DNA from: Natrialba aegyptia DSM 13077
GTDB lineage: Archaea; Halobacteriota; Halobacteria; Halobacteriales; Natrialbaceae
Reading direction: 5' to 3'
Assembly (NCBI RefSeq): GCF_000337535.1
Contig: NZ_AOIP01000015.1
Location: 275,112-339,111 of the forward strand
DNA: 64,000 nt
In this document: piece by piece, positions 1-64,000 of the stretch
How positions within the stretch are numbered: position 1 is the stretch's first letter
How the letters are laid out: each line of letters begins with the position of its first letter
Program-made: the position numbers and the translations under genes
The notes under the pieces: generated by a model
Database searches by the model: none
Told to the model about the DNA's origin: nothing
The model's input: only the letters and a program-made list of their open reading frames with translations

Positions 1-510
1 GTCGCGGAACACCCCACGGACGACGAGTCACTCGCGAACCTCAGCGAGGCACTCGCGGGCGAACTCAAGTACTCGAAGCGCGAGCGCGAGCACAACACCG
101 TCCGCGCCATCGCCGACTACCTGCTCGGCGACGGAGCCGGCGACGAACTCTTCGCCGACATCCAGACCACCAGCCGCTACCCGAAGATCCAGGTCCGCGA
201 CCGCGAGGATACCCAGCTCGCGACGATGGTGCCCCAGTACGGGACCCTCTCCTTTACCCTCGCGGGTGCCCGCCGGTGGGTCGACAGCGATGCGCCGGTC
301 AAGCGCGTCGAAATCGACGGCTTCGTTCCTCACGGCAGCGTGCTCGCGCCGGGTATCGTCGACGCCGACGAAGATATTCGCGTCGGCGACGAGGTCGTCG
401 TCGAGGGACCGAAGGCGTTCGGCGTCGGCCGCGCCGAGATGTTCGGCCGCGAGATGGCCGAGAGTTCACGCGGCGTCGCCTGCGAGATTCGCCACGTCGA
501 AGAGAAGTGA
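1..510 (+). CDS. arcS: Archaeosine synthase ArcS, C-terminal part (5' end outside window)
   Basis: The frame is open from base 1 to a TGA at 508-510, so only about the last 169 residues are seen. ArcS acts on preQ0-modified position 15 of tRNA in archaeosine biosynthesis. The visible part holds the family's region after the catalytic core (KYSKREREHNTVRAIADYLL), then the SRYPKIQVRD and MVPQYGTLSFTLAGARRW segments, and ends in a PUA RNA-binding domain (VKRVEIDGFVPHGSVLAPGI, then VGDEVVV and GVGRAEM). A PUA domain also closes the related transglycosylase TgtA, so the paralogue choice rests on the segment before the PUA and is probable, not certain. Confidence 0.82.
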   Translation, partial: VAEHPTDDESLANLSEALAGELKYSKREREHNTVRAIADYLLGDGAGDELFADIQTTSRYPKIQVRDREDTQLATMVPQYGTLSFTLAGARRWVDSDAPVKRVEIDGFVPHGSVLAPGIVDADEDIRVGDEVVVEGPKAFGVGRAEMFGREMAESSRGVACEIRHVEEK

Positions 511-792
511 GTAGGGTCCTTCATCTGTTGGCCTTTGAGGGCTCAGCCACGAAGTCCGCTCGGAAGAAATTAGAGAGCAGTTCGGAGTTCCTTCACAGTT
601 TGACTGAGCAGGGGATTCGCGGCTCAGTAGCGAAAGGGACAAACGGGCTGTCGCGCTGCGTCTACACGTGACCGAGATGGGAGAAATAGCAGATCGGAAG
701 TGGTCGGTTCATCCGAGAGACCGCCTGATGGCTGTCACAATTGGGTGCTGGTCACCCGCTTCTCCGTGGCGTTATCCGCCGACCGAGGCGGA
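511..792. other. Intergenic stretch between arcS and the PQQ lipoprotein gene
   Basis: The 282 bases separate two genes that converge on this space. Codon periodicity is weak and no tRNA, strong hairpin or insertion-sequence end is visible. A 131-residue reading frame that crosses into it is rich in Arg and lies in a shadow frame of arcS, so it is not called. Confidence 0.5.
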
Positions 793-1959
793 TCACTCGC
801 GTAAGGCGACGATGTGATTGTCGGCCGTCGACGCGTACAGCGTCGAGTCCGCAGCGGCGAATCGGGCGGTTCCGATCGTGTCTCGCTCCCAGAGACGTTC
901 GCCGGATTCGGCGTCCATCGCGGTCAGCGGATACCCGGCGTACACCGTTCCGTCGGCGACGATCGCGCCGGCAGCCCCGCTCACGCCGGCGGTCCATCGT
1001 CGACTCCCGTCGGGCCGCATCGCGAGGAGTTCCCTGTTACTCGTCGCGATCGGCGCGACGATCGGTCCGTTCTCGGCAACGGTGATCGCGAACGACCCGT
1101 AATCGAGTTCAACTCTGTGTTGTGTCTCTCCGTCGGCGTCGTAGACAACCACGTCTCCGCCGTCGGCGGGAGGCTGGTACTGTGAAACGTAGATCAGTTC
1201 CTCTGCGATCGTTGGATGACGCGATTCGGTGGGGTTCTGACTCTGGACGCGCCAGCGTTCCGCGAGCGTTCGGCCCTCTCCCTCGTAGCTGGCGAGGATC
1301 CCGGAAAAGGCTGCGTACAGCATGCCGTTGGCAGCCGCCATGTTTCGGACCCACGTCTCGCGCTCGCGGACGATTTGACCTGTGTCTGCGTGGAGCGTCC
1401 AGTACCGATCCCGACCCGCGACGAACACGTAGCCGTTCTGCTCGTGAATACCCGTGATTTGGCTCGGTACGGTGGCTCGCCACTGCTCGTCTCCTGTGGG
1501 TGAACGCGCGACGAGCTCCGATTCTTGGAGCCCCCAGTGTAGGTGGTACAGGCGTCCATCGACGTACTTCAGCCCGGAAGCGCCGTCGGTATCGTGCTCC
1601 CACTGGTGCGTTCCGTCGGCGGCGTCGAGCGCCACCAGACGGTACCGTGTCGAGACGTACACTGTCCCGTTGGCGACGACGAGCGACCCGTCACCGAGCC
1701 GGTTGTCGAGGTCGTACCGCCAGTCGATCTCGGGTTCGGTTCGTGGTGGTGTTGCGTGCGGATTGTACCGGCGCTTCGCAGGGCCGTAGTCGTCTTCGGC
1801 CCACGTTCCTGGCCCGGGACGCCAGTCGGGGTCAACGCGGCGCTCCGGGGTACTGCGGCGCACATCTCCGAGGCGTTCCCGAGCCGTAGTACAGCCAGCG
1901 AGACCGACGGTCGCGGAGGATGCGGCCACGAGGACCTGGCGACGACGCATGGAAGGCAC
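793..1959 (-). CDS. Tat-exported PQQ-type beta-propeller lipoprotein
   Basis: The 388-residue protein starts with a short Tat signal (MRRRQVLVAASSATVGLAGC), whose LAGC lipobox predicts attachment to a lipid on the outside of the membrane. The body holds repeated blades of the PQQ/BamB-like kind: WRYDLDNRLGDGSLVVANGT, YVSTRYRLVALDAADGTHQW, VYAGYPLTAMDAESGERLWE, LYASTADNHIVAL. These repeats form an eight-bladed propeller in known members. In haloarchaea such proteins are usually of unknown function, and binding of PQQ itself is not implied. A start at the second Met (MRRRQ) is also possible. The next gene upstream is far away, so it is probably transcribed alone. Confidence 0.85.
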   Translation of the reverse strand: MPSMRRRQVLVAASSATVGLAGCTTARERLGDVRRSTPERRVDPDWRPGPGTWAEDDYGPAKRRYNPHATPPRTEPEIDWRYDLDNRLGDGSLVVANGTVYVSTRYRLVALDAADGTHQWEHDTDGASGLKYVDGRLYHLHWGLQESELVARSPTGDEQWRATVPSQITGIHEQNGYVFVAGRDRYWTLHADTGQIVRERETWVRNMAAANGMLYAAFSGILASYEGEGRTLAERWRVQSQNPTESRHPTIAEELIYVSQYQPPADGGDVVVYDADGETQHRVELDYGSFAITVAENGPIVAPIATSNRELLAMRPDGSRRWTAGVSGAAGAIVADGTVYAGYPLTAMDAESGERLWERDTIGTARFAAADSTLYASTADNHIVALRE

Positions 1960-2138
1960 GGTAGATGCTCACTCCGCCACACTAAATATTTGGTGACTGT
2001 GTTGCTAATCGTACCCACCACCCCCATCCCATTCCTCCTTTGTGTCCGCGACTGACCGCGACGACTGACGAACCGCCCCCGTCTCCGCACGATAACGAGG
2101 GCACCCATCCGCCCACTTTCTTCACAGAAATTCCAGTA

Positions 2139-2147
2139 GTTATATTA
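2139..2147 (+). promoter_or_regulatory. TATA box of structured RNA copy 1
   Basis: GTTATATTA lies centred about 28 nt before 2171, where the first helix of the RNA candidate begins. This is the spacing expected for an archaeal TATA box and transcription start. The matching element before the second copy supports the call. Confidence 0.6.
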
Positions 2148-2170
2148 CTCTCCTTGCGAAACTGTCAGAA

Positions 2171-2315
2171 TGGAAGTCACCTCCAAACGAATACGCGGGG
2201 GCATGCGTACGAAATGCCCCGGGTGCTACAACACCCGAGACGTGGCTTCCACTGCGGCTCGCAATGGTTGCCATGTTTCCATTACTGCTACCGAGACAAA
2301 AAGCTCTCGCACGAC
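2171..2315 (+). ncRNA. Candidate structured RNA, copy 1
   Basis: No known family is recognised. The RNA would begin at 2171 with one arm of a 10-bp closing helix (TGGAAGTCAC 2171-2180 pairing with GTGGCTTCCA 2242-2251, one G-U pair). Inside it are hairpin P2 (GGGGCAT 2198-2204 with ATGCCCC 2214-2220) and hairpin P3 (GGGTG 2221-2225 with CACCC 2232-2236), then the linker GAGAC (2237-2241). After the closing helix come GCCATGTTT (2270-2278) and hairpin P4 (CGAGA 2292-2296 with TCTCG 2305-2309), followed by CACGAC. The same plan occurs at 54496-54617 on the other strand with changed but still pairing bases. An ATG at 2170 opens a reading frame through the region, but the second copy has no equivalent ATG, so translation is unlikely. 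The 3' end is set at the last shared bases. An IS200/IS605 end or omega-RNA-like remnant is the main alternative. Confidence 0.6.
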
Positions 2316-2418
2316 GGACAGGGATAGCTATCGCTCACGACCAGCGCACGGAGCCGTCTGGCTCCACGTACGGACCTGCACCGGATTGTATCCTCGCTCC
2401 CCAGCGGAGGCGGCGTCG

Positions 2419-2676
2419 ATGACCGCAGAGTTCGACGGCCCGGCCGACGGGTCGATATCCTGCGATTCGCACACCCAGGATCCGACCGACCTCGACGCAC
2501 AGAACGAGACGGTCTGCTACCGCTGTGACCGCCCCATCGACGCCGACCGCTGGATCCGCCTCACCGCGCGTCCGGGACCCGGCGTGACAGGCACTTACGA
2601 AGCCACCAGCCGGCCCTGCTGTCCCGACTGCGCGGCGGCCCTCGGACTGCTCGAGTTCACCGTCGATCCACGGTGA
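2419..2676 (+). CDS. Small CxxC zinc-binding protein
   Basis: An 85-residue protein with an acidic N-terminus followed by CYRC (about residues 35-38) and, 30 residues on, a second cluster (CCPDC), the layout of a zinc ribbon or finger. It ends in a short hydrophobic tail (AAALGLLEF). The ATG at 2419 is chosen because the longer frame upstream runs through the structured RNA candidate and lacks haloarchaeal codon character. The gene starts about 100 nt after that RNA, and the gene after RNA copy 2 also encodes a small protein with a CxRCxxPI motif. The function is unknown. Confidence 0.62.
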   Translation: MTAEFDGPADGSISCDSHTQDPTDLDAQNETVCYRCDRPIDADRWIRLTARPGPGVTGTYEATSRPCCPDCAAALGLLEFTVDPR

Positions 2677-2829
2677 CCAACACGAACTAACCGGTCCGAC
2701 GGGTTCCGATGCCGTCGGCCGGACCGAACGGCTCGACCGCAAGCGGACCGCGAACTGGTCGCGAGTTCATCGCGCCGTCTCCCCGCCGCCGCGTCGACCG
2801 GCAGTACAGTCACCGGCGACCGCGAGCGA

Positions 2830-2952
2830 TCAGCGACCGGGGCATTCTTTGAGCAGATGCTCGCGATAGATCGCGACCCGAACTCGGTCCCCACAGAGAT
2901 CACAGCGACAGGAAGAATCGCGTTCGTCCGTGTCCGCATCCTGTTCGACCAT
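2830..2952 (-). CDS. Very small zinc-finger protein
   Basis: A 40-residue protein starting at an ATG at 2952. The acidic head MVEQDADTDERD is followed by CDLC, RVRVAIYREHLLKEC and a Pro-Gly-Arg end. The pattern C-x2-C-x10-H-x4-C resembles a single short zinc finger, a type that is abundant and mostly unstudied in haloarchaea. A longer upstream extension with no acidic bias is rejected. It is convergent with the gene at 2419 and divergent from the HdeD-like gene. The motif supports it, but the small size limits certainty. Confidence 0.55.
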   Translation of the reverse strand: MVEQDADTDERDSSCRCDLCGDRVRVAIYREHLLKECPGR

Positions 2953-3116
2953 TACGAGTTGGTTTGCGGGCCACGGATGTAATCGACCGGGCTCTCGACA
3001 AGTTCTGAAACCGACACGAAGTGTCGATACCCGCGACCTAACCTGTGATCTCTCGGTCCCAATCTGTCGGTGTCTCCAGTTTTCGGACCGGTCCATTCTC
3101 GGGAATTACTGTCAAA

Positions 3117-3124
3117 ATATAAAA
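3117..3124 (+). promoter_or_regulatory. TATA box of the HdeD-like gene
   Basis: ATATAAAA sits about 45 nt before the ATG at 3169, which predicts a short leader of about 20 nt. The surrounding sequence is clearly richer in A and T than the flanks. Confidence 0.55.
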
Positions 3125-3168
3125 GCGTTTTATCTCCCTACACGCCCTACTTCCTATCGGAGACAGCA

Positions 3169-3771
3169 ATGTCCTCGAACACAGTAACTACAGACGACGA
3201 ACCGCACAGCTACTCTCTCAAGCGCGGCTGGCGAACGCTCGCCATCGCCGGGGCCGTCGTCGGCCTCCTCGGTCTCTTCGCGATCGCGTTCCCGCTCGTG
3301 ACGGGGATCTCGGCGACGATCGCACTGGGCGCGCTGCTCGTGCTTAGCGGCATCGTCCACGGCGCACACGCCGTTACCGCACGCGGGTGGAGCGGCTCGC
3401 TCTGGCAACTCGCGCTCGGAATCGTCGCCGTCGTCGCCGGCGTCCTGCTGCTCGCAAACCCCGTTATCGGCCTCCTGACGCTCACGATCCTGGCTATCGC
3501 GTACCTGCTGGCCGACGGCATCGCCGAACTCTGGATGTCGATGCGGATGGCGGACCAGCCCGGACGCATGTCCGTCGCCGCAAGCGGCGTGCTCTCGCTC
3601 GCCCTGGCGGTCCTGCTCTGGGCCGGCTTCCCGGCGGATGCGACCTGGGCGATCGGCCTGCTCGTCGGCGTGAGCCTCTTCATGACCGGCCTCTCGATGG
3701 GTATCGTCGCCATCGGCGGCCGGAACATGGACGAGACGAGCGCCGCCGCGAGCGAACCACGGAGTGCATGA
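3169..3771 (+). CDS. HdeD / DUF308 family membrane protein
   Basis: The 200-residue protein has an acidic N-terminal tail (TTDDEPHSYSLKRGWR) and then about six hydrophobic segments in pairs: LAIAGAVVGLLGLFAIAFPL, IALGALLVLSGIVHGAHAV, LALGIVAVVAGVLLLANPVI and LLTLTILAIAYLLADGIAEL, plus two more. The repeated helix-NP-helix pattern is characteristic of the HdeD/DUF308 family. In enterobacteria HdeD contributes to acid resistance, but no such role is shown for archaeal members. The ATG at 3169 fits the TATA box upstream. It appears monocistronic. Confidence 0.85.
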   Translation: MSSNTVTTDDEPHSYSLKRGWRTLAIAGAVVGLLGLFAIAFPLVTGISATIALGALLVLSGIVHGAHAVTARGWSGSLWQLALGIVAVVAGVLLLANPVIGLLTLTILAIAYLLADGIAELWMSMRMADQPGRMSVAASGVLSLALAVLLWAGFPADATWAIGLLVGVSLFMTGLSMGIVAIGGRNMDETSAAASEPRSA

Positions 3772-3920
3772 GACGCCGGCCGGCCGATCGAACCGGTCCC
3801 GGATCATTTTGACCTGCGTTTGCTGCTCGCTACTTCGCTTACCAGTGTCACGCCCCGTGTCACCTCCCCACAGTCGTATAGAAGCGAGCAGTTATTCGGC
3901 CTTCACCCCGAATCATCGGT

Positions 3921-4949
3921 GTGAACCTCTCGATTGTCGATCTTGCACCCGTCCCCGACGGAGCGAGTGCAACCGAGGCCTACGAGAATACCGTCGAACT
4001 CGCACAACTGGCCGAGGAACTCGGGTACTCGCGATTCTGGGTCGCCGAACACCACAGCATGGCCGACTCGATCGCGAGCACGACGCCCGAAGTCCTGATC
4101 GCCCATCTCGCGGCCAAAACCGACGCGATCCGCGTCGGCTCCGGAACGGTGTTACTCAACCACTACAGCCCGTTCAAGGTCGCCGAAACGTTCAGTTCGC
4201 TCGACGCGCTCGCACCCGGCCGCATCGATCTCGGACTCGGACGCGCCACCGGCAAACCCGCCGCCGACCGCGCGCTTCGGACCGAGCGACGCAAGCGAAA
4301 CCCCGACGAGGACCACGCCGAGAAGATCGAAGAAACCGCCAACCACCTCTACGACGAGTTCGGTTCGGACCATCCGTACGCCGACCTCCAACTGGCTCGT
4401 TCGGCCGAGGACGTCCCGGAAATCTGGGTGCTCGGCTCCAGTCCCTCCAGCGCGAAAATCGCGGGTGAACTCGGGCTCCGCTACTGCTTTGCAGCGTTTA
4501 TAAGGCCGACCCTCGCCGTGCGCGCCTTCGAGACCTACCGGGAGCACTTCGATCCTGCCGCGTCGGACGCCGGGGTCGACGAACCGAAGGGGATGCTCGC
4601 GGTGAACGTCGCCTGTGCCGACACAGACGAGGAGGCCGCACGCCTTCGGGCGAGCGCCGAGGCGTCCTACAAGCGCATGCAACGCGGTGTTACCGGATCG
4701 ACGCCGACGGTCGAGGAAGCGATCGACGAACTCGGTGGCGTCCCCGACCCGACACCGCAGTCGCTGCCGCCCGGCGAGTGGCCCCGCGCGATGTCCGGCA
4801 GTCCGGAGACGGTGGGAACGCTGCTCGACGAACTGACCGACCAGGTCGGCGTCGACGACGTGATCGTCCAGAACCTCATCGCGGATCACGACGACGTGCT
4901 CCGCTCGCACGAACTGCTCGCCGAGGCTGTCGGATTGAACGCTCAGTAG
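3921..4949 (+). CDS. LLM-class (luciferase family) flavin-dependent oxidoreductase
   Basis: The 342-residue protein begins at a GTG (3921). It carries the hallmarks of the bacterial-luciferase-like TIM-barrel family: LAEELGYSRFWVAEHHSM near residue 30, IRVGSGTVLLNHYSPFKVAE, and LDALAPGRIDLGLGRATG near residue 105. Members of this subgroup (MsnO8-like) use reduced FMN or F420 to oxidise small substrates; the substrate here cannot be told. It has its own promoter space and lies next to an oppositely transcribed regulatory operon. Confidence 0.88.
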   Translation: MNLSIVDLAPVPDGASATEAYENTVELAQLAEELGYSRFWVAEHHSMADSIASTTPEVLIAHLAAKTDAIRVGSGTVLLNHYSPFKVAETFSSLDALAPGRIDLGLGRATGKPAADRALRTERRKRNPDEDHAEKIEETANHLYDEFGSDHPYADLQLARSAEDVPEIWVLGSSPSSAKIAGELGLRYCFAAFIRPTLAVRAFETYREHFDPAASDAGVDEPKGMLAVNVACADTDEEAARLRASAEASYKRMQRGVTGSTPTVEEAIDELGGVPDPTPQSLPPGEWPRAMSGSPETVGTLLDELTDQVGVDDVIVQNLIADHDDVLRSHELLAEAVGLNAQ

Positions 4950-4992
4950 GCGATCGCGCCGCGCCTCACCCACTCACAACAGCAAGCCGGGG

Positions 4993-6774
4993 CTACTCCC
5001 CGAGAGCCGAATCGAAAAACTTCCGCTCTGCGGTTCGGAGATGCTGATTGAACGTCGCCGGCGCGATGCCGAGGCGGTCCGCGATCTCCTCGCCCGTACT
5101 CTCGCGCGGCCAGTCGAAGTACCCCGCAAAGTACGCCGTCTCGAGGGCCGCTCGCTGTTTCTCCGTGAGATCGTCCTCGAGCACACCCATCATTCTCCGC
5201 CCGGCTCCCGATCCACCCGACCCCGAATCGTCCCGCTCGCTCCGCTCCGTCGTTCGCTGTGCGAGATAGGTCGCATCGTCCCGGTGGTCTTTGATCAGTT
5301 CGATCATCTGGCGCGTATCCCGGCCGCGCGGGAGTTCGACGACGAATCTGAACTCGGAATCCGCGATCGTCGCCGACTCGACCCGGCCACCGTGGGTCGC
5401 AATCGCCTCGAACAGCGACGCCGCAGCCGGTATCACGAGTTCGAACTCGAACTCATCGCGCTTTACGGAAAGGAATCTGACAGCGGTGACGCCCTCGCTT
5501 CGCTCGATGGCCTCCTCGAAGGCTTCCTGTGAGATGTCTTGAGCCGTCCCGTATGCGAGCAGCGCCTCGTCACCCCGGATCAGTTGCTTGATCGAAATCG
5601 TCCACGACTCGGTATCCGTCAACGCGACCAGTTCCGGAACCATCTCTTCGAGTCTGAACTCGAGTTCGATGACGGCGTCGCTGACCAGCGCGTCGCGGCG
5701 TTCGATCGCGGTGATCGCGTGGGCGATCGTGTCGCCGATGCGGGCGAGAATCTGCGTCTCCGGCGCGGTGAACGCACGCGGGGACGAGGAGTACACGTTG
5801 AGGACGCCGTAGATGAGGTCCTCGTGGATGATCGGAATCGATGCGGATGACCGGTAGCCGCGCGATTCGGCTTCCTCGCGCCAGGGCTCGAACTCGGGGT
5901 CGCTGTCGACGTTGTTTGCGACCTGAACCGTCCCGGTTCGAATTGCGGTTCCCGCCGGCCCCTGACCGGTCGGTTCCCCCTCGTCGGCGCTGATTTCGAC
6001 CGCTTCGAGATAGCCGTTCTCGACGCCGGCCGCCGCCTTGGGGACGATGTCGTCGCTCCCGGGATTGACCTCGCCGATCCAGGCGAAGCGGTAGCCGTCC
6101 GATGCCGTAAGCCGGTCACAGACCCGTTGTTCGAGTTCAGCGCGCGTCTCGGTGGTAATCACCGCGTGGATGATGTCGTGACCGATGTCGTTGAGGCGGT
6201 TGATCGCCTCGAGTTGTTCGCGCTGGCGACGTCGTTCGTGCTCCTGGCGGGCGCGTTCGATCGCGTGGTGAATCGTTCGAACCAGCAACTCGCTCGTCAC
6301 TTCGTCTTTGACGAGGAAGTCCTGTGCTCCTTGCTGGATCGCCTGAATACCGACTTGCTGGTCCCGCAGACCAGTCAACACGACGATTGGCGTCGTGTCG
6401 CTCGCTTCGGAGACGGTTTCGAGCGTCTCGAGTCCCTGGCTGTCCGGCAAATTCAGATCGAGCAGGACGACATCGACGGCACTCTGCTCGAACGTCTCGA
6501 GGCCGTCTGCCAGCCGACTTTCACGGATTATCTCCGGTGTTTGCTCGGCGGACTCGGACGAACTGACCCGCTGTGCGAGTTCTTCCGTATCCCGGAGCAT
6601 TTCCTCGATCAACCGCGCATCGCCGGGATTGTCCTCGATGAGTAACGCTCGAAGCGTCTCGGATTGCTCCGGTATCGCGGTCGTGGTATCGAGTTTGTCC
6701 CGTCCGCCCGATCCGGTCGTCGTTTCGCTTTCTGACTGGTTCCGGCGCTCGTTCTCAGGGTTACTCTCTGTCAT
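4993..6774 (-). CDS. Response regulator with GAF, BAT and HTH_10 domains (bacterio-opsin activator-like)
   Basis: A 593-residue, multi-domain regulator. An Asn/Glu-rich head leads to a receiver domain (ALLIEDNPGDARLIEEML, then the phospho-acceptor region VVLLDLNLPDSQGLE and PIVVLTGLRDQQ with a conserved Lys in FLVKDE). Then come a GAF domain (about 200-350), a BAT-type sensory domain (about 360-500) and a C-terminal HTH_10 (LTEKQRAALETAYFAGYFDW...IADRLGIAPATFNQHLRTAE). The HTH is the DNA-binding module of Bat, activator of bop in Halobacterium. Its start codon overlaps the stop of the upstream receiver-only gene by one base (TAATG), so the two are co-translated. Target genes are unknown; no rhodopsin gene is seen here. 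Confidence 0.88.
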   Translation of the reverse strand: MTESNPENERRNQSESETTTGSGGRDKLDTTTAIPEQSETLRALLIEDNPGDARLIEEMLRDTEELAQRVSSSESAEQTPEIIRESRLADGLETFEQSAVDVVLLDLNLPDSQGLETLETVSEASDTTPIVVLTGLRDQQVGIQAIQQGAQDFLVKDEVTSELLVRTIHHAIERARQEHERRRQREQLEAINRLNDIGHDIIHAVITTETRAELEQRVCDRLTASDGYRFAWIGEVNPGSDDIVPKAAAGVENGYLEAVEISADEGEPTGQGPAGTAIRTGTVQVANNVDSDPEFEPWREEAESRGYRSSASIPIIHEDLIYGVLNVYSSSPRAFTAPETQILARIGDTIAHAITAIERRDALVSDAVIELEFRLEEMVPELVALTDTESWTISIKQLIRGDEALLAYGTAQDISQEAFEEAIERSEGVTAVRFLSVKRDEFEFELVIPAAASLFEAIATHGGRVESATIADSEFRFVVELPRGRDTRQMIELIKDHRDDATYLAQRTTERSERDDSGSGGSGAGRRMMGVLEDDLTEKQRAALETAYFAGYFDWPRESTGEEIADRLGIAPATFNQHLRTAERKFFDSALGE

Positions 6775-7235
6775 TACTGATCACGCTCTGACGGCAACCG
6801 AACCACCGAAAACCAGAACTTTTCGAAGGTTCGTACCGTCTCGATGAACTCGTCAGGATCGACCGGCTTCGTCAGATACGCGTTTGCATGCAACTCGTAG
6901 GACGTTGCAATATCCTCCTCCGCTCGCGAACTCGTCAGAACGATCACCGGAATCGAATGGAGTTCAGCGTCGTTCTTGAGTTCTTCGAGCACTTCCGTCC
7001 CGTCTGTCCGCGGTAGATTGAGATCGAGCAGGATCAGATCCGGACGCGGTGCGTCCGCATACTCACTGCGCTGATAGAGGTACTCGAGCGCTTCGGCCCC
7101 GTCGGAAACGACGTGCAGTTCGTTCTCGATTCGTCCCTGCTTGAACGCTTCCTCGGTGAGCCGAACGTCCCCCGGATTATCCTCTACTAACAGGATCTGT
7201 ACCGGCATCGATTTGGCCGCTCGACCGTCAGTCAT
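6774..7235 (-). CDS. Stand-alone response regulator (Rcp1-like receiver)
   Basis: The 153-residue protein is a single receiver domain: acidic pair in [18 protein letters not shown], phosphorylatable Asp in [20 protein letters not shown], Thr/Ser in [14 protein letters not shown], and Lys in [11 protein letters not shown]. There is no output domain. Receivers of this kind usually shuttle phosphate from hybrid histidine kinases, which haloarchaea encode in large numbers. It is the first gene of a two-gene operon with the BAT-type regulator, so both may serve one signalling path. No kinase is encoded next to them. Confidence 0.9.
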
Positions 7236-7599
7236 CGGCCCATCCGTGTCGCCGTCGCTTCTGAACTCGCAGTGAACGAGTCATGGGCGGGCGGGTTGTC
7301 CCTGTCGCCCCTGTCGCGGCGTTTGCTGACGCGATACCCAGTCTGGCACCTAACTCAGATTTCCGGTATCCACCCATGTAAACCACCCTGAACGCGTTTC
7401 TCTGCCGGTTTGTACTGCAGCTTCTAGTACTGCAAAATCGACTGGCAGGGATAAATGTAGTGTTCACTCTCCACAGGATGGGACTCTCCGTCTACGCGGA
7501 CAGTCGGAACGGATTGGAATAGTGGCAATCCCTGTTACGGTCCGTGCTCACCTCCGCCGCCGTCACCGCTTCTCCGCTGTCCCTTTCGTGTTCGTCGCC
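7236..7599. other. Intergenic stretch upstream of the response-regulator operon
   Basis: The 364 bases between the divergent response-regulator operon and the 3' end of the Orc1/Cdc6 gene hold no convincing gene. GTACTGCA occurs twice within 25 nt (about 7416 and 7427), and an AT-rich patch with GATAAATG lies near 7450. These sit upstream of the operon and could be regulatory, but nothing decisive is seen. No origin-type repeats are visible. Confidence 0.45.
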
Positions 7600-8643
7600 T
7601 CACTTCTTGGTCGGAGGATCCGATTCCTCGCCCTCGTCCCCGTCTGCGACGGGCCGATACCGTCTTCCGCGGTGCTCGCCAACTGACTCGATCAGGTCGT
7701 AGTGCACCATCTTCGTCAGGTAATTTCGTAGCGTCCGCGCCGTCTTTGGCTCTGCGACCCGTCGTTCGTACGCCTCGTAGAGTTCACCGGGCTCGATCTC
7801 GCCCGCATCGGTGATGATGTCATAGAGCACGTGCTGGTGGTCTGGAAGCCCCTCGACGGTCTTGCGCCGAATCGCCGTTCGAGCGTCGGGGATCGCCGCC
7901 TCGATCGTGGTCTCAGTGACGTACTCGCGCCCGTTTCGTTCCGCTCGGCGTGCTGCCGACCGGAGGATTCCGATCCCGACGCGCGCATCGCCGGAGGCCG
8001 CATCGGCGATCGTCTGTAACTGGTCGGTCGTCACCGCGTCCGGTTCGAGTCCCTGCGTCGCTCGCTCGCGAAGGATCGAGCGGAGTTCGGCCGTTCCGTA
8101 CCGGTCGAACTGCACTCGGGTACCGGCGTGCAGTCGCGACCGAACGCGGTCGTCGAAGCTGGCGAAGAGTTCTTCCTCGCGGTTGGCGATCAGCACCAGC
8201 GAGACGTGAGGTAACCGGTGTAGGTCGTAGAGTGCGGCGGTTTCCTCGAGCTGGTCGACTTCGTCGAGAATGGCGACGATCGGTCGGGTATCCCCTTCGG
8301 CGAGTCGGTCGAAGAGTTCGTCTTTCGCCGTCGATCGGTGGATATCCGTCGTTCGACCGGTTGCTTCAAGAAGACTGTACAGTACGCGAAATCGCGTGTA
8401 TTCCTGCCAGCAGTTGACGTAAGCGACCCGGACATCCGGGTCCTGCTCGTGCAACTGGGCGAGCGTGTAGCGGGCGATGCAGGTTTTGCCGACGCCCGTC
8501 GGGCCGAACAGGAACGCTGGATCGGGCCGGCGGTCGGAGAGCAGCGGCTCCAGGGCCTCCGAAAGGAGGTTCACCTCGTCGTGGCGATGGACGACCTCGC
8601 TCGGGACGAAGTCCTCGCGGAGCACTCGACCGTCGACGATCAC
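7600..8643 (-). CDS. Orc1/Cdc6 family AAA+ replication initiator-like protein
   Basis: The 347-residue protein begins MIVDGRVLREDFVPSEVVHR, the usual entry into this family. It has Walker A (FLFGPTGVGKTCIARYTL, about residues 44-60), Walker B (VAILDEVDQLEE), a sensor-1 Asn (LVLIANREEEL) and a sensor-2 GDARVGIGILRSAARRAE, followed by a winged-helix domain (HQHVLYDIITDAGEIEPGEL to RNYLTKMVHYDLIE). Haloarchaea carry many paralogues, and only some mark active origins. No inverted origin-recognition-box repeats are seen in the flanks, so this copy may be an accessory member. The acidic, Lys-ended tail is not conserved in the family. Confidence 0.9.
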   Translation of the reverse strand: MIVDGRVLREDFVPSEVVHRHDEVNLLSEALEPLLSDRRPDPAFLFGPTGVGKTCIARYTLAQLHEQDPDVRVAYVNCWQEYTRFRVLYSLLEATGRTTDIHRSTAKDELFDRLAEGDTRPIVAILDEVDQLEETAALYDLHRLPHVSLVLIANREEELFASFDDRVRSRLHAGTRVQFDRYGTAELRSILRERATQGLEPDAVTTDQLQTIADAASGDARVGIGILRSAARRAERNGREYVTETTIEAAIPDARTAIRRKTVEGLPDHQHVLYDIITDAGEIEPGELYEAYERRVAEPKTARTLRNYLTKMVHYDLIESVGEHRGRRYRPVADGDEGEESDPPTKK

Positions 8644-8829
8644 ACTATCACTGTTGCTGACCGATCACAATAAGTGATGGCCCCATAGAGACAGAGACGG
8701 AGACCGACGGTGTCGGTGCCGGAGAGCACGGTGAACTCGGAGCGTCCACCGGAGCGACGAGAGCCGTGCCTTCCTCGGATGGTTCCACGTTCGTTTTGGC
8801 TCCGCTGGAGCCCGCTACCGACGTCAGCA

Positions 8830-16716: not shown

Positions 16717-19196
16717 CGGCGAACGAGCCGGAGCAGCCGGAAGAGACGACTTCGGGCGAGGATTCTGAGACGGGAGAGGCAGCTGGAAACGAGGGTTCCG
16801 AGAGACGCGACGGGCGCGCGGCGAAGACAATCGGAGATGAGTCGGGACTCGGATCCACGATGCGATCACTGGTCCCGTCAGTGATTCGTGGGAGCTATCG
16901 GTGGAAGTTCGTGATTTCGGTGCTGGCGATCCTCGTCGTACTCTCTGCCGTCGGGGCGATCGGGTACGTCAACGCCCAGAACACCGTCGAAACCGACGCC
17001 GAACAGCAACTGACGGCGACGGTGGACATGCACGCGGACTCCATCAACGAGTGGACGATCTCGATGGAATCACACACCCGGTCGCTCTCGTCCGCTCCCG
17101 CACTGTCGAAAACCGATGCGGAAACGGCCGAATCACACATCATCGAGGAACAGGCGAAGTTACCGGTCGACGTTCGGGCGATCCACATCGTCGACACGAA
17201 CTACGATCGAGTGCTGACGAGTACGAACGGAGAAGTCAGCGGCCGGTCGCTGTCCAGTATCGACGAACCCTGGACGGGAATCGAGCCTGGCGTCGACCTG
17301 ACGGCGGCGAACGATGTCTGGTACTCGCCGGCGGCATACCAGTCCGGCACCCTCGACGACCAAGTGATCGCGTTCGCGAGCCCCGTCGAGGGTGACGAGG
17401 CCCGAATCGCCGTCGTCGTCGGAACGATCGACTACCGCGTCGACGGACTGCGACAACTCCACGAGGACCAGGAGACGATGATCCTCAACACGGAGGGCGA
17501 CACCGTCCTCGGGAGCAACGAACTCGGCGGCGACCCCGACGGGGAAATCGTCGAATCGCTCGGTACCGTCCGCGAAGGAACGGCGTTCGAACGCGACGGC
17601 AACCTCGTCATCGGCTACAGCGCGATGGCGGACAACGACTGGGTTGCGATCACGACCGTCCCGACGGACCAGGCGTTCGCCGCGAGTTCAGCCGTCGGGC
17701 ACAGCCTGCTCTCGGTCATCGGAGCCGGGCTGCTCACGCTGGTGGTCGGCGGGGTCTTCCTCGCGCGCCAGACCGTGACGCCGCTTGAAACGCTCCGGGA
17801 CCGGGCCAAACGGATGGAACAAGGAGACCTCGATATCGACCTCTCGACGAACCGGATCGACGAGGTCGGCCGGCTCTACGAGTCCTTCGACGAGATGAGC
17901 ACGGCGCTCGAGACGCGGATCACCGAAGCGAAGGAGGCCCAAGCCGAGGCCGAGGCGGCCCAGGCCGAGGCGGAGGAAGCCAAAACGGAAGCCGAGACTG
18001 CACAGGCCGAAGCCGAGGCCGAACGCGAACGCATGGCCGAGGTGACCGCGGAACTGCAACGCGGCGCAGACCAGTACAGTCAGACGATGCGAGAGGCCGC
18101 AAACGGCGACCTCACCGTCCGCGCCGACGTCGACACCGACAACGAGCAGATGCAGGAGATCGGCACCGAGTTCAACGCGATGCTCGACGAACTCGAGTCG
18201 ACGGTCGACGAGGTCAAGCAGTTCGCGACCGACGTGGCGGCCGCGAGCCAGCAGGTCAGCGCCTCGAGTAAGGAGGTCCAGAGCGCGAGCGAACAGGTCG
18301 CCGAATCGGTGCAGGAGATTTCGGACGCCTCCGAGCGCCAGAGCGAACAGCTTCAGACCGTCGACGCGGAGCTGTCGGACCTCTCGGCGTCGACCGAGGA
18401 GATCGCGTCGACGGCGAGCGAGGTCGAGACGGTCGCCGAACGGACCGTCGACTCCAGCCGCGAGGGCCGCGAGGCCGCGACCGTCGCGATCGAGGAGATG
18501 ACCGAAGTCGAAACCGAGGCCGAACGCGCCGTCGAGACCATCCAGTCGCTCGAAACCGAGGTCGAACAGATCACCGAACTCGTCGACGCCATCTCCGACG
18601 TGGCGGACCAGACCAACCTGCTCGCGCTGAACGCGAGCATCGAAGCGACGCGGGCCGGCGAAGGCGGCGAGGCCGGCGGGTTCGACATGGTCGCCCAGGA
18701 GATCAAGGAACTCTCCGCGGACGCGAAAGACGCCGCCGCGGAGATCGAAGATCGGATCGACGACATCCGGGAAAAGACGGACGAGTCCGTCGACGTCGTC
18801 GAGCACACGAGCGAGAAGGTCGAGCAGGGCACCGAAGCCGTCCAGCCGGCCGTCGACGCACTCGCGGAGATCGCCGAACTCGCCGAGGACACGAACAACG
18901 GCGTCACGGAAATCTCCGCCGCGACCGACGCACAGGCGTCCTCGACCGAGGAAGTCGTCACCGCCGTCGACGAAGTCGCAAGCAGCAGCGAGGAATCCGC
19001 CGCCGAGGCCGGGAACGTCTCCGCCGCCGCCGAGGAACAGACGGCCTCGCTCTCGGAAGTCACCCGCAGCGTCGACAGCCTCGCGGACCAGGCGGCCGAA
19101 CTCTCACAGACCCTCGACCGGTTCGAGACCGCCGTCTCGCAGGAGGGCGCTGACGGGCCAACCGAGGCCGATCAGTCGACCGTCCCACCCATGTAA
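16713..19196 (+). CDS. Methyl-accepting chemotaxis transducer paired with a binding lipoprotein
   Basis: The 827-residue transducer has an acidic cytoplasmic head, TM1 (FVISVLAILVVLSAVGAIGY), an extracellular Cache-like domain of about 240 residues, TM2 (SLLSVIGAGLLTLVVGGVFL), and a HAMP domain (TVTPLETLRDRAKRMEQGDL). A helical Ala/Glu region and the conserved signalling tip follow (TNLLALNASIEATRAGEGGE then GGFDMVAQEIKELS), which contacts CheA/CheW. Glu/Gln-rich pairs flank the tip as methylation sites. Translation overlaps the binding-protein gene by 4 bases (ATGA), so the two are made together. It probably relays the occupancy of that lipoprotein to the archaellum motor. The domain order matches BasT/CosT-type transducers. 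Confidence 0.92.
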   Translation: MTANEPEQPEETTSGEDSETGEAAGNEGSERRDGRAAKTIGDESGLGSTMRSLVPSVIRGSYRWKFVISVLAILVVLSAVGAIGYVNAQNTVETDAEQQLTATVDMHADSINEWTISMESHTRSLSSAPALSKTDAETAESHIIEEQAKLPVDVRAIHIVDTNYDRVLTSTNGEVSGRSLSSIDEPWTGIEPGVDLTAANDVWYSPAAYQSGTLDDQVIAFASPVEGDEARIAVVVGTIDYRVDGLRQLHEDQETMILNTEGDTVLGSNELGGDPDGEIVESLGTVREGTAFERDGNLVIGYSAMADNDWVAITTVPTDQAFAASSAVGHSLLSVIGAGLLTLVVGGVFLARQTVTPLETLRDRAKRMEQGDLDIDLSTNRIDEVGRLYESFDEMSTALETRITEAKEAQAEAEAAQAEAEEAKTEAETAQAEAEAERERMAEVTAELQRGADQYSQTMREAANGDLTVRADVDTDNEQMQEIGTEFNAMLDELESTVDEVKQFATDVAAASQQVSASSKEVQSASEQVAESVQEISDASERQSEQLQTVDAELSDLSASTEEIASTASEVETVAERTVDSSREGREAATVAIEEMTEVETEAERAVETIQSLETEVEQITELVDAISDVADQTNLLALNASIEATRAGEGGEAGGFDMVAQEIKELSADAKDAAAEIEDRIDDIREKTDESVDVVEHTSEKVEQGTEAVQPAVDALAEIAELAEDTNNGVTEISAATDAQASSTEEVVTAVDEVASSSEESAAEAGNVSAAAEEQTASLSEVTRSVDSLADQAAELSQTLDRFETAVSQEGADGPTEADQSTVPPM

Positions 19197-19277
19197 CGTT
19201 CAGGGGCCCAGCGCTGAACTCGTCCGGTTCGCGTTTCGACACGCCTCCGTTATACTCGTCGCCGTCGTAAACTACCC

Positions 19278-19994
19278 ATGAGTCGCGAGAACGATTCACT
19301 CGATCCAGAACACGAGGAGGTCGCAGCGGCGGCAGCGACCGATTCCGATGATTTCCTCTCGCTCGTCCCGCACTACTATCGGGGCGAGGTTGCCCAAGCG
19401 ACGAGCGCGCAGGATCGACTCGATCGGACGACCGACTGGGCGATCACGCTGATCGCGGCGTTGCTCTCGATCGTCTTCTCCAGCGAGGATATACCGGCGT
19501 ATCTCCTGCTCGTCGGCCTGTTGCTCCTGGCGATGTTCCTCTTCTTCGAGGTGCGTCGCTATCGTTTCTACGACGTCTGGCGCGCCCGCGTTCGACTGCT
19601 GCAGGAGAACGTCTTCGCCAACGCGTTCGACCCGGCCGGCGCTGAACACCCCCGCTGGCGAGAGGAAGTCGGGGAAGACCTCAGACAGCCGACGTTCAAA
19701 GTGTCGTTCTTCGAGGCACTTTCTCGACGGGTGAGGCGAGTTTACGCGCTCCTCTTCGCCGTCGTCGGCGTCGCCTGGGTGAGCAAAGTCACGCTCTTTA
19801 CCCCCGAAGCGCAGTGGACCGAAGCCGCCGAACTCCCGGGCATCCCGGGGATCGCCGTGGCGGCAGGGCTGGCCGTCTTCTACGCCGCCGTTATCGCGGT
19901 TGCAGCCTGGCCCGCCAGACGCCGTGCGAAGGGGGAAATCCACGGCGTCGAAAGCGGCGACTGGAAAGACACTGACGGCGGTCACGAGGACTGA
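19278..19994 (+). CDS. DUF2270 family membrane protein
   Basis: The 238-residue protein has a hydrophilic acidic N-terminus, the family's entry motif (LVPHYYRGEVAQATSAQDRL, then TDWAITLIAALLSIVF), a paired second membrane segment (YLLLVGLLLLAMFLFFEVRR), the conserved YDVWRARVRLLQEN, and two more membrane segments near the C-terminus. These match DUF2270, an archaeal and bacterial family with no assigned function. The ATG at 19278 lies 81 bp past the transducer and probably has its own promoter. Confidence 0.85.
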   Translation: MSRENDSLDPEHEEVAAAAATDSDDFLSLVPHYYRGEVAQATSAQDRLDRTTDWAITLIAALLSIVFSSEDIPAYLLLVGLLLLAMFLFFEVRRYRFYDVWRARVRLLQENVFANAFDPAGAEHPRWREEVGEDLRQPTFKVSFFEALSRRVRRVYALLFAVVGVAWVSKVTLFTPEAQWTEAAELPGIPGIAVAAGLAVFYAAVIAVAAWPARRRAKGEIHGVESGDWKDTDGGHED

Positions 19995-20175
19995 AACGGT
20001 CTACTGGCCGATTCCTCCGCGCACCCGAACAGTCGTGGGTGTGCCGGAACGGGCTGCTAGCAGCCCGTACCCACCGCCGCGATGGATTCTCACTGCTCCC
20101 CCTTCTGGAACCGCGCTAACAGTTTCGCAAATAGAAACGCTAATTCAGTCAATATCGTCATTATACTGTCGGGGA

Positions 20176-20367
20176 ATGGCAAACAGAGATGACGTTTCGA
20201 GAGAACTCGCCAAATGCACCGAGTGCGATTCCGTTTACGCGGCCCGACAGTGGCCGAACGGAGACATACAGCTGATCGGGAACGACGGCTGTCCCTGCGG
20301 TTCGACCGAGTTCGTTCTCGTCGATGGCGACGCCGAACCGACATCGGATGGAACGACTGCGGAGTAA
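20176..20367 (+). CDS. Small zinc-ribbon protein
   Basis: The 63-residue protein starts MANRDDVSRELAKCTECDSV. Two cysteine pairs, CTEC and CPCG (with GC just before), stand about 25 residues apart and would hold one zinc ion. The tail is acidic. Such ribbon proteins are common in haloarchaea without known roles. A TATA-like ATTATACTG lies about 15 nt before the ATG, so a leaderless or nearly leaderless transcript is likely. Confidence 0.72.
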   Translation: MANRDDVSRELAKCTECDSVYAARQWPNGDIQLIGNDGCPCGSTEFVLVDGDAEPTSDGTTAE

Positions 20368-20689
20368 TAATTCCGCTTCGTATCGACGACGCGTTCACTC
20401 GATTTTCTGCTCATCGGCATCGATCCACGCGCTGCTGATCGGTTTTGGAACGCCACCGCAACGTCGTGCGGCGGTCTTTCAGGTAGCACCCGAGACCGAC
20501 AACTCGTCCTCGAACGCCTCGTCACGACGCCGTCGACGCGTTCGACCTGTAACCGATTCGAAGCGGAAGCCGTCGACGAACGGTGTCCGAGTTCAGATTA
20601 CAGGACCCGGACGAGGCGGTCAGGAACACACCTGCATCGACGATATCGGACAAGACGAGAGTAGCCGCTGAAAGTCAGTGCACACCTGG

Positions 20690-20717
20690 CCGCAGGACGG
20701 CTGTGCGATCAGCGTGT
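20690..20717 (+). repeat. Dispersed intergenic repeat, copy 1
   Basis: CAGGACGGCTGTGCGATCAG matches CACGACGGCTGTCCGATCGG in the copy at 22891-22920 except at four positions, and GTGT follows in both. In the second copy the ends are complementary (CTGATCG with CGATCGG), so a hairpin is possible. Both copies lie in gene-free DNA. Confidence 0.5.
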
Positions 20718-20896
20718 AAACCGTTTCAGTTGGTACTATAGAGGGAACCGGCCGTACAGTACAGCTCGCATCGCGCTCTGAAAGCGGGCGAAGACGGCAT
20801 CCAGAAGCCACTGCGCTCGTCTCGCTTCGCTCACGAGAACGCGGGTACGGCCACTCGAAGACTGAAGACGCCGCTCAAGGAACGAAAGTGGGGAAA

Positions 20897-20920
20897 AGTG
20901 GGCCGGCGCGAATTCGAATC
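20897..20920 (-). repeat. Direct repeat of the tRNA-Pro 3' end (att-like), copy without a tRNA
   Basis: A 24-base copy of the last 22 bases of the tRNA-Pro gene plus its two flanking bases lies 162 bp from the gene, in the same orientation. It stops at the T loop, the usual crossover region for tRNA-targeting integrases. It is best read as the scar of an excised or deleted integrative element. Confidence 0.6.
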
Positions 20921-21002
20921 ACGCCCAGAGGGTCCTGCTCGTTCGCTTCGCTCACTGCGCGGACTGCCTCTGGCCTACTTCGAATTCGCTTGGATGAACG
21001 AC

Positions 21003-21054
21003 TTCCCGCACTCGGAACGCCTCGCTGTCGCTCGGCGTTCGTTGAGTGCGGGAA
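21003..21054. repeat. Large inverted repeat just downstream of tRNA-Pro
   Basis: TTCCCGCACTC (21003-21013) pairs with GAGTGCGGGAA (21044-21054). A second inner stem, AACGCC with GGCGTT, sits around a short loop. On the tRNA strand it starts within 10 nt of the 3' end, so it may act as a terminator or processing signal, or be part of the integration scar. Confidence 0.55.
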
Positions 21055-21060
21055 AGGTAG

Positions 21061-21133
21061 TGGGCCGGCGCGAATTCGAATCGCGGTTACGGCCACCCGA
21101 AGGCCGAAGGATACCAAGCTACCCCACCGGCCC
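21061..21133 (-). tRNA. tRNA-Pro (CGG)
   Basis: The 73-nt gene folds as a full cloverleaf. Acceptor stem GGGCCGG pairs with CCGGCCC plus discriminator A. The D arm contains AGCTTGGT, the anticodon stem CGGCC/GGCCG encloses TTCGGGT with anticodon CGG, and the T stem CGCGA/TCGCG encloses TTCGAAT. No CCA is encoded and there is no intron. A TATA-like GTTAAACG lies about 30 nt upstream on the same strand. Its 3' end is duplicated at 20897-20920. Confidence 0.92.
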
Positions 21134-21230
21134 GCAGATTAGATGTGGATGCCCGTTCGTTTAACGCTTCCGAAACCCCGCAAGCGGGACTGTGTCTTCC
21201 GTTCACATCTCCGTTGTACTGCAAGCACCC

Positions 21231-21833
21231 TCAGAATCGGTCGTACCCCGCCGTGTCCAGATAGTGATGCGCAACGGTGATCGCCTGATCCGTATGCAAG
21301 CGTTCCGGACCGAGTCGAAGCCGCTGCTCAACGTGCGCGTCGAGCAGCTCCGCCTCTGCCCCGGTGAAATCCCGGTGGTCCGAGAGGACGAACACCCCCG
21401 ACTCGAGTTCGGCTGCATCGATGTCGACGACCGGCGCGCCGTCCTCGTGGAGTTGCACGACCGGCCCGTCATCGGCGAGTTCAGCGAGCGTGTCCGCGAG
21501 GCCGCGGCGGTAGAGTTCGATGCCGGGACTGGGTTCGGCCGGCAAGGCACCGATGGCTTCCTCGCGGTGCTCCAGCGCGTTACGGACGAGGGCGGCGGTG
21601 CTTCGTTCATCCGGATTGAATCGCCGGAGATCGCTCCCGGTGAAGGTGATCGTGAACTCGTCCTGGACGACGAGATGGGTGTTGACGTCCTCGCGGATGC
21701 CGTGGGAGGTGACGAACGAGGCGGTGATCGATCGACAGAGCGCGTCGAGTCGGCCGGCACCGCCGGCGAGATCGTCGAGCGAAAAGTCGGGTTCGAGCGG
21801 CACGTCGTGGGCGATGAGAACGAACTGGCGCAT
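21231..21833 (-). CDS. trmY: tRNA pseudouridine(54)-N1-methyltransferase TrmY
   Basis: The 200-residue SPOUT methyltransferase starts MRQFVLIAHDVPLEPDFSLD. Family markers are LCRSITASFVTSHGIREDVN, FTGSDLRRFNPDERSTAALV and the C-terminal knot GVFVLSDHRDFTGAEAELLD, which binds S-adenosylmethionine. TrmY converts pseudouridine 54 in the T loop of archaeal tRNAs to N1-methylpseudouridine. The pseudouridine is made by Pus10, whose gene lies 3 kb away. It is unrelated in transcription to the nearby tRNA-Pro gene. Confidence 0.93.
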   Translation of the reverse strand: MRQFVLIAHDVPLEPDFSLDDLAGGAGRLDALCRSITASFVTSHGIREDVNTHLVVQDEFTITFTGSDLRRFNPDERSTAALVRNALEHREEAIGALPAEPSPGIELYRRGLADTLAELADDGPVVQLHEDGAPVVDIDAAELESGVFVLSDHRDFTGAEAELLDAHVEQRLRLGPERLHTDQAITVAHHYLDTAGYDRF

Positions 21834-21988
21834 ACGCGATGAACGGCGGGTGGCGGGATAGCCGCCACGGTTTCGAACGGGTGATGCGGGGAGTGGGCAG
21901 CACGAGGAGTGTGGAGTGAGGTGTGACGAGCGGAGGAGGTGGGCGGAGAAAAAAGACGGGGAGGTGGGCGGACAAGATGGGTGCTCAG

Positions 21989-22546
21989 TCAGGATCGAGT
22001 CGGTATGTACCGGCGAACCGACGCCCGAACGGTCGCCAACCCTGGCGCGCCGTCACGATACCAGACGAGAACCGCACCGACGAACAGGCCGAACTGGAGC
22101 CACTCGTAGGGACCCATCGTGTAGTAGTTGAGGAACGCATCCAGAATTCCGCCGATCGGGTCCTCGGGCGGCTGCTCGACCACCGGCCAGAGCAAGTACG
22201 CGGCACCCGCCGACTCGCCGGTGAGTACCGACGGCGGAATATCCGCGAGGAGGTGCGAGAGGTAGCCGATCGAAAAGGCAACGCCGGCGGCCCTGAATTC
22301 GAATCGATTCGCAGCCGCGTATATCGCCGGGAGAAACAGCGCGACGAACAGTAGCGAGTGACTGAGCGTCCGTCCGCCGGGGAGGACGCCGAACGTCCAG
22401 GCGAATGGTTTATCGATCAGATCGGGAAACTGCGAGCCGATCGCGAGTGCAACCAGTGGCACGAACCGCGGCGAGCGGTCGAATCGATGCGCAGTGTAGC
22501 CGGTATAGAGCAGATACGCGACGGCGAGGTGTCCCCAGGGCCACAT
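21989..22546 (-). CDS. YdjM/DUF457-like membrane-bound metal-dependent hydrolase
   Basis: From the ATG at 22546 the protein has 185 residues, starting MWPWGHLAVAYLLYTGYTAH, with a His in the first helix. LVALAIGSQFPDLIDKPFAW carries the family's PDxxD-like motif, GGRTLSHSLLF the HS motif, and GYLSHLLADIPP the SHLLAD metal site. Four or five membrane segments follow. These conserved His and Asp residues define the YdjM/LexA-regulated hydrolase family, whose substrate is unknown. An ATG at 22624 would add 26 hydrophilic residues; the shorter start is favoured because homologues begin with MWPWGH-type ends. Confidence 0.8.
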   Translation of the reverse strand: MWPWGHLAVAYLLYTGYTAHRFDRSPRFVPLVALAIGSQFPDLIDKPFAWTFGVLPGGRTLSHSLLFVALFLPAIYAAANRFEFRAAGVAFSIGYLSHLLADIPPSVLTGESAGAAYLLWPVVEQPPEDPIGGILDAFLNYYTMGPYEWLQFGLFVGAVLVWYRDGAPGLATVRASVRRYIPTRS

Positions 22547-22668
22547 CCCGTGGCCCTTCTCGGGATCGACGAATAGGTGCTTCGACTCGTCCCGCGCGGT
22601 GAGACGGGGCAGCGAACATTGCATAGACAGGGCCAATCGTTTCCAGTATCTCGGGCTGAAGTGTCTAT

Positions 22669-22848
22669 ATGGCGAAATCACAATCGTCACAGCAGAACGC
22701 GGCGCACGGACAGTTGCTGTCGCTCCTCGAGGGACGGCCCTGCCCGGCCTGTGCTGACGGTGAACTCGAACGTGACCGCTACAAGGGAAACCGGGCCGTC
22801 GTCTGTGACAGTTGTGGAACGCCGCAGGCGCAGGTCTGGTCCTCGTGA
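22669..22848 (+). CDS. HVO_A0556-like small zinc-finger protein
   Basis: A 59-residue protein starting MAKSQSSQQNAAHGQLLSLL. It has CPAC and CDSC pairs separated by about 20 residues around DGELERDRYKGNRAVV, and ends GTPQAQVWSS. The arrangement LLSLLEGRPCPAC...VVCDSCGTPQAQVW matches the haloarchaeal HVO_A0556 zinc-finger family as I remember it. The gene is divergent from the YdjM-like gene, with about 120 bp between the preferred starts. The role is unknown. Confidence 0.75.
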   Translation: MAKSQSSQQNAAHGQLLSLLEGRPCPACADGELERDRYKGNRAVVCDSCGTPQAQVWSS

Positions 22849-22890
22849 CTCCTCCAGCACCGACTGAAACTGGTTACAACTGGTTACGCA

Positions 22891-22920
22891 CTGATCGCAC
22901 GACGGCTGTCCGATCGGTGT
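22891..22920 (+). repeat. Dispersed intergenic repeat, copy 2
   Basis: This is the second copy of the repeat described at 20690. ACTGATCG at its left end pairs with CGATCGGT at its right end around GACGGCTGT, so it can form a hairpin. It lies between the HVO_A0556-like gene and a small membrane-protein gene. Confidence 0.5.
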
Positions 22921-22981
22921 CCACTGACTTGCAGCGACGACGAGAGTGGGCAAGTTGCAGCTCCCCGATCGAACTGCGTCG

Positions 22982-23203
22982 CTATCGTGAGCGGGACCCG
23001 TCGAGTTGGTGCTCGTCGTACGACCGAGAGCCAGGATAGTCGTGGCCGATAACGAGGGCGACGATGTTGATCACGAGCACGCAGAGAAAGATCGAAAATC
23101 TGGTTGCCGACCCGATGCCCGCCACGAACAGCGGGAGATAGACGACAGGGAGCAGCGTCCCGACCCAGAACCCGATCGTCGTAACTGTACTCCCGAGGTG
23201 CAT
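22982..23203 (-). CDS. Small two-helix membrane protein
   Basis: The 73-residue protein starts MHLGSTVTTIGFWVGTLLPV and has two membrane segments (GFWVGTLLPVVYLPLFVAGI and FSIFLCVLVINIVALVIGHD), ending in a polar tail. Its start lies 4 bp after the stop of the upstream gene (23208), so the two form an operon. No motif points to a function. Confidence 0.7.
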   Translation of the reverse strand: MHLGSTVTTIGFWVGTLLPVVYLPLFVAGIGSATRFSIFLCVLVINIVALVIGHDYPGSRSYDEHQLDGSRSR

Positions 23204-23207
23204 TGGA

Positions 23208-23483
23208 CTAGCGTATCGATTCCAGATCGACGAACGATCCCTGGGTCGCCGCGATCCAGTTCGACATGAGTTCTTCTTCGGGAGCGTCCGCCGGGAAGAT
23301 CGCACACTCATCGGGCGAGTCCCCGTTGTCGATTCTGACGTGATCGAGTTCAGGTCCGGTGTCGTGCGTCTGTCGCCGCGCGTCCGGATCTACGGGTGCG
23401 TTCGCGTCGTCCACCGTGCTCGACGTCGACTGTTCGTCACCGACCGTGGTATCCGACGACCAGCTGTCAGCATCGTGAGTCAT
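23208..23483 (-). CDS. DUF7511-like small acidic protein
   Basis: From the ATG at 23483 the protein has 91 residues. A Ser/Thr/Asp-rich head leads to ELDHVRIDNGDSPDECAIFP, and it ends LMSNWIAATQGSFVDLESIR. That final stretch, with a Trp-Ile then Gly-Ser-Phe-Val-Asp-Leu, matches the haloarchaeal family DUF7511 as I recall it. It is the first gene of a two-gene operon with the small membrane protein. The function is unknown. Confidence 0.7.
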   Translation of the reverse strand: MTHDADSWSSDTTVGDEQSTSSTVDDANAPVDPDARRQTHDTGPELDHVRIDNGDSPDECAIFPADAPEEELMSNWIAATQGSFVDLESIR

Positions 23484-23740
23484 TGAATGGCAGGCGTCGA
23501 GTGTTCGCGCCAACTCCGGGTTCAGCGGTTGAACCTATTGTTATCGGGAGGCTAAACGCCGCAAACGAGACCCTGATCCCCATTTCGAGCCGGTTCGAAC
23601 CGTTCATTTCGCCGAAAAAGAACTCGACAGTGGCTGACCTGTACGAGACTGTTATCGGGATCAAAACGGCTGTATCGGTAGCGTAACGACGGAAACGAAC
23701 CGGTCAATCAGTGATTTGCCACCCGTATTGCGGCGGATGA

Positions 23741-24841
23741 CTATCGCTCGCCGAGGACCATTTCCGCGGTCGTCTCTCGACCGTCTCGCCAGAGCGTGAG
23801 CGAGAGCGTGTCGCCGGGACTGGTTTCGAGGGCGAGATACGTCGAGAACGCGTGTCGATCCGGAACCGGTTCGCCGTTCAGTTCGAGAATAACGTCTCCG
23901 CCAACGGGTATCGGTGCGCCGCCGCGCGTGGTCGTCCGTGTCGATTCGTGGAGCGTCCCCGCTGCTGGCTGGCCCGACCGAACGCTATCGACGATAACGC
24001 CGGTGGCTTCGGGAAGATCGTTCGCTTCGGCGACGAGGCGGTCGACGGTCATGAACGTAATTCCCATAAACGAGTGGTTGTACTCGCCGTCCGCGATCAG
24101 CGACGGGACGACACGCTGCATCAGCGCTGCAGAGATCGCAAAGCCGATGTTCTCGCCGCCGGCAGCGTTGACGATGCCGACGACGTTTCCGTTGAGGTCG
24201 ACCAGCGGCCCGCCGCTGTTGCCGGGATTAACGCCGGCATCGGTCTGGACGACGTTCGGGAACGAGAACTCGCGTTCCGGTGCGTCGAGCGTTCGATCGA
24301 CGCCGCTGACGATCCCTTCGGACATCGAGCCTTCGAGTCCGTAGGGATTGCCGATCGCGAGGACCTGCTGGCCGACAACCGGTCGCTGGTCGGCGAGCGT
24401 CAGCGGCGTTGCGCTATCGGGGACGTGATCCGTCTCGAGCACCGCCAGATCGCTGTGCGTATCCGTTCCGACGAGTTCAGTCGTCGTCCAGTCGCCGTTG
24501 ATGTACTGGAGATCGGTTTCTTCGCCGCCGGCGACGACGTGTGCGTTCGTGACGACGTGGTTTTCGTCGACGAGAAACCCGGATCCCTGGCCGCGGCCAA
24601 CGGAGTCGCTGTTCGGGTCCGAAACGCCGAAGACGCGAACTTGCGTGACTGAATCGATAACCGCCTCGTAGATATCGGTAAACGTCGAGCCATCTGCGAG
24701 GTTTCCGCGGTCGATCTCGTGCGAGGAACTACCTTCAATCGGCCCCGATGTCGAAGGTTCCGAACAGCCGGCGACGACGCCGGCGAGTCCGGCGCTGGCC
24801 GCCGCCAGAAACCGTCGTCGACCCGGTCGAAAATCGTCCAT
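23741..24841 (-). CDS. HtrA/DegP-like serine protease with PDZ domain, Tat lipoprotein
   Basis: The 366-residue protein begins MDDFRPGRRRFLAAASAGLA and has a VVAGC lipobox. The trypsin-like domain (about 60-260) shows all three catalytic residues: His in HVVTNAHVV, Asp in HSDLAVLE, and Ser in VNPGNSGGPL. A single PDZ domain follows (LPEATGVIVDSVRSGQPAAG to VILELNGEPVPDRHAFSTYL). S1C proteases of this type degrade or chaperone damaged exported proteins. Lipid anchoring after Tat export fits work at the outer face of a halophile membrane. The ATG at 24841 is preferred over one seven codons upstream because it begins directly before the twin arginines. Confidence 0.9.
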   Translation of the reverse strand: MDDFRPGRRRFLAAASAGLAGVVAGCSEPSTSGPIEGSSSHEIDRGNLADGSTFTDIYEAVIDSVTQVRVFGVSDPNSDSVGRGQGSGFLVDENHVVTNAHVVAGGEETDLQYINGDWTTTELVGTDTHSDLAVLETDHVPDSATPLTLADQRPVVGQQVLAIGNPYGLEGSMSEGIVSGVDRTLDAPEREFSFPNVVQTDAGVNPGNSGGPLVDLNGNVVGIVNAAGGENIGFAISAALMQRVVPSLIADGEYNHSFMGITFMTVDRLVAEANDLPEATGVIVDSVRSGQPAAGTLHESTRTTTRGGAPIPVGGDVILELNGEPVPDRHAFSTYLALETSPGDTLSLTLWRDGRETTAEMVLGER

Positions 24842-25057
24842 AGTCGATGGATGAAAGTCCACCTATTTTGCAGTACCGAGGACTGCCGAGGACGCGGCCG
24901 AGAGGAAGTCACGAGCGAAACCGAGTGCGAGCGATGACGCCGACGGTCTGTCGACGAGGCGAGCGAAGCGGAGAGACCGAAGAGAGCGTGGGAAAGCCAC
25001 GCAGGAGCGAGTCGGGAAGGGAAAACGTGTTACCCACGGCCGCCCGACCCATGGGAT

Positions 25058-26428
25058 ATGACGACGCTCGAGGACGACGCCCGCGCGCTGCTCGCGACGG
25101 GGCCGCTCTGTGATTCCTGTCTCGGTCGCCCCTTTGCCGACCGGAGTTTCGGCCTGACGAACGCCGAGCGCGGCCGGGCACTTCGGACGACCATCGCACT
25201 GGCCGACGACGCGGACTACGATCCCGACGACCCCGACGCGTGCTGGGTCTGTGAAGGCTACTGCGGCACCTTCGATGCCATCGCCGACACCATCGTCGCT
25301 GAACTCGACGGCGTCGGCTTCGAGACCTACCAGGTCGGGACGAAGGTCCCGCCGCTGGTCGAAGAGAACGAGCGCCTCCTCCGGGAGGACGCGGCTCTCG
25401 AACCCGACAGCGGCGAATCGCTCAAACGCGAGATGAACCGCGAGGTGGGCCGCCGCGTCGGCGCGAAGACGGGTACCGAGGTCGACTTCGACCGACCGGA
25501 CGTACTGGCGGTCATCGATCTCGAGGGATTCGATCCCCTCGACGTGCTCGAATCGGGCGCGGCAGCCGAAGTCACGAGCCACGCGGTCGACGTACAGATC
25601 AATCCGGCCTTCGTCTACGGGCGCTACCGCAAACTCGAGCGCGACATTCCCCAGACGGAGTGGCCCTGCCGGGAGTGTGGCGGCAGCGGCATCCAACTCG
25701 GCGACGACGGCGAGGAACCCTGTGACTACTGCGGCGGTTCGGGGTACATGTACGAGACGAGCGTCGAGCAGACGGTTCGACCCCACGTCGTCGACGCGAT
25801 GGACGGCGACGAGGGAACCTTCCACGGCGCGGGCCGCGAGGACGTCGACGCCCGCATGCTCGAGGCGGGCCGCCCGTTCGTCCTCGAAGTGAAACGACCC
25901 CGGAACCGCGACCCCGATCCAGCGGCGCTCGAACGCGAGATCAACGAGGCCGCCGCGGGCTCCGTCGAAGTCGCGGGACTCCGGCTGGCGACCTACGAGA
26001 TGGTCGAACGCGTCAAGGAACACGACGCGAGCAAACACTACCGCGCGGACGTCGAGTTCAGCGAGCCGATCGACGAGACGGCGTTCGAGGATGCGCTCGC
26101 CGAACTCCGGGGCACGACGGTCGAACAGGACACGCCCCAGCGCGTCGACCACCGACGGGCGGCGCTGACCCGCGAGCGGACGGTCTACGACATCGACGGC
26201 GACCTATCCGAACCGACCCGGGCCGAGGTTCGAATCCACGGTGAGGGTGGCCTCTACGTGAAAGAACTCGTCAGCAGCGACGACGGGCGAACGGAGCCGA
26301 GTCTGGCCGGCCTGCTCGGTACCGACGCCGAGGTGACGGCGCTCGACGTGACCGGCGTCGAGGGAGAGACCGAGCCGTTCGAACTCGAAGAGTACTTTCG
26401 GGACGAGCCGCGAGCCGACGAGGAGTAG
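25058..26428 (+). CDS. pus10: tRNA pseudouridine synthase Pus10
   Basis: The 456-residue enzyme makes pseudouridine 54 and 55 in archaeal tRNA. The N-terminal part is a THUMP-like domain with cysteine pairs for zinc (LLATGPLCDSCLGRPFADRS and CWVCEGYCG). A further zinc knuckle has CREC and CDYC pairs. The catalytic domain has RRKLERDIPQTEWPC-type entry and GAGREDVDARMLEAGRPFVL, which contains the catalytic Asp, then VEVAGLRLATYE. TrmY, encoded nearby, methylates its product at position 54. The gene starts at an ATG 216 bp upstream of which the divergent protease gene begins. Confidence 0.93.
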   Translation: MTTLEDDARALLATGPLCDSCLGRPFADRSFGLTNAERGRALRTTIALADDADYDPDDPDACWVCEGYCGTFDAIADTIVAELDGVGFETYQVGTKVPPLVEENERLLREDAALEPDSGESLKREMNREVGRRVGAKTGTEVDFDRPDVLAVIDLEGFDPLDVLESGAAAEVTSHAVDVQINPAFVYGRYRKLERDIPQTEWPCRECGGSGIQLGDDGEEPCDYCGGSGYMYETSVEQTVRPHVVDAMDGDEGTFHGAGREDVDARMLEAGRPFVLEVKRPRNRDPDPAALEREINEAAAGSVEVAGLRLATYEMVERVKEHDASKHYRADVEFSEPIDETAFEDALAELRGTTVEQDTPQRVDHRRAALTRERTVYDIDGDLSEPTRAEVRIHGEGGLYVKELVSSDDGRTEPSLAGLLGTDAEVTALDVTGVEGETEPFELEEYFRDEPRADEE

Positions 26429-26455
26429 CGCTTCCGTTCCTGCAAGGTAGCAGAG

Positions 26456-26701
26456 TTACGAATCGTCACGCTCGGTTTCATCGGCGAGTGCTTCGAGCCG
26501 ACCGAGTTCGCCTTCTGCGTCCGATGATCGTCGATGCTGTGGAGACATGATCGGCTCTCCGGAGCCCTCGATGCGTTCGTCGGCATCCTCGACGGCGATC
26601 CGTTCGCGCAGCCACGCGAGAGCGCCACGAATCATGTTCGTTCGAGTACTATTCACGGCGACGACCAAAAGTGTACGCCACGTCTCGGGTTCGGTCCCCA
26701 C
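26456..26701 (-). CDS. Small hypothetical protein between pus10 and rnhB
   Basis: The 81-residue frame begins at GTG with GTEPETWRTLLVVAVNSTRT and continues NMIRGALAWLRERIAVEDAD, then becomes polar and acidic. An ATG at 26635 would leave 59 residues but cuts into the conserved-looking first block, so the GTG is preferred. It is convergent with pus10 and divergent from rnhB, and the promoter of rnhB must lie within or near its 5' end. No function can be given. Confidence 0.6.
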   Translation of the reverse strand: MGTEPETWRTLLVVAVNSTRTNMIRGALAWLRERIAVEDADERIEGSGEPIMSPQHRRSSDAEGELGRLEALADETERDDS

Positions 26702-26812
26702 CGACTCGCTCGTCGTTCTCGACGCGACCCGGCCGCTGCCACCCGTCGGTCACTCGGTGAAACGGACCGGAAGAACGCAACGGTTTACCGATCCGCTACC
26801 GACCCTCTGCGT

Positions 26813-27538
26813 ATGCCATTCGGCGTCGACGAAGCCGGCAAGGGTCCGGCCCTGGGGTCGATGTTCGCCGCCGCCGTCCACGTCGAGACGGACGCGGCGC
26901 TCCCCGACGGCATCGCGGACTCGAAACGACTCGCACCCGCCCGCCGCGACGAACTCGCGGACACGCTGCGAGCCGACGACCGGATCGGTATCGGTCTCGC
27001 CGAAATAACGCCCGCGCAGATCGACGACCCCGAGACGGACATGAACTCGCTCACCGTGCGAGCGCACGCGCAGGCGATCGAATCCCTTTCGACGGCGAAC
27101 GAAACCAAGGACGAGAACAAGAACAAAAACGAAAATGAAAACGAAAACGGAAACGGAAACGGAAACGAGTTCAGCGCCGATCCACTGGCGGGACTCTGCG
27201 ACGCCTGCGATACCGACGCCGAACGCTTCGCGCGGCGAGTAACAGACGCCTGTACGCTCAACCTCGAACTCGACGCACGCCACGGCGCGGACGAGGACTC
27301 GCCGATCGTCGGGGCGGCGAGTATCGTCGCCAAGGTCGCACGCGATGCGCACGTCGAGACGATCGCCGACGAGTTCGGCTCGGTCGGTAGCGGGTATCCG
27401 AGCGATCCGACGACCCGGGAGTTCCTCGAACGCTACGTCGACGAGCACGGCGAGTTACCGCCGGTGGCGCGAACGTCGTGGGCGACGTGCGAAGACGTGC
27501 TTGCGGCGGCCGAACAGACGGGGCTCGGTCAGTTCTGA
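26813..27538 (+). CDS. rnhB: Ribonuclease HII with a low-complexity insertion
   Basis: The 241-residue enzyme removes RNA from RNA-DNA hybrids. MPFGVDEAGKGPALGSMFAA carries the first catalytic Asp-Glu and the GKGP loop. DSKRLAPARRDEL has the second Asp, LELDARHGADEDSPIVGAAS the third acidic residue, and SIVAKVARDAHVE the conserved motif. Between about residues 100 and 120, in the variable loop, lies a run made almost only of Asn, Glu, Lys and Gly, encoded by AAC/GAA-type hexamers around 27110-27165. Its codon use is unlike the rest of the gene. Catalytic motifs lie on both sides intact, so the enzyme is probably active. Confidence 0.92.
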   Translation: MPFGVDEAGKGPALGSMFAAAVHVETDAALPDGIADSKRLAPARRDELADTLRADDRIGIGLAEITPAQIDDPETDMNSLTVRAHAQAIESLSTANETKDENKNKNENENENGNGNGNEFSADPLAGLCDACDTDAERFARRVTDACTLNLELDARHGADEDSPIVGAASIVAKVARDAHVETIADEFGSVGSGYPSDPTTREFLERYVDEHGELPPVARTSWATCEDVLAAAEQTGLGQF

Positions 27539-27560
27539 GACGGCTCGTTGCGAGCGGTCG

Positions 27561-28625
27561 ATGACAGTCGTGTTGTTTTATGTGAGTTCTCTTCCCGAGT
27601 ATACCTTATACGTGCTCGACATTCTGCTCCTGCTCGCGCTCGCGACGGTTGCCACCGGCGTCGTCTGGAAGGGCAGTTCCTGGCTGGAATCCGCTTCGAA
27701 CAGCCTCGCGGCCGGCTACGGCGTGCCGCCGGTCGTCCAGGGCGCGCTCATCGCCGCCGCCGGTTCGAGTATGCCCGAACTGATGAGCGTGCTCCTGGCG
27801 ACGCTCGTACACGAGGAGTCCGGACTCGGCGTCGGCGCGATCGTCGGCTCGGCCGTCTTTAACCTGCTCGTTATCCCCGGCCTCGCCGCGCTCGCCGGCC
27901 CCGGAGAGATGCAGACGAACCGCAAACTCGTCTACAAGGAGTCGCTCTTTTACATGCTCTCGGTCGCCGTGTTGCTGCTGACGTTCTCGCTCGCGGTGAT
28001 CTACTATCCGATCGGCGAGAACGGCGTCCGGGGCACCGTCACGGGCCCGCTCGCGCTGTTCCCGCTCGCGCTGTACGGGCTGTACGTCTTCACGCAGTAC
28101 CTCGACACCGCCGAGGACGAACTCGAGGTCGATACGAGCATCAATCTCGCCAGGAACTGGCTCTGGTTCGGGCTGGGGCTGGTCGTCATCATCGTCGGCG
28201 TCGAAGGGCTCGTCCGTGCGGCGGTCGGGCTCGGCGACGCCTTCGGAACGCCGTCGTTTTTGTGGGGGATGACCGTGGTCGCGGCGGGGTCGAGCGTTCC
28301 GGACGCGTTCGTCAGCGTCGTCGCGGCGCGGTCCGGCCGCTCGTCGGTTAGTCTCGGCAACGTGCTCGGCAGCAACATTTTCGACCTGCTCGTCGCGGTG
28401 CCGATCGGCGTTCTCGCCGCGAGAGGAATGGATATCCAGTTCGCCCACGTCGTTCCGATGATGGCCTTTCTCGTCCTCGCGACGGCGATCTTTTTCACGA
28501 TCGCGCGGACCGATATGCTCCTCTCCGAACGGGAGGCCTGGTTCCTGATCGGCGTGTACGGCCTGTTCGTGCTCTGGCTCCTCCTCGAGAGCATCGGGTT
28601 GCTCTCTATTATACAGACGTCATAG
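27561..28625 (+). CDS. Sodium/calcium exchanger family antiporter
   Basis: The 354-residue membrane protein has about ten hydrophobic segments and the two inverted alpha repeats of CaCA antiporters. Repeat 1 is VVQGALIAAAGSSMPELMSV followed by VGAIVGSAVFNLLVIPGLAA. Repeat 2 is WGMTVVAAGSSVPDAFVSVV followed by NVLGSNIFDLLVAVP. The GSS(M/V)P(E/D) and GS(A/N)(V/I)F(N/D)LL motifs contain the ion-coordinating residues. It should exchange Ca2+ for Na+ across the cell membrane, though other cations are possible. The ATG at 27561 lies 22 bp after rnhB, so read-through is likely. Confidence 0.9.
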   Translation: MTVVLFYVSSLPEYTLYVLDILLLLALATVATGVVWKGSSWLESASNSLAAGYGVPPVVQGALIAAAGSSMPELMSVLLATLVHEESGLGVGAIVGSAVFNLLVIPGLAALAGPGEMQTNRKLVYKESLFYMLSVAVLLLTFSLAVIYYPIGENGVRGTVTGPLALFPLALYGLYVFTQYLDTAEDELEVDTSINLARNWLWFGLGLVVIIVGVEGLVRAAVGLGDAFGTPSFLWGMTVVAAGSSVPDAFVSVVAARSGRSSVSLGNVLGSNIFDLLVAVPIGVLAARGMDIQFAHVVPMMAFLVLATAIFFTIARTDMLLSEREAWFLIGVYGLFVLWLLLESIGLLSIIQTS

Positions 28626-28720
28626 GAGCGTTGCAACGGCAGGCGCGCGATTCTTCTCTCTCGCAGCGATCACTCGACGTGGCGATCGAGCGAAATCGGA
28701 GACAACGGAGGTCATAACTG

Positions 28721-28831
28721 ATGCCGATCTGTACACAGTGTGAAACCCACGTCTCAATCGACTTCGTCCGTGCACACGGTGACGAAAAGGCAGGTACCGT
28801 CGACTGGTGTCCGCGTTGCCGTGAGAACTGA
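28721..28831 (+). CDS. Very small zinc-finger protein with two CxxC pairs
   Basis: A 36-residue protein starting MPICTQCETHVSIDFVRAHG and ending CPRCREN. CTQC and CPRC stand 26 residues apart around a short acidic loop (GDEKAGTVDW). It resembles haloarchaeal MPxCxxC small zinc-finger proteins (DUF7563-like) but is shorter than those I remember. The cysteine pattern and codon use support it despite the size. Confidence 0.55.
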   Translation: MPICTQCETHVSIDFVRAHGDEKAGTVDWCPRCREN

Positions 28832-29007
28832 TCGGGCGACCCCAGTCGCCGTATTCTGTAGTGAACGGCTCGTAGCGGCCGCGATAGCGTGCTTGTGGTC
28901 GGAACGGTCGCGGAAATCAGGATTCGGATTGTGGTTGGAACCAGATTCAGAGCCAAAACCAAACCGGCGCAGCGCAAAAGACGAGTTCGGCTGAACGGTC
29001 TCGCTCG

Positions 29008-30660
29008 TTACTTATCCGTGAGCAGCCGCTCGAGGATCCCCCCGTAGGCGGGCCGCGTGATGAGGACCCCGATCAGCACGCCGAGGATCGTGATGATGGC
29101 GAACCCGCGGAGGTCACCGAGGCTCAACACCGCGAGCGGCGACAGCGCGATAACCGTCGTTGCCGCGGCGGCTCCGATGACCCAGAAGGCCTTGCTAAAG
29201 CGAGACTCGAAGACCCGATGTGAACTCACGTCGCCGTCGCTCATCACCTCGTCGGCGATGATGATGAGGTCGTCCACCCCCGTCCCGACGACGGCGATGA
29301 ATCCGGCCACGTGCGAGAGGTCGATCGGCATTCGTATCAGCGCGGCGAAGCCGAGCAGGATGACGACTTCCGAAAGCGCCGTCACGATCATCGGTGCCGC
29401 GACGCGCGGGTCGCGATACCGGAGGAAGACGACCCCGCTGACGGTGATCACCGAGAGGACCCCGATCAGGAGCGAGAACGTCTTGAACTGATCGGCCAGC
29501 GCCGGTTCGGTGGAGTAGGTCTGTTCCTGGCTGAAATCGAGCGGCGCGGTCAGCGCCCCCGACTGCAGGTTCACGGAGAGGTACTGAGCGTCCTGCTGGG
29601 TGGGGACGATCATTCGGAACCCGGGATCGTTCGCCCAGGTGCCGGATTCCATATCACCGCCGAGTCCGCTCCCCATACTGTGGGCGTCGATTATCTCGTC
29701 GTCGACGACCGTGAGCATACACCACTGTTGCTGGTCCTGATCGAAGTTGAACTCGCCGGCGTCACGGTCGTGGACCGAACACTGGCCGATCCCCTCCGAG
29801 GTAAAGCCGTACTCGTTCATCGCGCTTTGGAACTCGGAGGCCGCGCTGTTACCGTCGGAGCCTTCCGTGTTATCGACCGTCACCGGCACGTAGTGCGTGC
29901 CCTCTTGCTCGTCGAATGCAGGTGGGCTGATATCACTGAAGTCGTCGTCGTTGAGAACAGTGTCGTTGGTCTGATTCCCGTTCCCGTCGGGATGGTACGC
30001 GACGATCTGGACGTCGCCGCGGTCGCTGAGCAGGCCCCGAAGTTCCTCCGGACTCATCCCGGGAACCTCGGTGACGATGTAGTAGCCGCCGTCGACGGTC
30101 GCCTCCTGGTAGACGTTTCCGCCGGAGAGGCCCGCTTCGTTAACCCGCAACTCGATCGTATTGATCATCTCGTCGCGCGTCTCCTGCGTGACGCCGTTTT
30201 CGACGTCGTCTTCGGTCACGTCGAGGCCGGCGCTCTGGAGTGCGCTTGCGAACTCCGCCGCGGTGACGTTCTCGGTGAAGACCTCGGCGGTGTATCGGTC
30301 GTCGTTCTCGTGGTAGCGCACGGTCGCATCCGAACGCTCGATGTCGAGTTCAGTGTAGAGCGTCGACTCGATATCGCGTTGCTCGTTGTCGTCGATGTCG
30401 AGTTCGTCGACCGTCATACCGGTTGCGGGTGCGCTCACTCGCGTCCCGCCGTCAAGACCGATCCCGTACTCGAGGTTCGTAAAGCCCTCGTCGCCGGACT
30501 GGTTGGCAGCGGTTTCGTTGTCGCCGAGATTGTCGGCGAGGGAGTCGTCCGCCATGATGCCGCCCGGGATGAACAGGGCGACCAGGGCGAACGCGAGGAA
30601 GGCGACGAGCAGGATAACCCGCCAGTATTCCTTGACGAAGGCGATCGGATTCGTGCTCAT
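29008..30660 (-). CDS. secD: Protein translocase subunit SecD
   Basis: The 550-residue protein has an N-terminal membrane segment (YWRVILLVAFLAFALVALFI), a large extracellular domain with GLDGGTRVSAPATGM and EVPGMSPEELRGLLSDRGDV, and five C-terminal membrane helices including PIDLSHVAGFIAVVGTGVDD, the conserved GTGVDD stretch. SecD and SecF form the accessory complex that uses ion gradients to help pull exported proteins through SecYE. Archaeal SecD and SecF occur without SecA. Its start overlaps the end of secF by 4 bases, so the two are co-translated. Confidence 0.94.
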   Translation of the reverse strand: MSTNPIAFVKEYWRVILLVAFLAFALVALFIPGGIMADDSLADNLGDNETAANQSGDEGFTNLEYGIGLDGGTRVSAPATGMTVDELDIDDNEQRDIESTLYTELDIERSDATVRYHENDDRYTAEVFTENVTAAEFASALQSAGLDVTEDDVENGVTQETRDEMINTIELRVNEAGLSGGNVYQEATVDGGYYIVTEVPGMSPEELRGLLSDRGDVQIVAYHPDGNGNQTNDTVLNDDDFSDISPPAFDEQEGTHYVPVTVDNTEGSDGNSAASEFQSAMNEYGFTSEGIGQCSVHDRDAGEFNFDQDQQQWCMLTVVDDEIIDAHSMGSGLGGDMESGTWANDPGFRMIVPTQQDAQYLSVNLQSGALTAPLDFSQEQTYSTEPALADQFKTFSLLIGVLSVITVSGVVFLRYRDPRVAAPMIVTALSEVVILLGFAALIRMPIDLSHVAGFIAVVGTGVDDLIIIADEVMSDGDVSSHRVFESRFSKAFWVIGAAAATTVIALSPLAVLSLGDLRGFAIITILGVLIGVLITRPAYGGILERLLTDK

Positions 30661-31553
30661 GATCGCACCCCCTCGAACTTGTACCAGCGAAGCAGACTCA
30701 GGTTCAACAGGTAGGTGTTCATCAGGTCAGCGGCGAGGCCGACGAAGAGAATGGTCCCGATCGACGCCAGGAGTTCGATGCCGAAGAGCGAGGCGACGAT
30801 TCCCATGACGAGCATCGCGGCCATGGAGGTGACGGTCATCGTCACGCCGGTCGTCATGGCTCGCGAGGTGCTCTCGTAGAAGTCGCCGCTTCGGCGGAGC
30901 ACGTGGTTGTTCAGCAGGATGTCCGAGTCCACCGAGTACCCGATCAACATCAGGAGTGCGGCGACGGTCCCGAGCGAGAGCGAGATGCCCGCGATCGACA
31001 TGAACGCGAGCGGGATCACGAGGTCCGAAAACGCCGAGAGGACGATCGCGATGGAGGGGACGAACGTCCGAAAGAGCAAGAACGTGAGCGCGCTCATGCC
31101 GACGAACGCGACGGCGATCCCGAGCAGCGCGGTCTGTTGGGTCTGGGCCGCGAAGCTCGCTGACGCCGTCGATTCCTGCTGAACGATTTCGGCGTTTCCA
31201 TCTTGCTCGAGTTCAGCAGCGGCTTGCTCACTTAACGTTTGAATCGCCTCGTCGTCTTCGATGCCAGCGAACTGGACGGTATACTGATTGTCGACGCCGG
31301 GAGCCTGGATGCGTTGGATGGAATCCGGTTCGACGCTGAACGCCGTCTGGATCTGGGCTTCCGAGGACGTCGTCTGGATCGTCAGCTCTGCACCGCCCGT
31401 AAAGTCCATGCCGAGTGGCACTGGCGCGCCGGTGAGCAGAAACGAGCCGCTCAACACGAGCAGTGCAACGGCGAGGAGTCCGAGCGGTACCGCCGCGAGC
31501 TGGCGGTTAGTGTACCGGGGATACTGTATGTCCGGTACGTCGAAATACCCCAT
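30657..31553 (-). CDS. secF: Protein translocase subunit SecF
   Basis: The 298-residue protein starts MGYFDVPDIQYPRYTNRQLA. TM1 is followed by PVPLGMDFTGGAELTIQ, the D1 motif of SecF. An extracellular domain of about 80 residues precedes five membrane helices with ALTFLLFRTFVPSIAIVLSA, MLIGYSVDSDILLNNHVLRR (the GYSVDD-like motif) and STSRAMTTGVTMTVTSMAAM. It is the first gene of the secFD pair. An ATG four codons upstream is possible. A divergent gene of unknown function begins 130 bp away. Confidence 0.94.
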   Translation of the reverse strand: MGYFDVPDIQYPRYTNRQLAAVPLGLLAVALLVLSGSFLLTGAPVPLGMDFTGGAELTIQTTSSEAQIQTAFSVEPDSIQRIQAPGVDNQYTVQFAGIEDDEAIQTLSEQAAAELEQDGNAEIVQQESTASASFAAQTQQTALLGIAVAFVGMSALTFLLFRTFVPSIAIVLSAFSDLVIPLAFMSIAGISLSLGTVAALLMLIGYSVDSDILLNNHVLRRSGDFYESTSRAMTTGVTMTVTSMAAMLVMGIVASLFGIELLASIGTILFVGLAADLMNTYLLNLSLLRWYKFEGVRS

Positions 31554-31682
31554 ATATCGGACCACTGGGTGTCACCCGAGGTAAGCCTTCTCAATTTTAG
31601 TCGTCTGTTCCAGAACGAATTGGCGTGAAACGACTCCCGATCAAGCCTCACGCTCAAGCCGTCCGAGCCCCTATCAGTGACT

Positions 31683-32051
31683 ATGACAGCTGACTCACGC
31701 GCCCAGTCCGACCGGCAGCAGCGAACTGACTCGCGAGGCGAGACAGCGGCCCGAGTCGTCGTTTCGTACCCCGCCGACCTCTCGGAATGGGGTCGGTTCC
31801 AGATCGAAAAGCCGTCGTTCCGCGCCTTCCTTCGCAAGACACGCGACCACGCACGCGAAGGTGATCGGTGGGAGGAGTTCGTCGGCGTCGGGTGCTGCGG
31901 GAACTCGCTCGACGTCCCGCTTCGCGTCGAGGCGGTTGAAGGCGGCGCACTGATCGACGCGGACACGGAGATCAGCTACGAGATCCGCGAGGCCTGCGGT
32001 ATCGAGGGCAGTTGGCGCGTGCAGAGCGAGGACGGGCCGAGTCGAGCCTAA
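31683..32051 (+). CDS. Conserved small hypothetical protein next to secFD
   Basis: The 122-residue protein has a polar N-terminus, then a compact domain: ARVVVSYPADLSEWGRFQIE, FRAFLRKTRDHAREGDRWEE, FVGVGCCGNSLDVPLRVEAV and EISYEIREACGIEGSW. The CCGNSLD stretch looks like a conserved turn, but I know no function. The ATG at 31683 is preferred over the GTG two codons upstream. It is divergent from secF and may share its promoter region. Confidence 0.72.
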   Translation: MTADSRAQSDRQQRTDSRGETAARVVVSYPADLSEWGRFQIEKPSFRAFLRKTRDHAREGDRWEEFVGVGCCGNSLDVPLRVEAVEGGALIDADTEISYEIREACGIEGSWRVQSEDGPSRA

Positions 32052-32122
32052 CGGGGACGGGTTCTCGTTTTGTGGTGGTGGCGTACTGTCGGATAGCGTA
32101 CTGCCGCAATGGGACGTGTGAC

Positions 32123-32623
32123 TCAGTCGGGCAGGTAGCGAACGCTCAGCACGCCGGTGTCGTCCTGGGACTCGGACGACGCCTCGGTCGCGGCCCGACG
32201 AACCTCCACCCGAACCGCACCGAGGCGGGCCGCCCGCGCGATCGTCTCCTCGTCTTCGAGCACGTCCCGAGCCGCCGCCTCGAGTTCATCGCTCGGCACG
32301 CAGAAGACGTGAATCTCGCCGGTGCCGGCGCGTTCCTCCTGGATGAACTCGCCGGGGTCGGCGTCGGCGGCGAGCTCGGTGGCGTGCTGGGTGGGGTCGA
32401 GGTCGCTGTCGACGAGGTCGACGGAGCGTCGCTCGGTCACGTCGATCACTTGCCAGGTGACCTCGAGCGGGGGGTCGGGGGCGACGGTGGCTTCGAGCAC
32501 GTCGTTCGGTTCGAGGCCGGGATTCGACGCGAGCGTGTGGACCTGCGTCGTCTCGACGTCGCGGACGACGGCGGAGTCGTCCTCGGCGTGGGTGACGACG
32601 AAGGTGCCGGTTTTCTCGGTCAT
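32123..32623 (-). CDS. DUF5812 family protein
   Basis: The 166-residue protein starts MTEKTGTFVVTHAEDDSAVV and continues with VHTLASNPGLEPNDVLEATV, PPLEVTWQVIDVTERRSVDL, and a C-terminal part ending GVLSVRYLPD. The pattern matches DUF5812, a haloarchaeal family without known function, as I remember it. The N-terminal part may be a small beta-barrel (OB- or TRAM-like), judging from the alternating hydrophobic strands. The start is the ATG at 32623; the frame continues upstream only into sequence overlapping the divergent pgi gene. Confidence 0.75.
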   Translation of the reverse strand: MTEKTGTFVVTHAEDDSAVVRDVETTQVHTLASNPGLEPNDVLEATVAPDPPLEVTWQVIDVTERRSVDLVDSDLDPTQHATELAADADPGEFIQEERAGTGEIHVFCVPSDELEAAARDVLEDEETIARAARLGAVRVEVRRAATEASSESQDDTGVLSVRYLPD

Positions 32624-32727
32624 GTGCCGGCGTAGGCATCCGTGCGGTTTCGGGGTTTCGGGTCGCTCCGAGGGATCGACCGCCGGATGACGGAACGTCT
32701 TTATCGCAGGCGGTTGCCCTCTCGCAC

Positions 32728-34035
32728 ATGAACGTCGACATCGGAAACGCGCTTTCGGCGGTTGCCGCTCCAGGTATCTCGCGGGCGGCGCTCGAGCGCC
32801 TCGACGAGCAGGTCGCGACTGCACACGAGCGCATCGAGGCCGGAATGGAGGCCGGCGAGCACGGTTACGCCGCGTTGAACCTACCGAACCGGACGGACAC
32901 CGACGAGATACGGGTTGCCGTCGACCGGGTAACCGGCCCCGACACGAGCGCCGTCCTCACCGTCGGTATCGGCGGCAGCGCACTCGGTGCGGCGACGATC
33001 ACCGACGCGCTGAACGACGCGGACGATCCCGAGGCGATCTACCTCGACAACGTCGACCCCGACTGGCTCTCGGCGACGCTCGATCGGCTCGACCTCGAGA
33101 CCACCGTGCTCAACGTCGTCTCGCGCTCGGGCACGACCGCCGAAACGCTCGCGAACTTCCTCGTCGTCCGCGAGACCTTCGAAGAAGCCGGCGTCGACTG
33201 GACCGAACGAACCATCGTCACGACCGGCGACGGCGGGCCGCTCCGTGAACTCGCGGAGCGCCACAATCTTCCCTCGCTCGCGGTCCCCGACGGCGTTCCG
33301 GGTCGATTCTCCGCGCTCTCCGCGGTCGGGCTGGTCGCCGCCGCCGTCTGCGGCCACGATCTCGATGCCCTGCTCCGCGGGGCGGCCGCCGAAGCCGAGA
33401 CGCTCACCGGCTCGTTGTTCGAGTGTCCCGCCTACGCCTACGGCGCGACCACCTACGCGCTCGACGCACGCGGGGCGCGCACGAACGCGATGATGCCCTA
33501 CGCGGAGTCGCTGGAAACCTACGCCGAATGGTTCGCCCAACTCTGGGCCGAAAGCCTCGGCAAAGACGACCTCGGCCAGACGCCGGTCCGCGCACTCGGC
33601 GTAACCGACCAACACTCTCAGTTGCAACTCTATCGGGCCGGCCCGCGGGATAAACTCGTCACCTTCGTCACGGTGCAGGAAACCGCGGCCCGGCCGATCC
33701 CCGACACCGACGTCGACGACCTCTCCTATCTCGGTGACGCCTCGCTCGGCGACCTGCTCGACGCCGAGTTCGAAGCGACCGAAGCGAGCCTCGCCGCCGC
33801 CGGCCGCCCCAACGTCCGCATCGAGATCGACCGCGTCGACGAGTTCGAACTCGGCGGACTGCTCTACGGTATGGAAGCCGCCTGCGTGCTCGCCGGTGAA
33901 CTCTACGGGGTGAATACGTTCGAGCAGCCGGCCGTGGAGTGGGCGAAGAAGGCGACTCGCGGCCTGTTGGGCGGCGGCGAGTTCGCGGAGGCCGAGGCGG
34001 TCGCCGAGAAGACGGAGTTGCGGGTCGAGCGGTAA
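32728..34035 (+). CDS. pgi: Glucose-6-phosphate isomerase
   Basis: The 435-residue enzyme interconverts glucose 6-phosphate and fructose 6-phosphate in the cytoplasm. Two SIS domains are visible. AVLTVGIGGSALGAATITDA and VLNVVSRSGTTAETLANFLV contact the sugar phosphate. VPGRFSALSAVGLVAAAVCG gives the conserved GGR(F/Y)S-like segment. ALGVTDQHSQLQLYRAGPRD holds the catalytic-loop Gln-His, and FEQPAVEWAKKATRGLLGGG near the C-terminus holds the conserved Gln and Lys. The length is normal for bacterial-type archaeal Pgi. It is divergent from the DUF5812 gene, with about 100 bp shared upstream, including a TATA-like TCTTTATCG. Confidence 0.95.
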   Translation: MNVDIGNALSAVAAPGISRAALERLDEQVATAHERIEAGMEAGEHGYAALNLPNRTDTDEIRVAVDRVTGPDTSAVLTVGIGGSALGAATITDALNDADDPEAIYLDNVDPDWLSATLDRLDLETTVLNVVSRSGTTAETLANFLVVRETFEEAGVDWTERTIVTTGDGGPLRELAERHNLPSLAVPDGVPGRFSALSAVGLVAAAVCGHDLDALLRGAAAEAETLTGSLFECPAYAYGATTYALDARGARTNAMMPYAESLETYAEWFAQLWAESLGKDDLGQTPVRALGVTDQHSQLQLYRAGPRDKLVTFVTVQETAARPIPDTDVDDLSYLGDASLGDLLDAEFEATEASLAAAGRPNVRIEIDRVDEFELGGLLYGMEAACVLAGELYGVNTFEQPAVEWAKKATRGLLGGGEFAEAEAVAEKTELRVER

Positions 34036-34155
34036 CGGGACGGTTCGCGCCGAGAGTCGAGCGGATCGGCTTGCGGGGGTGTCGTTTCCGGAGGAGTATC
34101 CGGAGTGTGGGGCCGGTTGCGGAGCCCATATGTGGACGCGTACGAAACGTGACGT

Positions 34156-35280
34156 ATGAACCAAGCCACAGGGGCCGATGAGGCTGCTGCTGTGACATCT
34201 TCTGCCGTTCCCGGTCTCGGAGCGGTCTTTGCTGCCGTGATGCTCGTGGCGACGTTGCTTCCCGTTACGCGCGGGATCGAGAGTCCCGCAATCTGGGTGG
34301 CGGCCGCGTTCGCGGTCGTGACCGCTGTCGCCTTTCTCGCCAGTCGTCGCGGGAGCCTCGACCGGCAACTGGCTGCGGTCGTCGCGGGCGCGTCGAGTAT
34401 TGCCGTTGTCTTGCTCTCGGGATACGCGCTGAATCAGGGGATACCCGTCTCGATCGAGGTTCCCGGCGTCCGCTCGTCGTTTTCGCTGGTCTTTGCGGCC
34501 TTCGTAACGGGCGGGCTTGCCGTGAGTGTGGCCGTTGCGGATTACTTCGGGATCGGGCTGGCCGGACTCAAGGAGCGAACGCAACGGACGACGATACTGT
34601 CTGCGCTCGGTTTTGGCGGATTGCTCGCCCCGCAGGTGGGTGCGCTCGTGATTGCACTGCCCGTGATGGCGGCGGTCGGCGAACTATCGCGGATCCAGTC
34701 AGTCGTCGTGAGCCAACTCGGGATGGCGCTTGGAACGGGAGTCTTGGTCTGGTGGTACCTCTCGGTGACCGGACGAGACCTGTCGTACATCGATCTGCGA
34801 CGGCCGACGGGGCGAGATCTCCTGCTGATCGCGGGGGGCATCTTCGTCATCTTCGGGACGCTCGGAGCGATCTCACTGCTCTTTCAGGCGACCGGCGTCG
34901 AGAGTTCGGATCACGGGACGACCCAGCAGGCGGCGGAGAACCCCGAAATCCTGCTGGTTCTGGTACCGGCCTCGATCCTCGTCATCGGTCCCTTCGAAGA
35001 GTTGCTTTATCGAAATATCGTCCAGAAATCGCTGTACGAGTCGTTCTCCCGAGTCGGTGCCATCCTGATTGGCGGCGTCATCTTCGCGATTATTCACACC
35101 CAAGCCTACTGGACCGCCGGCCCGGGGAAGGTCGTCGCGAGCCTCGCTGTTATCTTCGGTCTGGCACTCGTGCTGGGGACGCTGTACGAACGAACGGAGA
35201 ATCTACTCGTGCCGGCGCTCGTTCACGGCGTCTACAACGCCGTCCTCTTTGCAAACCTCTATTTCTCGTATAGCGTGTAA
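34156..35280 (+). CDS. CPBP family intramembrane metalloprotease
   Basis: The 374-residue protein has about eight membrane segments. The C-terminal third is the CPBP (ABI/Rce1) domain, with FEELLYRNIVQKSLYES (Glu-Glu and Arg of motif 1), IFAIIHTQAYW (His of motif 2) and ALVHGVYNAVLF (His of motif 3). These residues bind the metal in Rce1-type CAAX proteases. Bacterial and archaeal members cleave membrane-bound peptides or protect against bacteriocins; the substrate here is unknown. An archaeal halocin-immunity role has been proposed for other members of this family, but nothing nearby supports it here. Confidence 0.88.
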   Translation: MNQATGADEAAAVTSSAVPGLGAVFAAVMLVATLLPVTRGIESPAIWVAAAFAVVTAVAFLASRRGSLDRQLAAVVAGASSIAVVLLSGYALNQGIPVSIEVPGVRSSFSLVFAAFVTGGLAVSVAVADYFGIGLAGLKERTQRTTILSALGFGGLLAPQVGALVIALPVMAAVGELSRIQSVVVSQLGMALGTGVLVWWYLSVTGRDLSYIDLRRPTGRDLLLIAGGIFVIFGTLGAISLLFQATGVESSDHGTTQQAAENPEILLVLVPASILVIGPFEELLYRNIVQKSLYESFSRVGAILIGGVIFAIIHTQAYWTAGPGKVVASLAVIFGLALVLGTLYERTENLLVPALVHGVYNAVLFANLYFSYSV

Positions 35281-35311
35281 CCCGGCACGCGCCGTCGAGA
35301 GCCTGCTGCTG

Positions 35312-35770
35312 TTATGACGGGTTCTTCCGCGCGAGTTCGGAGCCGCAGATCGGACACCGTTCTTTTTCCTCGTCGAACTCGCGGCCACAGCCCTGACACT
35401 GGTAGTGCCAGTGGCGCTGTTCCTCGATGCCGTCGCGGGCGATCACGTCGACGGCGACGTTTAATTTCTCGGAGACGTTTTGCATCGCGTAGTCGTCGGT
35501 GACGAGCGTGGCGTCGAGTTCGAAGCTCGCGGCGACGAGGCGGATGTCGGTATCGGAGAGGACGCTCAGGTCGCCGGACTCTTTGGCGGCGCGGCGGACC
35601 TTCTCGGTGGTGTCCTCGTTCGGGATGTGGATGTGCATGCCCGAGCCCTCCATCGCGTCGAAGCGATAGGCGCTCTCGTCTTCGAGTTCCTCGCGGACGA
35701 GGGGGATGGTTGCAGTCTGTTCTGTTGTGTGAAAATCGTGGATAAAAGCCGAGGAGTCGAGAACGTACAT
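35312..35770 (-). CDS. nob1: rRNA maturation endonuclease Nob1
   Basis: The 152-residue protein joins a PIN nuclease domain and a zinc ribbon. MYVLDSSAFIHDF has the first catalytic Asp, IPLVREELEDES the Glu, and LSDTDIRLVAASFELDATLV and TDDYAMQNV the remaining acidic residues. The ribbon has CQGC and CPIC pairs. Nob1 cuts the 3' end of precursor 16S rRNA in the late small subunit. The gene starts 4 bp after the PRC-barrel gene, so they are co-transcribed, and the translation factor gene infB is close by. Confidence 0.93.
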   Translation of the reverse strand: MYVLDSSAFIHDFHTTEQTATIPLVREELEDESAYRFDAMEGSGMHIHIPNEDTTEKVRRAAKESGDLSVLSDTDIRLVAASFELDATLVTDDYAMQNVSEKLNVAVDVIARDGIEEQRHWHYQCQGCGREFDEEKERCPICGSELARKNPS

Positions 35771-35774
35771 ACCC

Positions 35775-36020
35775 TTAGCGCTGGACGACGATGTAGTCTT
35801 TGACCGCCTGGACGCGGCTAACGGAGACGAGGAATCGACCGGCGTCGTCGACGCTGAAGTCGACGGCCCGCTCCGGAAGTTCCTCGTCCGGCTCGATAAC
35901 GAGGTTGTGTAGTTGACCCGATTTCAGGTCCATGGTGATGTTGTACAGCAGCCCCAGTTCGGTGCCGTCCGACCCCATGACGGACTTGCCCGAGAGGTTT
36001 TCAGCGAGTATCTCACTCAT
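35775..36020 (-). CDS. PRC-barrel domain protein
   Basis: The 81-residue protein starts MSEILAENLSGKSVMGSDGT and is a single PRC-barrel: ELGLLYNITMDLKSGQLHNL, VIEPDEELPERAVDFSVDDA, FLVSVSRVQAVKDYIVVQR. PRC barrels occur in RimM and in archaeal stand-alone proteins linked to rRNA processing and to cell division (CdpB-type). It is the first gene of an operon with nob1, which fits ribosome maturation. A TATA-rich patch (about 36025-36050) lies directly upstream. Confidence 0.9.
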   Translation of the reverse strand: MSEILAENLSGKSVMGSDGTELGLLYNITMDLKSGQLHNLVIEPDEELPERAVDFSVDDAGRFLVSVSRVQAVKDYIVVQR

Positions 36021-36267
36021 GCATACTCGTATTTACTAATCGGTATTAAAAACCTCGGGCTCAACACTGTTTGCGACGGCAGGTGAAGTCGCCGCGTCGC
36101 GCCAGGTGGGAACTCCGCTCCCGCGTGCGGGTTCCCGACAAGAGCGTTCGGAAACCCTGCTGGCCGTCGTGAGCCCCCACACGTCTGCACTCGGCTGCGG
36201 GGCGTGACGATGGGTTTAACTACCGCCCTCCGGATTCTCTAGTCAAGAGCTTCTCTGGTGGTTCATC

Positions 36268-38091
36268 ATGTCGGATACCGATACGGACACGGACACAGAC
36301 GCGGGCGCACGCAACTCCACATCTCTCAGAACGCCGATCGTCGCTGTCCTCGGACACGTCGATCACGGGAAGACGAGTCTCCTCGATAAGATCCGCGGCT
36401 CGGCGGTCATCGAAGGTGAAGCAGGGGCGATCACCCAGCACATCGGCGCGACGGCCGTTCCGCTCGACGTGATCTCTTCGATTGCGGGCGACCTCGTCGA
36501 CCCCGATGACTTCGATCTCCCCGGCCTTCTGTTCATCGACACGCCGGGACACCACTCCTTTACGACGCTCCGTTCTCGCGGCGGCGCGCTGGCTGACATC
36601 GCCATCCTCGTCGTCGACGTCAACGACGGCTTCCAGCCCCAGACGCTCGAAGCCCTCGACATTCTCAAGCGCTCGGAGACACCGTTTATCGTCGCGGCGA
36701 ACAAGATCGACACCGTTCCCGGCTGGAACGCAACCGAGGACTCGCCGATCAACGCGACCTACGAGGCCCAGACCGACCGCGTCAGTTCGCGCCTCGACGA
36801 AAGCCTCTACGAGATCATCGGCAACCTCTCGGACGAGGGCTTCTCCGCGGACCTCTACTGGCGAGTGCAGAACTTCCAGCGCAACGTCGGCGTCGTCCCC
36901 GTCTCGGCGATGACCGGCGAGGGCGTTCCCGACCTGCTCACCGTCATGATGGGACTCTCACAGCGCTATATGAAAGAAGAGATGGAGATCGACGTCACCG
37001 GCCCCGGCGTCGGTACCGTTCTCGAAGTCAAAGAGGAGAAAGGCTTCGGGACGACCATCGACACCGTCCTCTACGACGGCACGATCAGGGCCGACGATCA
37101 ACTCGTCGTCGGCGGCATGAACGAACCCATCGTCACCGACGTGCGCGCGCTGCTCCAACCGCGCCCGCTCGCCGAAATCCGCACCGAGAGCCGGTTCGAA
37201 AAAGTCGACGAAATCTCGGCCGCCTCCGGTATCAAAATCGCCGCCCCCGAACTCGAGGACGCGATGGCCGGCGCACCCGTCCGCGTCGTCCGCAACCGCG
37301 ACCTCGACGAGGTTATTCAAGAGGTCGAGGCCGAACTCGCAGACATCGCCGTCGACACCGCCGAAGAGGGCGTCGTCGTCAAAGCCGACACCCTCGGCAG
37401 TCTCGAGGCGATGGCCGACGCACTGGACGAGGCCGAAGTACCGATCGTTCGCGCCGAAGTCGGCGACGTTGCCCCCCGAGACGTGTCGGTCGCTTCGACC
37501 GCCGACGACCCGAAACAGCAGGCCATCCTCGGATTCAACGTCGAGACGCTCTCCGACGCCGACCAGCGCGCCGAAACCGAAGACGTGACGATCTTTACGG
37601 ACGAGGTCATCTATCAACTCATCGATGAGTACGAGGAGCACGTCGACGAACTCGAACGCGCCCAGCAGGACACCATCCTCGACAACATCGTCCGCCCCGC
37701 CCGCTTTCGCATCCTTCCCGACCACACCTTCCGCCAGAACGACCCCGCCGTCGTCGGCGTCGAGGTGAACTCCGGAACCGTCCAAAACAACACTAACATC
37801 GTAAAATTCGACGGCTCCGAACCCGAGCGCGTCGGGCAAGTCAAAGGGATTCAAGAGCAAGGCGAGGACGTCGACGAAGCCCGCGCCGGCAACCGTGTCT
37901 CCGTCGCCATCGACGGTCCCACCGTCGGCCGCCAGATCGAGGAAGACGACGAACTCTGGGCAGAAATCCCCGAGAAACACGCCAAGATCTTAGAACAAGA
38001 ACTCGCGAGCGAAATCCCCGGCGACGAACTCGAGGCGCTGAACATGTACCTCGACAAACAGCGCAGCCGAGATCCGTTCTGGGGCAAGTAA
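36268..38091 (+). CDS. infB: Translation initiation factor IF-2 (aIF5B)
   Basis: The 607-residue GTPase joins the ribosomal subunits during initiation. After an Asp/Thr-rich head it has G1 VLGHVDHGKTSLLDKI, the switch-I region AGAITQHIGATAV, G3 FIDTPGHHSFTTLRSRGG and G4 VAANKID. Domains II to IV follow, with GFGTTIDTVLYDGTIRADDQ in domain II and RPARFRILPDHTFRQNDPAV near domain IV. Length and the absence of an intein fit the archaeal IF5B form. The N-terminal DTDTDTDTD run is encoded by ACGGAC-type repeats. It is divergent from the PRC-barrel/nob1 operon. Confidence 0.95.
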   Translation: MSDTDTDTDTDAGARNSTSLRTPIVAVLGHVDHGKTSLLDKIRGSAVIEGEAGAITQHIGATAVPLDVISSIAGDLVDPDDFDLPGLLFIDTPGHHSFTTLRSRGGALADIAILVVDVNDGFQPQTLEALDILKRSETPFIVAANKIDTVPGWNATEDSPINATYEAQTDRVSSRLDESLYEIIGNLSDEGFSADLYWRVQNFQRNVGVVPVSAMTGEGVPDLLTVMMGLSQRYMKEEMEIDVTGPGVGTVLEVKEEKGFGTTIDTVLYDGTIRADDQLVVGGMNEPIVTDVRALLQPRPLAEIRTESRFEKVDEISAASGIKIAAPELEDAMAGAPVRVVRNRDLDEVIQEVEAELADIAVDTAEEGVVVKADTLGSLEAMADALDEAEVPIVRAEVGDVAPRDVSVASTADDPKQQAILGFNVETLSDADQRAETEDVTIFTDEVIYQLIDEYEEHVDELERAQQDTILDNIVRPARFRILPDHTFRQNDPAVVGVEVNSGTVQNNTNIVKFDGSEPERVGQVKGIQEQGEDVDEARAGNRVSVAIDGPTVGRQIEEDDELWAEIPEKHAKILEQELASEIPGDELEALNMYLDKQRSRDPFWGK

Positions 38092-38190
38092 GCGACCGAC
38101 GGCTAACGCGATAGTTCTCCGCGCCGAACGCCGGCTGTGTGGCGGTGCTGGCGGCGATCTGATCCTACCAAGACAACCCTTAAGCAGCGG

Positions 38191-39219
38191 TCACTCCGTC
38201 GTCTCGAGTTCAGCTGCCGCGTCGGTATCTGCCGTCGTTTCGGTCGCAGCCGAACGCTCGGGAACCGACGCGCCGCCTTCGTCGCACCGCCCGTCGCGGA
38301 GCCGGTACGTTTCGGGCTGTCGAACGCGATCGAGTGCATCCCGAAGCGACTCGGCATCGGACTCGATCGCCTCCCGGTCGCAGCGAACGTCGAGCCAGCG
38401 GGAGGAAAACCGGCCGAACCACTGCCGTTCGAGGACGAGTTCGTCGTCGGTCAGCCGAACGTCGGTGATGGCGTCCCAGGGGATGAGCTTCCGCGCGAAC
38501 GGGCGTTTGTGGATGAGCCCTGCCTCGTGGGCCCGGAGTTCGGGTGGATTCCACCGGTCGCCGGGATCGAGTTCGTTCCAGCTACCCGGGCCGCGGTGGG
38601 AGGTGAGGAAGATCAGGACGCCGTAGAGCGCCCAGATCAGCCCCTCTCCGTTGCCCGCCGCCGCGGTGACCAGTCCGAAAACGACCACCAGACCCATGAT
38701 TCCGACGAAGATGAACTCGCTGGGGCTGATGCCGGCCGGATGGTACTCCCAGTTCGCGGCCGGCTCCTCGGGCGTGAGCGCCGCGACGTAGCGATTGCGG
38801 CTCATTCGATCGAGGCCGTACGCCGAGATGGCGGTCAGCAGCGCGAAAACGCCCACGACGAGCTGGAATCGAGCGGCGAGGTCGACTGCGATGACGGCCG
38901 GAACGGCGACGAGCACTGCGAGCACGACTGCCGGAAGATAGCAGGCAAGTCGTCGCCACCGACTGCGACCGATCCGCTCGGGAAGGCCGTAGGCTCGTTT
39001 TGCGAGGATGTGTCCGAGAATCGCCACGCAGGTAACCAGACTGGGCAGGATACCGAGCAGCGTCGCCGTCGCTGCCCCGGCCGCGGTTCCCACGGCCGCC
39101 GCGATTCCCGTGACGACGACCCCGAGATAGAACCCGAAACCGGCCTGAAAGCTGATATCGGGGTCGCTAATCTCGAGGGGAGTCTGTTGTTCGTGATCTG
39201 TCACTGATAGGTACTTCAC
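38191..39219 (-). CDS. Haloarchaeal multi-pass membrane protein
   Basis: The 342-residue frame starts at GTG (VKYLSVTDHEQQTPLEISDP). Pairs of membrane segments lie at about residues 24-70 (FGFYLGVVVTGIAAAVGTAA) and 90-140 (LPAVVLAVLVAVPAVIAVDL), with two more at 165-215 (FIFVGIMGLVVVFGLVTAAA). A soluble domain follows, with RPFARKLIPWDAITDVRLTD and ELVLERQWFGRFSSRWLDVR, which resembles a membrane-linked PH-like fold. The tail is Glu/Thr rich. The GTG start overlaps the stop of the short upstream gene (GTGA), indicating translational coupling. No function is recognised. Confidence 0.75.
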   Translation of the reverse strand: MKYLSVTDHEQQTPLEISDPDISFQAGFGFYLGVVVTGIAAAVGTAAGAATATLLGILPSLVTCVAILGHILAKRAYGLPERIGRSRWRRLACYLPAVVLAVLVAVPAVIAVDLAARFQLVVGVFALLTAISAYGLDRMSRNRYVAALTPEEPAANWEYHPAGISPSEFIFVGIMGLVVVFGLVTAAAGNGEGLIWALYGVLIFLTSHRGPGSWNELDPGDRWNPPELRAHEAGLIHKRPFARKLIPWDAITDVRLTDDELVLERQWFGRFSSRWLDVRCDREAIESDAESLRDALDRVRQPETYRLRDGRCDEGGASVPERSAATETTADTDAAAELETTE

Positions 39220-39386
39220 TCATCCCTATCGTCAAATACGCTTTGGATACTCTCTTGCTCCGATGTCTCTCTGATCCCGCCGATCCCAACGGGATCCGTC
39301 TCGGTTCGCGACGACCGCGTCTCCAGCGCGTGAACTCGATCCCGAAGCGAGGTGCTCGGTCGGGTTGCGAGTTCCACTAGAATCAT
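39216..39386 (-). CDS. Short orphan protein coupled to the membrane-protein gene
   Basis: The 56-residue frame starts at an ATG at 39386 (MILVELATRPSTSLRDRVHA) and ends EQESIQSVFDDRDE. Its TGA overlaps the GTG of the next gene by three bases, the main reason for calling it. It has no cysteines or membrane segment. The ATG lies on top of the TATA-like ATTATATGG that would serve the divergent gene at 39415, so both genes share very compact control DNA. Confidence 0.5.
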   Translation of the reverse strand: MILVELATRPSTSLRDRVHALETRSSRTETDPVGIGGIRETSEQESIQSVFDDRDE

Positions 39387-39414
39387 TATATGGCCACTGT
39401 GAATAGTGTTATCT

Positions 39415-39765
39415 ATGCTCGTCCACTGTCGCCAGTACAAACACGAGGAGGTTCAGTTCGATGACAATCGGACGACAGGCGAGTCCCAGACAGAGGATAC
39501 GGTCAATCCGGATTCGGAGGACTATTTCGGGGCGGATATCGATGATTTTGATGTTGAAACCTGGGACACTGTCGAGTTCAGGTGCGATCCGATCCAGCGC
39601 CGCTCCGTCACGATCGACGGCGTCACCGCCGTCTCAGTGCCGGACGATCCGACTGAGAGGGATGACGGCGACCTTCCCGGGGGAACGGTCCAACTCCGCC
39701 TGGACAGCGGCATCGAAACGCTCGAACGGGCCGCGATCGTCGAAGTGCAAGACGAAAACCCCTAG
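39415..39765 (+). CDS. Acidic hypothetical protein
   Basis: The 116-residue protein starts MLVHCRQYKHEEVQFDDNRT. A highly acidic middle (DSEDYFGADIDDFDVETWDT) precedes a likely beta-rich domain, VEFRCDPIQRRSVTIDGVTA and GTVQLRLDSGIETLERAAIV. No family is recognised. The codon pattern is haloarchaeal. A TATA-like ATTATATGG lies about 27 nt before the ATG, so the transcript is probably leaderless. Confidence 0.65.
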   Translation: MLVHCRQYKHEEVQFDDNRTTGESQTEDTVNPDSEDYFGADIDDFDVETWDTVEFRCDPIQRRSVTIDGVTAVSVPDDPTERDDGDLPGGTVQLRLDSGIETLERAAIVEVQDENP

Positions 39766-39933
39766 TCGGGACGAAAGCGGACGAGCGTGCGGGCAGTCGA
39801 TCAATCACGGGGAAGGTGAGCGGGCGATCATCGTCGAATCCGACCGGGACCCGTGTGCTCTCGGCGTATGGTAGCTACTGTCGTTTCCGATCCCCTCCGA
39901 AATCGTTTTCAACCGCTCACGCGGACACTCGGT

Positions 39934-41625
39934 ATGCCGACGGAACCGGACACTCATTATGACCCCTCCCTGGGGAACAAGTTCATCTTCGTCACCGGCG
40001 GTGTGATGTCGGGACTCGGTAAGGGAATTACGGCCGCGAGCACCGGCCGGCTTCTCAAAAACGCCGGGTTCGACGTTACCGCCGTCAAGATCGACCCGTA
40101 CCTGAACGTCGATGCCGGGACGATGAACCCCTACCAGCACGGAGAGGTGTACGTCTTGGAGGATGGCGGCGAGGTCGACCTCGACCTGGGGAACTACGAA
40201 CGATTCCTCGACGTCGATATGACCTCGGACCACAACATCACAACCGGGAAGACCTACAAACACGTCATCGAGAAGGAACGCGCCGGCGACTACCTCGGGA
40301 AGACGGTCCAGATCATCCCGCACATCACCGACGACATCAAACGCCGCATTCGCGAGGCCGCCGAGGGATACGACGTCTGTATCGTCGAAGTCGGCGGGAC
40401 GGTCGGAGACATCGAAGGGATGCCCTATCTCGAGGCCCTGCGCCAGTTCGCCCACGAGGAAGACGAGGAGGACATCCTCTTTACGCACGTCACCCTCGTC
40501 CCCTACTCGAAAAACGGCGAACAGAAGACCAAGCCGACCCAGCACTCGGTCAAAGAGGTCCGCTCGATCGGCCTCCAGCCCGACGTGATCGTCGGCCGCT
40601 GCGAGGACAAACTCGACCCCGAGACCAAAGAGAAGATCGCGCTGTTCTGCGATATTCCGACCGACGCCGTGTTCTCGAATCCCGACGTCGAGGACGTCTA
40701 CCACGTCCCGCTGATGGTCGAAGACGAGGGACTCGACCAGTACGTCCTCGAGCGATTCGGCCTCGCCGACGAGGCGCTGCCGGAGGGCGAACGAGCTAAC
40801 GAGTGGCGCGACATCGTCACGACGGAGAAATCGGGAACCGTCGACATCGCATTGGTCGGCAAGTACGACCTCGAAGACGCCTACATGTCGATCCACGAAT
40901 CGCTGAAACACGCCGGCTTCGAACTCGGCGTCGACGTGAACGTCCACTGGGTCCACGCCGACGGAATGGCCGACGGCTACGACGACCAACTCGAGGACGT
41001 CGACGGCGTCATCGTCCCCGGCGGCTTCGGGATGCGCGGGACGGAAGGCAAGATCGAGGCGGTTCGATACGCCCGCGAGAACGACGTCCCCTTCCTCGGA
41101 CTCTGTCTCGGCTTCCAGATGGCCGTCGTCGAGTACGCCCGCAACGTCTTGGGACTCGAGGACGCCCACTCCGCCGAGATGGCCGAGGACACACCCGACC
41201 CCGTCATCGACATCCTCCCCGAACAGTACGAAGTCGAGGACATGGGCGGGACGATGCGGCTGGGCGAGCACACGACCGTCATCGAACCCGAAACGCTCGC
41301 TTACGACCTCTACGGTGACACCTCCTGTTCCGAGCGCCACCGCCACCGCTACGAGGTCAACCCCGAATACTTCGAGCAGTTCGCCGACGAACCGCTGACC
41401 TTCTCCGGGACCGCGGGCAACCGGATGGAGATCCTCGAACTCGAGGACCATCCGTACTTCCTCGGAACGCAGTTCCACCCCGAGTACACGTCACGTCCGG
41501 GCCAGCCGAGTCCACCGTTCCTCGGATTGGTCGAGGCGGTCATCGACGGCAGTACGACCAGCGCCGCGGACACCGCCACCGAAACGGACGGCGAAACCGA
41601 CACCGAAACAGAGGTAACCCACTGA
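39934..41625 (+). CDS. pyrG: CTP synthase
   Basis: The 563-residue enzyme converts UTP to CTP with ATP and glutamine. The amidoligase domain starts [20 protein letters not shown] and includes [20 protein letters not shown] and [20 protein letters not shown]. The glutamine amidotransferase domain has [20 protein letters not shown], the nucleophile Cys in [17 protein letters not shown], and the His/Glu pair in [14 protein letters not shown] Thr/Glu-rich tail extends past the family end. The ATG at 39934 matches the conserved start; the frame upstream is leader. The stop overlaps the next start (TGATG), so pyrG and guaAb are translationally coupled. Confidence 0.95.
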
Positions 41626-42542
41626 TGGTAGACACTGAAACGTTCGTTCCAGACGCGATCGACGAAATCCGGGCCGAAATCGGCGACGCAAACGCCGTCA
41701 TCGCACTTTCCGGCGGCGTCGACTCCTCCGTCGCTGCGGCCCTGGCTTACGAGGCTATCGGCGACCAACTCACACCCGTCTACGTCGACACGGGCCTGAT
41801 GCGCAAGGGCGAAACCGCCGGCATCCGCGACACGTTCGATTACATGGACTCCCTGCGGATCGTCGACGCGAAAGACCGCTTCCTCGACGCACTCGCCGGC
41901 GTGACGGACCCCGAAGCAAAGCGCGAAATCATCGGCGAGCAGTTCATTCGCGAGTTCGAACGCGAGGCGACGGAAGCCGACGCCGACTACCTCGTCCAGG
42001 GGACGATCTACCCCGACCGCATCGAAAGCGAGGGCGGCATCAAATCCCACCACAACGTCGGCGGGCTCCCCGACGTCGTCGACTTCGACGGCATCGTCGA
42101 ACCCGTTCGCGATCTCTACAAAGACGAGGTCCGCGACGTTGCCCGTCACCTCGACTTAGAGGAGGTCGTCGCCGAACGGATGCCGTTCCCCGGGCCCGGC
42201 CTCGCAGTGCGGGTCATCGGCGAAGTCACCGACGAAAAACTCGAGGTCGCACGCCACGCCTGCCACGTCGTCGAAGACGAACTCGAGGAGTACGACCCGT
42301 GGCAAGCGCTGGCCGCCGTGATCGGCAAAGCCACGGGCGTCAAGGGCGACAACCGCGTTCACGGCTGGGTCGTCTCCGTCCGGTCGGTCGAATCCCGCGA
42401 CGGAATGACCGCCCGCGCACAGGAAATCGACTGGGAGACGCTCCAGCGCATCCAGTCCCGGATCACCGGCCAGAACGACAACGTGGCACGCGTCGTCTAC
42501 GACGTGACCCACAAGCCACCGGCAACGATCGAGTACGAATGA
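41625..42542 (+). CDS. guaAb: GMP synthase, ATP pyrophosphatase subunit
   Basis: The 305-residue protein activates XMP with ATP and aminates it to GMP, using ammonia from a separate glutaminase subunit. [20 protein letters not shown] is the PP-loop. [28 protein letters not shown] and [20 protein letters not shown] are GMP-synthase signatures. The dimerisation domain ends [20 protein letters not shown]. Archaea commonly split GMP synthase in this way; the glutaminase subunit gene is not in the window. It lies in an operon with pyrG upstream and a DUF7126 gene downstream, overlapping both. Confidence 0.93.
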
Positions 42543-42898
42543 GTGACACAGACGCTGAGACAGATCCAGACAAAGGCCCGCACGCAATCGTCGCCGGCCC
42601 CGACGAGGACGGTCTCGCCGACGCGCTCGAAGCCGAAGGCGTCACCGTCACCAGACTCGGCGGCGTCATCTCGCGCCCGCAATTAGAGGAAGCCGGTATC
42701 GTCGAAACCGACCTCTACGTCCTGACCGACATCGACCAGGCGACGACGATTCCGATCGTCTGCGATCTCACCGACGACCTGCGGACCGTTACCTACGCCC
42801 GCCGGACCGTCCCCGAGTTCGTCAAGGGACAACTCGACCTCGCGATCGACCCCCGCCTCATGTCGCCCGACATCGTCGCGGATGAACTCGCCGAATAG
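42539..42898 (+). CDS. DUF7126 family protein in the pyrG-guaAb operon
   Basis: The 119-residue protein starts [20 protein letters not shown]. The Rossmann-like core has [40 protein letters not shown] and [20 protein letters not shown]. Haloarchaeal annotation calls such proteins DUF7126 or, by neighbourhood, CTP synthetase-related; I see no CTP synthase motif. Its ATG overlaps the stop of guaAb by 4 bases, so it is made together with two nucleotide-synthesis enzymes and may assist them. Confidence 0.75.
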
Positions 42899-43371
42899 GC
42901 GGGAGCATCCCGCGACCCTGCGACGGTTATTCCGGCAATTTCTGCCACCCACGAGCCCGCTACCGCCAACCTGACCAGCAAGACCGGATTCACACCTTTA
43001 AACGGTTCTAATGTTCATATTGAGCGATTAAATCCGGGTTAAACTCGGGAAAATCCGGCACAAGAGCAGTGGACCATCACCCCGGTTCAAGTAGGTCCCG
43101 CCAATAGAGATGGATGGAGGTCGACGGGTTACACCTCACCCGAGGCACCCACGACTCCCGTGACTTCCAGCAATCCCACCACAGCACCCTTCCCCCCACC
43201 ATTGCCACACCGCAATCGCTGTCCCGTGGGAACTGCACCAGCCCGCGGGCAACTGCGGCTCTGGCACCTGTACTCGGGGCGTCTTTCGTCCCGAGTCCTT
43301 CAGGATTCATTCTCGGCTAGACTATCGACCAGTCCTCAGTAGGCCACGAGTGAACTCCGGTTTAGCTGCCC
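42899..43371. other. Long intergenic stretch: AT-rich promoter-like part, then a GC-rich block
   Basis: The first part (about 42990-43050) is AT-rich with CCTTTAAACGG, GATTAAATCC and GGTTAAACTC. The next 250 bases are GC-rich, C-rich on the + strand, and contain the strong hairpin ACTCGGG with CCCGAGT (about 43272-43299), the palindrome GCCCGCGGGC and interleaved GAGGT/ACCTC and CGGGT/ACCCG pairs. No frame here has protein character. This layout, an AT-rich promoter before a structured GC-rich block, is what a stable RNA gene looks like in haloarchaea. I could not match it to SRP RNA or RNase P RNA. Confidence 0.4.
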
Positions 43372-44193
43372 TTAGCGCTGTTCTGCCAACCGATCAAGGA
43401 CCGGCATCGCTTCGCGTCGCTCGGCAGAGAGCAGGCTCCAATCGATACCGTCCGGCCTTTCAGCACGAGTTCCGTTTTCAGACTCGTTCTCGCCTTCCTG
43501 CCCCGCTGGCCGTCGCACTCGCTCCGGCGTGACGATCAGATCCATCGGCACGTCGTGCTCGTCGAAGCTGATCGCTGCAGCGTCGTCACCGGCGAGGAGT
43601 TGGCGCTCGTGAACCGTCGTCGCAACGGGCGTCTCCTCGTCGACGAGTTCGAGTTCGGTGAGGATTGCGAACTCGAGATCGCTGTAGCCCTCGCCCTTGC
43701 CGATCCGGCCGCCGTCTACGCTGCCGGAATCGTCGTCGGTGGAGACGGGCGTGGGGTCGATGCAGACGGCGACGCTCCCGGAGACGATCAGGTCGATTTC
43801 GTCGACGGCCGCCGGACCGACCTGTTGGCCGTGGTCGGCCGAGCCGGAGACGGTGGTGGCCGCGTCGTAGTCCTCGAGTTCATCGGGGTCGAGTTTCAGG
43901 AAGCACTTCTCGTCGCGAAGTCGGGGGACGGCCATGTAGACAGTTTTACCGTCCCGGAGGGCTTGTCGCCGGACCGGCAACTGCGGCGCGTCGGGGTTTG
44001 CCTTGATCGTCGTCGCCGCCCGCCACTCGGGTTGGTCGGCCAGGCGCGCGGCGGCCGCCGCCGCGTTTTCGAAGTTGGGAATGCGACCGTGCGGCGGAAA
44101 CGGGAACCGAGCGACGCCGCTGTCTTCTAAGTCGTCCCAGACGCGCTCGCGGACGGCTTCTTTCGAGAGTGCCCCTTGCTCCCGGTCCGTCAT
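43372..44193 (-). CDS. 5-formyltetrahydrofolate cyclo-ligase family protein
   Basis: The 273-residue protein starts MTDREQGALSKEAVRERVWD. It follows the family with GRIPNFENAAAAAARLADQP, IKANPDAPQLPVRRQALRDG, VYMAVPRL, VDEIDLIVSGSVAVCIDPTP, GGRIGKGEGYSDLEFAI (the GRxGxGxGY phosphate loop) and PVATTVHERQL. The enzyme would convert 5-formyl-THF to methenyl-THF with ATP. Haloarchaea use tetrahydrofolate-type carriers, so this is plausible. Archaeal relatives are longer than the bacterial enzyme, and the acidic tail is extra. Its start overlaps the end of moaB by 4 bases. Confidence 0.87.
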   Translation of the reverse strand: MTDREQGALSKEAVRERVWDDLEDSGVARFPFPPHGRIPNFENAAAAAARLADQPEWRAATTIKANPDAPQLPVRRQALRDGKTVYMAVPRLRDEKCFLKLDPDELEDYDAATTVSGSADHGQQVGPAAVDEIDLIVSGSVAVCIDPTPVSTDDDSGSVDGGRIGKGEGYSDLEFAILTELELVDEETPVATTVHERQLLAGDDAAAISFDEHDVPMDLIVTPERVRRPAGQEGENESENGTRAERPDGIDWSLLSAERREAMPVLDRLAEQR

Positions 44194-44897
44194 TGAACGT
44201 CACCATCGATTTCCTGGATGCTCTCGTCCGTTCCCGGGTGCTTTCCGTTTGCCGTCCTCTCGTCTTCGCCTTCTCTTGTGTCCTCGCCTTCATTGTCACT
44301 CCCGTTCGCGCCCTCGGCGGCGGTCGAATCATCCGCCGACTCCGCCGGCCGAGCGAGTTCAGCGAGATGGCGACACTCGGGGATGATGAGTTCCGTAGCG
44401 GCAAGCCGCGCCGCATCGGCGTTTCCAGGCAGACAGAAGACCGGTCGGCCGTCGGTTACGCCGGCGGTCGTTCGGGCTGCGAGCGCGCGAGAACCGTTTG
44501 CCTCGTAGAGGATCGTCGTCAGCAGTTCACTGAACGTCTCCAGGCGCTTCTCGAGAAGCGGCGTTACCGCCTCGATCGTCCGATCGCTGGGTTCGACACT
44601 CGTTCCGCCGGCGGTCACCACGATATCGACATCGTCGCGGTCGATCACGCGCGAGACGATCGATTGGACCTTGTCGTGATCCGGACTTACGTGCTCTCGC
44701 ATCGCAACCTCGTGACCTGCCTGGGTGAACTCGTCGTTGAGATCCTCGCCGGCGGGATCGGATTCGAGCGTTCGATCGTCGGCAATCGTGACGATTCCGA
44801 CGCCGAGGGGAGTGGTGTGTTCTCGAGAACTCGATTCAGTGGCTGTTTCTGTGCTGCCGGCTGCTGTGTCCGGGTCCGACTCGGTCGACTCGTTCAT
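44190..44897 (-). CDS. moaB: Molybdopterin adenylyltransferase-like protein MoaB/MogA
   Basis: The 235-residue protein has a Ser/Thr/Glu-rich head of 30 residues, then the MoCF-biosynthesis fold: GVGIVTIADDRTLESDPAGE, DVDIVVTAGGTSVEPSDRTI (the TGGT(G/S)-type loop), EAVTPLLEKRLETFSELLTT and GRPVFCLPGNADAARLAATE (the PGxP-like turn). MoaB/MogA adenylates molybdopterin before metal insertion. The tail beyond residue 190 is low-complexity acidic. It is the first gene of a two-gene operon with the cyclo-ligase-like gene. Confidence 0.88.
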   Translation of the reverse strand: MNESTESDPDTAAGSTETATESSSREHTTPLGVGIVTIADDRTLESDPAGEDLNDEFTQAGHEVAMREHVSPDHDKVQSIVSRVIDRDDVDIVVTAGGTSVEPSDRTIEAVTPLLEKRLETFSELLTTILYEANGSRALAARTTAGVTDGRPVFCLPGNADAARLAATELIIPECRHLAELARPAESADDSTAAEGANGSDNEGEDTREGEDERTANGKHPGTDESIQEIDGDVQ

Positions 44898-45127
44898 GCG
44901 TCGACTTGACCGGCGGCGGGTAAAACGCTAGTTGCTCGTACTATCGTACTATCGGGGCCATCCACAGTTATCGGTAGTGGGAAATGCTGTCGTCACTGAC
45001 TGGCTCGACAGCCTGCCGGCAGAACTCGAAGCAGTCGACGAGTCATGTCACTGTGTCCTCGCCGTGATACCGGGCCTACTGAACGTAGTCACAACTGTTA
45101 TGCCGGTGTTTGGGTCAACCTGTGTGT

Positions 45128-46168
45128 ATGCAGGCAGTCAAAATCACGGCACACGGCGGGACGGATGTCATCGAGTACGGCGAGTATCCCGACCCCGAAA
45201 TCGGCCGCGACGAGGTGCTCGTCGACGTGAAAGCCGGCGCGCTCAACCACCTCGACGTGTGGGTTCGCCGCGGGCTGCCGACGCTCGACCTCGAACTACC
45301 CCACGTCCCCGGCAGTGACGCCGCAGGTGTCGTCGAAGCCACTGGGGAAGACGTTACTCGATTCGAACCGGGCGACCGCGTCGCGGTCACGGCGGGCGTC
45401 AGCTGCGGCGACTGCGAGTTCTGTCGCAGCGGCGATCCGACGTTGTGTGTCAACTTCCACCTGCTGGGCGAGCACGTCACCGGCGTTCACTCGGAGTACG
45501 CCGCGGTTCCCGCGGACAACCTGATCCCGGTCCCGGAACACGTCGACTGGATCACCGCCGGCGCGTCGTCGCTCGTCTTCCAGACCGCTTGGCGGCTACT
45601 GATCGACCGCGCAGACATCGAAGCCGGCGAGAAAGTGCTCGTCCTCGGAGCTAGCGGCGGCGTCGGTCACGCCGCCCTCCAGATCGCAGATTACGCGGGC
45701 GCGGAGGTGTACGCCACCGGCAGCACCGAAGACAAACTCGACTACGCCCGCGAACACGGCGCCGATCACGTGGTCAACTACGAGAAACGGAATTTCGCGG
45801 AGTGGGTCCGCAGCGAAACCAACAACCGCGGGGTCGATGTCGTCGTCGACTACATCGGGGCCGGAACCTGGCGCGATTCGATCAAGAGCCTCGCGAAGAA
45901 CGGCCGCCTCGTCACCTGCGGGGGTACCGCCGGCGGCAACCCCGAAACCGACATTCCGCGCATCTTCTGGAACCAACTCCAGATCATCGGCTCGACGATG
46001 GGCACCCCCGGCCAGGTCGACGACGTGATGGAACTCGTCTGGGACGGCACCTTTACCCCCGCGGTTCGAGAAGTGCTGCCGATGAGCGAAACCGCCCGCG
46101 CACACGAGATCATCGAAGGCCGCGAAGGGTTCGGCAAAGTCGTCGTCCGACCGGATAGTGAACTCTGA
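45128..46168 (+). CDS. Zinc-binding MDR (alcohol/quinone) dehydrogenase
   Basis: The 346-residue protein starts MQAVKITAHGGTDVIEYGEY. The N-terminal catalytic domain has AGALNHLDVWVRRGLPTLDL, HVPGSDAAGVVEATGEDVTR and a cysteine cluster (SCGDCEFCRSGDPTLC), which binds the structural zinc of the alcohol-dehydrogenase group. The Rossmann domain has GEKVLVLGASGGVGHAALQI, the dinucleotide-binding loop, followed by YIGAGTWRDSIKSLAKNGRL. The substrate is open; a medium-chain alcohol or enone reductase is likely. It seems to be transcribed alone. Confidence 0.9.
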   Translation: MQAVKITAHGGTDVIEYGEYPDPEIGRDEVLVDVKAGALNHLDVWVRRGLPTLDLELPHVPGSDAAGVVEATGEDVTRFEPGDRVAVTAGVSCGDCEFCRSGDPTLCVNFHLLGEHVTGVHSEYAAVPADNLIPVPEHVDWITAGASSLVFQTAWRLLIDRADIEAGEKVLVLGASGGVGHAALQIADYAGAEVYATGSTEDKLDYAREHGADHVVNYEKRNFAEWVRSETNNRGVDVVVDYIGAGTWRDSIKSLAKNGRLVTCGGTAGGNPETDIPRIFWNQLQIIGSTMGTPGQVDDVMELVWDGTFTPAVREVLPMSETARAHEIIEGREGFGKVVVRPDSEL

Positions 46169-46329
46169 GACGGTCTGCTGTACCGATTTCCCGGCGCAAC
46201 CTCAGGACGGTTCGCGGTTGCGCCGGAACTGACCGACAGCAGTCCGTGTGAGCCGGTACCCGATACGGCGACGCGAACAGCATCGAGCAAACGATCCAGT
46301 GTGAACTCGAGACCGCAAAATCACGAACC

Positions 46330-46692
46330 GTGAGTGCTTTCATCACGGAGTCGAAACCGATACGTGTGACCTCGAGCGACGACGGCGGCTACGTTCACGA
46401 CCCTGCGGCGTTCGACGGGCCGGACGGCCGTGGGGCAGAGACCGAAACTGCCGAGGGCGACTCCGACGGGGACTGGACCGACGCGCCCCGCCATCCGGCG
46501 ACGGCCGAGCGCGAGTTCGACTGGCGCGGGTGGGTTCTCGTGGGGGCGATCGTGCTCGCGTTCGTCGTCGCGCCGCTGTCAATTTTGCTGTGGCCGCCGC
46601 ATCTGAACTACTTCGTGGCGCTGTTGATCTTGCCGCTGCTGCCGGCGGCGTTGCTCGCGTTGACGGCGGTGTGGGCGACGACGCGCCCCTGA
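46330..46692 (+). CDS. Small membrane protein with acidic N-terminus
   Basis: The 120-residue frame begins at GTG. The first 65 residues are acidic (SSDDGGYVHDPAAFDGPDGR), followed by DWRGW and two membrane segments, WVLVGAIVLAFVVAPLSILL and YFVALLILPLLPAALLALTA. A second GTG at 46363 may be the true start because the sequence after it (TSSDDGGYVHDP) looks like a usual haloarchaeal N-terminus. The function is unknown. Confidence 0.7.
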   Translation: MSAFITESKPIRVTSSDDGGYVHDPAAFDGPDGRGAETETAEGDSDGDWTDAPRHPATAEREFDWRGWVLVGAIVLAFVVAPLSILLWPPHLNYFVALLILPLLPAALLALTAVWATTRP

Positions 46693-46763
46693 CGTGTCCG
46701 ACCGGGCTCGTTGGGTTGCAGATGTATCGATGAAAAACGGCGAGCAACAAGCAGCGACCGGCG

Positions 46764-47081
46764 TTATTCCTGTGTCTCGAGTACCCCGTCGAGTTCATCG
46801 ATCGCCGAGCGGCCGAACTCGATATCCCGGGACGGCGTTTCCTCACGGTCGAGATAGTCGGTTAGGAGTGTACTGAGTCGTTGGAGCTGTGAATGGGTGA
46901 ATCGACCGGTGTTGTCGTTCGATTCGACCAGTTCGACCAGTGTGAGGAGCTGCGATGGTGGTGACGTGTCCTCATCGAGGGCCTCGTCGACGCGTGCCAC
47001 CAGTGAATGGTGGACGACCCATTCTTCCTCCCTGGAGAGCGTGACCTCGTGGCGTTCGGTTTCCGATGGTGGGGTACTCAT
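46764..47081 (-). CDS. Conserved small acidic helical protein
   Basis: From the ATG at 47081 the 105-residue protein starts MSTPPSETERHEVTLSREEE. The core is helical: EWVVHHSLVARVDEALDEDT, LLTLVELVESNDNTGRFTHS and LQRLSTLLTDYLDREETPSR. EVTLSREEEWVVHHSL looks like the N-terminal hallmark of a haloarchaeal family of unknown function. The longer frame to 47150 includes the promoter region (TATCATATATCA near 47155) and is rejected. Confidence 0.72.
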   Translation of the reverse strand: MSTPPSETERHEVTLSREEEWVVHHSLVARVDEALDEDTSPPSQLLTLVELVESNDNTGRFTHSQLQRLSTLLTDYLDREETPSRDIEFGRSAIDELDGVLETQE

Positions 47082-47297
47082 TGCGATACTGGATCGATTT
47101 CGTCGATCCTTGTCCGACACTACGATGGATGCGCTCATAAAGTTTGTCATGTGGTATCATATATCAGCTAGTGTAGCCCAGCGGTACCGACAGTGACAGA
47201 GCGGTCGGGTACCGAAACCACCCCAGTGAAACGGCACGACGAGTTCCCGAGCGCAGCGTGCGGGCAGAACGACCGCTCCAGTGAGACTTCTTGAAGG

Positions 47298-48389
47298 TTA
47301 GTGGATCCTGACACCGGAGTCCGGATCGAACAACTGCGTCGCCGATTCGTCGAGAACTAGCCCATAGTCGGTATCGCCGTCACCGTCGAAATCCGCGTGC
47401 GTGACGACGGTCACGTCGCCGAATTCGGTCTCGAAGATGCTGTGCGTTTCGTCGCCCAGGGGCTCGTCGAGAACGTGCTCGGCCTCGATTCCCGCGGCTG
47501 GATCACCGATTCCGATCTGCTGGGGCCGAACGCCGACGCGAACCGGACTGTCGACGTACCCCTCGAGTTCGGCGGCGGTCGCGGGGAGTGAGACGGTGTG
47601 GTTGCCCATGGAAACGGCCGCAGTGCCGTTTGCCGATTCGACGCGGGCGTCGAAGAACTCCATCGCCGGCTGGCCGATGAACTCGCCGACGAAGTCGTTG
47701 GTGGGTTCGGAGTAGACTTCCTTGGGCGAGCCGGCCTGTTGGAGTTCGCCGTCGTCCATGATGGCGATTCGGTCGGACATCGTCATCGCTTCCTCCTGGT
47801 CGTGGGTGACATAGAGGACGGGACAGCCGATTTCGTCGGTGATCCGCTGGACGACCGGTCGGAGTTCGCGTTTGAGTTTGGCGTCCAGATCGCTCATGGG
47901 CTCGTCGAAGAGGAACACGGAGGGATCTCGAACGAGCGACCGGCCGAGTGCGACCCGCTGTTGCTGGCCGCCAGAGAGCGAGGCGGGCATCTTGTCGAGT
48001 TGGTCGCCGATCTGGAGGAGGGCCGCGGCCTCCGCGACGTGTTCGCGGCGTTCGTCTTCGGGAACGCCGGCGATTTTGAGGCCGTATTCCATGTTCTCGC
48101 GGACGCTCATGTGCGGGTAGAGCGCGATGTCCTGGAAGAGCAGGGCGACATCGCGTTGCTGTGGTGGGAGTTCGGTTACGTCGCGGTCGTCGACGCGGAT
48201 GGTGCCGGCGGTCGGCGTGTCGAGGCCGGCGACGCAACGAAGCGTCGTGGTCTTGCCACAGCCGGAGGGGCCGACGAGCGTGAGGAACTCGCCGTCCTCG
48301 ATGGTCAGCGAGAGTTCGTCGACGGCGACGATGCGATCGGCGTTCGGGGAGTCGAACACCCGGGTCATGTTGTCGATGTGGACGGTCAT
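47298..48389 (-). CDS. Sugar ABC transporter ATP-binding protein (MalK/UgpC type)
   Basis: The 363-residue ATPase has Walker A (LVGPSGCGKTTTLRCVAGLD), the Q-loop (LLFQDIALYPHMSVRENM), the signature LSGGQQQRVALGRSL, Walker B (VFLFDEPMSDLDAKL) and the switch His (VLYVTHDQEEAMTMSD). The C-terminal 120 residues form the OB-type regulatory domain of MalK-like proteins (GQPAMEFFDARVESANGTAA, VRVGVRPQQIGIGDPAAGIE). It should power import of a sugar or glycerol-3-phosphate with the two permeases upstream. It is last in the operon, 118 bp after the permease gene. Confidence 0.92.
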   Translation of the reverse strand: MTVHIDNMTRVFDSPNADRIVAVDELSLTIEDGEFLTLVGPSGCGKTTTLRCVAGLDTPTAGTIRVDDRDVTELPPQQRDVALLFQDIALYPHMSVRENMEYGLKIAGVPEDERREHVAEAAALLQIGDQLDKMPASLSGGQQQRVALGRSLVRDPSVFLFDEPMSDLDAKLKRELRPVVQRITDEIGCPVLYVTHDQEEAMTMSDRIAIMDDGELQQAGSPKEVYSEPTNDFVGEFIGQPAMEFFDARVESANGTAAVSMGNHTVSLPATAAELEGYVDSPVRVGVRPQQIGIGDPAAGIEAEHVLDEPLGDETHSIFETEFGDVTVVTHADFDGDGDTDYGLVLDESATQLFDPDSGVRIH

Positions 48390-48507
48390 TGTCTGGGTAG
48401 TGGATGGTATGGTTGTGTGTATGGTGCGCGTGTGTGAGTCGTGAGTCGTGTATCGTGAGTTTGTGTCGTCTGTCGTGTGAATTCGGTGCTCGAACGGGCT
48501 ACGGTCG

Positions 48508-49398
48508 CTATCGCGTGCGAACTTCGAAGCCCTTCAGCAGGTACTCCTGCAGGAAGTACGCGAACAGCAGCGGCGGGACGGTCATCAGGAGTGACACGGC
48601 CATGATGTCGCCCCAGGAGGTGTACCCGCCCTGATCGATGAGTCGCATGATGCCCGGCGCGAACGTGGTCGACTCCTGGCTCGGCAGCAGGATCTGGGCG
48701 AACGTGAAGTCGTTCCACGCGATCGCGAACGCGAACAGCGCGCAGGCGACGATCGCGGGTTTCGTCTGCGGGACGACCACGTCCCAGAACGTTCGCCAGC
48801 GCGAGGCCCCGGCGATCCAGGCGCTTTCCTCCATCGACTCCGGAATGGTCTGGATGTACTTCCACATGAGCCAGACCGCGAAGGGCATCGAGATGGACGA
48901 GAGCGCGATAACGAGGCCGATCTGGGCGTTCAACAGCCCGATCTCGGACCAGATGAGGTACAGCGGCAGGCCGAGCACGATCGGACTGAACATGTAGCCG
49001 AGCAACAGGAACTGGGCGAAGGACTGCTTGTACCGGAATCGGAACCGCGCCATGCCGTAGCCGGCGACGAGCGAAACGGCGACGACCACGACGATCGTTC
49101 CCGCGGTGACGACGATCGTGTTGATGACGTACCTCGGCACCGCACCGGCGGCTAGTACGCTAAAGTTATCGAGCGTCACCGTCTCGGGCGAGGGCAGCCA
49201 GCTGAACTCGGTGATGACGGTCTGACTGTCGGTGAAGGCGTTCTGGACCATCCAGTAGATCGGAAACAGGATGACGGCCGAGAACAAGGCGGCGCTGCCG
49301 TACAGCGCGAGGTTGTAGAGCCTGTCGCGCGTCTCGTAGGAGAGTCGCGTCCCGCCTTCTGTCTCTGTTTCTGACGGTGTCTCCGTCGGGGTGCTCAT
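48508..49398 (-). CDS. Sugar ABC transporter permease, MalG type
   Basis: The 296-residue protein starts MSTPTETPSETETEGGTRLS at the ATG at 49398. Six membrane helices follow; the first is LYGSAALFSAVILFPIYWMV. The EAA loop that docks the ATPase is EESAWIAGASRWRTFWDVVV, then PQTKPAI. This is the MalG/UgpE side of the carbohydrate importer family. Its start overlaps the end of the partner permease by 4 bases. A longer frame to 49818 is a shadow of that partner. Confidence 0.9.
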   Translation of the reverse strand: MSTPTETPSETETEGGTRLSYETRDRLYNLALYGSAALFSAVILFPIYWMVQNAFTDSQTVITEFSWLPSPETVTLDNFSVLAAGAVPRYVINTIVVTAGTIVVVVAVSLVAGYGMARFRFRYKQSFAQFLLLGYMFSPIVLGLPLYLIWSEIGLLNAQIGLVIALSSISMPFAVWLMWKYIQTIPESMEESAWIAGASRWRTFWDVVVPQTKPAIVACALFAFAIAWNDFTFAQILLPSQESTTFAPGIMRLIDQGGYTSWGDIMAVSLLMTVPPLLFAYFLQEYLLKGFEVRTR

Positions 49399-50339
49399 GT
49401 GTCCACCTCCGCGGTCGGGTCGAACGCCCGGAAGTAGCAGTAGGCCCCGAGCGCGAGGAAGACGAACATGACCACCGCCATGGCGTTCGCGACGCCGTAG
49501 TCGTTGTGCAGGAAGGCGGTTCGGTAGGCGAGAATCGGCAGCGTCGTCGTCGCGCCGGCCGGGCCGCCCTCCGTCAGCATCCAGATGATGTCGAACTTGT
49601 TGAACATGAAGACCGCGCGCAAGAGCACGGCGATCAGGAGGACGCCGGTGATCCGCGGAAGCGTGATGTCGCGGAACATCTCCCAGCGGGACGCGCCACA
49701 GATCTTGGCGGCCTCGTAGAATCGATCGGGAATCGCGCGCAACTGCGCGAGCGTGAAGATCGTGACGAAGATCGAAAACTTCCACGAACCGACGAGGACG
49801 ACCAGCGGCATCGCCCACGTCTGGTCACCGAGCGCGAAGGTGCGTTCGCCCCACAGCCCGAGGGTCGAGCCGGCGATGTGGAGCACGCCGACCTCGACGT
49901 CGAACATGAACAGCGCGACGAGGACGACGATCACAGTTGGAACGAGATACGCGGTGAACGCGACGGCGGTCAGAAACCGCTGGCCGCGATCGAGCTGGTT
50001 CAGGACGAGCGCGATCCAGAGTCCGACGAGCAACTGGACGACGGTACTGCCGACCATAAACAGCGCGCCGAGCCACAGTGACGACCAGAACGAGTTCATC
50101 GTCAGCACCTCGACGTAGTTCGAGAGCCCCGTGAACGTCCAGTTGGGGTTCAAGAGCGGGACCTCGAACAGCGACGCGTAGATCGCGAACGCGATCGGCG
50201 TGACGGCCACGAACAGGTACAACAGAATCACCGGGGCAACCGTCGCCCAGCCCCGGAGTGCTTCCCCATCGAGGCCAAGCCGCCCCCGCACGGATCGGCG
50301 GTCGGCGGTGGCTGTCGATTCGACCGTTTCACTTGCCAT
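49395..50339 (-). CDS. Sugar ABC transporter permease, MalF type
   Basis: The 314-residue protein starts MASETVESTATADRRSVRGR. Membrane helices include WATVAPVILLYLFVAVTPIA and WSSLWLGALFMVGSTVVQLL. The EAA loop is YEAAKICGASRWEMFRDITL, then PRITGVL. It is first in the permease-permease-ATPase operon. The solute-binding protein is encoded divergently 341 bp away, an uncommon split of the usual binding protein-first order. The promoter must lie in the AT-rich 50340-50680 region. Confidence 0.91.
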   Translation of the reverse strand: MASETVESTATADRRSVRGRLGLDGEALRGWATVAPVILLYLFVAVTPIAFAIYASLFEVPLLNPNWTFTGLSNYVEVLTMNSFWSSLWLGALFMVGSTVVQLLVGLWIALVLNQLDRGQRFLTAVAFTAYLVPTVIVVLVALFMFDVEVGVLHIAGSTLGLWGERTFALGDQTWAMPLVVLVGSWKFSIFVTIFTLAQLRAIPDRFYEAAKICGASRWEMFRDITLPRITGVLLIAVLLRAVFMFNKFDIIWMLTEGGPAGATTTLPILAYRTAFLHNDYGVANAMAVVMFVFLALGAYCYFRAFDPTAEVDT

Positions 50340-50680
50340 ATGTTACCACCCATCTCCTCATCTGCTATTAAACGCTTCGACCGGGTGCTCACCGTTCACT
50401 AGTTTTTTCCGATGACTGGAAGTGAATAGTGCTAAAAAAGAAACCGCTGGTAACGGTTATACATACAGAAAAAATACTGGTAAAACCAGACAGCTCACCC
50501 CTGCTGGGGTACTGCGTTCGATCCGAATTATCTGCTCTACCATCGGTTTCCATTCTCGTATATATTCTAAACGTCGTTCCAACAAAACCCGATAAATAAC
50601 TAGAACGTTAGTGATCTGGCGAGATATTCATTACTCTGCTAACCCAAAGAGTAATATATTGAAACTTGGTATCATACCAC
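50340..50680. promoter_or_regulatory. AT-rich divergent control region of the sugar importer
   Basis: The 341 bases separate the permease operon (-) and binding-protein gene (+) and are the most AT-rich stretch in this part of the window. They hold promoter-like runs for both strands, ATTACTC (50630-50636) with its inverted partner GAGTAAT (50649-50655), the TATA-like TAATATATT just after it, and the 13-bp palindrome TGGTATCATACCA (about 50667-50679) next to the start codon. The two inversions are good operator candidates. The first resembles haloarchaeal TrmB sites (TACT...GAGTA) but has a longer spacer. Confidence 0.5.
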
Positions 50681-52075
50681 GTGAGCAGAGAACACCGACA
50701 CTCGCGACGACGGATACTGGGTGCGACAGGCGCCAGCGCCGCAGCAGCACTCGCTGGGTGTCTCGGGGGGAGCGGCAATGACGACGAGATTCACTTCTAC
50801 ACCGACTACAGCACGGAAACCTGGCAAGACCGGTGGGAGAACGATCTCATCCCGCAGTTCGAAGACGAGACGGATCACTCCGTGAATCCGGAATACGCCG
50901 GGTTTCAGGGCGATAGCGAAGAGCGCCTGATGAATCTGATCCAGGCCAACGACCCGCCCGATATCCACGTCGAAACGTTCTACACCGCCGCCGACATCTG
51001 GGCCCAGGGAATGCTCCAGCCCATGACTGACACCCTCGAAGCCGTCGAGGACGTCAACGGTGACATCAACGTCGAGACCTTCGAGGACGAGGAAGGCGTC
51101 GTCAGCCAGGGCGACACCTTCCACGTCTCCCACGGCGGCTACACCAACGTCCTCGTCTACCGCGAGGACATCTACGAGGCGCTCGGACTCGAGGTCCCCG
51201 AAACCTGGGACGAACTCGTCGACAACGCCGAAGCCATCGACGACTCCGACGAGTTCGATACTGCCCGCGGTTTCGCGACGCAAGCGGGGGTCGTCGGCCA
51301 GAGTCGCGAACTGTTCTGGATGTTTCTCTACCAGAACGGCGTCGACACCCACCGAATGGCGGACGGCGGCGTCGAGGTCTGGGTCCCCGAAGACGAAGCT
51401 ATCGAAGCGCTCGAGTATCTCACTGAACTCGCACAGTACTCGCCGGACCCGTCGGGCCTGAACTGGGGAACCTCCCTCGAACAGTGGGTGCAGGGCCGGG
51501 TCGGGCAGATGTACCACGTCAACGGCTGGGCGGCGGGCGTCGCCGCGGCCGAGGGCGTCGATCACATCGCGGAGAATACGGCGGTTGCGCCGCTGCCCCG
51601 AAACGACATTCCGCTGGAGGAGTCGTACATGACGTTGCCGACGGGGAACGGCTACATGGTGTTCGAGGGCGGCACCAATCCCGCTGGCGCGAACGAGTTC
51701 ATCGAGTGGCTGTACGCGGACTCGGTCGAGCGGACGGCGTCGCTGTTCGAGCAGGAACCGATGCGACTGCTGCCGGCCTACGACGACGTAGTCACGTCGG
51801 ACGCCTACGCGAACCTCGAGTACTTTCAGGCGTGGCCGGAGCACCTCGAACTCAACCGGCAGATCCAGGAGGAGATCGTCCCGATGTACGGCCAGAACAC
51901 GGAGGAGAGTCCGACGACGGGGGCGGAGCAGTACGGCCTCAGCGGCTACCACTACGCGGACATGATGAACCAGATTATCGTCGGGGATGCGGCCATCGAG
52001 GACGCGCTCGCGGAAGCGAAAGGCCAGGCCGAAGAGCGACTCGCGGAGGGCAAGGAATTGACGGGTGGCTGGTGA
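50681..52075 (+). CDS. Sugar-binding lipoprotein of an ABC importer
   Basis: From the GTG at 50681 the protein has 464 residues, with a Tat signal (SRRRILGATGASAAAALAGC) and an LAGC lipobox. It follows the family-1 solute-binding fold: DEIHFYTDYSTETWQDRWEN, DPPDIHVETFYTAADIWAQG, VPETWDELVDNAEAIDDSDE and YADSVERTASLFEQEPMRLL. Its aromatic-rich C-terminus fits sugar ligands, but the sugar is unknown. A TTG five codons upstream is less likely. It is divergent from the permease-ATPase operon and is the only binding protein here, so the four genes form one system. Confidence 0.9.
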   Translation: MSREHRHSRRRILGATGASAAAALAGCLGGSGNDDEIHFYTDYSTETWQDRWENDLIPQFEDETDHSVNPEYAGFQGDSEERLMNLIQANDPPDIHVETFYTAADIWAQGMLQPMTDTLEAVEDVNGDINVETFEDEEGVVSQGDTFHVSHGGYTNVLVYREDIYEALGLEVPETWDELVDNAEAIDDSDEFDTARGFATQAGVVGQSRELFWMFLYQNGVDTHRMADGGVEVWVPEDEAIEALEYLTELAQYSPDPSGLNWGTSLEQWVQGRVGQMYHVNGWAAGVAAAEGVDHIAENTAVAPLPRNDIPLEESYMTLPTGNGYMVFEGGTNPAGANEFIEWLYADSVERTASLFEQEPMRLLPAYDDVVTSDAYANLEYFQAWPEHLELNRQIQEEIVPMYGQNTEESPTTGAEQYGLSGYHYADMMNQIIVGDAAIEDALAEAKGQAEERLAEGKELTGGW

Positions 52076-52115
52076 TCCCGTGACCGGCGAGTGTCAGTCC
52101 CGGGCTGGGTAAGCG

Positions 52116-52715
52116 ATGCGGGTGCCGGAAATCTGGCCGAGTTCACGGCCGCCGCGGGCGAACCCGGAAACTGCGGGGCGACAGCTCCTGGCGGATCGAG
52201 CGCTGGCGGCGGGTATCGATCTCGGGCTCTGTTACGTATTGCTCGTCGCGCCGATCAGCTACGTCGTCCTCTCGGGGGTACCCGTGCTGGATCCGCACGG
52301 ACCGATCGCGGTCGCACTTTCGCTCGGGGTTCTCGTCCCGGTTAACCTCACCTATGCGTTCGTCTTCGAGTGGCGGTACAGTCGCACGCCCGGCAAGGTC
52401 GCCCGCTCGCTGATGGTCACCACGGCCGAGGGGGAGCCGTGTACGCTCAGGGCCAGTGCGGTGCGGAACCTCCTGCGGTACGTCGACGGTCTCGGGGTTC
52501 CGCCCCTGCTGTACGCCGTTGGTGTCCTTGCAGCAGCCGTCTCGCCGTCCGGCCAGCGCGTCGGGGATCGGGTGGCCGACACCGTCGTCGTCCGTTCGGG
52601 TCGGCTCAACCGGCCGGTAGCGGATGATACCGGTGGGACGGCTCGCGACGAAGCCGATCCAGTTGGTGAAAACGACAGCGGCGCAGAAAGGCGGGAGCGA
52701 CACAGTGGTGGCTAG
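52116..52715 (+). CDS. RDD family membrane protein
   Basis: The 199-residue protein has the RDD layout. LLADRALAAGIDLGLCYVLL has the Arg and Asp of the family name, the second helix is VALSLGVLVPVNLTYAFVFE, and RYSRTPGKVARSLMVTTAEG has the conserved TPGK turn. A further Arg-rich segment and helix follow (RNLLRYVDGLGVPPLLYAVG), then SPSGQRVGDRVADTVVV, which holds the QR-GD--A-T motif. RDD proteins are of unknown function, with one group linked to Na+/H+ antiport. It lies 40 bp after the binding-protein gene. Confidence 0.88.
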   Translation: MRVPEIWPSSRPPRANPETAGRQLLADRALAAGIDLGLCYVLLVAPISYVVLSGVPVLDPHGPIAVALSLGVLVPVNLTYAFVFEWRYSRTPGKVARSLMVTTAEGEPCTLRASAVRNLLRYVDGLGVPPLLYAVGVLAAAVSPSGQRVGDRVADTVVVRSGRLNRPVADDTGGTARDEADPVGENDSGAERRERHSGG

Positions 52716-52729
52716 TGAACTCGGGTGTC

Positions 52730-53293
52730 TCAGCGCACGTCCCGACGCATCGCGATTTCGAACCACGGACAGAGCCGGAGTTGGCGGTACCACTCTGGGT
52801 TCGCGTGTAGCCGTTCGTAGGGGACCCACAGCAGGCCGGCGACTTCCTCCTCGTTCGGCTCGAGTTCGCGATTGGAGAGGGTGAGTTTGAGGACGGCACA
52901 GACCTCGTGTTCGACGCCGGCGGTTTCGAAGTAGCGTTTGTACTCGAAGCGATCGGTCAGGCGCAGGTCGTCGTACTGGTCGGGGGTGATGCCGAGTTCT
53001 TCTTCGAGTCGCTGGCGAGTGGCCTCGACCTGGCTCTGGCCGTCGACGGGGTGGGAGGCGACGGTGCCGTCCCAGTAGGTGCCCCAGAGGCGTTTGTCGG
53101 GGGCGCGCTGGGCCAGCAGGACGTTGCCTTCGTCGTCGAAGACGAGGGCGGTAAACGCCCGGTGGCGAATGCCGTCGCCGGTGTGGGCCTCGAGTCGATT
53201 GACGAGTTCGAGTTCGGTGTCGTCGGCGTCGACGGCGATGACGTCTTGGCCGGCGTTTTCGTGCTGCAAGTCGTCGTCCCGCGGCGTAGTCAT
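52730..53293 (-). CDS. idi: NUDIX hydrolase, probable isopentenyl-diphosphate isomerase (type 1)
   Basis: The 187-residue protein starts MTTPRDDDLQHENAGQDVIA. HRAFTALVFDDEGNVLLAQR, KRLWGTYWDGTVASHPVDGQ, ATRQRLEEELGITPDQYDDL and VEHEVCAVLKLTLSNRELEP follow the order of type-1 IPP isomerase, which swaps IPP and DMAPP for archaeal lipid synthesis. In the E. coli enzyme the position after W is a conserved cysteine-containing segment; here it reads TVASHP, with Ala in place of the usual Cys. That could mean another NUDIX activity, so the gene symbol is probable rather than certain. Confidence 0.72.
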   Translation of the reverse strand: MTTPRDDDLQHENAGQDVIAVDADDTELELVNRLEAHTGDGIRHRAFTALVFDDEGNVLLAQRAPDKRLWGTYWDGTVASHPVDGQSQVEATRQRLEEELGITPDQYDDLRLTDRFEYKRYFETAGVEHEVCAVLKLTLSNRELEPNEEEVAGLLWVPYERLHANPEWYRQLRLCPWFEIAMRRDVR

Positions 53294-53703
53294 GTCTGCA
53301 TCATTGCAGAGGGTCGTGAAACCAGTATCGGCTTTTGGTCGCCTAGGAGCGACAGTAACGAACTTGAGTCGGAATTACACCGTCGGGATACGATCGGTGG
53401 CTCGTAGCGCGGAGAATCCTCGACTGGTTTCGGGAGACGCTAGTGACAGCGAACGATAGAGCAGGCCGAGTGAGGAGCGACCGATTCAGGAGAATCGCGT
53501 GCTGTACGGCGTGTGTACGCACAAAAGAGCAGCGTCTGCGCGGGCCGGATGTCGGCGGTTCACTCGACGAGTTCAGCCAGGTTCCGTACGGACGATTGGT
53601 TCCCGGCTTCGTTGTCTTCGAGGCGAATACCTTTCGGGATGTTCTCACAGCGGTACGTGACTGTCGTTCTCCCGTCCGTCTCTTCTACTGACTAAGATGA
53701 TTT
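53294..53703. other. Broken stretch with a possible gene fragment
   Basis: The 410 bases lie between the NUDIX gene and an IS630 remnant. On the minus strand 53560-53690 encodes a fragment with RTTVTYRCENIPKGIRLEDN followed by EAGNQSSVRNLAELVE and a stop, which has haloarchaeal character but lacks a start codon because a TAG precedes it. It may be the 3' remains of a gene disrupted near the transposase fragment. A plus-strand frame (53443-53691) is considered its shadow. Confidence 0.4.
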
Positions 53704-53912
53704 TTAGAAGCTAAGGAATTCCGGACACCACTTCTTAGCGAAGCTGATGCGTTGAGTTATTTGATCGAACGTGTCTTTAACGAGTTCCTTGAACTCGTCT
53801 TCATTCTCGACTATGCTCGGTGCCATCGTCCACTCTAGGTAGTCCCAGACTTTCCCAATTGGATTGAGATGAGGTGAGCTTGGTGGGAGAAAAACTAGGT
53901 CGATCCTGAGTT
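53704..53912 (-). pseudogene. IS630-family transposase, C-terminal remnant
   Basis: Reading on the minus strand, about 68 codons match the end of an IS630 DDE transposase: IDLVFLPPSSPHLNPIGKVW holds the PPxSPxLNPI region just before the last catalytic Glu, followed by DYLEWTMAPSIVENEDEFKE and KKWCPEFLSF, then TAA. The N-terminal and central parts are missing, and the upstream sequence changes character. It is dead. Confidence 0.78.
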
Positions 53913-54098
53913 GGTGAGTACGACGAGTTCACCGTTGGAGTCGGTGTCGCGGGTACGGGCCGAGTTGGGCGGTGGTGGTGTGGTTCCGATGGTGGTGGTA
54001 GTGGTGGACGGACCGCGGTGATCCGCTCGCACACCTCCGCCAACTCGGCTGGCCGCCGCGACCCGAGTGCAGGTGAACTGAACTCGGCGTGCGGTGGC

Positions 54099-54293
54099 TC
54101 AGTCGTCGGAGTCCGATTGTGAGCGCGTGCCGACGCGGGGGGCGACGCGACAGCCGCAGGGACCGGCGATGGCTTCGCCCGGCCCGATCATGGTCCGCTG
54201 GACGATGGGCGTGTTACAGCGGGGACAGCGCGGAAACGGGGTTTCTGAACCGTCCGTCGTGTCGCCGGGGTCCGCATTGTCGGGATCCGTCAT
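54099..54293 (-). CDS. Small cysteine-motif protein downstream of RNA copy 2
   Basis: From the ATG at 54293 the protein has 64 residues (MTDPDNADPGDTTDGSETPF). The core PRCPRCNTPIVQRTMIGPGE and then AGPCGC holds one CxxC pair and a CxC pair, a zinc-ribbon-like layout, and the Ser/Asp-rich tail is typical of haloarchaea. A GTG at 54434 would add a low-complexity Thr/Asp/Gly head of 47 residues. The first structured block, CPRCNTPI, recalls CYRCDRPI in the protein after RNA copy 1. The upstream RNA ends about 60-200 nt before the start, depending on the start chosen. Confidence 0.65.
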   Translation of the reverse strand: MTDPDNADPGDTTDGSETPFPRCPRCNTPIVQRTMIGPGEAIAGPCGCRVAPRVGTRSQSDSDD

Positions 54294-54495
54294 GGACACC
54301 TCCGACCCGAGGGATTCCGCGTCGTCCGTCTCGCCGGTATCAGTGCTAGCCGTGCTCGTCTCGTCCGTTCCGCCGGTGCCGTCGCTAGTCGCGTTGCGTG
54401 CGGCGTCACCGTCGTCGGTCACGCAGTCGAACACCTCGGCGCATTCCCGAGACCACCTGTAAGAGCCGCTGCTCGCTTGGGATACCGATCCGTCA

Positions 54496-54617
54496 GTCGT
54501 GCGGGATGTTTATATCCCGTGAGAATGTACGCAATCATGGCTTTGACCCTTGCGGGGTGGAAGCCACGTCTCGGATGCTCTAACATCCGGGACACTTTCA
54601 TGTCCGATGTGGCTTCC
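54496..54617 (-). ncRNA. Candidate structured RNA, copy 2
   Basis: This is the counterpart of the RNA at 2171-2315. The closing helix is GGAAGCCAC (54617-54609 on the minus strand) with GTGGCTTCC (54567-54559), 9 bp. Inside are P2 (GGACA/TGTCC, 54605-54590) and P3 (GGATG/CATCC, 54588-54573), then GAGAC (54572-54568). GCCATGATT follows about 17 nt after the helix, and P4 (CGGGAT/ATCCCG, 54519-54502) runs into CACGAC. P3 differs from copy 1 by an A-T to G-C exchange, P1 by a C-G to U-G exchange, and P2 and P4 have other bases that still pair. Such changes argue for selection on RNA shape. No protein frame is shared by both copies across this segment. Confidence 0.6.
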
Positions 54618-54642
54618 GTCCTAATTGTTAACTGGTAGTGAC

Positions 54643-54650
54643 TTATATCT
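54643..54650 (-). promoter_or_regulatory. TATA box of structured RNA copy 2
   Basis: AGATATAA on the minus strand is centred about 30 nt before the first helix of the RNA (54617). The spacing equals that in copy 1. Confidence 0.6.
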
Positions 54651-54740
54651 ACCGCTGAACGACGGGAAGGAGCGCCTGCTACTGGCCCCGTGGGACCCGG
54701 ACCACAGAACTCGACCGTCTGAACTGAACTCGGTGCTCGC

Positions 54741-55709
54741 CTACTGCGTCGGTTCGAGCGGCCACCCTTCGTCGGCGTCGGGGTTCTCTTGATAGCTCTC
54801 TCCGACGGCGACTTCGAGCGGCTGCGAGTTCACTTTGAGCCGTAGCGTCTCCGTTTCGAGCATTTCGCCGTCGAGACTGTATTCGATGGAGTCTTCGAGG
54901 CTTTCGACGGTGAGCGACGGCGTTCGTCGGCGGATGATGTGTGCGCTCTCGCGGTCGAACAGTCCTTCGAGGGCGGCGTCGCCGACCAATCGACCCGGCG
55001 AGGCGTCTTCGACGATCGTGACCTCGAAGAGTTCGTCTTCGACGTGTGCCTGTGCGGTGCGCGTGCCGGTGAATCGGCGGCAGTTGCCGATGAGGACGAA
55101 CATCGCGTCGCCGGTCCAGGACTGGGCAGCCTCGCCGTTCGGTCCCTCGGCCGTTTCGACCCGCAGCGAGAGCGAGTCGAAGTCCGCGACCGTCGCGACG
55201 GTGTTTTTGACGTACGCGAGGACGCCGAGCGCCCGTTTGCCGTCCGGCGTCGTCTCGCTGCTGGCTTCGGCGGTCACACCGCCGACGCAGGAGTTGACGA
55301 ACGCGCGGTCGTTCGCGACGCCGAGGTCGATCCGTCGTCGTCGGCCGGTTTCGAGCACCTCGAAACTGTGTTCGAGGTCAGTGATGCCGATGTTCGTCGC
55401 GAAGTTGTTGCCGGTGCCGGCGGGAACGACGGCGAGCGTCGTCGTCTCGAGTTCGTCCGCGGCCGCGATCCCGTTGACGACTTCGTTGACGGTTCCGTCG
55501 CCGCCGGCGGCGGCGATCAGGTTCGCCTCGGGTGCGGCGTCGCGGGCGAACCGCATCGCATCCCCGGCTTCCTCGGTCTGTCGGACCGTCAACCCGTAGT
55601 CGGCCGCCAGTTCGACGATATCGTCGACGTGATCCTGGCTGCCGCTGACGGGATTGAGAACGAGGACGCGGCGGGGATCGCTGTCGCTGTCTCGGCCCTC
55701 CGAGTGCAT
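54741..55709 (-). CDS. Diacylglycerol kinase family (YegS/DgkB-like) lipid kinase
   Basis: From the ATG at 55709 the protein has 322 residues. RRVLVLNPVSGSQDHVDDIV is the N-terminal NP-x-SG motif, and LIAAAGGDGTVNEVVNGIAA is the GGDGT nucleotide site. AVVPAGTGNNFATNIGITDL holds the PxGTxN motif, and RIDLGVANDRAFVNSCVGGV leads to the second domain. The C-terminal EYSLDGEMLETETLRLKVNS holds the DGE motif. It phosphorylates a membrane lipid, with archaeal lipid or diacylglycerol-like substrates unproven. The longer frame to 55907 overlaps the divergent PHP gene and is rejected. Confidence 0.9.
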   Translation of the reverse strand: MHSEGRDSDSDPRRVLVLNPVSGSQDHVDDIVELAADYGLTVRQTEEAGDAMRFARDAAPEANLIAAAGGDGTVNEVVNGIAAADELETTTLAVVPAGTGNNFATNIGITDLEHSFEVLETGRRRRIDLGVANDRAFVNSCVGGVTAEASSETTPDGKRALGVLAYVKNTVATVADFDSLSLRVETAEGPNGEAAQSWTGDAMFVLIGNCRRFTGTRTAQAHVEDELFEVTIVEDASPGRLVGDAALEGLFDRESAHIIRRRTPSLTVESLEDSIEYSLDGEMLETETLRLKVNSQPLEVAVGESYQENPDADEGWPLEPTQ

Positions 55710-55763
55710 ACCCCACCGTATGCCGGCCGAGCGCAAAAGGGTCTGGCCGGCGTTTGCCTTCGT

Positions 55764-56480
55764 GTGTATCTCGTCGATCTTCACGCGCACACGCGATTCT
55801 TTCACGGTCACCGGTCCCTCGGCGATCGATTCGATCCGCTTGGTGCACGAGTGCTCACCGAAATAGCAGCGAGGCGCGGCCTCGACGGGGTTGCGACGAC
55901 GAATCACGACTACTACACCGACCTAAACCCCGCCGCGGACGTGGTCACCCTGCCCGGAATCGAGATCACGACCGATCGCGGTCACGTCCTCGTCGTCGGT
56001 CCCGATCCGCCGGCGGAGACGAAACCGGGGGCGCTGTCCCCGGCGGAGGCGGTCGCGCTGGCCCACGATCACGACTGCGCCGCGATCGTCGCACACCCGT
56101 TTCGAAACAGCACCGTCCGCGAACTCACGGACGTTCCCTTCGACGCGATCGAGGTCAACGGCAAACACCCGCGGTCGCGTCCGCTGGTCGAGAAGTTGGC
56201 GTCGGAACGCAACCTGCCGCTCGTCGGCGGTAGCGACGCCCACTATCCGTTCGAGGTCGGACGAGCGTACACGACCATCGAGAGTGAGCGGCTCACGCCC
56301 GAGGCGGTCGTCGAAGCGATTCGAGACGGTCGCGTCGAGGCCCAGGTCTCCCGGTCGACGCTGGATGAGGTGGTGCGACGCGGGTACCGGGCCATCCACC
56401 GCCGCAAGCGCGTCATCGACGCGATCGAGCGGCCGACGCCGGGAGTCGGAACGCCACCGGGTGAGGAGTCGACGGAGTAA
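55764..56480 (+). CDS. PHP domain phosphoesterase
   Basis: From the GTG at 55764 the protein has 238 residues. MYLVDLHAHTRFFHGHRSLG carries the HxH metal motif, ARRGLDGVATTNHDYY the third His region, LPGIEITTDRGHVLVVG the Glu, AIVAHPFRNSTV a further His, and VGGSDAHYPFEVGRAYTTIE the SDAH motif. Such PHP proteins hydrolyse phosphoesters with a trinuclear metal site, and stand-alone members include tyrosine phosphatases and histidinol phosphatase-like enzymes. The gene is divergent from the lipid kinase with 54 bp between starts, so the two share a promoter region. Confidence 0.86.
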   Translation: MYLVDLHAHTRFFHGHRSLGDRFDPLGARVLTEIAARRGLDGVATTNHDYYTDLNPAADVVTLPGIEITTDRGHVLVVGPDPPAETKPGALSPAEAVALAHDHDCAAIVAHPFRNSTVRELTDVPFDAIEVNGKHPRSRPLVEKLASERNLPLVGGSDAHYPFEVGRAYTTIESERLTPEAVVEAIRDGRVEAQVSRSTLDEVVRRGYRAIHRRKRVIDAIERPTPGVGTPPGEESTE

Positions 56481-56553
56481 GCCGTCTCCTTACCGCACTC
56501 GAAATCCGCTCGAACGGTGACCGGACGCCGATTGAACGCCAATCAAACGCCGA

Positions 56554-56967
56554 TCAGCCGGGCTGTTCGTCGAGGATCAGCCGCGTCTTCGTGTTGACGA
56601 CCTCCTCCTGATCGCGCGCTTTCGTAATGAGATCGTTCACGCCGCGCGTGTCCGCGGCGTCGACGACGAGGACGACGTCCTGCTCGCCCGAAACCATCCA
56701 GACGAAGTCGACCTCCTCCCACTCCGCCATGCGCTCCGAGACGCCTTTCGTATCCACGTCGACCGCGACGCTGATCTCGATCATCGCCTTGACGTTGCCC
56801 GTCCGGGTCGAGATCGTAAACCGTTCGATCACCTCGTCGTCCATCATCCGCTCGACGCGATTGCGAACCGTCCCCTCGCTCGTCCCGACCTCGTCCGCAA
56901 TTTCCGTGTAGGGAGTTCGGGAGTCCCGTCGCAGCACGTCGAGGATCGCTCGATCGAGTTCGTCCAT
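56554..56967 (-). CDS. Lrp/AsnC family transcriptional regulator
   Basis: The 137-residue protein starts MDELDRAILDVLRRDSRTPY. The winged helix covers residues 1-55 (TEIADEVGTSEGTVRNRVER is the recognition helix region). The AsnC/RAM sensing domain follows (AMIEISVAVDVDTKGVSERM, VDFVWMVSGEQDVVLVVDAA, TRGVNDLITKARDQEEVVNT). Archaeal Lrp proteins bind palindromes as dimers or octamers in response to amino acids. It is divergent from carA, and a perfect 15-bp palindrome sits between them, so autoregulation and control of carA are likely. Confidence 0.9.
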   Translation of the reverse strand: MDELDRAILDVLRRDSRTPYTEIADEVGTSEGTVRNRVERMMDDEVIERFTISTRTGNVKAMIEISVAVDVDTKGVSERMAEWEEVDFVWMVSGEQDVVLVVDAADTRGVNDLITKARDQEEVVNTKTRLILDEQPG

Positions 56968-57003
56968 GGAGATCCGTGACTACGGACGAGTGGCACTTAC
57001 CGA

Positions 57004-57018
57004 TTACGAAATTCGTAA
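57004..57018. promoter_or_regulatory. Lrp-type palindrome between lrp and carA
   Basis: TTACGAAATTCGTAA is a perfect inversion around a central A. A further half, TTCGTAA, recurs at 57064-57070 and runs into the carA start codon. Two such sites about 50 bp apart, on both sides of the carA promoter, fit cooperative binding by the adjacent Lrp-like protein; the binding itself is inferred. Confidence 0.6.
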
Positions 57019-57069
57019 CTGAGTTTCGAAGACAACACTTATGCCGGTGTATCCAATACGTAGTTCGTA

Positions 57070-58146
57070 ATGACAGCAGCCTACGTTGCACTGGAGGGCG
57101 GACACGTACTCGAGGGACGTGGTCGCGCTTCGGGAACGGCTCGCGGCGAGCTGGTTTTCACAACGGCTTACACCGGCTACGAAGAGAGCCTGACCGATCC
57201 GTCCTACGAGGAACAGATTCTTACCTTTTCCTACCCGCTGATCGGCAACTACGGCGTCCGAACGGAACGGTTCGAGGACGATCGCGTCCACCCCCGCGCC
57301 GTGCTCGCAAAGGAACTCACCGACGACGTCGCCGACTGGCTCGAGAGCGAAGGCGTTCCCGCGGTCGACCACCTCGACACGCGAGACGTCGTCACCGACA
57401 TCCGCGACGGCGGCGCGATGAAATGCGGCATCGCCGTCGGCGAGGACGCCACCGAGGAAGACGCCCTGGCTGAACTCGAGGCCTGCAAGGCCATGAGCGA
57501 CCACACCGACATCGGCGCGCAGGTCAGCGTCGACGACCACACCGTCTACGGCGCGGATAACGACGGCGAAACCGTCGCCCTCGTCGACTGCGGCGCGAAG
57601 GGCTCGATCGTCGACTCGCTGCTCGACCGCAACGCGACGGTTCACGTCCTCCCCTACGATGTGAGTACAGCCGATGTCGAGGCCCTCGACCCCGATATCC
57701 TGTTCATCTCGAACGGCCCCGGCGACCCCGCCAACTACGAGCAGGCAATTGAACTCGTCGAGGCGTTCGTCGAGGATACGCCCGTTGCGGGTATCTGCCT
57801 CGGCCAGCAGATCGTCGCGGAGGCACTCGGCGGCACGACGGCCAAGATGAACTTCGGTCACCGCGGCGTTAACCAGCCCGTCCTCGACCTCGAATCGGGA
57901 CAGGTCGTCATGACGACCCAGAACCACGGCTACACCGTCGACGAACCCGGCGACTACCTCGAAGTCACGCAGATCAACGTCAACGACGACACCCCGGAGG
58001 GACTCGACGGCGTCGAACACGACATCATCACCCGTCAGTACCACCCCGAGGCCAATCCCGGGCCGGAAGACACCCTCGAGTTCTTCGATAGCGTCCTCGG
58101 CATGGCCGAGAAAACGGATCAGCGAGCGGTTCCGGCGGACGACTGA
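57070..58146 (+). CDS. carA: Carbamoyl-phosphate synthase small subunit (glutaminase)
   Basis: The 358-residue subunit delivers ammonia from glutamine to CarB for arginine and pyrimidine synthesis. The N-terminal domain has GELVFTTAYTGYEESLTDPS and YEEQILTFSYPLIGNYGV. The glutaminase has SNGPGDPANYEQAIELVEAF, the nucleophile Cys in VAGICLGQQIVAEALGG, the oxyanion segment MNFGHRGVNQPV, and His-Glu in YHPEANPGPEDTLEFF. carB is not next to it in this window. The ATG at 57070 overlaps an inverted-repeat half site, and only about 35 nt separate it from a TATA-like ACTTATG. Confidence 0.95.
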   Translation: MTAAYVALEGGHVLEGRGRASGTARGELVFTTAYTGYEESLTDPSYEEQILTFSYPLIGNYGVRTERFEDDRVHPRAVLAKELTDDVADWLESEGVPAVDHLDTRDVVTDIRDGGAMKCGIAVGEDATEEDALAELEACKAMSDHTDIGAQVSVDDHTVYGADNDGETVALVDCGAKGSIVDSLLDRNATVHVLPYDVSTADVEALDPDILFISNGPGDPANYEQAIELVEAFVEDTPVAGICLGQQIVAEALGGTTAKMNFGHRGVNQPVLDLESGQVVMTTQNHGYTVDEPGDYLEVTQINVNDDTPEGLDGVEHDIITRQYHPEANPGPEDTLEFFDSVLGMAEKTDQRAVPADD

Positions 58147-58225
58147 GTCGAATTCGTTTTGCGTGGTCTCCGGAAGCGATCGTGACTCCAACGGGAACGG
58201 ACAACCGACGCCGACCGAGGGCCGT

Positions 58226-59350
58226 TCACTCCGTCGTCTCCTCGTAGGTGCCCTCGTACGCGGTGAGCAGATTCTCGGTGCGGAGGGTGACCGTGAACCA
58301 CTCCGTATCGATGGGATCGCCCGCATCGGGGTCCGCGTCGACACCCGCCCGTAGTCGGCCGTCCCGGACGGAGAGGGACAGCGTCTCCCCGGGTTCGAAC
58401 GCCTCGTCCAGGCTCGCTCCGCGATAGTTCTCGCCGATCGCAGACAGCGAGACCGTCGACCCTTCGGGTATCGGATCGCCGGCTTCCATCGCGAGTTCGA
58501 TGATTTCTCCGCCGTCAGTCGAAATCGACACCACGGGGGCTTTCTCGAATCCCTCGTCGACCCACTCCGGTCTCTCGAGTTCGGTCTCGCCGACGCTCGA
58601 GAACGATGTTTCCACCGCAATCGTTTCGGTAGCGCCGGCCGATGTCCCCTCCAACTCGTACGCGTAGCGCTCGATGCCGTCGTCGGAGACGGAGACCGTT
58701 GCGACGAACTCGTCGTACTCGTCCGCCGGATTCATCCGCTCGAGAGCGTCGCTCATCTCCGACCCTTCGTAGGTGACGACCGTCGTCCCGTCGGACTCCT
58801 CGACGTCGATCAAGTCGTACTCCGAAACTCGCAGTACGGCTTCCAATTCCCGCCGAATGCTCCGTTCGTTCGTCGAGGGAGCTGTCGGTCCGTTCGCGAT
58901 CCGGTACCGGTCGCCTCCGTCGAAGGTCTGGCGGACGAGCGTTTCGTTCGCCGATTCCGTGAAGAGCCAGGTTTCCTCCGTCGACGATTCGTGTCGGAGC
59001 CTCGTTTTCTGTACCTTTCGCTCGCCGTCGACGGCGAGCGCGATCGACTCTTCGAACGTTCTGGCGTCGGTGCTGATCGTCTCGGACGTGTCGACCGTGT
59101 ACGAACCGTCTTCGAGAATCGCCGCCTGTCGAGACGCGAGTTCGTCGGCATCGAATCCGGTTTCGCCGGTTCCGTCAGGGTAGTCGATGGTCCCGTCCGT
59201 TTCGTTTGCGGCCGTCTCTCCCTCTGCTGCCGCTCCGTCGGCGCCGTCGCCGGTGTCGGTGTCGGTGCTGCCGCCGTCGAGGACGCCCGCACACCCCGCG
59301 GTCGTTGCCAGTATCGCAACGGCGAGTACGATAACTAGTGACTTTTTCAC
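58226..59350 (-). CDS. DUF7537-like lipoprotein
   Basis: The 374-residue protein starts with MKKSLVIVLAVAILATTAGC, a Sec-type signal (no twin arginine) with a lipobox Cys at about residue 20, unlike the Tat signals of its neighbours. An acidic, Gly/Thr-rich linker follows. The body looks like a LolA/outer-lipoprotein-sorting-type fold: LEDGSYTVDTSETISTDART, ESSTEETWLFTESANETLVR and YEGSEMSDALERMNPADEYD. The resemblance to DUF7537 lipoproteins of haloarchaea is from memory. No enzymatic motif is seen; a cell-surface role is inferred. Confidence 0.78.
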   Translation of the reverse strand: MKKSLVIVLAVAILATTAGCAGVLDGGSTDTDTGDGADGAAAEGETAANETDGTIDYPDGTGETGFDADELASRQAAILEDGSYTVDTSETISTDARTFEESIALAVDGERKVQKTRLRHESSTEETWLFTESANETLVRQTFDGGDRYRIANGPTAPSTNERSIRRELEAVLRVSEYDLIDVEESDGTTVVTYEGSEMSDALERMNPADEYDEFVATVSVSDDGIERYAYELEGTSAGATETIAVETSFSSVGETELERPEWVDEGFEKAPVVSISTDGGEIIELAMEAGDPIPEGSTVSLSAIGENYRGASLDEAFEPGETLSLSVRDGRLRAGVDADPDAGDPIDTEWFTVTLRTENLLTAYEGTYEETTE

Positions 59351-59536
59351 GGCGTAATTATTCGATCCTCCGGTTATGACACTACCGGATAGAGGGCGAC
59401 ACGAGGACGATCACGCCGTACTCGGAACGGCACTCCGTATCAGAACTCGTCGGTCTCGATCTCCGCGGCCCGCTCGCGGATCACTTCGCCGTCGAGTGCG
59501 GCGGCGAGACGCTGATATCCAACGCGGATTCGCCCA

Positions 59537-60733
59537 TTAGAACTCCCCGCGGACGATCGTCGCGACGCGCTCGCGGTCGAACAGCCGTTCGTCCTCGGGG
59601 ATATCCGGGTACGGTGTCCCGGGCTCGTAGCCGGGCCAAGCACCGAACTCGTCGGGATAGAGCTGCTTGGCCGCCATCTCGAGTTGGAAGAGATTCATGA
59701 GCGGTCCCTGGTATCGCATGCCGCCGGCGACGACGCGGTCGTTTTGCACCGCCGTCAGGTCGCTTCCGACGGGATGGCTTTCGAGTTCGTCGCGGATGTT
59801 GTCGATGCTGTACTGGGAGGTGATTCCCCAGAGGTGTAAGATAACGTCGGGATCGACGTCGAGCATCGTCTCGTAGTCGACGGTACCCCAGTCGCCCGAC
59901 CAGGAGCGGTCGGCGAGCGCGTCGTTGGCGGCGAGCGGACGCGTATCCGCCTGCCAGTAGCCGGGTGCGTTGAGGTGGTAGGTATAGAACTGGCCGTCGC
60001 CGAGCGTGACGCGGGCGGCGGTCGGGCGCTCGTCTTCCGGCGGAAGGTTCGACGCGATGTGATCGTGCAGTTCGTCGTACACTGCTTTGAGTTCCGCGTA
60101 GCGCTCGCGCTCTTGGAACACGTCCGCAACACGGTCGAACAGTTCCCAGAGCGTGTAGAACTCGTACTGGTCGGCGTAGGCGTCCGCGGGATCGCTGTGG
60201 ACGCCGCTGTGGAAGTTGCCGATCCACGGCCCGACGGTCGAGGCGATGTCGTCGATGTCGTCCTCGGTCCAGTCGTCGTGTTTCAGGACGTAGGACGGGT
60301 CCAGAAAGTGAACGTCGCTGTCGAGTTCGTATAGCTGTTCCTTCCGGAGGCCGCCCTCGAGCGGGTTCGGGAGGCCCTCCCAGTCGAAGGAGACGCCGGG
60401 GAGGTGGTCGTAGAACTTGTTCATCGTCGTGCCGGACATCTCGGTGGAAAACAGCGTGGTGACGGCATCGCCGTGGCCGAGTGCGACGGCCATGTCGGCG
60501 TACTGCGGGAAGGCGACGAAGACTCGTTCGGGGACGGCGTCGAACGAAACGTCACCCACCGGTTGCAACGTTGCGGTGTGACCGTCGCCGTTCGAGTGGC
60601 CGTTCCCGGCCGGATCGTCTCCGCCGGAGATGCAACCGGCGAGCACCGCGCCGCCGAACGCCGTACTCGCGGCGACGAATCGGCGGCGGCTCCGGTCGAC
60701 CCCCACCCGTCCAGTGACACTTCGGTCGTCCAT
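59537..60733 (-). CDS. Iron/siderophore-type ABC solute-binding lipoprotein
   Basis: The 398-residue protein has a Tat signal (DRSRRRFVAASTAFGGAVLA) and an LAGC lipobox. The type III binding fold is indicated by VSFDAVPERVFVAFPQYADM, an inter-domain helix region, DPDVILHLWGITSQYSIDNI, and RVVAGGMRYQGPLMNLFQLE. Homologues bind ferric siderophores, cobalamin or haem. Two palindromes of the DtxR/IdeR iron-box type lie directly upstream, the nearer one 5 bp before the ATG, so iron is the likely cue. No permease or ATPase gene is adjacent. Confidence 0.87.
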   Translation of the reverse strand: MDDRSVTGRVGVDRSRRRFVAASTAFGGAVLAGCISGGDDPAGNGHSNGDGHTATLQPVGDVSFDAVPERVFVAFPQYADMAVALGHGDAVTTLFSTEMSGTTMNKFYDHLPGVSFDWEGLPNPLEGGLRKEQLYELDSDVHFLDPSYVLKHDDWTEDDIDDIASTVGPWIGNFHSGVHSDPADAYADQYEFYTLWELFDRVADVFQERERYAELKAVYDELHDHIASNLPPEDERPTAARVTLGDGQFYTYHLNAPGYWQADTRPLAANDALADRSWSGDWGTVDYETMLDVDPDVILHLWGITSQYSIDNIRDELESHPVGSDLTAVQNDRVVAGGMRYQGPLMNLFQLEMAAKQLYPDEFGAWPGYEPGTPYPDIPEDERLFDRERVATIVRGEF

Positions 60734-60738
60734 ACGGT

Positions 60739-60752
60739 TTAGGCCGGCCTAA
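60739..60752. promoter_or_regulatory. Iron-box-like palindrome, site 1
   Basis: TTAGGCCGGCCTAA is a perfect 14-bp palindrome with the TTAGG/CCTAA arms known from DtxR/SirR/IdeR-type sites. It begins 6 bp before the start codon of the binding-protein gene on the opposite strand, where a bound repressor would block initiation. Confidence 0.7.
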
Positions 60753-60772
60753 TCAGTCAAAAACGATTCGAT

Positions 60773-60786
60773 TTAGGCCAGCCGAA
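60773..60786. promoter_or_regulatory. Iron-box-like palindrome, site 2
   Basis: TTAGGCCAGCCGAA repeats site 1 with two changes and keeps most of its symmetry. The sites are 34 bp apart centre to centre, about three turns of the helix. It also lies near the 3' end of the SIMPL gene. Confidence 0.5.
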
Positions 60787-60808
60787 ATCTGTCGGCTGAC
60801 GACGGCGT

Positions 60809-61570
60809 TCAGTTTTGGAAGCCGTACACGACCGTCGCACTCGCCGTCACGGTCACGGGATCGGCGTCGATCTCGGTCGGCGGCGCATTCCCGTCGTCCG
60901 CCGAGGTTGCGAACTCGACATCGTGTCGCACCGAGTTCACCCGGACATCGTTCGTCGTCACCGATTTCGTCCCGGCGAGTTCGACCTCCCGATTCGATGC
61001 GATGTGGGCCGCCTCCTCGTCTGCGGTCGCCAGCGCGTCGTCGATCGCATCCTTGCGAAGCGCCGCCCGCGTCTCTTCTTGTAGCGTGAAGTTCACCCGG
61101 CCGATGTCGTCGGCCCCGGCGGAGACGGCGGCGTCGATGACCTCGCCGACTCGATCGACATCGTCGATCGTCACCTGGTACGAGTGCGTTCCGGCGAACT
61201 CGTCGACGCCCTCCTCCCGTCTCGCCGCCGCCGACGGGCTGATCCGATAGCGGCCCTCTTCGACGTTCTCGTCCGGAATCCCGAGGTCGTCGATTGCGGT
61301 CCGCAGGTCTTCGGACTGCGTGGCCAACTCGTCGCTGACCGCCTCGGCGGACTCGTCGGTCGCCTCGACGCCGAGACTCACCGTCGCCGTATCCGGCTCG
61401 GCCTCGACCTCACCCTCGGCGCTAACGGTAATCTCGTTGTCCGTCGCGCTCGATCCCGTCTCGTCGCCCGACTGCGCCGGATCGTCGGTCGAGAGCGCAC
61501 TGCCGACACAGCCTGCCATCGCCGCTACAACGCCGACGCTCGATACCGCAAGGAACTGTCGTCGATCCAT
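60809..61570 (-). CDS. SIMPL (DUF541) domain lipoprotein
   Basis: From the ATG at 61570 the protein has 253 residues, with a signal MDRRQFLAVSSVGVVAAMAG followed by Cys (a Tat-like RR and lipobox). The SIMPL domain starts EITVSAEGEVEAEPDTATVS, continues LGVEATDESAEAVSDELATQ and DLGIPDENVEEGRYRISPSA, and ends TVTASATVVYGFQN. SIMPL/DUF541 proteins such as BP26 are surface proteins that form ring-like channels or bind kinases, and the archaeal role is unknown. It is separated by 41 bp from the glycerophosphodiesterase gene upstream, so they may be co-transcribed. Confidence 0.88.
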   Translation of the reverse strand: MDRRQFLAVSSVGVVAAMAGCVGSALSTDDPAQSGDETGSSATDNEITVSAEGEVEAEPDTATVSLGVEATDESAEAVSDELATQSEDLRTAIDDLGIPDENVEEGRYRISPSAAARREEGVDEFAGTHSYQVTIDDVDRVGEVIDAAVSAGADDIGRVNFTLQEETRAALRKDAIDDALATADEEAAHIASNREVELAGTKSVTTNDVRVNSVRHDVEFATSADDGNAPPTEIDADPVTVTASATVVYGFQN

Positions 61571-61611
61571 ACGCACCCGACACGTGCACGCCAAATAATG
61601 ATTCGCCAGGG

Positions 61612-62448
61612 TCAAACCGCTCTTTCACCCTTCCGGGGCGTCGAGTTCAGGAACTCGAACGCGTAGTCCGGCCGGTTCGTGACGAACACGTCGGGTTCGA
61701 TGGTCAGTGCGTCGCGGACGCTGCCTTTGGTGTCGACGAGTTTCCAGACGCCGGCGGTGAGTCCCGCTTCGCGCGCCGTCTCGAGGAATCTCGGGATGGC
61801 GCGTGGAACGTAGTGACTGAAGACGCTCCCAGCGCCGCAGTCGGTCGCCTCATCCGCCAGCCCCGATGTCGGCACCGAGCCGACCAGACCGGTCGGGACG
61901 TCAGATGTCTGTGCTTGCTCGAGCGGCGCAGCCTCGAACGAGATCACCGTGACCCGGTCGAGAACGTCGTACTCGCGTGCCATCTCGAGGATGGCATCGG
62001 TGTAGCCCGCTTCTTTCAGTTCGAGGTAGATCGACACGTCGGTGTCGGCGAGGAGTTCGAGCGCGCGGGCGAGCGAAATGAGCGGTTCGCCATCGATGCG
62101 AGCGCCCTGGATCTCCTCCCAGGTGGTGTTTCGAATCCACCCGTGACCCGTCGAATCCCAGTCCAAAACGGGGTCGTGAAACAGCATTAGCGTGCCGTCA
62201 CGAGTTCGGCGAACGTCGAGTTCGACGCCGTCGACGCCGAGCTCGATGGCGCGTTGAATCGCGGCTGCCGTGTTCGGCGGCTCCAGTCCGGATGCGCCGC
62301 GGTGGCCGACGATACGCGGGCGCGTCGATGGCACTGACCCGCTCGTAATAAGCGGCGACAGCCCCCAGACGGCAAGTGCGGAGACTCCCGTCCCCACCCC
62401 CGCCAGGAGTCGGCGTCGGGAGGGACGACAACGTGACCAATCAGGCAT
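61612..62448 (-). CDS. Glycerophosphodiester phosphodiesterase, Tat-exported
   Basis: From the ATG at 62448 the protein has 278 residues and a Tat signal (CRPSRRRLLAGVGTGVSALA). The GDPD TIM barrel shows RIVGHRGASGLEPPNTAAAI (the HRG and ENT-like motifs, here PNT), LGVDGVELDVRRTRDGTLML (Glu-Leu-Asp, metal site), FHDPVLDWDSTGHG and YLELKEAG. These residues bind Ca2+ or Mg2+. The enzyme cleaves glycerophosphodiesters, the headgroup remains of phospholipids, outside the membrane. Glu to Pro in the ENT motif is a small deviation. Confidence 0.9.
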   Translation of the reverse strand: MPDWSRCRPSRRRLLAGVGTGVSALAVWGLSPLITSGSVPSTRPRIVGHRGASGLEPPNTAAAIQRAIELGVDGVELDVRRTRDGTLMLFHDPVLDWDSTGHGWIRNTTWEEIQGARIDGEPLISLARALELLADTDVSIYLELKEAGYTDAILEMAREYDVLDRVTVISFEAAPLEQAQTSDVPTGLVGSVPTSGLADEATDCGAGSVFSHYVPRAIPRFLETAREAGLTAGVWKLVDTKGSVRDALTIEPDVFVTNRPDYAFEFLNSTPRKGERAV

Positions 62449-62522
62449 GCGGAACACGTTGTTCTCGAAGACAGTAAGTTTTCTCAGTTGAGACGTTCGC
62501 CTCGTGCGCACCGTCTTCCAAA

Positions 62523-62927
62523 ATGACTATAGTGTCAACCCGCCAATCCGACCACGTGTCCCGCCTCGAATCCCTCCTGGAGCGGGCGGCCGACCGGCCC
62601 GTCACGAGCCTCTTCGTCCTCCTCATCACCGGGCCGCTCGTCCTCGCCGGCCTCTCCTTTCGCCAGCCGATCGCGCTTCCGGACGCCCTGCTCACCGAAC
62701 TCGAATGGGTGTTCTGGCTGCTCGTCTACGTGCCGGTCAGCACGACCAGGAGGCTGTTGTTCGACCCGCTCGGTCTCGAACGGCTGTTTGCGGTTCCCGT
62801 TCTCGGACAGGGGCTCATCGTTCTCACGCTGGGTGGGCTCTACTACCTCGTGAGCTACCTCTTGGTCTACGCCGGTAGGACCCTGCTCGAAACGGCCGAG
62901 GCCGACGCCGACGGAGACGGTCGGTAG
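62523..62927 (+). CDS. Small membrane protein, divergent from the glycerophosphodiesterase
   Basis: The 134-residue protein starts MTIVSTRQSDHVSRLESLLE. Three or four membrane segments are visible: VTSLFVLLITGPLVLAGLSF, LEWVFWLLVYVPVSTTRRLL and GLIVLTLGGLYYLVSYLLVY. The acidic tail is typical of haloarchaeal membrane proteins. It shares its promoter region with the divergent GDPD gene and converges with purH. The family is not recognised. Confidence 0.75.
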   Translation: MTIVSTRQSDHVSRLESLLERAADRPVTSLFVLLITGPLVLAGLSFRQPIALPDALLTELEWVFWLLVYVPVSTTRRLLFDPLGLERLFAVPVLGQGLIVLTLGGLYYLVSYLLVYAGRTLLETAEADADGDGR

Positions 62928-62940
62928 TCCTGTCCTGTCG

Positions 62941-64000
62941 TTAGTCGTGGCGAAAACTACGGGAGCCCGTAAACGCCATGGCCATCCCGTGCTCGTCCGC
63001 GGCTTCGATCACGTCGTCGTCGTTGACGGACCCGCCGGGTTGGACGACGGCCTCGATACCCGCCTCGGCGGCCTCCTCGATGCCGTCCGGGAACGGGAAG
63101 AACGCGTCCGAGGCCATCACGGCCCCCTCGGCGTCCTTGCCCTCGGCGTGTTCGTCCGCCTTCATCGCCGCGAGTCGAACCGCGTCGACGCGGGAAACCT
63201 GGCCCATCCCGACGCCGACGGTCTCGGTCCCGTCCGCGAAGAGGATCCCGTTGGATTTGACGTGCTTGAGCGTCTGCCAGGCGAAAACCATCGACTCGAG
63301 TTCGGCGTCGGTCGGCTCACGCTCGGTGACGATTTCGAGGTCGTCGGTAGAAATCGACTGCAGATCGCGTTCCTGGACGAGTCGGCCGCCGACGAGTGGT
63401 TTTTCGGTAAAGCGTTCGGTTCGATCGCCCAACTCGCCGATATCGAGCACGCGTAGGTTGTCCTTCTCGAAGAGGACCTCGAGCGCGTCGTCGGTGTAGC
63501 CGGGTGCGACGACGACCTCCTTGAACGAGTCGATGATCTGCTCGGCGGTGTCGACGTCGCACTCGCGGTTCAGGGCAACGATGCCGCCGAAGGCGCTCAT
63601 GGGATCCGTCGAGAGCGCCTTCTCGTACGCCTCGGCGAGCGAGCCAGCGGTTGCACAGCCGGCCGGGTTCGTGTGCTTGATGACCGCGGCCGCGGGCTCG
63701 TCGAACTCCTTGATGAGGTTGAGCGCGCCATCGGCGTCGTTGTAATTGTTGTACGACAGGGCCTTTGCACCCTCGTTTAGCTGTTCGGCGTGGACGACGC
63801 TCGCCTCGTCGCAGGTGGCGTCCGCGTACACGGCGGCGTCCTGGTGTGGATTCTCCCCGTACCGGAGCGTCTCGACGCGGTCGTTCGAGACGAATCGGCG
63901 GGCGGGTAGGCCGCTGTGATCATCGGCGTCGCCATCGGTACCCGCCACGTCGGCGTCGACGGATACCGTCCCGGCGTCGCGGTCGACGGTCACGACGCCC
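62941..64000 (-). CDS. purH: AICAR transformylase/IMP cyclohydrolase PurH, C-terminal part
   Basis: The gene enters from beyond base 64000 in an open frame; the last about 353 codons are seen. They hold the AICAR formyltransferase domain: TLRYGENPHQDAAVYADATC, KALSYNNYNDADGALNLIKE, VIKHTNPAGCATAGSLAEAY (with the catalytic KH), DPMSAFGGIVALNRECDVDT and SNGILFADGTETVGVGMGQV. The protein ends SRSFRHD. It makes the last two steps to IMP in purine synthesis. In haloarchaea this domain is often fused behind a PurN-like or cyclohydrolase domain, which cannot be seen here. It is convergent with the small membrane-protein gene. Confidence 0.93.
   Translation of the reverse strand, partial: GVVTVDRDAGTVSVDADVAGTDGDADDHSGLPARRFVSNDRVETLRYGENPHQDAAVYADATCDEASVVHAEQLNEGAKALSYNNYNDADGALNLIKEFDEPAAAVIKHTNPAGCATAGSLAEAYEKALSTDPMSAFGGIVALNRECDVDTAEQIIDSFKEVVVAPGYTDDALEVLFEKDNLRVLDIGELGDRTERFTEKPLVGGRLVQERDLQSISTDDLEIVTEREPTDAELESMVFAWQTLKHVKSNGILFADGTETVGVGMGQVSRVDAVRLAAMKADEHAEGKDAEGAVMASDAFFPFPDGIEEAAEAGIEAVVQPGGSVNDDDVIEAADEHGMAMAFTGSRSFRHD

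Follow-up and report, generated by a model that had tools for sequence, protein, structure and literature searches.

A multi-copy family of leader RNAs in Halobacteria with a predicted helix exchange at the start codon

Two copies of the element in the window

The window, a stretch of 64,000 nucleotides from Natrialba aegyptia, holds two copies of the element: copy A at 2172-2279 on the forward strand and copy B at 54617-54502 on the reverse strand, in agreement with the coordinates given by an earlier, sequence-only reading of this DNA. That reading described the same order of elements in both copies, and this order is present at both loci (Table 1). In each, a TATA box precedes a three-way junction of helices P1, P2 and P3, which begins at the predicted transcription start and is followed by a small ORF and a second ORF (ORF2). 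Both copies fold better than their shuffles (z -3.6 for copy A and -4.4 for copy B). We built covariance model R1 from 14 copies of the own genome and used R2 as a broader model; the core scores 47.7 bits with R1 and 68.5 bits with R2 in copy A, and 97.5 and 89.5 bits in copy B. The alternative helix of copy A covers the start codon ATG 2273-2275, and the ATG of its ORF2 overlaps the stop of the small ORF (ATGA). In copy B, GGCUU at 54565-54561 is complementary to AAGCC at 54543-54539, immediately 5' of ATG 54538-54536, and the GTG of ORF2 overlaps the small ORF stop (GTGA).

The structured core of the earlier reading stands, and its P4 hairpin (P5 here) keeps its pairing. The 3' part of the element is, however, coding sequence of the small ORF: the P4 and CACGAC segment corresponds to codons 7-14, and what had been described as a GCCATG(A/T)TT segment is the start codon plus its upstream motif. 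The linker GAGAC, regarded as invariant, falls in a different light as well, the copy A stretch G2237-C2246 being able to pair with the start-codon region G2270-C2279 in the predicted MFE structure. The central feature, namely that the 3' arm of P1 is also complementary to the start-codon region, had been missed.

Table 1 Positions of the features of copies A and B in the window
Feature	Position	Strand	Basis or detail
TATA box, copy A	2140..2147	+	Sequence; AT peak -31 to -26 from P1 in 79 homologues
Three-way-junction core, copy A	2172..2250	+	P1 2172-2180/2242-2250
P2 and P3, copy A core	P2 2198-2204/2214-2220, P3 2220-2225/2232-2237	+	Covariation, 101 homologues
Alternative helix, copy A (predicted)	2237-2246 with 2270-2279	+	Predicted MFE; cross-family complementarity test
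Small ORF, copy A, 49 codons, MFPLLLPRQKALARR...	2273..2422	+	Translation
Hairpin P5, copy A	2292-2296/2305-2309	+	Codons 7-13; pair counts
ORF2, copy A, 85 aa CYRC..CPDC-type small protein	2419..2676	+	Translation
TATA box, copy B	54642..54648	-	Sequence
Three-way-junction core, copy B	54559..54617	-	P1 54617-54609/54567-54559, P2 54605-54590, P3 54589-54572
Switch strand and pre-start motif, copy B (predicted)	54536..54567	-	Cross-family complementarity test
Small ORF, copy B, 39 codons, MIAYILTGYKHPARL...	54419..54538	-	Translation
Hairpin P5, copy B	54519-54502	-	Inside small ORF
ORF2, copy B, 107 aa acidic protein with CPRC..PCGC zinc-ribbon core	54099..54422	-	Translation

Distribution, junction and promoter

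The core string GAGACGTGGCTTCC has 15 exact occurrences in the own genome, and at E<=1e-4 R1 and R2 together, as well as R2, give 19 copies there. The earlier description as a two-copy structure is therefore superseded, and a two-copy ncRNA is ruled out. The covariance-model search suggested by that reading found many homologues with covarying stems. R1 matches 47 of the 243 genomes of the order and R2 114 of the 391 genomes sampled across Halobacteria; the R2 matches span nine or more GTDB families. In a phylum-level sample only six of 197 genomes match; all six belong to the family of the window itself, which shows the models to be specific. The highest numbers of copies per genome are 33 (G098), 28 (G143 and G288) and 26 (G218); a second expansion is seen in family f4, genus g78 (17 copies in G233), and a third in Haladaptataceae. 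An exact scan with the core string found it within Natrialbaceae in Natrialba, Natrinema, Halovivax, Halopiger, Halostagnicola, Natronorubrum and others, and beyond the genera of this family in one match each in Haloparvum and a Halobacteriales MAG. Close relatives retain near-identical copies. One copy of the own genome (L025, G000 C31:107148-107245) is decayed, with ACG instead of the start ATG and without ORF2.

An alignment of 101 homologues, which was fitted to the model and is hence biased towards it, has 97% of its P1-P3 cells paired and double changes in 13 of the 21 pairs; double-change cells number 105, compared to 32 ± 6 for shuffles and no more than 14 on sliding. Where the P3 loop has six nucleotides, C.A (37, expected 26) and U.G (18, expected 8) are over-represented at its closing positions; these pairs are isosteric. 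Copies of Natrialbaceae consist of a TATA box, the P1-P2-P3 core about 30 nt later, a hairpin of variable sequence, and [A]AGCC directly 5' of ATG. The TATA hexamer starts at a median of -32 from P1 (79 homologues), as the claimed spacing required. The variable hairpin has a median fold z of -2.3, with at least 4 bp in 83%, and the distance from the core to the start codon is 11-36 nt in every homologue. An inverted repeat, GGTAG..CTACC, surrounds the TATA box in most copies of the own genome; the TATA box of copy B lies between its arms (window 54631-54655, reverse strand). Outside Natrialbaceae, perfect inverted repeats of 7-12 nt, different in each copy, occur in some promoters. By their sequence these promoter repeats appear operator-like.

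A scan of the window at the Rfam 15 gathering thresholds gave 0 matches, and at E<=5 both elements gave chance matches only (E 0.5 and 3.9). A known Rfam RNA is thus ruled out, and neither copy has the Rfam match that the earlier reading had named as counter-evidence. Of its proposal of a new haloarchaeal ncRNA or leader family, the leader holds and the stand-alone ncRNA does not. Judged by sequence and predicted structure, the leader is a new RNA family with riboswitch-like logic.

Small ORF and downstream proteins

In Natrialbaceae the ATG that follows [A]AGCC opens a small ORF, which has 39 codons in most own copies and about 30-55 overall; its usual N-terminus is M[IF]AYIL[PT]GYK[HR]PAR.... 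Its first stop lies within 17 nt of the ORF2 start in 112 of 124 loci and forms exactly ATGA or GTGA in 82 of them, a conserved stop/start overlap of the kind seen in translational coupling. ORF2 offsets were assigned by an automatic rule; at a few loci it chose an incorrect frame, and inspection showed that the true ORF2 overlaps there as well. Over the same stretch frame 1 is open in 48 of 112 and frame 2 in 71 of 112, frame 0 being open by construction of the rule. It is frame and overlap, and not peptide conservation, that support translation of the small ORF. The codon-position figures of its tail are 49/50/56, without bias, compared to the biased 26/25/68 of ORF2, which suggests that the peptide is perhaps unimportant or only weakly translated. 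Hairpin P5 is 91% paired and has 31 double-change cells compared to 11 in shuffles. As the conserved codons 1-14 also hold P5 and the tail is unbiased, we do not conclude that the peptide is a conserved product. At L110 (G178 C1:691400-692360) an in-frame TAA replaces AAA codon 10, which is otherwise invariant and lies in the hairpin loop.

The genes downstream vary and encode CPxCG zinc ribbons, CYRC..CPDC proteins, SWIM zinc fingers and HalOD1-like domains. ORF2 of the own genome encodes a small acidic protein whose zinc-ribbon core reads CPRC...GP...PCGC, copy A having a CYRC...CCPDC protein instead. Residues C9, C12, C32 and C34 of the zinc-ribbon ORF2 are invariant in a 40-member alignment. 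The core is predicted confidently (pLDDT about 93); its model has no significant match among PDB folds, the weak ones being ribosomal zinc-ribbon proteins, and a PDB sequence search with ORF2 gave short CxxC matches only. Searches of ORF2 against Pfam and NCBIfam gave no family at cut-off. HalOD1 (PF18545) scores 25.6 and 25.8 bits (E about 1e-5) with the ORF2 of L062 and L121, just under its cut-off of 26.3. At L121 a HalOD1-like domain is fused to a CPRC..PCGC zinc ribbon after one leader, which joins two of the downstream families. RefSeq has no annotated gene at ORF2 in either of the two plasmid records that were checked. At L020 and L021 (G000 C39:48020 and C55:37797) the leader and small ORF are intact, and ORF2 has diverged or lost its zinc-ribbon core.

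In Haladaptataceae the leader lies directly 5' of a SWIM zinc-finger gene without a small ORF, and the AUG is the SWIM start. We looked for the leader upstream of SWIM genes of Haloferax and Haloprofundus, where it is absent; SWIM genes therefore do not require it.

Alternative helix at the start codon and its interpretation

Families that differ in sequence share a complementarity between the 3' arm of P1 and the 6-8 nt immediately 5' of the start codon. The cores of the 3' arm and the pre-start segment are GGCUUC/GAAGCC, GGUCUUC/GAAGACC, GGCUUUC/GAAAGCC, GGUUUC/GAAACC and GGGUUC/GAACCC, and further GGUUGUC/GACAACC, GGCUGU/GCAGCC, CUGUCUC/GAGACAG, GCUUCUC/GAGAAGC and GCUUCUG/CAGAAGC. For 79 leaders of many families, the mean helix score of the pre-start 12 nt with the P1 3' arm is 5.68, compared to 4.40 ± 0.12 when permuted; the maximum among 1000 permutations was 4.81, so that the observed value was never reached, and flanking control windows score 4.0-4.2. 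Since the permutation ignores relatedness, the corresponding z of 11 is inflated and the argument depends on how many distinct cores there are, a number independent of relatedness. At least six Watson-Crick pairs are found in 42 of the 79 leaders, and in 70 of them the helix extends up to the AUG or stops 1 nt short of it. Outside Natrialbaceae at least six pairs occur in 38 of 58 leaders, where 10 would be expected (maximum 19), and the complementarity is kept by ten or more distinct core sequences. Within Natrialbaceae alone, column-wise covariation of the alternative helix is little and not significant, because the start codon and its neighbouring positions hardly vary. Pairing is limited to 3-4 nt in some copies.

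This complementarity across families indicates that P1 and the predicted start-codon-blocking helix share one strand, as in a translational riboswitch. The predicted energies favour the P1 state by a mean of 3.6 kcal/mol, with a difference within 5 in 59%; in the alternative state about 6 of the 9 nt around the AUG are predicted to be paired. The MFE structure differs among paralogues, some adopting the P1 state and some the alternative helix. Two conserved, mutually exclusive helices, their position relative to promoter and start codon, and the ORF overlap can all be read from the aligned sequences.

We consider that the element is probably a cis-acting bistable translational leader of mRNA. 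Transcription would start at the 5' arm of P1, and P1 would be the first to form during transcription. In the ON state P1 would close the P2/P3 three-way junction and leave the start codon free. In the OFF state the 3' arm would quit P1 and pair with the 6-8 nt 5' of the start codon, in some copies taking in the start codon too, and initiation would be blocked. The balance would depend on a ligand or factor acting in trans that makes the junction more or less stable. In Natrialbaceae, control of the small-ORF start would reach the zinc-protein ORF2 by termination-reinitiation; in Haladaptataceae the SWIM gene's own start would be controlled directly. We infer that the helix exchange alters translation, the direction of its effect and the existence of a trigger. 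Stem loops in one haloarchaeal 5' UTR matter for translational control in vivo (PMC2636863), a synthetic translational riboswitch is functional in Haloferax volcanii (PMC8241225), and termination-reinitiation at ATGA-type overlaps in archaea, haloarchaea included, is the subject of PMC6728339.

Other explanations have to be weighed against this leader. Small Cys-rich zinc-binding proteins often bind nucleic acids, and the leader is nearly always 5' of small Cys-rich, presumably zinc-binding proteins. The encoded protein might then bind the P1-P3 junction and repress its own translation, as with ribosomal-protein leaders, which have been predicted for Halobacteria (S15; PMC7247131). We regard this as rather unlikely. 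The same junction precedes unrelated CPxC..PCGC, CYRC..CPDC, SWIM and HalOD1-like proteins, at least four downstream types, where a ribosomal-protein-type leader is restricted to one family. A common mode of self-binding is therefore unlikely, and a single regulator of all is possible. With one junction before unrelated, mostly Cys-rich small proteins, a shared signal or regulator is a likelier explanation than one autoregulator per protein. The predicted preference for P1 and its early formation would also suit a static 5' UTR, in which P1 guards the mRNA 5' end or tunes translation without any signal-driven exchange of helices; this is improbable, as it leaves unexplained both the conserved P2/P3 junction and a pre-start region that tracks the P1 3' arm through many changes.

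Its own promoter, strong structure and many paralogues per genome would fit a trans-acting small RNA whose transcript ends after P4 or P5 and targets other mRNAs, the ORFs being incidental. We hold this very improbable, since every homologue has its start codon at the stated short distance with a pre-start motif complementary to the P1 3' arm, a protein ORF is next in nearly all, and the Haladaptataceae AUG belongs to the SWIM gene itself. Dispersal in many copies also recalls a mobile-element end (IS200/IS605, MITE) or a CRISPR-like repeat, which we consider hardly credible. There is no transposase among the nine window neighbours examined (PQQ, DAGK, NUDIX, luciferase-like, RDD and others), so the IS200/IS605 end that the sequence-only reading had set as a refutation is not seen there. 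Conservation tracks promoter, RNA core and ORF and not element ends; the Natrialbaceae core has no match in IMG/VR contigs or phage records; and the lack of an Rfam match and the near-identical copies in close relatives also stand against it.

A bolder version of the preferred bistable leader is a new riboswitch class found throughout Halobacteria: a metabolite or ion would bind to the junction itself, and the start codons of as many as 33 mRNAs in a cell would be gated directly. We put this forward tentatively and at somewhat less than even chances; zinc is one candidate ligand, given the downstream genes. If true, the class would be among the most numerous archaeal cis-regulatory RNAs known and would work without a Shine-Dalgarno sequence. 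We do not claim membership in the translational riboswitches, for which ligand binding is the defining test. As in those with P1 as switching helix and a purine-riboswitch-like junction, a structured conserved domain lies in a promoter-proximal mRNA leader, and the P1 3' strand is shared between exclusive helices, one of which hides the start, a likeness that is weak within Natrialbaceae alone. Unlike them, the leader has no Rfam sequence or structure match and no assigned ligand, differs in gene content, lacks a Shine-Dalgarno motif in its archaeal start region, and reaches up to 33 copies per genome.

We found no description of this leader in the open-access literature searched. The archaeal ribosomal-protein leaders, S15 of Halobacteria among them (PMC7247131), are likewise structured and cis-acting in the same archaeal class, but each serves one protein, whereas the present leader serves several unrelated small proteins and has a covarying start-codon switch helix. 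In coupling through short upstream ORFs (iraD/CsrA, PMC5574718; archaeal ATGA, PMC6728339) control is likewise exerted on an upstream ORF with a stop that overlaps the next start; the present upstream ORF differs in that its start is the predicted switch target and that other haloarchaeal families lack it. The family offers dozens of natural copies per genome and a clear compensatory-mutation test.

Haloarchaeal C(P)XCG zinc-finger u-proteins (PMC11241148, PMC10716476) are also very small and Cys-rich, but they are defined by two C(P)XCG motifs, whereas the type-I ORF2 combines one CPxC with a CGC motif and reaches the cut-off of no Pfam family. The leader links to many unannotated small zinc proteins, and finding its trigger would give them physiological context. 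Among the proteins after the leader outside Natrialbaceae (L261-L357), a C-terminal CxC..(L/F)PCxxC recurs in otherwise unlike proteins. Plasmids of Haladaptatus carry the leader-linked SWIM zinc-finger type in up to 25 genes per plasmid.

Follow-up and report, generated by a model that had tools for sequence, protein, structure and literature searches.

A multicopy structured RNA leader precedes a short ORF and a small Cys-knuckle gene in Natrialbaceae

Two loci in a 64,000-nucleotide stretch of the Natrialba aegyptia DSM 13077 genome (contig NZ_AOIP01000015.1; hereafter the window) carry the same structured RNA just ahead of a small gene for a protein with cysteine knuckles. This raises the question of whether RNA and gene belong together and, if so, what the RNA does. 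An earlier note on this DNA had proposed that they form a functional unit, either a cis-acting leader controlling a metal-binding protein or an RNA plus its protein partner. The arrangement itself is as described: both RNAs are matched by one covariance model, each lies directly 5′ of a co-stranded Cys-knuckle gene, and the motifs CYRCDRPI and CPRCNTPI read as quoted. Absent from that description were an ORF lying between the RNA and the Cys-knuckle gene and ~17 further copies in the same genome. Together these elements make up a three-part unit that is multicopy in Natrialbaceae, in which a TATA-like box is followed by a three-way-junction RNA, an ORF of ~40 codons (ORF1) and a two-knuckle Cys ORF (ORF2) (Table 1). 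For the gene of copy 2 the frame given earlier is right, but its start, put at 54293 or at a GTG at 54434, moves to the GTG at 54422, adjoining the ORF1 stop.

Table 1. Features of the two units in the window (positions are those of the window).
Feature	Position	Strand	Basis or remark
Copy 2 TATA-like box (TATAAG)	54642..54647	-	30 nt upstream of P1
Copy 2 structured RNA leader	54522..54631	-	R1 cmsearch, 115.5 bits
Copy 2 P1	54609-54617 with 54559-54567	-	
Copy 2 P2	54590-54605	-	
Copy 2 P3	54572-54589	-	
Copy 2 P4, inner hairpin	54546-54558	-	
Copy 2 P5 hairpin, dyad within ORF1, CGGGATATAAACATCCCG	54502..54519	-	
Copy 2 ORF1, 39 codons, MIAYILTGYKHPARL...	54419..54538	-	stop overlaps ORF2 start (GTGA)
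Copy 2 ORF2, 107 aa, class A, acidic linker, CPRCNTPI...PCGC	54099..54422	-	
Copy 1 TATA-like box	2141..2146	+	sequence and position relative to other units
Copy 1 structured RNA leader	2158..2289	+	R1 cmsearch, 57.6 bits, E 3.1e-12
Copy 1 P1	2172-2180 with 2242-2250	+	
Copy 1 P2	about 2199-2219	+	
Copy 1 P3	2220-2237	+	
Copy 1 P5 hairpin, dyad within ORF1, CGAGA...TCTCG	2292..2309	+	sequence
Copy 1 ORF1, 49 codons, MFPLLLPRQKALARR...	2273..2422	+	stop overlaps ORF2 start (ATGA)
Copy 1 ORF2, class B, CYRCDRPI...CCPDCAAALGLLEF	2419..2676	+	

A blastn search of the 4.6 Mb genome with copy 2 returned 19 places, 17 of which are real copies; the remaining two (L018 and L019) are chance matches. One more copy, degenerate, is visible next to a tnpB. 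When aligned, the copies share a 5′ flank with the TATA-like box, the RNA, a conserved ATG-led stretch and the downstream gene, and their homology begins ~100 nt before the anchor and fades ~600 nt past it. We built a covariance model, R1, from 16 aligned copies of this genome with copy 1 left out, and copy 1 was nevertheless recovered at the score listed. R1 finds 19 matches in the genome at E <= 0.01. Across the family it matches 77/125 genomes with up to 28 matches in each, while class A of ORF2 (see below) is matched in 87/125 genomes, up to 27 times per genome. In a class-wide sample of 292 genomes R1 matched 49, of which a single one (G271) lies outside Natrialbaceae, and the named genera with matches are Natrialba, Halopiger and Natrarchaeobius. 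A near copy of the copy 1 ORF2 is present in another genus (L186, CYRCDRPLEDERWIRLDARPGSGVADAYERVSRACCPDC), and a plasmid search placed ORF2 relatives on haloarchaeal plasmids (12 records, including large Natrialbaceae plasmids). Most class A units of N. aegyptia also carry a conserved, palindrome-rich stretch (CGAGTTCA...TGAACTCG...GTCGCGGCGGCCAGCCGAGTTG) 3′ of ORF2, for example at window positions 54098-53940 on the minus strand. Downstream of copy 2 lies a short fragment (MAPSIVENEDEFKELVKDTFDQ..., 53704-53826, minus strand) that may be a transposase remnant.

The structure of the RNA was assessed on 82 R1 matches from 83 loci; two loci gave two matches each, and the weakest three loci of one genome (L172-L174) fell below the R1 threshold and were dropped. 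The three-way junction is paired in 98.0% of cells, with 98 compensatory cells on 11 pairs, and its covariation score was reached by 0/500 shuffles. Sliding the partner lowered pairing to 19-46%. G-U cells outnumber A-C cells by 85 to 12, which fixes the RNA strand. A WATAWD box stands exactly 30 nt upstream of P1 in 66/81 units, and anywhere between -52 and -25 in 71/81. The junction and the P1 strands are strongly conserved in sequence as well, and the arms of P5 switch jointly to CGAGAC...GTCTCG in class B units, as judged by eye rather than by formal count. No Rfam family matched the whole window at gathering thresholds, and permissive Rfam scans of copy 2 and four other loci gave nothing credible within the leader. 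The RNA has what is expected of a riboswitch in one respect, being conserved and covarying in the 5′ leader of a gene. Near one unit elsewhere, Rfam detected an sR-tMet C/D box RNA (L102:1293-1365, minus strand, 77.6 bits).

The ATG that opens ORF1 is part of the RNA's 3′ end. Our script found this ORF in 16/17 copies of N. aegyptia, and L004 (= L029) has it too. It mostly begins with M-[IF]-A-Y-I-L-[PT]-G-Y-K-[RH]-P-A-R, the counterpart in class B units being M....PRQKGLAR, and the P5 dyad dominates its middle. Of the 69 units in which both parts are present, 62 carry an ORF2 ATG in frame and within 10 nt of the ORF1 stop, as against 16% at random positions. Moreover, the base preceding the junction TGA is A in 41/55 cases vs 59/322 elsewhere, in a test that counted ATG alone as start together with that base. 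ATGA and TGATG overlaps have been linked to termination-reinitiation in archaea (PMC6728339). Codon statistics of ORF1 gave no strong sign of selection at the protein level, the signal being weak and masked by the RNA. Across the P5 region it is the ORF1 frame that has the fewest synonymous changes (6.5%), which is what a constraint on the RNA would produce. Since its stop abuts or overlaps the ORF2 start and codon selection is weak, ORF1 most plausibly serves as a leader ORF through which ribosomes reach ORF2.

The earlier note had called for the genes downstream of RNA homologues in other genomes to be tabulated. We did this within 700 nt, using two specific Cys-protein patterns on the 82 units from many genomes, and the result upholds a conserved unit: a two-knuckle Cys protein follows in 73/82 units, whereas the same patterns occur at 7/2,755 control positions. 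With any two-knuckle ORF of at least 45 residues the figures are 73/82 and 62/2,755. Many of the 82 units are the best match of their genome, and three genomes were therefore tallied whole. A Cys protein followed 24/27 units in G085 and 23/27 by script in G032, where L156 makes a 24th by eye and L160 is frameshifted; in G040 it followed 12/20, three units lacked it and the remaining five fell outside the tally. In the reverse direction, R1 lies immediately 5′ of ORF2 and co-stranded with it at 21/30 loci of the ORF2 family. The remaining nine show no such leader by pattern and may represent a leaderless branch.

The downstream proteins fall into two classes, with 50 units followed by class A (CPxCG...PCGC), 23 by class B (CxRC...CxxC) and nine by none recognised. 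Copy 2 has the former and copy 1 the latter. A profile comparison of the classes aligned 13 columns at 10% probability and gave no homology past the first knuckle. The idea of one similar protein at both loci is accordingly abandoned, and the caution that the likeness was short and could be chance was justified; the argument from protein similarity fails, although the unit is real. Two cysteines and CGC are invariant in 43 class A cores, four cysteines in 23 class B cores. Like C(P)XCG-type proteins, the ORF2 products are small and have a pair of C(P)XC-type knuckles, and they are probably zinc-binding. The class A core is predicted to form a three-stranded beta fold (pLDDT 83) and the class B core a small beta fold with one helix (pLDDT 84). 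Fold searches with these models listed mainly ribosomal zinc-type proteins, none significant (best E 0.78 and 0.20). Pfam/NCBIfam listed no match at curated cut-off for four proteins, nor for member 1 of A5 and of A6, the other members of A5 and A6 being covered by their best E-values only.

Several units depart from this plan. Two in N. aegyptia (L030:6015-6900 and L031:6792-7900) keep the leader and ORF1 ahead of an ORF2 that lacks Cys knuckles and has a related C-terminal stretch (DGLHEALRNAERDLREIDEQL...) in their place. L157 carries a fusion of ORF1 with a class A core, after which a second, coupled ORF of class A follows, and in L079 ORF1 continues into a remnant of the PCGC end. The neighbours of the units in N. 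aegyptia, inspected by eye, are varied metabolic-looking genes with no common partner. Those of 3/18 units (L029, L033 and L034) include what we take to be siroheme-decarboxylase or heme-type radical SAM-like genes. A presumed dnaK-like gene, again by eye, lies beside the L028 units and also adjoins units in N. hulunbeirensis and Natrialba sp. SSL1.

What, then, does the RNA do? We favour, with a probability of about 0.55, the reading that each copy acts in cis as a leader, perhaps a bistable one, and controls an mRNA whose ORFs are translationally coupled. The promoter-like box 30 nt upstream of the RNA would start one mRNA per copy. Its 5′ leader would fold so that P1 closes P2 and P3 into the three-way junction, with the P4 hairpin and the ORF1 start codon behind it. 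ORF1 would be translated, and the ribosome terminating on it would start anew at the ORF2 start codon that overlaps its stop. The P1 3′ strand (GUGGCUUCC) could pair with the 5′ strand GGAAGCCAC, forming P1 and leaving the ORF1 start free; alternatively it could pair with the GAAGCC-AUG round that start, giving an extended P4 that masks it. The leader would then most likely switch translation in response to a signal that all copies share, and many small zinc-protein genes would come under its joint control.

The masking hairpin is real in its inner part, where the arms are co-adapted: the mean energy is -14.6 kcal/mol, compared to -10.7 kcal/mol after exchange of right halves among units (z -16), a mean cost of 3.9 kcal/mol. 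The switch as a whole is suggested by pairing potential and energies. Forced into the P1 or the P4 fold, 47/76 leaders have energies no more than 3 kcal/mol apart, with a mean difference of 2.1 kcal/mol favouring P1; these energies carry no shuffled control. The P1 3′ strand is able to pair into the 3′ hairpin in 73/73 distinct segments. However, under arm swapping 71.4 of 73 still can, so that this universality is no proof of use. The outer alternative helix is paired in 79.8% of cells with a single compensatory cell, values which shuffles equalled (207/500 and 169/500), whereas sliding its partner left only 24-59% of cells paired. L113, in which all three strands have changed together, is the exception to the absence of covariation here. 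Also against the favoured reading are the 9/30 ORF2-family loci without leader, the 9/82 units without a recognised ORF2 and the codons of ORF1, which are unlike those of a protein under strong selection. As to what would set the switch, the same leader stands before two unrelated ORF2 classes in one genome, which makes a common signal more likely than separate feedback by each ORF2 product. We regard it as possible, although on balance doubtful, that the units represent a riboswitch-like haloarchaeal class, in which one sensor RNA in up to ~28 copies per genome controls a leader peptide and a zinc protein in each. If so, a single intracellular signal would set a whole regulon of small proteins of two unrelated classes.

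The same RNA might instead be processed out of an mRNA that is merely its precursor and act in trans, for instance in an RNP together with the product of ORF1 or of ORF2. We consider this rather unlikely. It would suit an RNA whose conservation is far above that of the ORF2 linkers, a basic ORF1 product (mean net charge +5.5, positive in 77/79) and ORF2 models whose resemblance to ribosomal zinc proteins is not significant. However, the ORF2 class varies while the RNA stays, and conserved pairing extends right up to the start codon. Moreover, of the two options in the earlier note the cis-acting leader fits better, because the RNA, the ORF1 start and the ORF2 start keep a fixed geometry across units. 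Nor do we think it likely that a cis-acting leader of this kind senses nothing, serving as a constitutive 5′ UTR for stability or non-leaderless initiation in a lineage-specific gene family expansion. The lack of evidence for a ligand and of covariation in the outer helix is in keeping with this, as is the grouping of leaders by genus (21/24 rows in the largest pure Natrialba clade), but the conservation of the junction and P1 strands exceeds what stability needs and the alternative folds are near-balanced.

A non-autonomous mobile element (a MITE, a PATE or an omega-RNA remnant of IS200/IS605) is improbable. Copies are dispersed, their homology stops abruptly on both sides, two units flank a tnpB at L028:7319-9252 (minus strand), one of them degenerate and without an ORF1 start, and haloarchaeal PATEs with near-terminal palindromes are described (PMC3119063). 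An IS200/IS605 (tnpB) RNA or a PATE was indeed the initial reading, and was rejected because the flanks are coding and coupled and the RNA is present at only 1/6 tnpB loci of the genome; the RNA does not behave as a tnpA/tnpB end. The dyads were likewise discarded as transposon terminal hairpins, the 5′ dyad being conserved in its TATA core alone and the 3′ dyad lying inside ORF1. Promoter, coding and coupling features all argue against a mobile element, and a phage search gave no match. Furthermore, both flanks of 9/18 own copies match one N. asiatica or N. taiwanensis locus, among 35 loci that were chosen for their ORF2 and in which absence of a unit is therefore not detectable. Finally, multicopy small genes, an RNA with a protein and coupled translation might evoke a small toxin-antitoxin-like (addiction) module whose antidote is the RNA or ORF1. 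This is very improbable given no family match, a single RNA per unit without tandem repeats and zinc-knuckle cores without a known toxic fold.

A cis-acting leader resembles riboswitches and orphan candidates in its 5′ position, its conserved multi-helix junction, an alternative pairing that could mask a start codon and the many genes per genome that it precedes. It differs in that no ligand is known here and in what would be controlled, namely an unannotated zinc-type protein together with the leader ORF to which it is coupled. Very few natural archaeal riboswitches have been shown experimentally, and PMC8241225 gives the Thermococcus fluoride riboswitch as the only one determined as of 2021. 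The archaeal motifs named in the part of PMC2864571 that bears on this are flpD (Euryarchaeota) and crcB only. The C(P)XCG zinc micro-proteins of Haloferax volcanii are likewise very small with two CxxC-type knuckles (PMC11241148), whereas here a genome can contain up to ~27 ORF2 matches of one family, which mostly share an RNA leader and have a coupled ORF1, and the tabled ORF2 proteins reach no curated Pfam/NCBIfam cut-off. In the brz-brb operon of Halobacterium salinarum a small zinc-finger protein is co-transcribed with a small basic protein (PMC3184054, PMC2253796); the abstract of PMC3184054 mentions no RNA leader of this kind, and the comparison is by description, not sequence. Haloarchaeal PATEs and IS200/IS605 elements are also short, dispersed and palindrome-bearing, and differ from these units, in which a covarying RNA is combined with a promoter-like box and a coupled pair of ORFs.

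Among open PMC papers we found no description of such an RNA or family. This structured, probably cis-regulatory leader looks undescribed, and it stands out for its number of copies, the coupled leader ORF and the lineage in which it occurs. Translational control through 5′ leaders is poorly understood where a Shine-Dalgarno sequence is not strictly required. A covarying leader with an option to mask a start codon, widespread and in many copies per genome, is therefore easily tested. Moreover, the unit offers a way into a large, unannotated family of small proteins with Cys knuckles and suggests joint regulation of its members.
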